Origin: Candidatus Yanofskybacteria bacterium RIFCSPLOWO2_02_FULL_41_13
GTDB taxonomy: Bacteria > Patescibacteriota > Minisyncoccia > 2-02-FULL-40-12 > GWA2-44-9
Reading direction: 5' to 3'
NCBI GenBank assembly: GCA_001795735.1
Contig: MGKQ01000023.1
Coordinates: 1-36,692, forward strand
DNA length: 36,692 bases
Of the stretch, positions 1 to 36,692 are shown in pieces. The position numbers and the translations under genes are program-made. The notes under the pieces were generated by a model that did not search any database, had not been told where the DNA came from, and saw only the letters and a list, made by a program, of their open reading frames with translations. Each line of letters starts with the position of its first letter. Position 1 is the first letter of the stretch.

Positions 1-77
1 ATAGAGAAATGCTGATATTTCATAGACTTCTATGATACCAGAAGTGTTGCACTTACTTGTTGAACTGAAGTCCAATT

Positions 78-101
78 AAAAAGCCCCTGAGTCGGGCTTG
101 T
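78..101 (-). terminator. Intrinsic terminator downstream of the metalloprotease gene
   Basis: Minus strand AGCCCGACTCAGGGGCTTTTT: short GC stem followed by a T run, just past the stop codon at 108. Confidence 0.65.
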
Positions 102-107
102 AAAAAA

Positions 108-776
108 TTAATCCCTTAAAGCGTAAAGATGCTCCAAACGTTTCTTGTCTTCTTCATAGATTTCTTTAAGGCTCCGAGGACGGCCATCCTTGTCAAAATA
201 GCGTCCTGAAGACCTGTAGTTCAGTGTAAGGTAAAAAAGAAATGGATGCTCACTTAGCACTGCCAGCACGCTTAAGCGTTTTTTAACTAGCTTCTCAACC
301 GCAGAAACCACCCTCTGCCTGCCGGCGATTTCGGCAGCCCTTACATCAACCATCCAGTGGGGACGACGCTCAAAACCGACTCTTTCTACTTCTTCGACGT
401 GGGCAAGCTCATGAGCTATCACTCCTGCCAACTCATCTAGGGTAAAATCTTTTGCCAAGCCTTCTGTTATCTCAATGACCTTATTATCGTAAAAACGTGC
501 CTGATAATTTTTGTCGCCCACATTTACTTTATAGTCAGGCTCCGATTTTAGATTCGGCTCTATCCTGAACAGATTTCTGGCCTCTGCTATCTTTTTTTGA
601 AAAAATATCTCCTTATCTTTTTTACTTAGGCTTGTCTCTTCAACCTCAAACGAGCTTTTCGTGTAGTAACTTGTGACTCGGCGAACTACGACAAGAGTTA
701 CCTGATTAATAAAACCATAAACTATAAAAAATAAGAGCAGTGGCCAGCTCAATCTTTTTATTTTTTGAAGAATCAT
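108..776 (-). CDS. Membrane-anchored M48-like zinc metalloprotease
   Basis: N-terminal hydrophobic segment; HExxH motif in VIAHELAHVEEVERVG with downstream DVRAAEIAG as a possible third-ligand region. Confidence 0.7.
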   Translation of the reverse strand: MILQKIKRLSWPLLLFFIVYGFINQVTLVVVRRVTSYYTKSSFEVEETSLSKKDKEIFFQKKIAEARNLFRIEPNLKSEPDYKVNVGDKNYQARFYDNKVIEITEGLAKDFTLDELAGVIAHELAHVEEVERVGFERRPHWMVDVRAAEIAGRQRVVSAVEKLVKKRLSVLAVLSEHPFLFYLTLNYRSSGRYFDKDGRPRSLKEIYEEDKKRLEHLYALRD

Positions 777-933
777 CGGTTCCGCCCCTTTTCTCCCAGA
801 ATTAACACCCTAAAACTAGGAAATACTGGTATTTCTGTCAATATCTTCAACTTGTCCACACTTCTTCCTCATTGCCGAGTTCTGTGCGAGTGATAAAATG
901 AGATTATCGGTATCCGCTTAATTCCTGAACAAC

Positions 934-1020
934 AAACTTCTATTTTATTTCAATATACTTCTATTTATTTCCACGTGAAATACATAGAAACTCGTAGAAA
1001 TATGTAGAAATTAATTGTAG
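934..1020. repeat. Cluster of TTCTA/TAGAA short repeats arranged around a CACGTG core upstream of dnaE
   Basis: ACTTCTATTTTATTTC, ACTTCTATTTATTTC, CACGTG at 972-977, then CATAGAAA, CGTAGAAA, TGTAGAAA. Confidence 0.6.
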
Positions 1021-1032
1021 ATACTAACTACT

Positions 1033-4000
1033 TTGAAATTTACTCACCTTCACACTCATAGCCACTACTCGTTACTCGACGGACTTTCTAAAATAGACGA
1101 CTTAGTCAACCGGGCAAAAGAAATGGGAATGGAATCTCTCGCTCTCACCGATCATGGCGTCTTATATGGCGCCATTGAGTTTTATAAAAAAGCCAAAAAG
1201 GCAGGCATCAAGCCAATAATCGGCTGTGAAGTATATATTTCTGAAAACTCAATGCACGATAAGCGGCCGAACATTGATGATAAGCGTTACCATCTTATCT
1301 TGCTGGCAAAAGATAACACCGGTTATAAAAATCTTATAAAAATAGTTAGCGCCGCTCACCTCGAAGGATTCTATTATAAACCAAGGATAGATAAAAATTT
1401 CTTGCGAAAACATTCAGATGGTTTAATCGCCTTATCGGCTTGTCTCGGAGGTGAATTATCAAGAGCAATATCATCTAACAGCTACTCGAAAGCAAAAAAA
1501 ATAGCTCTTGAGCATGAGGAGATATTCGGAAAGGGTAACTACTATATCGAACTTCAGGAACATCCGAATATCGAAGATCAAAATTCAGTTACGCCTCAGC
1601 TTGTAAAGCTGGCTAAAGAAACGGGAATTCCGATTGTAGCCACTCAAGACTCACATTATACTCATCCCGAAGACGCCCATGCTCATGACGTTCTTCTAGC
1701 CGTTCAGACCGGAAATAAACTTGATGACAAAGATCGGCTAACCATGAAGAACGATGATTTTTCGTTAATTTCCTCGGAAGATATGTATAAAAAATTCAGC
1801 TTGTTGGGTGAATCTGTGACATTGGAAGCGCTGGAGAATACCGGTAAAATAGCTGACGCTTGTAATCTAGAAATAGAGTTAGACAAAGTTAAACTGCCGA
1901 ACTTCCCTCTGCCCGAGAACTATTCTACACCCGAAGAATACCTTAAGAAACTTGCTTATGAAGGCATCGTATCTCGATACGGAGCTAATCCTGCCGAAGA
2001 AGTCGTTAAAAGACTGGATTATGAGTTAAATATCATTCAAAAAACCGGTTTTGCCTCTTATTTCTTAATAGTCCAAGACTTCGTCAACTGGGCCAAGAAA
2101 AATAATATAGTCGTCGGCCCCGGCCGAGGCTCGGCTGCCGGCAGTATTGTTTCTTATCTACTGAATATTACCAATATTGATCCTCTTAAATATGACCTTT
2201 TGTTCGAAAGGTTTCTAAATCCGGAACGTGTTTCTATGCCCGATATTGATCTTGACTTTGCTGATGCGAGACGGGATGAGGTATTGAAATATGTTGCTGA
2301 TAAATACGGCCACGACCATGTTGCCCAAGTAATTACTTTTGGCACAATGGCTGCCAGAGGAGGAATACGCGACGCCGGAAGAGCATTAGGCTACTCTTAC
2401 GACTTTTGCGACAAAATCGCCAAGATGATTCCCCTTAACCCTAACCAGGGCAAATCAAGCCTTAAGAAAGCAGTTGAAACGGTAACTGAATTGAAAGAGG
2501 CATATAACAGCAACCCAGATGTAAAAAAATTAATTGACGCCGCTGCCAGACTGGAAGGTGTTGCCAGACACTCCTCAACTCATGCTTGCGCAGTAGTGAT
2601 AACGCCTAAAACCTTAACTGAATATCTCCCTCTTCAATACGGCACTAATGAAGGCGATATTATAACTCAATACGAGATGCATGCCGTTGAAGATCTTGGT
2701 CTTCTAAAAATGGACCTCCTTGGTTTGGCTAATCTTACTATCATCGAAGAGACACTGAAAGAAATAAGGAGGAACCACGGAATCGATATAGAGATAGACA
2801 AGATTCCTCTTGATGACAAGAAAACTTTTTCCCTTCTTCAGAAAGCCCAGACTACCGGAGTCTTCCAGTTAGAATCTTCGGGAATGAAAAAATACTTAAA
2901 GAGCCTTAAGCCCACTGAACTGGAAGATATTATCGTTATGGTATCTTTATACCGTCCCGGCCCTTTGGATGCGGGAATGGTTGAAGAATATATTCAGCGT
3001 AAGCATGGCAAGAAGAAAGTCACCTACCTTCATCCGCTGATGGAGCCGATCCTAAATAATACTTACGGCATAATTGTTTATCAAGAGCAGTTAATGCAAG
3101 TCGCCAATACTTTGGCTAAATTCACCTTGCCTCAAGGATACACTCTTATAAAAGCAGTTGGGAAAAAAATTAAATCTCTTCTCGATGAACAAAGGGAAAG
3201 ATTAATAGACGGGATGGTAGGCAATAATATTCCGAAGGTTACGGCGGAAACTATCTGGGATTTTATAGAACCTTTCGCCCGCTATGGCTTTAATAAATCT
3301 CATGCCGCCTGCTACGCCACGATTGCTTACCAAACCGCTTATTTAAAAGCTCACTACCCGACAGAGTTTATGGCTGCATTTATGAACTCAGAGACTGGAG
3401 ATGTAGAGAGAGTTGCTTTTCTCATAGAAGAATGTAAAGAAATGGGAATTAACGTTCTTCCCCCGTCAATAAATGAAAGTTACGAAAAATTCACCGTAGT
3501 AATGGCCAGCGGCAAACCGTCAATTCGATTCGGTTTAACAGCAATAAAAAATGTTGGAGACAACGTCGTTTCAACCGTAATCAAGGAGCGTGAAAATACT
3601 GGATTTTTTAAAACCGCAGAAAATTTTGTTTCTCGAATTCACAATAAAGACCTGAACAAAAAATCTCTTGAAAGCCTCATAAAATGCGGAGCCCTTGATA
3701 CTTTTGGCGAAAGAAATGCCTTATTGCACAACCTCGAAGCTCTTTTAAGTCACGCCAGAGATAGGCAAAAGCAGTCTTCGATCGGCCAAGTAAGTTTATT
3801 CGGTAATTCAATAGAGACGGAGTTGCCGCCACTGAGACTAGCCGTAGCTGAATCAGCAAAAAGCTGGGAAAAACTAATGTGGGAAAAAGAGCTGCTGGGC
3901 CTATATGTATCCGATCATCCCCTGAACAGCTACCAAACAGAGCTAAACCTTGAAAAAGTCACCCCAATTAAAAACATATCGGTTAATACTCTTGGTTCGA

Positions 4001-4248
4001 TAAAAATAGGGGGAATTATAACTAAAATACAAAAAATAGTTACTAAAACGGGCCGGCCGATGGTATTCTCAAACGTCGAAGATTTAACTTCCAGGATAGA
4101 ATTGGTCGTTTTTCCAAACGTACTAGAAAAAAACCCGGAAGTATGGAAAGAAAATAATATCATAATCGCTCAAGGAAAAGTTAACGACCGCGACGGAGCC
4201 CTCAAACTTCTTTGTGATGACGTGAAACCTCTAATTGCTGCCATCTAG
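1033..4248 (+). CDS. dnaE: DNA polymerase III subunit alpha
   Basis: PHP domain (HTHSHYSLLDG), PolIIIalpha catalytic motifs (PDIDLDFAD, GPGRGSAAGSIVSYLL), C-terminal OB-fold region; TTG start. Confidence 0.97.
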   Translation: MKFTHLHTHSHYSLLDGLSKIDDLVNRAKEMGMESLALTDHGVLYGAIEFYKKAKKAGIKPIIGCEVYISENSMHDKRPNIDDKRYHLILLAKDNTGYKNLIKIVSAAHLEGFYYKPRIDKNFLRKHSDGLIALSACLGGELSRAISSNSYSKAKKIALEHEEIFGKGNYYIELQEHPNIEDQNSVTPQLVKLAKETGIPIVATQDSHYTHPEDAHAHDVLLAVQTGNKLDDKDRLTMKNDDFSLISSEDMYKKFSLLGESVTLEALENTGKIADACNLEIELDKVKLPNFPLPENYSTPEEYLKKLAYEGIVSRYGANPAEEVVKRLDYELNIIQKTGFASYFLIVQDFVNWAKKNNIVVGPGRGSAAGSIVSYLLNITNIDPLKYDLLFERFLNPERVSMPDIDLDFADARRDEVLKYVADKYGHDHVAQVITFGTMAARGGIRDAGRALGYSYDFCDKIAKMIPLNPNQGKSSLKKAVETVTELKEAYNSNPDVKKLIDAAARLEGVARHSSTHACAVVITPKTLTEYLPLQYGTNEGDIITQYEMHAVEDLGLLKMDLLGLANLTIIEETLKEIRRNHGIDIEIDKIPLDDKKTFSLLQKAQTTGVFQLESSGMKKYLKSLKPTELEDIIVMVSLYRPGPLDAGMVEEYIQRKHGKKKVTYLHPLMEPILNNTYGIIVYQEQLMQVANTLAKFTLPQGYTLIKAVGKKIKSLLDEQRERLIDGMVGNNIPKVTAETIWDFIEPFARYGFNKSHAACYATIAYQTAYLKAHYPTEFMAAFMNSETGDVERVAFLIEECKEMGINVLPPSINESYEKFTVVMASGKPSIRFGLTAIKNVGDNVVSTVIKERENTGFFKTAENFVSRIHNKDLNKKSLESLIKCGALDTFGERNALLHNLEALLSHARDRQKQSSIGQVSLFGNSIETELPPLRLAVAESAKSWEKLMWEKELLGLYVSDHPLNSYQTELNLEKVTPIKNISVNTLGSIKIGGIITKIQKIVTKTGRPMVFSNVEDLTSRIELVVFPNVLEKNPEVWKENNIIIAQGKVNDRDGALKLLCDDVKPLIAAI

Positions 4249-4271
4249 CTAAAACACGTTAAAGTATTCAA

Positions 4272-4300
4272 AAATCCGCTTGAAGGCGGATTTAATTTTT
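4272..4300. terminator. Hairpin between convergent dnaE and the small ORF
   Basis: AAATCCGCTTGAAGGCGGATTT, flanked by T-rich sequence on one side. Confidence 0.6.
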
Positions 4301-4519
4301 CACTACTCTTAGCAATTCCAGAGAAAGTTTATCTATCATCCCATCAACCATTGCCCTAATTTCTGCTTGATCTTTCTCAGAAATAAAAGAAGAAATTTTT
4401 ATCTTATCGGCTTCTTGCTTAACAGCTTTCCTGACTGCCTTGGTAAATATATTAACAGCCACAATATTCTTATCGAAGTATGACACTTCTTTCATCGTAA
4501 CCCTCCCGGAACTAGGCAA
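4292..4519 (-). CDS. Small hypothetical protein; start may be the internal Met (MKEVSYF)
   Basis: 75-aa ORF filling the gap between dnaE and thrS; no recognised motif. Confidence 0.45.
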   Translation of the reverse strand: MPSSGRVTMKEVSYFDKNIVAVNIFTKAVRKAVKQEADKIKISSFISEKDQAEIRAMVDGMIDKLSLELLRVVKN

Positions 4520-4593
4520 TTAGCCATCGCTATACTAATATACTGCGCACCCTTGCGTCAAGTCTTCCGGTTTTCTTGGTTTTTTGATATTCT

Positions 4594-4620
4594 TAATCCG
4601 TAATGTGTAATTTGTAATTC
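4594..4620 (+). repeat. Heptameric tract TAATCCG/TAATGTG/TAATTTG/TAATTC abutting the thrS start
   Basis: Read directly; 7-nt period. Confidence 0.8.
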
Positions 4621-4625
4621 AGCTA

Positions 4626-6365
4626 ATGAAAAATTCAATCGAATCAATTCGCCACTCGCTCGCCCACCTTCTAGGTGCGGCTGTTTTAGAACTTTATCCC
4701 GGTTCAAAATTAGCCATTGGTCCGGCCATTGATGACGGCTTTTATTACGATATGGAAGTTTCCGGTAAAATCTCGGATAGCGACTTGCCAAGAATAGAGA
4801 CCGAAATGCATAAAATCCTGAAAACATGGGATAAATTTGAAGAGATTAAAGAAACGTCTGCGTCGGCAAAGAAACGTTATGTCGGCAATCCTTACAAGCT
4901 CGAACTTATACAAGAACTGGCCGATACCAAAGAAAAAATGACTTCCTATAAATCGGGGCGGTTTATCGACCTCTGTCGTGGAGGCCATGTAGCAAACGCT
5001 AAAGATATAAACCCCGACGCTTTCAAGCTGTCTCATGTCGCCGGAGCCTACTGGCGCGGTGATGAGAAAAATAACCAGCTCACTAGAATTTACGGTTACG
5101 CATTTAAAACAAAGAAAGAATTAGATCATCATATAACTGTAATTGAAGAGGCTAAGAAAAGAGATCATAAAAAGCTGGGTCCCGAGTTGGATCTGTTCAC
5201 GTTTTCAGATTTGGTTGGAAGCGGCCTGCCGTTGTGGACGCCGAAAGGTACTTTAGTCCGAAACATATTGGATGATTTCGTTTGGGAGCTTCGTAAAAAA
5301 GCCGGTTATCAGCAAGTGGACATACCTCATATCACGAAAAAAGATTTATATGAGAAGAGTGGCCACTGGGAAAAGTTTAAAGACGAACTTTTTAAAATAA
5401 CTACCCGAGAAGGTCATCTTTTTATCATAAAACCTATGAACTGTCCGCACCACACGCAAATTTATGCCCGCAAACCTCACAGCTACCGTGAGCTTCCCCA
5501 AAGATATGCCAACACGACTAAAGACTACCGGGATGAACAAACGGGCGAACTCTCAGGACTTTCACGAGTCAGGGCATTTACCCAAGACGACGCCCATGTC
5601 TTCTGTCGAATGAACCAAGTTAAAGAAGAATTTTTAAAAATCTGGGATATAGTCCATGAATTTTATAAGTCATTTGGTTTTGAACTGCAGGTCAGGCTTT
5701 CCCGCCATGATCCTAAACATATGGAAAAATATATCGGCGATGAGAAGAAATGGCAATCAGCCGAGAAAATCCTGGATGAAATAATAAAAGATAAGAAAGT
5801 TAAAGCCATGGATGGTTTGGGCGAAGCGGCATTTTATGGACCAAAGTTAGACTTTTTAGCCAAAGACTCCCTCGGACGCGAATGGCAGGTGGCAACCATT
5901 CAGCTGGATATGAACATGCCGGAACGTTTTGATTTATATTGCATTAATGAAAAGGGCGAGCAGGAACGTATAGTAATGATACACGCGGCCATAATGGGCT
6001 CGATAGAGAGATTTCTTTCTATAGCTATTGAGCACTATGCTGGAGCATTCCCCGTCTGGCTTGCCCCAGTTCAAGTAGCCATTTTGCCTATAACGGATAA
6101 ACAAAATAAAGGAGCAGAGGAAGTTTCGAGTAAATTAAAAGAGGCTGGGATTAGGGTCGAGGTAAATAAAGATAACGAGACTCTTGGCAAAAAGATAAGG
6201 GCCGCTGAAACCCAGAAGATCCCCTATCTTCTCGTCATCGGAGACAAAGAAATACAAGCCGAAGCTGTTGCCGTCCGCCAGCGTAGCAAAGGCAATATGG
6301 GTCAGATAAAACTAGAAAAATTTATCAATCAAGTTTCTAAAGAAATAGAAAACCGCCTCTCCTAG
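4626..6365 (+). CDS. thrS: Threonyl-tRNA synthetase lacking the N-terminal TGS domain
   Basis: Begins at the editing domain (IRHSLAHLLGAAVLELYP..IGPAIDDGFYYD); class II motifs; MNCPHH; C-terminal anticodon-binding domain. Confidence 0.95.
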   Translation: MKNSIESIRHSLAHLLGAAVLELYPGSKLAIGPAIDDGFYYDMEVSGKISDSDLPRIETEMHKILKTWDKFEEIKETSASAKKRYVGNPYKLELIQELADTKEKMTSYKSGRFIDLCRGGHVANAKDINPDAFKLSHVAGAYWRGDEKNNQLTRIYGYAFKTKKELDHHITVIEEAKKRDHKKLGPELDLFTFSDLVGSGLPLWTPKGTLVRNILDDFVWELRKKAGYQQVDIPHITKKDLYEKSGHWEKFKDELFKITTREGHLFIIKPMNCPHHTQIYARKPHSYRELPQRYANTTKDYRDEQTGELSGLSRVRAFTQDDAHVFCRMNQVKEEFLKIWDIVHEFYKSFGFELQVRLSRHDPKHMEKYIGDEKKWQSAEKILDEIIKDKKVKAMDGLGEAAFYGPKLDFLAKDSLGREWQVATIQLDMNMPERFDLYCINEKGEQERIVMIHAAIMGSIERFLSIAIEHYAGAFPVWLAPVQVAILPITDKQNKGAEEVSSKLKEAGIRVEVNKDNETLGKKIRAAETQKIPYLLVIGDKEIQAEAVAVRQRSKGNMGQIKLEKFINQVSKEIENRLS

Positions 6366-6373
6366 GAGGCGGT
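6352..6373. terminator. Bidirectional terminator hairpin containing both convergent stop codons
   Basis: ACCGCCTC-TCCTAG-GAGGCGGT; stops overlap at CTAG 6362-6365. Confidence 0.7.
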
Positions 6374-7084
6374 CTGGTTATTATAGGCTTTCAGTTTTTT
6401 AATAATACTTTTTACGATATAACTCATGGTCAGAATAAAAGCTACAAAGAATAAAGCAAACCACCAAAATCCTATTTTCTCGTAAACTTGGGCCAAATAA
6501 TAATTCTTCAAAAAATTAGAAATAAAGAGCAGAGCCAAGGCTAACTTCCATTTAGTCGCCCGACATACCATTAAGCCTAAAATCCAAAAAAGAGGGAGCA
6601 GTCCAAAAATAAAAATAAAAACACAGCTTATAATATAACCGAATCTGCGAATAGCGATAAAGATCGGATTGTCCTGATAATTATCAATGTCGAAATTCTC
6701 TATACCGTGTTTTCTGGCAAAATCTTTAACTAACACTACCGGATAAAGATCGCCGAGATTGGGCCTTAAAAACTCCCGGAGATCAAACCCTTTAGCTGCT
6801 TTCTGACTAATATCAATCGCTTCGGCAACAGTAGATATTTTTCTTATCTTTTCTCGGTATAGCCAGCCAGAAAACCAGAACCACCAGCATAATTCAGTAC
6901 TTGCCCATATTCCGGCGGCAAGACTAAGATTATGGCCGGTCAGTTCAAATATTCCCACCAATACGAAAGGAATGGCAAACTCAGTATTAAGAGTGGCCAC
7001 AATAAAAGCAACAAGGAAAGGCCAATTAGACTTGCAGATAAACCCCTTTGCCCTGATAAACCAGGACTTATTCTGGCCCATCAC
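6362..7084 (-). CDS. Polytopic membrane protein, hypothetical
   Basis: Multiple hydrophobic segments; no recognised family. Confidence 0.7.
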   Translation of the reverse strand: MMGQNKSWFIRAKGFICKSNWPFLVAFIVATLNTEFAIPFVLVGIFELTGHNLSLAAGIWASTELCWWFWFSGWLYREKIRKISTVAEAIDISQKAAKGFDLREFLRPNLGDLYPVVLVKDFARKHGIENFDIDNYQDNPIFIAIRRFGYIISCVFIFIFGLLPLFWILGLMVCRATKWKLALALLFISNFLKNYYLAQVYEKIGFWWFALFFVAFILTMSYIVKSIIKKLKAYNNQTAS

Positions 7085-7157
7085 CCGCTATCACCCACAT
7101 ACATGTAAAAGATCTCCTGTTTACTGCCCTAGATTATCGTATATAATAGCTTAAATC

Positions 7158-8177
7158 ATGACTAAAATCAACCCTCCGGTTGTCAGACCTAAAGTTATTG
7201 TAATAGTCGGACCAACAGCTTCCGGGAAGTCAGATTTGAGCATTGAGCTGGCTAAGAAGTTGACTGGCGAGATAATATCGGCTGACAGCCGGCAAGTATA
7301 CTATGGGATGAATCTTGGCACGGGAAAAGTACCTCGAGATAGAAATCCCAAATCACAAGCACCAAATCACAAACAAATTTTAAATTCTAAATTTCAAATC
7401 CCAAACCAAGATTATTACTCCTCGGGAATTAGGCACCACTTAATTGATGTGGCTTCACCTAAAAAAGTTTTTACCGCTTCAGATTTTGAAAAACTGGCAG
7501 ATAAAGCAATAAAAGAAATTCTGGCTAAAAGTAAAGTACCCATAATAGTCGGTGGGACAGGATTTTATATTGATATTCTGCTCGGCCGGATGCAAACCGC
7601 CAATGTACCGCCCAATAAACACCTAAGAGGGAAGCTAGAGAAAATGGACACTGATAAATTATTTAAAAAACTCAAGAAGCTTGATCCTAAAAAATCAGAG
7701 ATCATTGACCGCTATAATAGACACCGCCTCATCAGAGCGTTGGAAATTGTTATCACTACCAAAAAATCTTCCATAATTGACCCTAGATACGAGATACGAA
7801 ATACGAAATACAATGTCCTCTGGTTAGGATTAAATCCCGCAAGTCTTCAAAAAAAAATCAAGAAACGGCTTAATGCACGACTAAATGACGGGCTGGTACA
7901 AGAGGTTAAAAGATTACACGAACAAGGAGTAAGCTGGAAACAACTTGATGCCTTTGGACTTGAGTACCGCTGGATCTCAAGATATATAAAAAATCAAAAA
8001 TCAAAAATCAAAATTGATGAAGAGGGGTTCAAAAAATCAGAAGAATACCAGAGACTGTTAACTGAAATCATAAAATACTCAAAACGCCAGATGACTTGGT
8101 TCAAGAAGAACAAAGAGATACACTGGCTTGCAAACCATAAAACCGCCGAACAACTGACAAAAGACTTTTTGAGTTAA
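7158..8177 (+). CDS. miaA: tRNA dimethylallyltransferase with repeat-derived in-frame insertions
   Basis: P-loop IVGPTASGKSDLSIELA, SADSRQVYYGMNLGTGK, HHLIDVASP, VGGTGFYIDILL, RQMTWFKKN. Confidence 0.95.
   Translation: MTKINPPVVRPKVIVIVGPTASGKSDLSIELAKKLTGEIISADSRQVYYGMNLGTGKVPRDRNPKSQAPNHKQILNSKFQIPNQDYYSSGIRHHLIDVASPKKVFTASDFEKLADKAIKEILAKSKVPIIVGGTGFYIDILLGRMQTANVPPNKHLRGKLEKMDTDKLFKKLKKLDPKKSEIIDRYNRHRLIRALEIVITTKKSSIIDPRYEIRNTKYNVLWLGLNPASLQKKIKKRLNARLNDGLVQEVKRLHEQGVSWKQLDAFGLEYRWISRYIKNQKSKIKIDEEGFKKSEEYQRLLTEIIKYSKRQMTWFKKNKEIHWLANHKTAEQLTKDFLS
7343..7405 (+). repeat. Nine consecutive heptamers in the miaA coding sequence (63 bp, 21 codons)
   Basis: AAATCCC AAATCAC AAGCACC AAATCAC AAACAAA TTTTAAA TTCTAAA TTTCAAA TCCCAAA. 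Confidence 0.85.
7786..7813 (+). repeat. Heptamer tract (GATACGA)2 AATACGA AATACAA in miaA
   Basis: Read directly. Confidence 0.8.
7989..8009 (+). repeat. Heptamer tract (AAAAATC)3 in miaA
   Basis: Read directly. Confidence 0.8.
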
Positions 8178-8389
8178 ACTTTCTCCGTATCAGACGGTCC
8201 GGTTATCTCCTGCTCATCGGGGATCACTCTCTCTGAAACATACTTTTTATCTCCTCTGCGTGCCATCTCAGCTTCCAACCGCTCTTTCTCTGTCTGGGAT
8301 TCAATGGCCGCTTTTTCCCTGAATCTTTTTTCGCCCAAACCCATCCTCGGCTGAAAGTTAGTAATTAATTTTGCAAAAAACTTTTTCAT
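8174..8389 (-). CDS. Small charged hypothetical protein
   Basis: 71-aa ORF between miaA and gatB; stop overlaps the miaA stop at TTAA. Confidence 0.5.
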   Translation of the reverse strand: MKKFFAKLITNFQPRMGLGEKRFREKAAIESQTEKERLEAEMARRGDKKYVSERVIPDEQEITGPSDTEKV

Positions 8390-8395
8390 GTTTTT

Positions 8396-10003
8396 TTATC
8401 TTATCATATTTTTAAGCATTTGTTCGACCACTTGAGGGTTGGCCTTGCCCTTCGTCTCCCTCATCGCCATTCCGATTAAAAACTTAAGTGAGGCTTCCCT
8501 GCCGGCTTTAAAATCTTCTGCCGCCTTAGGGTTATCACTTATTATTTTCTCCACGGCTTTTTGTAGTTCTCTGGTATCGGATACCTGGCCGAGATCTTTT
8601 TCTTTCATGATTTGTTCCGGATGCAATCCGGTTTCAGCCATCTCTTTGAGTACGGCTTTTGCTCCGGTAGAAGAAAGTTCCTTATGAAATACCAGGACCA
8701 TTAACTCAGCGAGAGCTTCGGGCTCTATTCTGAATCCTTCTAGTTCGTTTATCTCCCCAGCCCAAGCGCTCATTAGCATCGGGAACTCTGTGATCATATA
8801 ATTTGCGGCTAGACTATGAAGTTTTTCAGTAACATGCTTCTCTACCGGCTCCTCTCCAACTCTACCCATTTTCTTGTGGTAGTCTCTAGCTGCCGCATCC
8901 AACTCGCTTGCAACATGCTCATAATAATCCCCTAGTTGTTTATTAACCGTCAATATTTCTATATCCCGGTCAGGCAAGTTATATCGTTTCTTGAATCTTT
9001 CCCTTCTTTGTTGAGGCAACTCTACCATTTCGGCTCTTATATCTTCAATAATAAACGGCTCACTCCTGTTTTGAATTTGGGACTTGTGATTTGAGATTTG
9101 AGATTTGGTGCTTACCACATAAAGCGGGGGTAGGTCAGGTTCCGGGAAATAACGGTAATCGTGAGCCTCTTCTTTTGAACGCTGGCTGAATGTCTGCTTC
9201 TTGTTCTCATTCCAGCCGCGAGTTTCTTGTTTTACCTTCTCTCCTGCTTCAAGAATTTCTTTTTGTCTGCTTATCTCATAGTCCACGGCATCAGCCGCAA
9301 ATTTAATAGAGTTAAGATTCTTGATTTCCACTTTTATCCCAAACTTGTTGCTTGTCTCTTGTTGTTCGTCTCTTAGAGATATATTAACCTCGACCCTCAT
9401 CTCTCCTTTTTCCATATTTGCTTCTGATATATTTAAATATTGCCACATAAGCTGAAGCTCTTCGGTAAATTTTCTGACCTCCCATCCTGTTTCAAAATCA
9501 GGCTCAGTTACAAGCTCCATTAGGGGCACTCCTGCTCTGTTATAATCTACTAGCGAATAGTCTTTGTCCGGCAGATGATATAATCTTCCCGCGTCCTCCT
9601 CGAGATGAATTCGAGTGACCCTAATTTTTTTGGTATTTGAATTTTGGTCATTGTCTGGGATTTGGGATTTGGGATTTGGGATTTCCAAAACTCCGTTCTG
9701 GCATAAGGGCTTTTGATATTGTGATATTTGGTATCCTTTGGGCAGGTCGGGGTAAAAGTAATTCTTCCTTTCAAAAAAAGTACCCTCGGCAATTTTGCAG
9801 TTCAAAGCCAGTCCGGCCATAATTACCTTTTTCACCGCCTCTTGGTTGATTACCGGGAGAGTACCGGGGTGGCCCATGCAGACAGGACAGATGTTAACAT
9901 TTGGATGCTTTTCATTCGGGTCATTCAAAGAATCACAGAACATTTTAGTTCTGGTCTTAAGCTCTGCGTGGATTTCTAGACCAATAACCGGTTTGTACTT
10001 CAT
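8396..10003 (-). CDS. gatB: Asp-tRNA(Asn)/Glu-tRNA(Gln) amidotransferase subunit B with two repeat-derived insertions
   Basis: PVIGLEIHAELKT, CPVCMGHPGTLPVIN, YFYPDLPKGYQISQYQKPL, HLEEDAGRL, YRYFPEPDLPPL, C-terminal YqeY-like domain. Confidence 0.96.
   Translation of the reverse strand: MKYKPVIGLEIHAELKTRTKMFCDSLNDPNEKHPNVNICPVCMGHPGTLPVINQEAVKKVIMAGLALNCKIAEGTFFERKNYFYPDLPKGYQISQYQKPLCQNGVLEIPNPKSQIPDNDQNSNTKKIRVTRIHLEEDAGRLYHLPDKDYSLVDYNRAGVPLMELVTEPDFETGWEVRKFTEELQLMWQYLNISEANMEKGEMRVEVNISLRDEQQETSNKFGIKVEIKNLNSIKFAADAVDYEISRQKEILEAGEKVKQETRGWNENKKQTFSQRSKEEAHDYRYFPEPDLPPLYVVSTKSQISNHKSQIQNRSEPFIIEDIRAEMVELPQQRRERFKKRYNLPDRDIEILTVNKQLGDYYEHVASELDAAARDYHKKMGRVGEEPVEKHVTEKLHSLAANYMITEFPMLMSAWAGEINELEGFRIEPEALAELMVLVFHKELSSTGAKAVLKEMAETGLHPEQIMKEKDLGQVSDTRELQKAVEKIISDNPKAAEDFKAGREASLKFLIGMAMRETKGKANPQVVEQMLKNMIR
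9069..9110 (-). repeat. Six heptamers (42 bp, 14 codons) in gatB
   Basis: + strand TTTTGAA TTTGGGA CTTGTGA TTTGAGA TTTGAGA TTTGGTG. Confidence 0.8.
9626..9688 (-). repeat. Nine heptamers (63 bp, 21 codons) in gatB
   Basis: + strand TTTTTTG GTATTTG AATTTTG GTCATTG TCTGGGA (TTTGGGA)3 TTTCCAA. Confidence 0.85.
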
Positions 10004-10035
10004 AATTACTTAATTTAGCATTAATTCAGCCAATA

Positions 10036-10062
10036 AAAAAGCCCGCACAATGCGGACTAAAC
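10036..10062 (-). terminator. Terminator after thyX
   Basis: Minus strand AGTCCGCATTGTGCGGGCTTTTTT. Confidence 0.75.
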
Positions 10063-10842
10063 CTTTCTGTTGTCAGTTTTATACCATGGTAGGCCGCCTA
10101 CAACTTCAATGGTATAATCAGCAAAAAGGTTAGGATAGTTTTTTACCATTATTTCGGCAACTTTTCCAAAAACCAACCTGATCTCTTCTTCTGCTCCAGG
10201 GTCAGTTCTCATCTCTATTGTATGCCGAATAGCTCGCATATTAGCGCTCCAGCCGATAGTAGTAGCTAAGCCGTCAGGAGCAATTCGTCTCATAGCCGAG
10301 GTAATAACTTTTTTCTCATGAAATGGTTTTCCCGGCTTATCAAGCTCCATTATTTTTGCCAGCCCTAGCTGAAGTTTTTCTAATTCCTTGAAAGTATTAC
10401 AGCAAATCTCCATGAATTCCTCATTTTCTCTAACTACTGTTGGTGCCCAAAAACCTAGATCATCCAATCGAACAAACCTTAGGCTTTCTTGGGATACAGC
10501 TGTTCCGGCTTTATGCCTGACTAGCTCATGAGTAAATACACGGCTTACATCTGCAAAAACAAAGTTAACAATAGTATGCTCGATAACTGAACCGTGTTTA
10601 ACTTTAATTATATTCTGCAGATAACCCTTATTATCCTCCCTTATTTTAGTTACATTCTTATTCAAGCCCGGTTGAAAACTTCTGTAGCAGAGACGACCCA
10701 TAATTTCAATTAACTTTTCTGAATCACTTGGGGCATTGCTAACCCAGTCTGGAACACCCAGATGAGTCAGGTAAGCAGCCAGCCCATCTTCATTAATCTT
10801 GGTTTCGCCGACAACAAAAACCTTAGGTTCGACTAATCTCAT
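10057..10842 (-). CDS. thyX: Flavin-dependent thymidylate synthase
   Basis: ThyX-like motif RHKAGTAVSQESLRF (variant of RHRX7S); IEMRTDPGAEEEIR. Confidence 0.9.
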   Translation of the reverse strand: MRLVEPKVFVVGETKINEDGLAAYLTHLGVPDWVSNAPSDSEKLIEIMGRLCYRSFQPGLNKNVTKIREDNKGYLQNIIKVKHGSVIEHTIVNFVFADVSRVFTHELVRHKAGTAVSQESLRFVRLDDLGFWAPTVVRENEEFMEICCNTFKELEKLQLGLAKIMELDKPGKPFHEKKVITSAMRRIAPDGLATTIGWSANMRAIRHTIEMRTDPGAEEEIRLVFGKVAEIMVKNYPNLFADYTIEVVGGLPWYKTDNRKV

Positions 10843-10947
10843 TTTCTTTCTCCTTTTAAAAGAACTTGTTCTGAAATATTAGCAGATAACTCTATTTTTG
10901 AAAAGAAGGAAGTTACCAGACTCATCTTTAAAACGACTGTAACAAGA

Positions 10948-10970
10948 AAAGCCGCCTTAAGGGCGGCTTG
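10948..10970 (-). terminator. Hairpin after the tmk gene
   Basis: AAGCCGCCTTAAGGGCGGCTT. Confidence 0.65.
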
Positions 10971-10981
10971 AAAAGTGTTAG

Positions 10982-11674
10982 TTATTTTAAATCTATGCCT
11001 AAAACTGGGTAAATATATTGCCTGGCATCAGCGAATATAGCTTTAGCTCCGTCTTCGCCTTCCGGCTCTGCATCAATGAGCTTGCAATTTGGATATAAAG
11101 CTGCGATCGCACGATAGTTGCTTGTAACTCTACGGGCTTTGAGTTCATTCTCGAAAGCATCTTTCTCTTTGCCAGATTTATTCATCCTTCTCATGGCAGT
11201 TTCCGGACTAACGTCATAAATAACAATAAGATCCGGCCATACCAGCGGTACATTTGCCTGATTAAACATATCCTCATGCATTGCCATTATTTTCTTAAAC
11301 TCTCCCAACGTATTACCTCCATAGACCAGAGTACTGTCGATCCCACGGTTGCAGATAATATGTGTTCCGGATTCAAGAGCCGGTATCACAATTTTTTGGT
11401 AATGCTCTATTCTGTCCTGAATAAATAACTTTTGAAATTCAAAATCAGAAAGATTTTCTCCAAGACGAAATTCGGGATCTCTACCGAAAAGAATATCATA
11501 TATTCTTTTGCCTATCGGGCCGCCGGTAGGCTCTTTTGGAAAAGGCCTCAAGACATTGGTCTTGGGATGATTTGCCTGTAAGGCAAGGTCCAGCCTGTGA
11601 GCTTGGGTATCTTTTCCTGAACCGTCGTAGCCGGCTAAAATAACAAATTTTCCTTTATACGGATTTTTTACCAT
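10982..11674 (-). CDS. tmk: Thymidylate kinase-like protein
   Basis: P-loop GYDGSGKDTQAHRL; ICNRGIDSTLVYGG (D-R-x motif); next to thyX and a dCMP deaminase. Confidence 0.8.
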   Translation of the reverse strand: MVKNPYKGKFVILAGYDGSGKDTQAHRLDLALQANHPKTNVLRPFPKEPTGGPIGKRIYDILFGRDPEFRLGENLSDFEFQKLFIQDRIEHYQKIVIPALESGTHIICNRGIDSTLVYGGNTLGEFKKIMAMHEDMFNQANVPLVWPDLIVIYDVSPETAMRRMNKSGKEKDAFENELKARRVTSNYRAIAALYPNCKLIDAEPEGEDGAKAIFADARQYIYPVLGIDLK

Positions 11675-11761
11675 CCCAACCTCCTTTGTAAAAGAACAGT
11701 CTTGCGTTGAGAAATTTTAGCGCAATAAACGAGAACGGGCAAGTTTATAATTGGTACATGC

Positions 11762-12181
11762 CTACAAATCTATTTTAGAAGTAAGTATATTGCCTCGGGA
11801 CAATATCTGCAGACCCTCATCTAGCCGATAATTTGAAAAATAGTAAACGCGGGAAGCGCCTGAGTTAACAATCATTTTTGCACACATCTTGCATGGAGAT
11901 TGGGTGATTAAAATTACCTTCTGGGCATCAACTATTGAGCATTTGATAAGGGCATTTGCCTCCGCATGAATACAGCCGCATTTTCCCGTTTCGTTAGAAT
12001 CGCATTTATTTTCGAAACCTTTGGCGTTGCCATTATAACCATACGAATAAACCCTCTGAAAATCATTGGAGGTAATAATGCATCCGACATTAAGCCGTTC
12101 GCAAGTACTCCTAGTAGATAAGAGGAGGGCAAACTTCATTAACACGCTTTCGATTGGTTCTCTTTCGCCAATTTTACTCAA
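11762..12181 (-). CDS. dCMP deaminase (cytidine/deoxycytidylate deaminase family)
   Basis: Zinc motifs CIHAEANAL and SPCKMCAKMIVNSG. Confidence 0.9.
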   Translation of the reverse strand: MSKIGEREPIESVLMKFALLLSTRSTCERLNVGCIITSNDFQRVYSYGYNGNAKGFENKCDSNETGKCGCIHAEANALIKCSIVDAQKVILITQSPCKMCAKMIVNSGASRVYYFSNYRLDEGLQILSRGNILTSKIDL

Positions 12182-12352
12182 GAGTATAACGATTGATTAT
12201 AAAATTAAGCATCCGCCGAAGCTTTCCTTGACCTTCCGTAGCTTTACGCGAGGGAGGTAGCATAGGCAGATTGCCTATTTCACTTCAATCTTCAAGAAGA
12301 TAACCATACCTTCAGTATAAAATAGGCTAGAAATGATAACGTACAATAACAC

Positions 12353-12380
12353 TTGCTTATCCTACAGAATGTGATACAAT
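12353..12380 (+). promoter_or_regulatory. Sigma70-like promoter for the Cys-rich small protein
   Basis: TTGCTT (12353-12358), 16-nt spacer, TACAAT (12375-12380). Confidence 0.55.
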
Positions 12381-12411
12381 ACGACCATGCCCTGAAAGGA
12401 GGGTAGTGTAC

Positions 12412-12618
12412 ATGAACAAGAAGTGTTGTTCTTTAGCGGAAAAGAAGGGTCCATTACCTGAAGCAGGTTCAGGTGTCGACAAAATTCGAATCGGCGGCAC
12501 CTCAGAGCAATTAAAACATGCGCTTGACGCTCATGATCTCGGCTCTGGTGTAGCTGACTGTGGCTGTGTAGTCATGGACTATCGATTCTGTCCATGCAAA
12601 AAGCACGGAGGCCAATAG
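12412..12618 (+). CDS. Cys-rich 68-aa hypothetical protein (ATG start preferred over the GTG at 12406)
   Basis: Strong SD AAAGGAGGG at 12395-12403, 8 nt before the ATG; CC, DCGC and FCPCKKHGG motifs; own promoter and terminator. Confidence 0.75.
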   Translation: MNKKCCSLAEKKGPLPEAGSGVDKIRIGGTSEQLKHALDAHDLGSGVADCGCVVMDYRFCPCKKHGGQ

Positions 12619-12670
12619 CCCGTGAAGGAGCTCGCACATTCCGTGCCGTTCCTCGCGGGCTCTTTCATTT
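12617..12670 (+). terminator. Intrinsic terminator of the Cys-rich gene
   Basis: AGCCCGTGAAGGA ... TTCCTCGCGGGCT then TCTTTCATTTT. Confidence 0.75.
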
Positions 12671-12690
12671 TCTTAGCCTATTTTTTAATG

Positions 12691-13110
12691 TTACTTAATT
12701 TCAATCCCCATGCTCCTTGCAGTACCTTCAACTATTTTAATAGCGGCATCAATATCATTGGCATTTAGATCACTCAACTTCTTCTGAGCAATTTCTTTGA
12801 CTTGAGCCTTAGTAACTTTGCCAACCTTGTTTTTATTAGGCACTCCGGATCCCTTCTCTACTCCAGCCGCGACACGCAACAGATAAGCTGCTGGAGACGT
12901 CCTAAGCTTAAAATCAAAAGTTCGGTCTTCATATATATTAATCTCCACCGGTATTACCTCGCCGACATTGTTCTTGGTCGCCTCATTAACCTGCTGCATA
13001 AACTGCTGAAGATTGATTCCCTGCGGACCCAAAGCCTGACCTATTTTAGAAGGTTCCAGCTGCCCGCCAGTTACCTGTATCTTCACTTGTGCCTTTATCT
13101 TTTTAGCCAT
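12691..13110 (-). CDS. rplK: 50S ribosomal protein L11
   Basis: KIQVTGGQLEPSKIGQALGPQGINLQQFMQQVNEAT; C-terminal VEGTARSMGIEI. Confidence 0.97.
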   Translation of the reverse strand: MAKKIKAQVKIQVTGGQLEPSKIGQALGPQGINLQQFMQQVNEATKNNVGEVIPVEINIYEDRTFDFKLRTSPAAYLLRVAAGVEKGSGVPNKNKVGKVTKAQVKEIAQKKLSDLNANDIDAAIKIVEGTARSMGIEIK

Positions 13111-13251
13111 ACAAAATAATTTTCAATTTCCATTTTCCAATTTTCATTGAATTAACATTGTTTCATTTATTCATTTCGGAAATGGTAAATGATTAAATGA
13201 TAAATTATTGGAAATTGATAAATGATAACTGGTAAATATGAATTAGACTTT

Positions 13252-13797
13252 TTATAATTTTTTAATCTGCAAAAAGTCCAGCTCAACTGGGGTTTCTCGG
13301 CCGAATATAGTCACCAATACCTTAACCCTTCCCCTCTCCATGTCAATCTCGGCTATCTTGCCGTCAAAATCCTTAAATGGGCCGTCTGTTATCTTAACCC
13401 TGTCACCAATCGCCACATCTATCTTGTATTTAGGCTCCTCAACTCCCATTCTCTTCATAAGTGCTTCCACTTCTCCTGCCGATAACGGAGTTGGTATCGT
13501 TCCGGCGCCGATAAATCCGGTAACGTTAGGAGTATTTCTGACGACATACCATGATGCATCATCAACGATCATCTCAACTAACACATAACCCGGATAAATT
13601 TTTTCCTCCATAATCTCTCTCTTCCCGCCTTTTATTTTAATCTTCTTTTCTTTCGGAACAAGAACGCTAAATATTTTGTCCTCAAAGCCAAGAGACTCAA
13701 CGCGCTGTTTGAGATTTCTTGTCACGGTATCTTCGTATCCGGAATATGTGTGGATAGCGTACCATTGACGCTCCCCCGTTGTGACCTGTTTTGGCAT
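13252..13797 (-). CDS. nusG: Transcription termination/antitermination protein NusG
   Basis: QWYAIHTYSGYEDTV, YPGYVLVEM, NGN domain plus C-terminal KOW (GDRVKITDGPFKDFDGKI). Confidence 0.97.
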   Translation of the reverse strand: MPKQVTTGERQWYAIHTYSGYEDTVTRNLKQRVESLGFEDKIFSVLVPKEKKIKIKGGKREIMEEKIYPGYVLVEMIVDDASWYVVRNTPNVTGFIGAGTIPTPLSAGEVEALMKRMGVEEPKYKIDVAIGDRVKITDGPFKDFDGKIAEIDMERGRVKVLVTIFGRETPVELDFLQIKKL

Positions 13798-13811
13798 GTT
13801 ACAACTTGTCC

Positions 13812-13958
13812 GCTTGTCGTGCCTGATAAGAATCTATAGGCCAACGACAAGCCTTTCGGGTTTGGTCAATTTCTTTGTTAAAAGATTCCGTTTCTGTCTC
13901 GCCATACTATTAGTATGGCTCACCAGATACTCATCTTTCGCCTCGAACTTGACCAAAC
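13812..13958. repeat. Structured palindromic region between nusG and secE
   Basis: GCTTGTCGT/ACGACAAGC (13812/13844), GTTTGGTCAA/TTGACCAAAC (13860/13949), GCCATACTATTAGTATGGC (13901-13919). Confidence 0.7.
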
Positions 13959-13988
13959 AGACTACGTTCTAAATTTATAGACAACTGC

Positions 13989-14177
13989 TTATTTCAATAT
14001 AAATTTATTTATCACCCACTGAAATATCCAGTCCCAAACACCCAAAAATACAGCTATAACCAAGCTCATCCCTATAACAACGGCCGTGTACTGAATAAGC
14101 TGTTCCCTGGTTGGCCAAGCCACCTTAGACAGCTCCACCCTAACGTCTTTTAGAAAACTAAGAATTTTATCCATAAG
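13989..14177 (-). CDS. secE: Preprotein translocase subunit SecE
   Basis: MDKILSFLKDVRVELSKVAWPTREQLIQYTAVVIGMSL; likely start at the internal Met of the 74-aa ORF. Confidence 0.9.
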   Translation of the reverse strand, partial: LMDKILSFLKDVRVELSKVAWPTREQLIQYTAVVIGMSLVIAVFLGVWDWIFQWVINKFILK

Positions 14178-14351
14178 CACAATGATTATAAAATCACACT
14201 TTACCTTATCCACGTTCTTTTACGGCTATTTTAAAACGCCCCTCGGCGTATGTATGCATACTATCATACCCTGCCATAAATGCAAACAGAATCCGTAATC
14301 TTTAACTCTAAATTATATTTTGTATTTTGATTTTTACACTTTGAATTATTC

Positions 14352-16526
<2,175 letters not shown>

Positions 16527-16578
16527 CTAATAAATTCTATCATTTTTGAGTCTTAGAATCAAGTCCATTTTAGCAGTA

Positions 16579-16602
16579 AAAATGGCCCTATTTAGGCCAT
16601 TT
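16579..16602 (-). terminator. Terminator downstream of structured element copy A, upstream of gyrB
   Basis: Minus strand AAATGGCC TAAATAG GGCCATTTTTACT. Confidence 0.6.
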
Positions 16603-16631
16603 CTGAAGCTATCCACAGTCGCCATTCGCCC

Positions 16632-16849
16632 CTTTCCTCATCATTTTCTCAACCTGTGCTCCGGGATAGACAAACAATAGCTTTAAAACCTCCGGAAGCC
16701 TTCGGGAATTCCTTCACCTCGGTAAATTAGATGGTTCGACAAGCTCACCATAATTTACCGGATTCAGTCAGTTCCCGCTTTCCTATCAATTTTAAAGCTT
16801 TGTTTCTATATATCCCTCCCGCAACGGTTATCGAAAACGATACGGAAAG
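16632..16849 (-). repeat. Structured palindromic element, family 1 copy A
   Basis: Shares both ends and inner segments with 31727-31992; terminal inverted repeats and long nested stems. Confidence 0.8.
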
Positions 16850-17003
16850 AGGCTCATTCATTTTTAAGTTTTCAGGATATAAATAGTTGCGACTAGATAA
16901 AGAATAAGCTGATTACTCTTCTCCAATATATTCTCCTTCCACAGTCTAGGAGATAGCCGATAACTAAAAAGGATTTACTCAATAATTATAGGTCGAGCGC
17001 CGA

Positions 17004-17021
17004 GTCCGCCAGCTGGCGGAC
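17004..17021. repeat. Perfect 18-bp palindrome GTCCGCCAGCTGGCGGAC
   Basis: Read directly. Confidence 0.8.
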
Positions 17022-17032
17022 GAGGAGGCAAG

Positions 17033-17091
17033 TCCCGATTGCTTTGCAATCGAGGATCCTCGATTCATTTTATCTATAAAAGGAATCGGGA
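17033..17091. repeat. Dispersed palindromic repeat, second copy of the ileS insertion
   Basis: TCCCGATTGCTTTGCAATCGAGGATCCTCGATTC...GAATCGGGA; first 34 nt match 36086-36119 with two differences. Confidence 0.85.
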
Positions 17092-17192
17092 CGAGGGTTA
17101 CCTGTGATTATTGATACGTAAATCTTTATTTAGTTAGAGGATATTGACGCAGACGAGGACTGGAGAGAGATTGGAGAAGAGTAATCAGCGAC

Positions 17193-18347
17193 CTAACGCA
17201 GCTCTGCTCCGAATTGTTCTGAAGTTTGTTTGTAGATTTTATCCTGAATTGGGTCTATTTCTTCGGTGGTAAGAGTGCGCTCGTTGGAGCAGTAAATTAT
17301 CCGATAGGTATAGCTGACTTTATCTTTGCCAAATTTTTCGGAATTTTCATATTTATCAAGGAGCTGGACTTCCTCCACTAGATTTCCGCCAATATCCCTA
17401 ATCAAGTCAAAATAGTTATTAGGTATAAAAGATTTGTCAACGACAAACGAGATGTCCCTGGTAATAGGAGGGTACTTTGATACTTCTTTAAATTTATTTC
17501 CCAGCTTTAACTGTTTTTTAACTCTTGGATCATCAGACCACAGTAATCTAATATCCGGCAACCCCATACTGACCATTGCCCATCTCTCTAAACCCGGCCC
17601 GAATGCCCACCCATTGTAAACTGATGAATCAACGCCCAGTTTTTCCAGAACACTTCCCTTGACCACTCCACTGCCCAATATCTCCACCCGCTCTCCATCT
17701 TTTTCTATCTCAACCTCGGTGCTTGGATGCGTATAGGGAAAAGTGTCTTCATGAAAACGGTACTTAATATTATCGCCGAATACCGCCTTAACCATTTTTA
17801 CTTCAATATCCTGAAGGTCCTGAAGAGTGATTTCTTTATTTTTCTTTGGACACAAATAGAGACCGTCTATCTGATGAAATACGTTCATGTGAAATCTATC
17901 TATCTCATCTTTTCGGTAAACCTTTCCATAGCAAAAAACTCCTATATTCTCTCCCCGTCTCATCTTTTCTTTTACCTGCCCCGAGGTCAGATAGTAATAC
18001 CACATGACCGTGGTATGGGGCCGCAAAATATGGCTATTATCCAGAAAATAAGTATCTGACTTACTTCTTGCAGGATGGTTGGAGGCAAAATCAAAAAGAT
18101 CAAAAGCGATGCCCGTGGGCACTACTTCGGGTACTTTTACAATATCAAAGTCTTTAAAATCTGGAATACTTGTCATTCTTTCAACCACTTCTTTTATGGG
18201 GCTGGCTGGCGTTCGCGTTAAATCAGGCATTTCCAAATACCTCTTTATCCTCTTAGCCTCGAAGTCGGTTCTTCTCTCAATTAATCTGATTGACTGGCTC
18301 TCTTCTTCTGATTCTATATTTATAGTTTTATTACTCTGATAAGACAT
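17193..18347 (-). CDS. pheS: Phenylalanyl-tRNA synthetase, alpha-type catalytic core fused to a C-terminal FDX-ACB domain
   Basis: Class II motifs (GKVYRKDEIDRFHMNVFHQIDGL, GWAFGPGLERWAMVSMGLPDIRLLW); C-terminal YPPITRDISFVVD...RTLTTEEIDPIQDKIYKQTSEQFGAELR matches FDX-ACB. Confidence 0.88.
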   Translation of the reverse strand: MSYQSNKTINIESEEESQSIRLIERRTDFEAKRIKRYLEMPDLTRTPASPIKEVVERMTSIPDFKDFDIVKVPEVVPTGIAFDLFDFASNHPARSKSDTYFLDNSHILRPHTTVMWYYYLTSGQVKEKMRRGENIGVFCYGKVYRKDEIDRFHMNVFHQIDGLYLCPKKNKEITLQDLQDIEVKMVKAVFGDNIKYRFHEDTFPYTHPSTEVEIEKDGERVEILGSGVVKGSVLEKLGVDSSVYNGWAFGPGLERWAMVSMGLPDIRLLWSDDPRVKKQLKLGNKFKEVSKYPPITRDISFVVDKSFIPNNYFDLIRDIGGNLVEEVQLLDKYENSEKFGKDKVSYTYRIIYCSNERTLTTEEIDPIQDKIYKQTSEQFGAELR

Positions 18348-18705
18348 TATTTCTTTTACTTATTCTCTTGTACATCCATATCTCAAAAACGGTAAAAAGT
18401 CCTCCAAATATTGAACCCAGATACCAACTGAGAACGTCGTGTCTTTTAAAAAAGATTAATATGACAAAAAGTACTGACAGTAACAATCCCCTCCTAAAAG
18501 AATCGTTCCATCTATCGCTATTTGCAATATTTAATATAAAAAATGCTATCGTACCGGCACCCCACATAAAAGCAAAGAGGGAAAGGAAGAAAAGCATCTT
18601 TATTCCATCCGTGGTTTTATATGGATCAAACGAAAATGATATCATGGCCATGCTCGTGCCGGCTAGAATAGTAATAAAAACTAAAAGAACCATTTGCCCA
18701 TTCAT
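18331..18705 (-). CDS. Small membrane protein, hypothetical
   Basis: Four hydrophobic segments. Confidence 0.55.
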   Translation of the reverse strand: MNGQMVLLVFITILAGTSMAMISFSFDPYKTTDGIKMLFFLSLFAFMWGAGTIAFFILNIANSDRWNDSFRRGLLLSVLFVILIFFKRHDVLSWYLGSIFGGLFTVFEIWMYKRISKRNNVLSE

Positions 18706-18828
18706 CCCGTTATAGACAGGTTGCGACCCAGTCGCAACCGTGCCTAGCTAATTTATTAAATATTGACCTATTGTGCAGTTTAATCACCGTTTTTATTTAT
18801 TATACGATCACTGTATCTCTAGTGGGAC

Positions 18829-19356
18829 TCATTGATTTATACTTACGGGCTGAGCTATGCCGGCTTGTTTGTTATATAAATCGTATATTGTCATCTTAAC
18901 CTTATTCGGGTCGGGTATGTCTCGGATAATAAACTCGGGCGCCTCGCCGGCTGACTGTATTTTGAGAGTGCCAAAATTGAGAAAAGTCGCTAAAATACCG
19001 CTTACGTTGATAGATATGTCCTGAATCTTATCCAGTCTCAGCGTAGCCGCTTCACGGTTAAAAAAACCTTTCTGCTCAACATTAATAATCCTTTTTTCGG
19101 TAACTATTAAAACGTCAAGATAATAATTTGTCCAGATGATAAAGAAGATTATCCAGGCAATAAGCAAAATAGTTGAATATATCGCCGAGAATAAAGCAAA
19201 GTCATTCCCTTTAATAGCTGTCGTATTCTCGCTTACCCAGAATAAAAACGGAGGTAAAGCCACAAAAAAAACCAGGAAAAGAATTTCAAAAACAAAAGAC
19301 AGCTTATGCCTTCTTACTTTTAAAACTACTTTTTCGCCCGGGTCTAAATCAATCAT
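18829..19356 (-). CDS. PH-domain (bPH2/YdbT-like) membrane protein
   Basis: Two hydrophobic segments then YLDVLIVTEKRIINVEQKGFFNREAATLRLDKIQDISINVSGILATFLNFGTLKIQSAG. Confidence 0.8.
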   Translation of the reverse strand: MIDLDPGEKVVLKVRRHKLSFVFEILFLVFFVALPPFLFWVSENTTAIKGNDFALFSAIYSTILLIAWIIFFIIWTNYYLDVLIVTEKRIINVEQKGFFNREAATLRLDKIQDISINVSGILATFLNFGTLKIQSAGEAPEFIIRDIPDPNKVKMTIYDLYNKQAGIAQPVSINQ

Positions 19357-19442
19357 AAGTTAATAAAAAAATTAAAAATAAAGGATAATTAATTTTTTAA
19401 ATTTTAAACTGTAATTTTTCACTTTGATTTTTAAATTTTACA

Positions 19443-19727
19443 CTAAATCGACTCGAGATATACCGCTAATGAAATTACCAATGTTACCAGCAGTACTGAC
19501 GATACGGCAAAATATACAATTGCCGCCTGACCTATAACTAATTTGTCTATTTCAAACTTTCTCCAGTGATAAGACAGAATGAGGCTTATTACCAAGAGAA
19601 AGATGCCGATAATACCGACTATGCCCCAAGCAATAAGGGAGCTATACGCAAGTATCGAGCTTAAAAATTTCAATAAAGAAAACTGGCTTGAGTTAAGTTG
19701 TGGCTGAATTATAGGAAATTGTAACAT
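19443..19727 (-). CDS. Small membrane protein (start at internal MLQFPII; the upstream part of the ORF runs through the tRNA)
   Basis: Two hydrophobic helices. Confidence 0.5.
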   Translation of the reverse strand: MLQFPIIQPQLNSSQFSLLKFLSSILAYSSLIAWGIVGIIGIFLLVISLILSYHWRKFEIDKLVIGQAAIVYFAVSSVLLVTLVISLAVYLESI

Positions 19728-19731
19728 ATTG

Positions 19732-19805
19732 CGCGGGCGACGGGACTCGAACCCGCGACCTCTTCCGTGACAGGGAAGCGCTCTAACCAATTGAGCTACG
19801 CCCGC
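19732..19805 (-). tRNA. tRNA-Asp(GTC)
   Basis: Minus strand GCGGGCGTAGCTCAATTGGTTAGAGCGCTTCCCTGTCACGGAAGAGGTCGCGGGTTCGAGTCCCGTCGCCCGCG; loop CTGTCAC, anticodon GTC; G discriminator; no encoded CCA. Confidence 0.95.
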
Positions 19806-19905
19806 CTTCGATCGCTAAAGCGATTTTCGGCGAGACTAAGCCCGCCAAGATTGCGAAGGCGATATTTAACTTGCAATTTAAAAATTCTAGCACGTTTTTA
19901 AGTAA

Positions 19906-19945
19906 ATAAAAAGCCCGGTAACGCATCCGATGGACGTTACCGGGC
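19906..19945 (-). terminator. Terminator after the 63-aa ORF
   Basis: GCCCGGTAACG ... CGTTACCGGGC; minus-strand continuation TTTTTATTT. Confidence 0.75.
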
Positions 19946-19960
19946 AGGCCTCGATAGATA

Positions 19961-20152
19961 TTATGGGGCTTGATAATCATATTCTTCGAGCCTTAACGGA
20001 CCACTTGTGACATACTGCTGTCCTATAAACTCAAGGGTTCTTTCAGCTCTTTCTTTCTCATCTATATCAAAGATCATTGGTTTTCCGCCATAAATCATCA
20101 ATCTGCCGTCGTAATTTACTATCCTTATCTTTTTAACAGTTTTGCCAGCCAT
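19961..20152 (-). CDS. Hypothetical 63-aa protein
   Basis: ORF followed by a clear terminator. Confidence 0.5.
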   Translation of the reverse strand: MAGKTVKKIRIVNYDGRLMIYGGKPMIFDIDEKERAERTLEFIGQQYVTSGPLRLEEYDYQAP

Positions 20153-20222
20153 AATACCCTACCCTATAACAACTAATATGAAACTTCCGCTAAACTATCA
20201 AAACAATACAAAAATGCAAGAG

Positions 20223-21677
20223 TTATCTGTCAAACGACTCCTTTTTTGCGGCTTCCGTAAGAGGCCTTCTATTAACATAGAGCCAAGGAGTATCAACCAT
20301 TTTCTTCTGGGCATCAATCAGACTCTTTGTACCGGCATAACTTACGGCTGACTTTAAATGGCCGCGGATCCTTCTTATCACCTTGGCAACACCGCCCTCG
20401 ATATATTTTACTGGCCGAGGCTGACCTTCGGGAGCTTGGACATCATCCATTAACGCTTCCAGATTCTCATCGTCGTTGAACTCTTCGAGAGACGCCTCAA
20501 TGGATGTCTCCCCCTTGTACATTTTCACTCCATTTTCCACTAAGCCCGGGGCTTCGTCGGTACCGGCTAACATACTACCGAGCATAACCGTTGAAGCACC
20601 TCCGATAAGAAGAGCTGAAATAATATCACCGTCATCCTCAATCCCACCATCGGCAATGATCGGAACCTTACCCTCGGTGGCAAGGTACACTTCACGAACA
20701 GCTTGAAGCTGGGCAACGCCAAAACGAACATCAAGCCTAGTTCGGCATCCTTTACCGGGACCAACTCCTGCCTTTATTGCATCAACTCCCAGATCCATTA
20801 AGAACTTAGCTCCTTGGCCTGTGGCAATATTACCGGCAATAAGCTCTGCACCCGGGAACTTTGCTTTAAAATTATTAATTGCTAATTTTATGACCTCAGA
20901 ATGACCGTGAGCAATATCCATTAAAATCACATCTACTCCAGTATCTACTAAGAGCTCAGCCCTCTCCATATAATCTCCGGAGGCACCGATCGTTGCTCCG
21001 ACCAGAAGCCGGCCCTTACTATCCTTGGTTGTATATGGCTTTTGCTTAGCCATTTTTAAGTCCTTCATCGTTATCAGGCCAACAATATTTGCGTCGTCAT
21101 CAATAAGCGGCAGTTTTTCGACTCTACGACGGCTCATTCTTAATTCCGCTTCCTCCATAGATATGTTTTGGTATCCGCATATTAATTCGGTAAAGATTGA
21201 CATCCGATTTTTGACTAGCTCTGAATCTAGGCCGAAGATATCTCTGGTGGACAAGACTCCGACAAGCTTCATACTACCGGGAGATTCACACACAAGAAGT
21301 CCGCTTACTTTCTTTTTTCTGATTAACTCTCTGGCCTCGCCAATGATGGCTTCTTGATGTATAACAAGCGGATTCTCGATGATATATGACTGAGACCGCT
21401 TTACTTCTCTTACTTTTTCCGCCTGAACTTCCTTTGAATATCGGCGATGGATAAAACCGAAACAGCCCATCGAAGACATGGCTTTCATCATCCGGCCGCC
21501 GGTTACAGTTCTCATATTAGCCGAGACTATTGGAGCGCCGCGAAGAATAATATTTCTTGAAAGAGGCATAGATAAATCTATATTCTCTTTAGTTCTCGAC
21601 AAGACTTGCCCGTGCTGAGGACGAAGCAAAAAGTCCTTAAAGGTTGTTCCTATGAACATATCCTCGATGGATCGCAT
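20223..21677 (-). CDS. guaB: IMP dehydrogenase family protein with CBS pair
   Basis: TIM-barrel motifs (GVGPGKGCRTR, IIADGGIEDDGDI, ALLIGGASTVMLGSMLAGTDEAPG); CBS-like insert (residues ~95-215). Confidence 0.88.
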   Translation of the reverse strand: MRSIEDMFIGTTFKDFLLRPQHGQVLSRTKENIDLSMPLSRNIILRGAPIVSANMRTVTGGRMMKAMSSMGCFGFIHRRYSKEVQAEKVREVKRSQSYIIENPLVIHQEAIIGEARELIRKKKVSGLLVCESPGSMKLVGVLSTRDIFGLDSELVKNRMSIFTELICGYQNISMEEAELRMSRRRVEKLPLIDDDANIVGLITMKDLKMAKQKPYTTKDSKGRLLVGATIGASGDYMERAELLVDTGVDVILMDIAHGHSEVIKLAINNFKAKFPGAELIAGNIATGQGAKFLMDLGVDAIKAGVGPGKGCRTRLDVRFGVAQLQAVREVYLATEGKVPIIADGGIEDDGDIISALLIGGASTVMLGSMLAGTDEAPGLVENGVKMYKGETSIEASLEEFNDDENLEALMDDVQAPEGQPRPVKYIEGGVAKVIRRIRGHLKSAVSYAGTKSLIDAQKKMVDTPWLYVNRRPLTEAAKKESFDR

Positions 21678-21724
21678 GTAATCTACCCCTTATTTTTAAT
21701 GTTCATGAGATACTAATAACAAAA

Positions 21725-21764
21725 AATCCCACACATAACAAGCAATCTTGTTATGTGTGGGATT
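21725..21764 (-). terminator. Long perfect stem terminator
   Basis: AATCCCACACATAACAAG-CAAT-CTTGTTATGTGTGGGATT (18-bp stem). Confidence 0.75.
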
Positions 21765-21778
21765 GATCTATAACTCTG

Positions 21779-22246
21779 TTATTCCTCGTCTAAGACCGGA
21801 TGCCAATATATTTTTTCTATTTTACGGGTATTGTTGTACGTATAGTGGTGCTTCCACGGAAAGCCGGTATCTTTTGAGTTATTGCTTATCGCCATATTGC
21901 TACCGATATAAAACCCATTGTGGTAGTGAGGTAATCCGTCTTTGTCTCCTAGTTTCTGCTCCCAAATTATAACCGCTCCCGGTTCTAAATCTTTAATTTC
22001 GAACCAGCCACTTTCAAGCATATCTTTTTCAGTTCCTACCACGGTCGTATGAATATCGCCTATTAATTTATTTAAATAGAGAACGGAGGATAGAAACATA
22101 GCACAGCTCAACCCGCCATTTTCTAAAACATCAGTTTCTTTTCCGTCAACTTCAAAATATTGGTTCCTGAACATCCAATTCTCGCCCTTAGCGGCATTTT
22201 CTATCATCGTTAAATAATTTTTCTTTTTAAGTAATTTTAAACTCAT
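21779..22246 (-). CDS. NlpC/P60-like or CHAP-like cysteine peptidase fold protein
   Basis: GLSCAMFLSSVLYL (Cys), PGAVIIWE, HYHNGFYIGSNMAISNNS (His). Confidence 0.5.
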   Translation of the reverse strand: MSLKLLKKKNYLTMIENAAKGENWMFRNQYFEVDGKETDVLENGGLSCAMFLSSVLYLNKLIGDIHTTVVGTEKDMLESGWFEIKDLEPGAVIIWEQKLGDKDGLPHYHNGFYIGSNMAISNNSKDTGFPWKHHYTYNNTRKIEKIYWHPVLDEE

Positions 22247-22288
22247 TTTGTCCTTTGTTAAAAATCTTTCGTTAAAGACACTATATCA

Positions 22289-22318
22289 TAAGGGGCATCT
22301 TTGCAAAGATGCCCCTTA
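22289..22318 (-). terminator. Perfect 30-bp palindrome, terminator of the surface-protein operon
   Basis: TAAGGGGCATCTTTGCAAAGATGCCCCTTA. Confidence 0.65.
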
Positions 22319-22356
22319 TTAATACGTAATCCGTAATTCGTAATAATTTAATAGTT

Positions 22357-24369
22357 TCAACGGGGTATTATCTCCCTCCACGTCGGTATCGCCCCCTGAA
22401 TATTGATCTGGGTAGTATTATTAGTACAGCTTCCCACATCATCACCTGAAGTTATAGCAACATTGTATAATCCCGTCGTAGCATAAGTAACAGTTGGCGG
22501 AACCTGGCCGGTAGCACTTGCTGGGTTGCCTCCGGTAAAAATCCAACTCCAGTTTTGCCCCGATGAACCGACGGCAAAATTAGTTCTGTCAGAAAATTGG
22601 ACCGGAGTTCCCGCTCCCGGATTTAAAGGCGCCCAGATGGGACCATAATTTAGAGCTGAGCGATTATCCGGCCAGGCGTGAACCGGTGTTCTCCATCTTG
22701 TATTTCCTGGTTGGCATCCACCGGGACTGGAAGGATATCCGTTACAAGCACTCATGTTAGTCCAACCAGACGCCGCGCCCGTACTATTCCAAACCATGAC
22801 TCTGGCATAGTAAACAGTGTTAAACGCGAGTTTACCGGTTGGTATTGCGTATTCGGTAAAAGTACCTCCCCCGCATCCTAACCCAGAAGGACATGAATCA
22901 TCTTCCGGACTGCCGAATGCCGGATCATTGTCAACTTGAACACGGTAACCATCTTGCGGGTTTGGGTTAGAAATCGAGTAATCCCAATCAACAGTCCCCA
23001 CTGGCCCCGAGGTGCAGTAATTGGGTTCAGTTAGTCTTACATCTGAAACAGTTGTCTGTACTCTATACAAACCGAAATTATGAACTATCGGCACGGTTAT
23101 ATTCTTCTCACAAACCTCGCCAAACCACTCCACGCGCTGTTGAATCATCTGAAAACGGATTGGATAAGTTCCCGGCGTTGTCGGAGTGATGAGATTATTA
23201 TAATTAAAGGTAACTTGCTCACCAGTATTAACGGGGGAGATGGGCAAAATAGGATCCCGGCCCGGACCATCAAAATGAATTAATGGTTCAACCGGATCAT
23301 CAAAATCCGGATTAGCATATGTCGGCCCAGGAGGAGTAGTCATACTGTGATATTCTAAGGGATCCTGAGCATCATTTTTCCAAGTCCTAGTGCCAGTATT
23401 TTGAATAGTAACCTGGGCACTGAAGGTTTGATACGGCGGTGGAAGTACGATATTTGGAGCAACAACACTAATGCATCGGGAATCATTTGGCGGGTCAACA
23501 GTAACTGAATCTTGGGTACTCACGCCAACACTGTTAGTACAAGTTAGAGTGTATGTTGTCCTACTTGTAAGCTTTCCTGTCGGTACGTTACCCGATGTTC
23601 CGAACCAACCACCCGGAACGACAGAGCACAAAGCCGCATTAGCGCAAACTGATCCGCTTGTCCCGCACCATTCTAAAGTAGCTGAGGTATTGTAGAAAAT
23701 AGTACAGTCACCAGGGTTGTTGTTACAGGTTATATTAGCCGTAGGAGGAGGCGGCGGAACACATCCCGATTGTGGTATCAGCGTGAATGTCTCCCAGCCA
23801 CCTGCAGAATTCCTGTCAGCATTAACGCCTTGGCCAGATACGTAAGTCGTGTCTGGAGTAGCTTGTCCTCCGCCACCTTCAGCAACCACATAATAATTAT
23901 CAGTTGTTCTAATGGCAACCAGATTCGGCTCTCCTTTGGTCTCTAGTACAAATTCTTCCCAAGATCCCAGAGGAGGAGGAGGGAAGGTTCTTGCATTAAA
24001 GGCAGGGAATTCAGAAGGAGGACCTCCACCGCTTTCGGCAACAGCATAATAGCCGCCACTAGTTCTTATGTAAATCTTACCTCCTCCAGCATCTTCTAAC
24101 GTAAAAATTTCATCTGGGCCGATAGCGTCTTTATCGGCATTTATCGTCTTGTTCGGGCCACCTCCGTCTTGAGCAGTCAGATAACGTGTCCCGTTATCAG
24201 TCCTAAAAGCGGCCGTACAGGGAAACGATATCGGGAGGTGCGAGGCATAGGCCTCTCTGGGTATGTCGTTCTTAAAAATAAACGAGATAAAAGATAAAAT
24301 TAAAAATAAGGCCGTAACAGCAATAAAAAACTTTCTCTTTATTTGTCTTTTTCTTATGACCATGAACAA
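22357..24369 (-). CDS. Secreted/anchored protein with fascin-like beta-trefoil region and PKD domain
   Basis: N-terminal TM; RTDNGTRYLTAQDGGGP / IRTSGGYYAVAESGGGP / IRTTDNYYVVAEGGGG repeats; C-terminal PKD-like NWSWIFTGGNPASATGQVPPTVTYATTGLYNVAI. Confidence 0.75.
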   Translation of the reverse strand: MFMVIRKRQIKRKFFIAVTALFLILSFISFIFKNDIPREAYASHLPISFPCTAAFRTDNGTRYLTAQDGGGPNKTINADKDAIGPDEIFTLEDAGGGKIYIRTSGGYYAVAESGGGPPSEFPAFNARTFPPPPLGSWEEFVLETKGEPNLVAIRTTDNYYVVAEGGGGQATPDTTYVSGQGVNADRNSAGGWETFTLIPQSGCVPPPPPTANITCNNNPGDCTIFYNTSATLEWCGTSGSVCANAALCSVVPGGWFGTSGNVPTGKLTSRTTYTLTCTNSVGVSTQDSVTVDPPNDSRCISVVAPNIVLPPPYQTFSAQVTIQNTGTRTWKNDAQDPLEYHSMTTPPGPTYANPDFDDPVEPLIHFDGPGRDPILPISPVNTGEQVTFNYNNLITPTTPGTYPIRFQMIQQRVEWFGEVCEKNITVPIVHNFGLYRVQTTVSDVRLTEPNYCTSGPVGTVDWDYSISNPNPQDGYRVQVDNDPAFGSPEDDSCPSGLGCGGGTFTEYAIPTGKLAFNTVYYARVMVWNSTGAASGWTNMSACNGYPSSPGGCQPGNTRWRTPVHAWPDNRSALNYGPIWAPLNPGAGTPVQFSDRTNFAVGSSGQNWSWIFTGGNPASATGQVPPTVTYATTGLYNVAITSGDDVGSCTNNTTQINIQGAIPTWREIIPR

Positions 24370-24371
24370 TC

Positions 24372-26567
24372 TTACGGAACCGTTACCATCTTTGAACTTT
24401 CGGTTGTATTTACGTAGCCACTGATGGTTGTATGGCTCACCACATAATCCCCCGGTACAAGGTTAATAAATTCATAGTATCCTGAAGCGTTAGTCGTAGT
24501 TGTATATGTCGGACCGCTGGGCTGTTTGGTTAGAGTAACCGTTCTGCCGCTTAAAACAGGCTCGCCCGAATCTTTAACTCCCCCACAGCAAGTTGTTGTA
24601 TTTAAATCTTCATAAACATAGCCGGCAATAGCGCCCCCTCCCACTACAACATTGGCCGTGCAAACCGCATCAGGCTCAGCAGAACCGCCTAATTTTACTT
24701 GCCTCACTCTTACCGTATACGTTCCGGATGAAGAATAACTGCATAAATCGGTGTAAGTTCTTGGACTGGATGGCTGCCAATCGTTTGTTATTTCGTTATT
24801 TTCGGTAGTACCATTGTAATCGCAATCTATGAAATTATTACCCGAGTTAGTCGGCATATTTAAATTTGTAACCGTCACATCAACTCCGTTGAGCGGTGGA
24901 GGACCATTGTTTGGATTAACTGCCACCGTACATGACCAAGCAGTGGTTACATTAATAGTTACACTATCAGAACCTGATCCGCCCGGACCGGTACATGAAA
25001 TATTATAAGTATGAGATCCGACTGCCAACGGCCCGGTATTCTGATTCCCTGAAGTTGGTTGATTTGTACCCGACCAAGCTCCGGATTTAGTACAAGAGTT
25101 TGGATCTGCATTTTGAGCTAACCAATCTAAGTTAGAGCCGGTATTTGGTGAACTTAGACTGCCTGGATCGGCGGTAAGGGTAACAATCGGCGGACCGGTA
25201 CAAGTTGAAACATTAAAATTACAGCTGGCGGCATCACAAGTAGGAGGACCTCCTCCTGCAAAACCAAGAGAAATACAGGTCTGTCCGTTTAAATCTGACC
25301 CGTCACAATCCTCGCCAAATTCAACAATATTGTTTCCACAAACAGGGGGCGCTCCTCCGCATCCTCCTCCATAAGTATAGTTCGGTCCGCCGGGAGATGA
25401 GCTCGTAGTACCCGTTAAGTTAATTGCATCTATCCTAAAATACCATTCGGCCTGAGAAGGCCGGGCGGCAGGATAGGCTAATACGTTACTGGGTAATGTA
25501 GCCCACTTTACCCATGTTCCGCCAATCCAGGGCCTAGCCCAAACCTCATAGCTTGTCGCCCCCGAAGATGACGTCCAGTCTAAGTCGTAAGTATCTCCAT
25601 TATAACAACCAGCGGTGGTCAGAGTAAAAGGCCCCGGCGGCTGGCCGACTACATTAAAATTTTCATTACCACTATCAATCTCACCGTAACCAGCTGAACC
25701 GCGCGGTCCATAAGCTTTTAATTTAAGGTACGCCGGACCGGCACTTATAGCCGTACAGGTGTTAGCCCAATTAGTTCTCAAATCTTCAAAATAATTTCCG
25801 CTATCACCTAAACAGCTAATATTATTACTATGCTCAAATCGAAGAGGAATTCCACTGCCAGCCCCCAGTAATTGTAAGTCGCTTTCAGCTACTTCCCAAA
25901 GTACATTAAAACTCTGGCCGGTATTAACCGTTCCCCCGCTATCTGCCGGGGTTGTAAAATTAACAATACTGACTTTTCTGCCCTTCATAGTACCGGAAAT
26001 ATACGCCTCGGCATCATTAACATCGGTGATAATTTCAATCTGATTGTACCTAGTGGTAATATTTCCGCTTTCGCTATAAACAGCAGTCCTGGGTATCTCA
26101 TCGGCTATGGGAACTACGTTTATATTATTAGTATGAATATGATCAGAAGAAGAACAAGCGCAATCTCCGGGATCTACATCGGCAAATATATTACAATTGG
26201 CAGTGGTGAAATCATAAGTACTATAGAAACAAACATCGACCCGGATTCTTTTTTGACCGAAATTTGCGTGAGAATGCCCTTCTAGGTGGATAGCCACCTC
26301 ATAAATTTGAAAGCTTTGATCTGATACAGAAAATCTTGTAGGACATTGCTTAGTACCACCGTGCCTGTTACAAATCCATTCAAAATCATTCTGAGTTGTC
26401 GGCTGTCCATAATATACATTTGATTCGATCCAGTCAGTCTGAGGCCAAGTCTGAATTTCAGCAAAAGCACTTTTAGGTAAAATTACCCATAAAAAAAATA
26501 AAAATGTAGCTAGAAATAAATATAAAAATGTAGTTTTGTTAAGCATTTTATTTAAACGGCGATGCAA
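24372..26567 (-). CDS. Secreted multi-domain surface protein (Ig/FN3-like, Cys-rich CGNNIVEFGEDCDG repeat, SdrD-B-like C-terminus)
   Basis: Signal/TM segment FLYLFLATFLFFLWVILPKSAFA; CGNNIVEFGEDCDGSDLNGQTC; IAGYVYEDLNTTTCCGGVKDSGEPVLSGRTVTL. Confidence 0.75.
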   Translation of the reverse strand: MHRRLNKMLNKTTFLYLFLATFLFFLWVILPKSAFAEIQTWPQTDWIESNVYYGQPTTQNDFEWICNRHGGTKQCPTRFSVSDQSFQIYEVAIHLEGHSHANFGQKRIRVDVCFYSTYDFTTANCNIFADVDPGDCACSSSDHIHTNNINVVPIADEIPRTAVYSESGNITTRYNQIEIITDVNDAEAYISGTMKGRKVSIVNFTTPADSGGTVNTGQSFNVLWEVAESDLQLLGAGSGIPLRFEHSNNISCLGDSGNYFEDLRTNWANTCTAISAGPAYLKLKAYGPRGSAGYGEIDSGNENFNVVGQPPGPFTLTTAGCYNGDTYDLDWTSSSGATSYEVWARPWIGGTWVKWATLPSNVLAYPAARPSQAEWYFRIDAINLTGTTSSSPGGPNYTYGGGCGGAPPVCGNNIVEFGEDCDGSDLNGQTCISLGFAGGGPPTCDAASCNFNVSTCTGPPIVTLTADPGSLSSPNTGSNLDWLAQNADPNSCTKSGAWSGTNQPTSGNQNTGPLAVGSHTYNISCTGPGGSGSDSVTINVTTAWSCTVAVNPNNGPPPLNGVDVTVTNLNMPTNSGNNFIDCDYNGTTENNEITNDWQPSSPRTYTDLCSYSSSGTYTVRVRQVKLGGSAEPDAVCTANVVVGGGAIAGYVYEDLNTTTCCGGVKDSGEPVLSGRTVTLTKQPSGPTYTTTTNASGYYEFINLVPGDYVVSHTTISGYVNTTESSKMVTVP

Positions 26568-27033
26568 AAATAGTATACTCCAATAAAACCGCTTTAAATT
26601 CTTCTTTTCTAAAAATATTTTTTGAAGAAGTAACTTTTACCCGGGGACCGAATTCTTCAAATTCCTTTTGAAGAATATCTAAGCTGACATCAGTCTCGTT
26701 TCTTTTTAAATCCTCGATTTTATAGGTATAATTATTTTTTGCCGTTTCTTCTAAAGACGGGCGGATAAGCTCTATTCGCTTGAATTTAGTATCGGAAGCG
26801 ACCCTCACTTTAACCGCCGACGGTTTTGTCTGTTCTATTGCTTCTTTGCTATTTAAATCATCAAGGACATAATAACCATCCATATAAATATAACCGCCTT
26901 CAATTTTAGTTATTTCCCCAATAAAAAACCCGGCCTGAGGCCTGGAAGAGTATTCTTGATAGACGAAAAATCCAGCCAGAGTACAGGCAATAATTACAAC
27001 CGAAAGAATTACGATTTTTCTTAAATTTAGCAC
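26548..27033 (-). CDS. Hypothetical membrane-anchored protein, first gene of the surface operon
   Basis: N-terminal TM; ORF overlaps the next ORF by 20 nt. Confidence 0.6.
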   Translation of the reverse strand: MLNLRKIVILSVVIIACTLAGFFVYQEYSSRPQAGFFIGEITKIEGGYIYMDGYYVLDDLNSKEAIEQTKPSAVKVRVASDTKFKRIELIRPSLEETAKNNYTYKIEDLKRNETDVSLDILQKEFEEFGPRVKVTSSKNIFRKEEFKAVLLEYTIFASPFK

Positions 27034-27117
27034 TTAGAAGCTAGGTTTAAACGGGAAATCTAATACACTTATTATACCACTAAATTGACTCTTCTACCTA
27101 TAATGTGGATAAGCAAA

Positions 27118-27157
27118 AGGCCGCACAGTTTGATTTTTAGATCAAACTGTGCGGCCT
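27118..27157 (-). terminator. Terminator after the lipoprotein gene
   Basis: AGGCCGCACAGTTTGAT / ATCAAACTGTGCGGCCT (17-bp stem), minus strand continues TTTTGC. Confidence 0.75.
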
Positions 27158-27169
27158 CATCAAAGAAAC

Positions 27170-27823
27170 TCACTTCAGGTTGCATATAGAAGCCATGCCT
27201 GGATCATCACAGGCATTGTGCAGATTCATGAGGGCAACTGCGATACCCTCAATGCCGAAAGATGGTCTATGGTTGTTATACCTAAGGCCTACTTTTACGA
27301 TGAGGTTCTTCAGTTCTCCTGAAGGATAGAAGTTCATGCCAGATACTGTTACAATGTTAGATCCAGAACCAAGTGAGAGGGGACCTCCAACGCGGTGTTG
27401 AAGGTTTACTTCACCAAAGAAAAACTCAACATTAGCCCCGGTCGCTCCACCAGAATCAATGAGATCAATCTCGGCCGTAGCCTCAAAGCAAGCCGGACCA
27501 TAGCCAGTGCACCTGTCTCGAGGAAAAGGCGGAAAAGACATGATGGTAAGTCCGCCTAGTACTGTACTGTTAGGAGAATGCTCCAGGCGTATGATCTTAA
27601 AAAAAACGCCCAGATCATTTCCGTTAGCATCTCTGAACAGAATCCTTTCACTCGGTACGCTGATTACGTCCGATCTTGGAGCCGGATTAGGGTACTGCTC
27701 CTGAAAAGACAACGGTACTGGCGATGGGCCATTAGAGGATTTAAAAACAGAGCAGGCACCAGAGCCAGTAAACACTGAGGCCGCGAAAAACACAGCAAAA
27801 GACAGACGAAACATGGAACTCAT
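27170..27823 (-). CDS. Predicted lipoprotein, hypothetical
   Basis: N-terminal hydrophobic segment with lipobox-like TGSGAC. Confidence 0.6.
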   Translation of the reverse strand: MSSMFRLSFAVFFAASVFTGSGACSVFKSSNGPSPVPLSFQEQYPNPAPRSDVISVPSERILFRDANGNDLGVFFKIIRLEHSPNSTVLGGLTIMSFPPFPRDRCTGYGPACFEATAEIDLIDSGGATGANVEFFFGEVNLQHRVGGPLSLGSGSNIVTVSGMNFYPSGELKNLIVKVGLRYNNHRPSFGIEGIAVALMNLHNACDDPGMASICNLK

Positions 27824-27878
27824 ACAACACCCCTTTCTGGATGTTAACGATCTTGCAGTAATTATACTTTAATATAGG

Positions 27879-29207
27879 CTAATTGTCAAGCAATAGCACT
27901 TTTTGAATAAATTTACTTAGTTCCCCGATTGGTAACCTTTCCTGTTTCGCCGTATCCCTGTCCCTGACCGTGACTGTATCGTCTTCCAAAGTTTGAAAAT
28001 CAACAGTTATGCAGTAGGGAGTGCCTATCTCGTCCTGAGAATAATATCTCTTTCCTATATTTCCCCGATCGTCCCAAGCGACATTTAAACCTGTTCTTTT
28101 TAAATCTTTAAGTATCCTCCTCGCTTTTTCTATCAACTGAGGCTTATTGGCAAGGAGCGGGAAAACCGCCGCTTTATACGGAGCAAGTTTCGGATGAAGT
28201 TTGAGAATCAATCTGTCTTTTTCTTCATAGTAAGCATTGAGTAAAAAGAAGAGGAGGGCACGATCAACACCGCCAGAAGTTTCAATAACCCACGGGATAA
28301 ATCTCTCATTTGTTTCAGAATCAAAATATGATAAGTCTTGACCGCTAAATTCAGAATGTCTCGATAAATCCCAGTCTCCCCGATGATGAATTCCCTCTGC
28401 CTCATCCCAGCCCCACGGAGTTTCGTATTCAATGTCCCAAGCCGCTTGAGCATAGTGTGCCCGTTCATCTGGAGCATGTTCCCTGAAACGTAACTTACTT
28501 TTTTTAATACCGAGATCCAAATACCACTTCATACGTAAATCTTTCATCTCATTGAACATTCCCATGGCTTCTTTTTCATTCGGTTTGACATAAGTTTGCA
28601 TCTCCATCTGCTCAAACTCTCTGGATCGAAAAATAAAGTTTCTGGGAGTTATCTCGTTGCGAAATGCTTTTCCGATCTGAGCGATACCAAAGGGGATCTT
28701 AGGGCGCATTGAGTCAAGTACATTTTTGAAGTTAACGTGAACACCCTGAGTAATTTCTCCTCGCAAGAATACTGTCGTTTTCTCCCCCTCTACCACTCCA
28801 AGTTTTGCTTCGACTAAAATATTAAACTGTTTGGGCTCAGTCCATTCTACTTTTTCTTTTTTCTTAGCATGCGTCTGTTCATGCTCTTTTATATCCTCCG
28901 CTTTATCAGCACGGAAACGTTCATGACATGTTTTACATTCAACAAGCGGGTCAGTAAATGAAGCCACGTGGCCCGACGCTTCCCAAACCTTCGGATTCAT
29001 CATGATTGATGCGTTCATGCCAAAAACATTCTCACGGTCCTGTACCATATACTCCCACCAAGATTGTTTTAAATTAAATTTGAGCTCTGTTCCAAGAGGC
29101 CCATAATCCCAAGTCCCCCTTAACCCGCCATAAATCTCCGAACCAGGGAATATAAATCCCCTTCGTTTACATAAGCTGACAACTTTTTCTAATAAATTAT
29201 TATCCAT
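27879..29207 (-). CDS. glyS: Glycyl-tRNA synthetase, homodimeric (eukaryote/archaea-like) type
   Basis: RRGFIFPGSEIYGGLRGTWDYGPLG, FRNEITPRNFIFRSREFEQMEMQ, PWVIETSGGVDRALLFFLL. Confidence 0.95.
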   Translation of the reverse strand: MDNNLLEKVVSLCKRRGFIFPGSEIYGGLRGTWDYGPLGTELKFNLKQSWWEYMVQDRENVFGMNASIMMNPKVWEASGHVASFTDPLVECKTCHERFRADKAEDIKEHEQTHAKKKEKVEWTEPKQFNILVEAKLGVVEGEKTTVFLRGEITQGVHVNFKNVLDSMRPKIPFGIAQIGKAFRNEITPRNFIFRSREFEQMEMQTYVKPNEKEAMGMFNEMKDLRMKWYLDLGIKKSKLRFREHAPDERAHYAQAAWDIEYETPWGWDEAEGIHHRGDWDLSRHSEFSGQDLSYFDSETNERFIPWVIETSGGVDRALLFFLLNAYYEEKDRLILKLHPKLAPYKAAVFPLLANKPQLIEKARRILKDLKRTGLNVAWDDRGNIGKRYYSQDEIGTPYCITVDFQTLEDDTVTVRDRDTAKQERLPIGELSKFIQKVLLLDN

Positions 29208-29249
29208 AATCCTAACCTTAATACTTAATACTAACCCCTTAATACCATT

Positions 29250-30989
29250 TTATTGTACTGTTCCTTCCCGTGGCCTGTCAGTTAAATTATCGGTGTTGAT
29301 CCCCGACCTGTTAATAATTATACTCTGTTTGGTAAAACTGTCTGTACCTGTAAGCAGAGCGCCTTCAATGATAGAAATAACATTGCCCCGTTGAATAGAC
29401 GACGGTTTAATCTTAATCCGGAAGCTTGCCTCATATTTTTCCGTAGATACTCCTGCCCCGTATGGAATCCTGGGAAGACTCCAGCTTACCTCCGAAGAAT
29501 TAGGATTAAACACCGGCAGAGGCTGATTGGCTGTCGTTTTAGCTATATCAACCCATACCGCACCAGACGGAAGTTTTGCTACAATTTTTGCATTTTCGGT
29601 ATCATTGCCGGGATTTGTTAATTGCCAATGTACGGTATAAATAGTTTCCTCATCAACTCTGGGAGGAAGGGGGCCAGAAAAACCAAAATCTGGATCGTTA
29701 TAATAAGCAGATTGATTAAGTGCCGGCTGAGTCCCAATTCTTGTAATAATGCTGGCCGATGTTGCGATTTCATTAACATCTGATCCGACCGGAATATTGG
29801 GAGTTCGGAATTTGGCCGTTGCCTTAACGAATCTTTCGTTTGAAGCACCGGGCATAGCCGATGAGAAAAATGACTTGATTGGAATATTAAAAATGATTTG
29901 GCCCTTGGCATTGGGAAAGAAATTTGAAAAATCAGAAATAGTGCTCAAATCCCAGGTAATTGTCTTAGTGAAGTCGTCAAATAAACCTCCCCTGGTATCG
30001 AGCCTGGAAAAATCAAACATGTCTCCTTCAAGTTTAACCGACAGGTTCATGCCCGAGAGAGTGAGGTTAGAGTCATTGCTATAATCTACCGTGTAATTCA
30101 GCCGATCGCCCAGTGAAGCTGAATAGTCTGAAACTTTGTTAACCGAAATTACCAAGCCTAAAATCGGATTTGATATTACCGTTACCGCAGAAACTTTTTG
30201 ATAGTCAACATATTGGCCTCCGACTTTTCTTTTTAACACCGTCGAGATAACTTTATTCTCTCCTTCTTTCCCGCTCAGAACGCCATCAACGGTTATTCTG
30301 CCCCCGCTGGCTACTTTCAATGTTTTGACCGTCCATTTGTTGTTTCCTGATTCAGGATTAATGCTATAACTTTTAGGACTGAACCCATCCGGGTAATCAA
30401 ATTCCATTATCAAATCTTGGGCATCTTCATCAGATTCATTTCTATAATCAAGCACATACTGAATAGGCGAATCTGATACGACGCTTGGCGGAGCTGCCAA
30501 GGTTAAAGAAATCGGTGTAGTTACAATAGTGGTTGACAGGGAAATACTTTTTTCAAAAGACGACCTCAGATTGCCCGACCTGAAAGTAAGTATGGCTTTG
30601 GTAACCTTGATATTCCCCCTTTCGCCTATCAAAAAAGCGCTGAACTCTCTTTCTCCCTTTTCTCCGGCAGTAAGTTCATCTATCTTAAAATCTTCTACAT
30701 GATCTTTTTCCGGCCTGCCATCAATTAAAACTGTTGAGCCTTCCGGGTAGTAGAAAACGAAATCCAGATCATAAAGAGTGCTCCTTGTTTTGTTCTCATA
30801 TTTAAGTTTAAATACGACTTCCTCTCCCGACGAAACCTGTGTCGGTCCGTCAATTTCAAAAACAACATTCTTTTCACTAAAAGAAGGCCCGCTGAACCAG
30901 AAGGACGATATCGCCACTATTAGCAGGGCAAAGGCCAGCAAAACGAGATATTTTAAGACCCTAGTGGTCAAAATAGCGCGTAAGCCCAT
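29250..30989 (-). CDS. Surface-exposed protein with DUF11/COG1361-like repeats
   Basis: N-terminal TM; repeated LNYTVDYSNDSNLTLSGMNLSVKL-type modules. Confidence 0.6.
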   Translation of the reverse strand: MGLRAILTTRVLKYLVLLAFALLIVAISSFWFSGPSFSEKNVVFEIDGPTQVSSGEEVVFKLKYENKTRSTLYDLDFVFYYPEGSTVLIDGRPEKDHVEDFKIDELTAGEKGEREFSAFLIGERGNIKVTKAILTFRSGNLRSSFEKSISLSTTIVTTPISLTLAAPPSVVSDSPIQYVLDYRNESDEDAQDLIMEFDYPDGFSPKSYSINPESGNNKWTVKTLKVASGGRITVDGVLSGKEGENKVISTVLKRKVGGQYVDYQKVSAVTVISNPILGLVISVNKVSDYSASLGDRLNYTVDYSNDSNLTLSGMNLSVKLEGDMFDFSRLDTRGGLFDDFTKTITWDLSTISDFSNFFPNAKGQIIFNIPIKSFFSSAMPGASNERFVKATAKFRTPNIPVGSDVNEIATSASIITRIGTQPALNQSAYYNDPDFGFSGPLPPRVDEETIYTVHWQLTNPGNDTENAKIVAKLPSGAVWVDIAKTTANQPLPVFNPNSSEVSWSLPRIPYGAGVSTEKYEASFRIKIKPSSIQRGNVISIIEGALLTGTDSFTKQSIIINRSGINTDNLTDRPREGTVQ

Positions 30990-31055
30990 AAGCTCATAAG
31001 TGCGTAAGCTCTAAGGCTTATCAGCTTATGTGCTTATCGGCTTATATGCTTATCT
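30987..31055. repeat. Octameric inverted repeat array (CATAAGCT / GCTTATNN)
   Basis: CATAAGCT CATAAGTG CGTAAGCT CTAAG GCTTATCA GCTTATGT GCTTATCG GCTTATAT GCTTATCT. Confidence 0.8.
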
Positions 31056-31739
31056 TAGCATAAAATCCGATAAGTTTAATGAGTAGAGTTTGCGCTCGAT
31101 TAAAGATTCGAAAATGCTATTTAGGACAGATGTGGACATAAGGTCATTTCCTTTTGCCACTATTCCCCCTCGCCCGGCAAGAAAACAGTCTTTACAAACT
31201 CCGCCTCTGGCCTGAACATTATAGGCAATAAGTTCTGTCTTCTGGCAAAAAACGCATTCCTTAAGGTTAGGAGCATAACCTAGAATATTTAGAAGCTCAA
31301 GCTGTTTATCCGGCAGTATGCGACGAATATCTACCAAGGGCCGCCCTTGGTTAAAATGGTCCGGCAATGAAACCAAAAAATTCCACATTCCTTCATCCTT
31401 CTGATACTCAAAGGCCAGTTTATCAATTATCTCCGCAAATAAATAGACTACCGCTAAACAGCTTAGATCACTTTTGATGTTTGTATATGAATTTTCGGCC
31501 TGAGCGCCGGTAATTATAGGAGTGCCTCTTCCGCTTATCAATTCGAAATCAACTAAATTAAAAACATCCAAGTGCATCGCCTGAATCGAGTTCGGCTTTA
31601 AGACACTCTTGGCCACTGCGGTTAGTTTGCCGAACTCTTGAGTATAACAAGTAACCAGTTGGTCATATTCATTAGTCGCCTGTTTTTTTAAAATAATCGC
31701 CAGTGTACGCATTGTTACGTAGTCTACTTTCCTCATCAT
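31050..31739 (-). CDS. recO: DNA repair protein RecO
   Basis: N-terminal OB-fold (MRTLAIILKKQATNEYDQLVTCYTQEFGKLTAVAKSV); zinc motif CVFC...CKDC; true start may be MRTLAII. Confidence 0.88.
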   Translation of the reverse strand: MMRKVDYVTMRTLAIILKKQATNEYDQLVTCYTQEFGKLTAVAKSVLKPNSIQAMHLDVFNLVDFELISGRGTPIITGAQAENSYTNIKSDLSCLAVVYLFAEIIDKLAFEYQKDEGMWNFLVSLPDHFNQGRPLVDIRRILPDKQLELLNILGYAPNLKECVFCQKTELIAYNVQARGGVCKDCFLAGRGGIVAKGNDLMSTSVLNSIFESLIERKLYSLNLSDFMLR

Positions 31740-31992
31740 TTTCTCAACCTGAGCTTCGGGTTAGATAAATAATGGCTTAAAACCTTTCAGGCGAAGTTTC
31801 TTGGAGGCGTGCTTTAGCCGCCTCTAGAATCGCCTCCGGAAGGCCTTCCGAAATTCCTTTCAGTCAGTTTCGGAGGCGATTCCCTGGAAGTTCCTCCAGT
31901 GAACCTTCGCCTTGAGCTTTTCTGTCGGTTTAAGGTAAGCTATTATTTATACCTAACCCTTTCGCAACGGTTATCAAAAACGATACGGAAAG
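31727..31992 (-). repeat. Structured palindromic element, family 1 copy B, overlapping the recO 5' end
   Basis: Ends CTTTCCTCATCATTTTCTCAACCTG and GCAACGGTTATCAAAAACGATACGGAAAG shared with copy A; nested stems. Confidence 0.8.
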
Positions 31993-31997
31993 TAAAC

Positions 31998-32585
31998 TTA
32001 ATTTTTTCCTGCCATCTTTAGTAATTCCTCAAGAGCAATCGGGAGCTCTATAACCCCATCCTCCCCGGAAATATGACCCTTGCCTCTTTCAAAAATAATT
32101 TTCGCCCCTAAGTTGTTTTTAAATAATTCGGCGTCACTTATCGGGACATACGGATCATTGTCCGAGTTAATAAGTACGAACTTATGCGTGTGCTGCTTGA
32201 TCTTATTAAAATCAATCCGCGTATTTATCCACTCATCAGCAATTTCTTTAGTATAATTTTCATCCCAAGTATCGTCTGTCAGGTTAAACCATCCAGCCAC
32301 AAATATAGCGCCTCCAGCCTTTTGATCGCTGGGAAGCTGTTCCAGATACCTCATGATTGTCTGACATCCTATACTGTGCCCGATAAAATAGGTATTTTTA
32401 TCAGCGGTACCAACTATTTTATCAAGATGTGAGGTCCAAGTACTTATTCTTGGATTGTCCGTATCTGGCATATTTGGAGTAAAGACTTTAAAACCGCTAC
32501 CCTCTAAATTATTCTTAAGCCAAACTAGCCATCCCTCACCGGGATTACCGCCCCAACCATGAATTATATAAACTCGCTTAGGCAT
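31998..32585 (-). CDS. RBBP9/YdeN-like serine hydrolase
   Basis: IIHGWGGNPGEGWLVWLKNNLE, FIGHSIGCQTIMRYLEQL, C-terminal GKGHIS. Confidence 0.85.
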   Translation of the reverse strand: MPKRVYIIHGWGGNPGEGWLVWLKNNLEGSGFKVFTPNMPDTDNPRISTWTSHLDKIVGTADKNTYFIGHSIGCQTIMRYLEQLPSDQKAGGAIFVAGWFNLTDDTWDENYTKEIADEWINTRIDFNKIKQHTHKFVLINSDNDPYVPISDAELFKNNLGAKIIFERGKGHISGEDGVIELPIALEELLKMAGKN

Positions 32586-32975
32586 TTATATATGCTGACG
32601 GACAAGGTCTTTGATTTTGTCGTGGGAAAATTCGTATTGACTTAGGTCTTCCCCTTTTATCCAGGCGTAGTCTTGGTGTTCGTCGCTTAATTTTATTTCT
32701 TGGCTACCTTCAATTTTACAAGCAAAAGTTACTATGTAGGTTTTTCCGCTCTCGCTTACAGTCACATTCGCTATCTCTTCAACTGAAAAGTTCTGAATGC
32801 CAGTTTCTTCTCTAACCTCACGCCGTAACCCCTCCAGCCAAGTTTCGCTATTCTCTAATCTTCCACCAGGCAACATCCACTTATTACCTTTTTTCAGTAT
32901 TAAAATATCTCCATCAACATTCTGAATTATAGCGTTCTGATTAACTTCAAATAATTTATGCTTTTCCATGGTCAT
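32586..32975 (-). CDS. NUDIX hydrolase
   Basis: Nudix box GGRLENSETWLEGLRREVREETGI. Confidence 0.9.
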   Translation of the reverse strand: MTMEKHKLFEVNQNAIIQNVDGDILILKKGNKWMLPGGRLENSETWLEGLRREVREETGIQNFSVEEIANVTVSESGKTYIVTFACKIEGSQEIKLSDEHQDYAWIKGEDLSQYEFSHDKIKDLVRQHI

Positions 32976-32989
32976 TAAATAAAGCGTCA

Positions 32990-33152
32990 GAAAATAAAGC
33001 GCAACTGATTACCTTTCGGGACCATCTAGTCGCCGGATTGATTGGTTTGTCAAAGATCTCTCCTTGACAAAATCCGGCGACGATCGAGTGAGTCTTCCCG
33101 CTGGAGGAAGACGAGCGCGTCCCGAAAGGTAATTAGTGAAAGCTTTATTTTC
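32990..33152. repeat. Nested palindromic element between the NUDIX gene and ileS
   Basis: GAAAATAAAGC/GCTTTATTTTC, ATTACCTTTCGGGAC/GTCCCGAAAGGTAAT, GTCGCCGGATT/AATCCGGCGAC, TTGTCAA/TTGACAA in nested order. Confidence 0.9.
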
Positions 33153-36100
33153 TAACTCCCACCCAAATCTTTTTTCCTGGTGATACCTCGAATTCTTTCT
33201 CTACGTTGTATGCCCTTTTTCCTGCCGGACCAGAAACAAATTCTTTGAGCAAAGCATCCTTCTTTATCTCATCCGCCCATTCATGGATAGCGGAAGACAA
33301 CTCCCCGTCATCCGAATGCCATTGACCAAATATTTTCTCATTCAACTTATACTTAGCCTCTTTTCTCATGTCTTGAATCTGGCGAATTAGTTCTCTGGCA
33401 TAACCCTCGTTTATCAAGACCTGACTAAGCTCTATGTCTAACATAACTTTTTGCTCTTGTTTACTGCTGTATGCGATTTCTTTAATATTTAGTTCTTCTT
33501 TTACTAGATCTAGTAGTTCACTTGGGATTTGGGATTTGGGATTTGGGATTTGAAGAAGCGTTAGCTTCGCTAATGGCTGTCTGACCTTCATCTGTTTCTC
33601 TTTTCTCAGGGCCAACCCGGATGCAACGACACTCCTTACCTCTTCCATTTCCTCCTCCAATTTTTTATTAACTAACTTTTTATCTGATTTCGGCCAATCA
33701 GCTAAATGTATGGACTCTGACTCATTTTGATTTTTGATATTTGATTTTTGATTTAATCTCCGGTATATATCCTCCGCAATAAATGGAGTAAATGGAGATA
33801 TGACCTTAGATAATTCTATGAGTAGAAATCTCAGGAGGCCCATCGCTTCTTTTCTTTTTCGTGAGCGCCTAAGCCACCAGTTGGATAAATCCTCCACCGT
33901 AAATTTCTCAATTGCTCTTGCCGCCGTTGTCGGATCATATTTATCTAAAGCATCAGAGACTTCAGCTATAAGGCCGTTTAATTTAGATACTACCCACTTA
34001 TCCAATAAATGTGACTCTTCGGTAAGCTCAGGGTGAATTGTATCGCCCTCAGCACGATACAATTCATAGAACCTGACACAATTCTGCAGAGTAAAAATAA
34101 ATCCTTTCAGCTTTCCTTCGACATCTTTTAGCACAAAATTTTTATATTCCCCCGGCTGATTAATCGTATAGAAATACCATCTGGCCGCATCGGCTCCGAC
34201 TTTATCCATTACCTCAAAGGGTGAGACAACATTGCCTTTTGATTTAGACATTTTTTTACTCTTCTCATCAAGAACGTGCCCCAGGGACATGACATTTTTA
34301 TATGGAGTTCCCTTGCCTAATAAGGTCGAGACGGCAAGCATTGTGTAAAACCACCCTCTTGTTTGATCGATTCCTTCAACAATAAAATCTGCCGGAAACT
34401 GCTCTTTAAACATCTTCCCGCTATTTTCTGTTTCTAATTTTTGCTCTTTGCTCTTTGATTTTTGATCTTTAAAAGGCCAGTGCCATTGGGCAAAAGGCAT
34501 TGCTCCGGAATCAAACCAGACATCTATCAGGTCCAGTATTTTTTTCATTGAAGCGCCGCAATCTGAACATTTAAGATAAACATCGTCTATAAAAGGGCGG
34601 TGTAAATCCAATTCTCCGTATTCATTTCTAGGAATACGCTTCCATAATAACTTAGAAAAGTATCCGAGACCCGCGTAAGCATATTTTTTACCATCAGTGT
34701 CTTCCATAAACTCATCAGCTCTAGCTCCGGCCGCAATACCGTTTAAAAGCCAAAGCGGATCGCCATGGCTGACTATAAGAATATTCTTGCCAGAATACTT
34801 CCCTTCCATATCACTCATAAAGTCAAACATTCTTCTTCTTACATCATTCCAGCTCTCTCCCGTCTCGTGAACCTTATCCTCAAAGTCCTTTCTGGTATCT
34901 TTCATCGGACAAGAACTGTGGGGTTTTCCATCACAGCCACCATGATAAATTTCACCGAGCTTATCGTCTTTATGAATTTTAAGGTGGAGTAATTTGGCTA
35001 CGATCTCTGCCGTCTCAGTAGTCCGAATAAAGGGCGAGCTGTAAATAAGATCTATGCCGTGATTATTCTTAATCAGTTCGGCATTTTTTTCTATCTGTTT
35101 CCTTCCCTCCGGGGTCAAGTGATATTTATCTAACTTCAACTCGGAACTGATAATCATCTTCTCCTTCTCATCTCTGCTGGTATGGCTATGCCGAAGAATA
35201 TAGTAGTTATTTTTCTTAGCTGAAGCTACGGTGCTGAATTTTTCCATTTCAGCAACAGAACCGATAACTTTATAGCTGTCACATTTTTGACACTTCCATA
35301 TCGGAAGCGGCGTCCCCCAGTAACGCTCACGCGAAAAAGCCCAATCCTTCCCTTCTTTAAGCCACTGACCGAATCTTCCTTCTTTTATATGCTCCGGAAA
35401 CCAATTAATCTTCTGATTATTCTTCAAAAGATCATCCTTGACTGCCGACATTTTAATAAACCAGGAGCTTTTAGCATAGTACAGAAGAGGAGAATCGCAC
35501 CGCCAGCAAAAGGGATAGTCATGCTCAAAGTCTTTGACTTTGAGCAATAAATTTCTAATTTCTAATTGTCTAATTATTAAATTTTCTGCCTCCTTACTCT
35601 TTACATATTTCCCGTCCAATTCCTTGCTCACGCCGACAAATTTACCCAGCTCATCAACAGTGTGAAATTTAGGCAATTCAAGCTTAGTACCCAAATTATA
35701 ATCATCTTCACCATACATAACTGCCGTATGAACGACGCCTGTACCTTCCTCAGTAGAAACAAAATCAGCGTCATAAACTTTATATGAGTTTCTTGATTTA
35801 AGCTCTTTTATGCCGAAAAGGGGTTCATATTCTAAACCGACAAGGTCAGAACCCTTGTAGCTTGTAGCTTGTAGCTTGTAGCTTGTAGCGCCCCCAAAAA
35901 CTTTTTCAACTAAGTCCTTTGCGACTATAAAATACTCCGCCCCAACTTCCGCTAGGACATAATCGATATCTTTCCCTACAGCTAAAGCTACGTTTCCAGG
36001 AAGAGTCCAAGGCGTAGTAGTCCAAGCAAGTATGTATAATTTTGAATTTTTTGGAACTTGAAATTTGTTTGGAAATTGGAAATTGTCCCGATTGCTTCGC

Positions 36101-36692
36101 AATCGAGGATCCGCGATTCGCGAAAGCGAATCGGGAGAAATTGGAAATTTAACAATTACGGATCTGTCCGTAATTGTTTTGTATCCTTGTGCCACTTCAT
36201 GAGACGACAGAGATGTTCCGCAGCGAGTGCAGAACGGCACGACTTTATGGGCAAGATAGAGGAGTTTCTTTTTCCAAATCTGCTGAATAATGTGCCAAAG
36301 GCTCTCTATATAGTCATTCTGATAAGTTATATATGGATTTTTCAGGTCAAGCCAAAAGCCCATTTTTCTGGTCATTTCTTCCCATTCGCTTTTATACTTC
36401 CAAACGCTTTCTTTGGCTTTTTTATTAAACTTGCCAATACCATAGTCCTCGATATCTTTCTTATTTTTAAACCCGAGCTCTTTTTCTATCTCAATCTCTA
36501 CGGGTAATCCATGGGTATCCCAGCCGGCTTTACGCAAAACAAAAAAACCCCGCATTACTTTATAGCGGCAGAACAGATCTTTAAATGCCCGACCTAAGAA
36601 ATGGTGAATGCCGGGCCTACCGTTTGCCGTTGGCGGACCCTCAAAAAACACAAAGCGTTTTTTACCCTGAGCCAGTCGAAGAGCCAGAGATT
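33145..36692 (-). CDS. ileS: Isoleucyl-tRNA synthetase with embedded histidine phosphatase domain; 5' end truncated by the window
   Basis: FFEGPPTANGRPGIHHFLGRAFKD, LAWTTTPWTLPGNVALAV, RYWGTPLPIWKC, DVWFDSGAMPFAQ, KKMSKSKGN. Reading frame continues upstream of the GTG at 36651 (SLALRLAQGKKRFVFFEGPP), so that codon is probably internal. Confidence 0.95.
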   Translation of the reverse strand, partial: SLALRLAQGKKRFVFFEGPPTANGRPGIHHFLGRAFKDLFCRYKVMRGFFVLRKAGWDTHGLPVEIEIEKELGFKNKKDIEDYGIGKFNKKAKESVWKYKSEWEEMTRKMGFWLDLKNPYITYQNDYIESLWHIIQQIWKKKLLYLAHKVVPFCTRCGTSLSSHEVAQGYKTITDRSVIVKFPISPDSLSRIADPRLRSNRDNFQFPNKFQVPKNSKLYILAWTTTPWTLPGNVALAVGKDIDYVLAEVGAEYFIVAKDLVEKVFGGATSYKLQATSYKGSDLVGLEYEPLFGIKELKSRNSYKVYDADFVSTEEGTGVVHTAVMYGEDDYNLGTKLELPKFHTVDELGKFVGVSKELDGKYVKSKEAENLIIRQLEIRNLLLKVKDFEHDYPFCWRCDSPLLYYAKSSWFIKMSAVKDDLLKNNQKINWFPEHIKEGRFGQWLKEGKDWAFSRERYWGTPLPIWKCQKCDSYKVIGSVAEMEKFSTVASAKKNNYYILRHSHTSRDEKEKMIISSELKLDKYHLTPEGRKQIEKNAELIKNNHGIDLIYSSPFIRTTETAEIVAKLLHLKIHKDDKLGEIYHGGCDGKPHSSCPMKDTRKDFEDKVHETGESWNDVRRRMFDFMSDMEGKYSGKNILIVSHGDPLWLLNGIAAGARADEFMEDTDGKKYAYAGLGYFSKLLWKRIPRNEYGELDLHRPFIDDVYLKCSDCGASMKKILDLIDVWFDSGAMPFAQWHWPFKDQKSKSKEQKLETENSGKMFKEQFPADFIVEGIDQTRGWFYTMLAVSTLLGKGTPYKNVMSLGHVLDEKSKKMSKSKGNVVSPFEVMDKVGADAARWYFYTINQPGEYKNFVLKDVEGKLKGFIFTLQNCVRFYELYRAEGDTIHPELTEESHLLDKWVVSKLNGLIAEVSDALDKYDPTTAARAIEKFTVEDLSNWWLRRSRKRKEAMGLLRFLLIELSKVISPFTPFIAEDIYRRLNQKSNIKNQNESESIHLADWPKSDKKLVNKKLEEEMEEVRSVVASGLALRKEKQMKVRQPLAKLTLLQIPNPKSQIPSELLDLVKEELNIKEIAYSSKQEQKVMLDIELSQVLINEGYARELIRQIQDMRKEAKYKLNEKIFGQWHSDDGELSSAIHEWADEIKKDALLKEFVSGPAGKRAYNVEKEFEVSPGKKIWVGVRK
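33524..33551 (-). repeat. (GGGATTT)4 perfect heptamers in ileS
   Basis: Encodes QIPNPKSQIP. Confidence 0.9.
33725..33752 (-). repeat. Four heptamers TTTTGAT TTTTGAT ATTTGAT TTTTGAT in ileS
   Basis: Read directly. Confidence 0.8.
34440..34474 (-). repeat. Heptamers TTTGCTC TTTGCTC TTTGATT TTTGATC TTTAAAA in ileS
   Basis: Encodes FKDQKSKSKEQK. Confidence 0.8.
34640..35220 (-). other. Histidine phosphatase (phosphoglycerate mutase-like) domain inserted within ileS
   Basis: YYILRHSHTSRDEKE, DLIYSSPFIRTTETAEIVAKLL, KLGEIYHG, ILIVSHGDPLWLL; flanked by IleRS motifs RYWGTPLPIWKCQKC and ELDLHRPFIDDVYLKCSDCG. Confidence 0.9.
35855..35889 (-). repeat. (TTGTAGC)5 perfect heptamers in ileS
   Basis: Encodes ATSYKLQATSYKG. 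Confidence 0.95.
36086..36136 (-). repeat. 51-bp palindromic insertion in ileS, flanked by GAAATTGGAAATT-type heptamers
   Basis: TCCCGATTGCTTCGCAATCGAGGATCCGCGATTCGCGAAAGCGAATCGGGA. Confidence 0.9.

Follow-up and report, generated by a model that had tools for sequence, protein, structure and literature searches.

The window (the whole stretch of 36,692 nucleotides analyzed here) belongs to a Yanofskybacteria genome (Parcubacteria/Patescibacteria). Its ileS gene is a single unbroken frame on the minus strand, positions 33145-36690, which encodes 1181 amino acids; the 5' end falls slightly outside the window, and the frame measures 1187 amino acids from stop to stop in the genome. The product is the only isoleucyl-tRNA synthetase (IleRS) of the host genome. 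It scored above the cut-off of the NCBIfam ileS model TIGR00392 (818 vs. 621 bits), contained both the editing and the anticodon domain by which an IleRS is recognized, with a match to PF08264, and carried the IleRS signature motifs KMSKS (34240-34254) and GIHH (36601-36612), the latter an altered HIGH signature of the GXHH type. These features, and all parts of the gene described below, lie on the minus strand. AlphaFold2 modeled the full-length protein with a pLDDT of 85 and a pTM of 0.77, and the top four Foldseek matches of this model were all IleRS2 of Priestia megaterium, the best being 8c8v. By these matches and its GXHH motif, the window enzyme is a type 2 IleRS.

Pfam showed that the tRNA-synt_1 domain of this protein is interrupted by a histidine phosphatase (HP) domain, His_Phos_1 (PF00300), at residues 497-660 (34711-35202), with a score of 100 bits against a cut-off of 21.7 and an E-value of 1.8e-28; the remainder of the synthetase and then the anticodon-binding domain follow. 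From alignment with empty-site relatives, the inserted segment as a whole spans residues 486-692 (34615-35235), with WKCQKCDSYKVIGSVAEMEKF before it and ELDLHRPFIDDVYLKCSDCG after it. It separates the first CxxC pair (C467 and C470; 35281-35292) of the zinc finger located after RYWGTPLPIW from the second (C708 and C711; 34558-34569). IleRSs with an empty site have a loop of 8-15 amino acids where the HP domain sits. By our own assignment, this zinc finger is the Cys-rich CP3 module in the nomenclature of PMC10810186. Three more synthetase genes are present in the window, at 4626-6365 (plus strand), 17193-18347 (minus strand) and 27879-29207 (minus strand); two have a class II core and one is of the phenylalanyl type, and no HP domain was found in any of the three.

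Modeled alone, the insert gave a pLDDT of 91 and a pTM of 0.89. Its best Foldseek matches were the histidine phosphatases PspA, PhoE and CobC, with E-values of about 1e-11 to 1e-12, and the nearest solved structures were phosphoserine phosphatase, PhoE and CobC. All catalytic residues are present: Arg500-His501 of the RH motif (35188-35193), which reads RHS here and RHG in most relatives; the second Arg, Arg556, in SSPFIRT (35023-35025); the acidic residue Glu580 in LGEI (34951-34953); the conserved Glu612 in GES (34855-34857); and the second His, His642, in the signature SHGDPLW (34750-34770). By profile, fold and catalytic residues, the insert is a complete branch-1 histidine phosphatase. 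It scored well below the cut-off in all NCBIfam HP models (67 of 163 bits for TIGR03162, 73 of 225 for NF038349) and under the curated equivalog cut-offs of the known subfamilies CobC, PhoE/PspA, dPGM and SixA; the best match among the HP models was the RNase H/acid phosphatase fusion model. The insert lineage typically shows HGxPxW, whereas most stand-alone HP relatives carry Arg at the Trp position.

These results bear out most of what an earlier sequence-only reading of this DNA had described, namely one uninterrupted frame in which tRNA-synt_1 is split by His_Phos_1, a histidine phosphatase fold, and a set of quoted motifs containing every catalytic residue. Two of its placements were sharpened. 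The span that it gave for the domain, 34640-35220, was nearly right, the actual boundaries being those of the inserted segment above, and the loop before DLHRP in which it put the domain is, more exactly, the tip of the zinc finger between the two CxxC pairs.

We examined conservation in 116 inserts at this site (site A). The RH motif, the second Arg and the conserved Glu corresponding to Glu612 were present in all 116, the second His in all 115 in which the column was present, and the acidic residue was Glu in 113 and Asp in 3. This constancy is confined to few positions: the median pairwise identity of the inserts was 35%, only 8 of 215 alignment columns were fully invariant, four of them catalytic, and the sequence outside the catalytic pocket varied strongly. 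The dN/dS values of the inserts, determined by the Nei-Gojobori method from pairs whose synonymous changes were not fully saturated, were 0.08-0.15; two tandem HP copies of one IleRS gave 0.09 and 0.10, and stand-alone HP copies 0.15-0.17. Several of these pairs were near saturation, and the values are therefore rough. A degenerate or inert domain was rejected, given that the catalytic residues are invariant and dN/dS is about 0.1.

An IleRS frame with the HP domain at this site was found in 41 of the 45 genomes of the order, or 41 of the 43 that could be assessed; one of the other two had no detectable ileS (G003), and in the second the gene was cut at a contig end (G026). Two genomes, G018 and G039, had intact but uninserted IleRSs of 946 and 972 amino acids, so the HP domain can be dispensed with in some backgrounds. 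Across the phylum, 20 of 133 well-completed genomes had an IleRS split at the HP point with a frame of more than 1100 amino acids; they include all 9 genomes of the host's class, and the HP domain was directly confirmed in 15 of the 20. When the best 80 matches among named genomes were inspected, 73 lay inside IleRS. The lineages represented among these 73 were Yanofsky-, Nealson-, Azam-, Specht-, Colwell-, Harrison-, Nomura-, Taylor-, Adler-, Campbell-, Kaiser-, Uhr- and Kuenenbacteria, and the closest named relatives of the window among the matches listed were Yanofskybacteria. HP in IleRS is common to most of the Parcubacteria lineages sampled, and it may also occur outside the phylum. The sequence-only reading had considered that the insertion might be an assembly chimera. 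Because 40 further genomes of the order and 73 of the best 80 matches show the same junction, which thus recurs in dozens of independent assemblies, we rejected this explanation. In one genome (G012), ileS is broken over two contig ends (L019 and L029, on contigs C11 and C32), both of which have an HP copy; the two copies differ, which may reflect tandem HP domains or a strain mixture.

The remaining 7 of the best 80 matches were outside IleRS. Each is a stand-alone HP gene that immediately precedes an uninserted ileS. The distances from the HP gene to the first Met codon of ileS were -10, -4, -4, -4, +1, +4 and +41 nucleotides. Wherever the upstream region was present, argS lay ahead of the HP gene, and in four cases it was directly adjacent, giving the order argS-HP-ileS. 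All 7 copies kept the HGxPLW signature. In the phylogenetic tree, the stand-alone copies nest within the inserts (AU p 2.7e-5 against their exclusion), suggesting that the HP domain was probably released from IleRS and retained beside ileS. The opposite order, a stand-alone HP gene as ancestor of the insert, is disfavored by the same placement, in a tree rooted without an external reference. The IleRSs of the genomes with stand-alone HP genes fell into at least 2 clades, mixed with inserted IleRSs. Furthermore, all HP domains of family f67 formed one clade (100/100), whereas their IleRS backbones lay in different clades; the HP domain thus seems to have been kept more persistently than the synthetase around it.

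HP domains were also found at other sites and in other proteins. The IleRSs of family f84 have a second, independently derived HP domain in tandem, and in two IleRSs (L053 and L154) an HP domain lies close to where the anticodon domain begins; the L154 enzyme (L154:1138-5490, minus strand) combines this HP domain with a GNAT acetyltransferase. An IleRS of 1572 amino acids (L064:3167-7882, plus strand) bears three HP domains at three sites, and each of them preserves the RH motif, the second Arg and the second His. Seven valyl-tRNA synthetases (ValRSs) of the phylum carry HP domains (L047, L050, L048, L063, L150, L151 and L153), and the ValRS identity was checked with NCBIfam in 5 of the 7. One of them (L153) has two HP domains, two (L047 and L050) also have a serine hydrolase, and L047 has a HAD hydrolase as well. 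Most of the off-site HP domains of IleRS and ValRS fell outside the main insert clade, in a tree whose deep branches are weakly supported. In the phylum, HP is also fused to an MFS transporter (L145), a 2-hydroxyacid dehydrogenase (L146) and VTT-domain membrane proteins (L147-L149). Fusion of this domain is therefore promiscuous, and fusion alone does not prove a link to translation; what supports the link is the retention of the HP domain and its coupling to ileS.

In the window, ileS is followed directly by a Nudix gene and a gene for an RBBP9-like serine hydrolase (31998-32975, minus strand). The serine hydrolase was also found near ileS in about 10 other loci, and the L047 and L050 ValRSs contain related domains as inserts. 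The Nudix gene was rejected as a conserved partner, no close relative of it being found near ileS in other loci.

Taken together, these data suggest, with a probability of about 0.7, that the HP domain is an active phosphatase kept for work done together with IleRS. This reading is based on the invariance of the catalytic residues, the purifying selection, the copies coupled to ileS and the recurrence of the insertion in IleRS and ValRS. Counting against it are the promiscuous HP fusions, the case of mycobacterial MutT1 described below, the uninserted IleRSs of G018 and G039 and the variable sequence outside the pocket. The sequence-only reading had held that the insert may be catalytically active. 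With more than 100 inserts invariant at the catalytic residues, purifying selection and operonic stand-alone copies, it is probably so. Support for the coupling to aminoacylation that was also proposed there is wholly indirect and comes from the association with ileS and the recurrent insertion into IleRS and ValRS; the nucleotide, metabolite and tRNA end named in that reading are possible substrates.

We propose that a complete and presumably competent phosphatase is held at the zinc-finger tip of the cell's only IleRS, and that selection would keep it because its activity is used together with that enzyme. By the chemistry of the family, His501 would take the phosphate while Arg500, Arg556 and His642 hold it, and Glu580 would serve as acid/base, after which hydrolysis would follow. 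The domain may dephosphorylate a small molecule made at the synthetic site or competing for it; candidates are a nucleotide released as a by-product when the amino acid is activated, a nucleotide that has been damaged, or an inhibitor that carries phosphate. Our first choice of substrate, a guess with the odds somewhat against it, is a small phosphorylated molecule in or close to the active site. More tentatively, the parcubacterial IleRS could be viewed as bifunctional, its nested phosphatase carrying out a hitherto undescribed step akin to proofreading or damage control on a phosphorylated intermediate, a by-product or a tRNA end of aminoacylation, and insertion of hydrolases into the catalytic half would have been repeated in IleRS and ValRS.

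Several other explanations were weighed. The HP domain could be a metabolic passenger, a general phosphatase like PhoE or PspA whose substrate has nothing to do with aminoacylation and to which IleRS is merely a carrier or a means of constant expression. The nearest solved structures and the HP fusions to unrelated proteins fit this explanation, but a passenger would not be expected to recur in IleRS and ValRS or to remain coupled to ileS after its release, and a stand-alone HP gene and an independent phosphoglycerate mutase are already present in the genome; we consider it rather unlikely. Alternatively, the domain might remove a phosphate, possibly one added by a toxin, from the acceptor end of tRNA-Ile and so permit charging. 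Its location would suit this role, as it lies in a class Ia insertion module in the catalytic half, and zinc fingers of this kind have been linked to aminoacylation (PMC10810186). The best NCBIfam HP match, the RNase H/acid phosphatase fusion model, also points toward RNA. However, no RNA-binding signature was identified in the insert, and branch-1 histidine phosphatases are mostly known to act on small molecules and proteins; a tRNA-end phosphatase is therefore improbable in our judgment. We regard as equally improbable that the HP domain, like the GNAT, HAD and serine hydrolase domains elsewhere, inactivates phosphorylated or adenylate-like antibiotics directed against IleRS or ValRS. The combinations of GNAT and HP in the L154 IleRS, of HAD, serine hydrolase and HP in the L047 ValRS and of serine hydrolase and HP in L050 are consistent with detoxification, and the window enzyme is of type 2 with the GXHH motif, which is found only in IleRS2, where mupirocin hyper-resistance results (PMC10485003). 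But the HP domain does not track GXHH: 29 inserted IleRSs had HxGH and 28 had GxHH, so a link between the HP domain and mupirocin hyper-resistance was rejected. Near-universal retention across an order would also be unusual for a resistance trait, and we know of no phosphorylated IleRS inhibitor.

Some histidine phosphatases, such as SixA and PGAM5, act on proteins (PMC12934123), and the HP domain could likewise undo the phosphorylation of IleRS or of some other protein, such as might be caused by toxin kinases acting on synthetases. Being tethered to its target would account for its retention both in cis and in the operon, but neither a phosphosite nor a partner kinase was identified, and the chance that this is its role seems slim. 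The idea that the insert replaces a missing inorganic pyrophosphatase is in line with the host genome (G000, contigs C1-C26; completeness 97.8%), in which none of PF00719, PF03030 and PF02833 was matched. Neither the host nor G018 showed a match to a soluble pyrophosphatase of family I, to one of family II (DHHA2) or to a membrane enzyme. However, when the three families were searched in the 45 genomes of the order, no complementary pattern appeared. The membrane enzyme is present in 29 of the 45, nearly all of which also have the insert, and G018, which is 100% complete, has neither the insert nor any of the three families; a role as the cell's pyrophosphatase was therefore rejected as very unlikely. 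Replacement of phosphoglycerate mutase is equally unlikely because PF01676 was matched in 36 of the 45 genomes, the host included. Lastly, the loops of class Ia zinc fingers tolerate insertions, so the segment might be an inert structural spacer, or else an artefact of assembly. The invariant catalytic residues, the low dN/dS, the intact stand-alone copies and the recurrence of the junction in independent assemblies leave this explanation hardly credible.

Few enzymes have been studied as much as the aminoacyl-tRNA synthetases. In the open-access full texts searched, we came across no account of an HP domain within a synthetase, and a recent catalogue of synthetase insertion modules lists no phosphatase (PMC10810186). 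The component families are known; their nesting and its persistence appear to be undescribed in the open literature searched. A conserved, active-looking phosphatase in an essential synthetase, present in a large part of the candidate phyla radiation and kept beside ileS when released, would imply that the charging of isoleucine includes a phosphate-linked step for which no one has yet looked. These HP-bearing synthetases also offer a natural test case for the nesting of enzyme domains.

The window enzyme can be compared with several known systems. It shares the complete architecture of IleRS2, as in 8c8v of P. megaterium, and the GXHH motif also known there (PMC10485003), but differs in having about 200 amino acids of HP nested in its second zinc finger. 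The insert, in turn, resembles PhoE, PspA and CobC in fold, RH motif, second Arg, acidic residue and second His, but is nested inside a synthetase. In mycobacterial MutT1, an HP domain is likewise joined to another enzyme; there, however, the partner is Nudix, and the HP domain was not the active phosphatase in assays despite its RHG motif, which was not needed for the measured phosphatase activities (PMC11784022). An extra small-molecule enzyme domain on IleRS is also known from the IleRS with GNAT (NF040702), in which the added domain is an acetyltransferase; the window protein lacks a GNAT domain and scored under the cut-off of that model (269 of 1999 bits). A parallel in design is the CP1 post-transfer editing domain of IleRS, ValRS and LeuRS, which is also an enzyme domain nested in a class Ia zinc finger, though for most enzymes of this class it is not the finger that holds HP here but the other one (PMC10810186). 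Unlike the HP domain, CP1 is a deacylase with a different fold and chemistry and is universal in its family.
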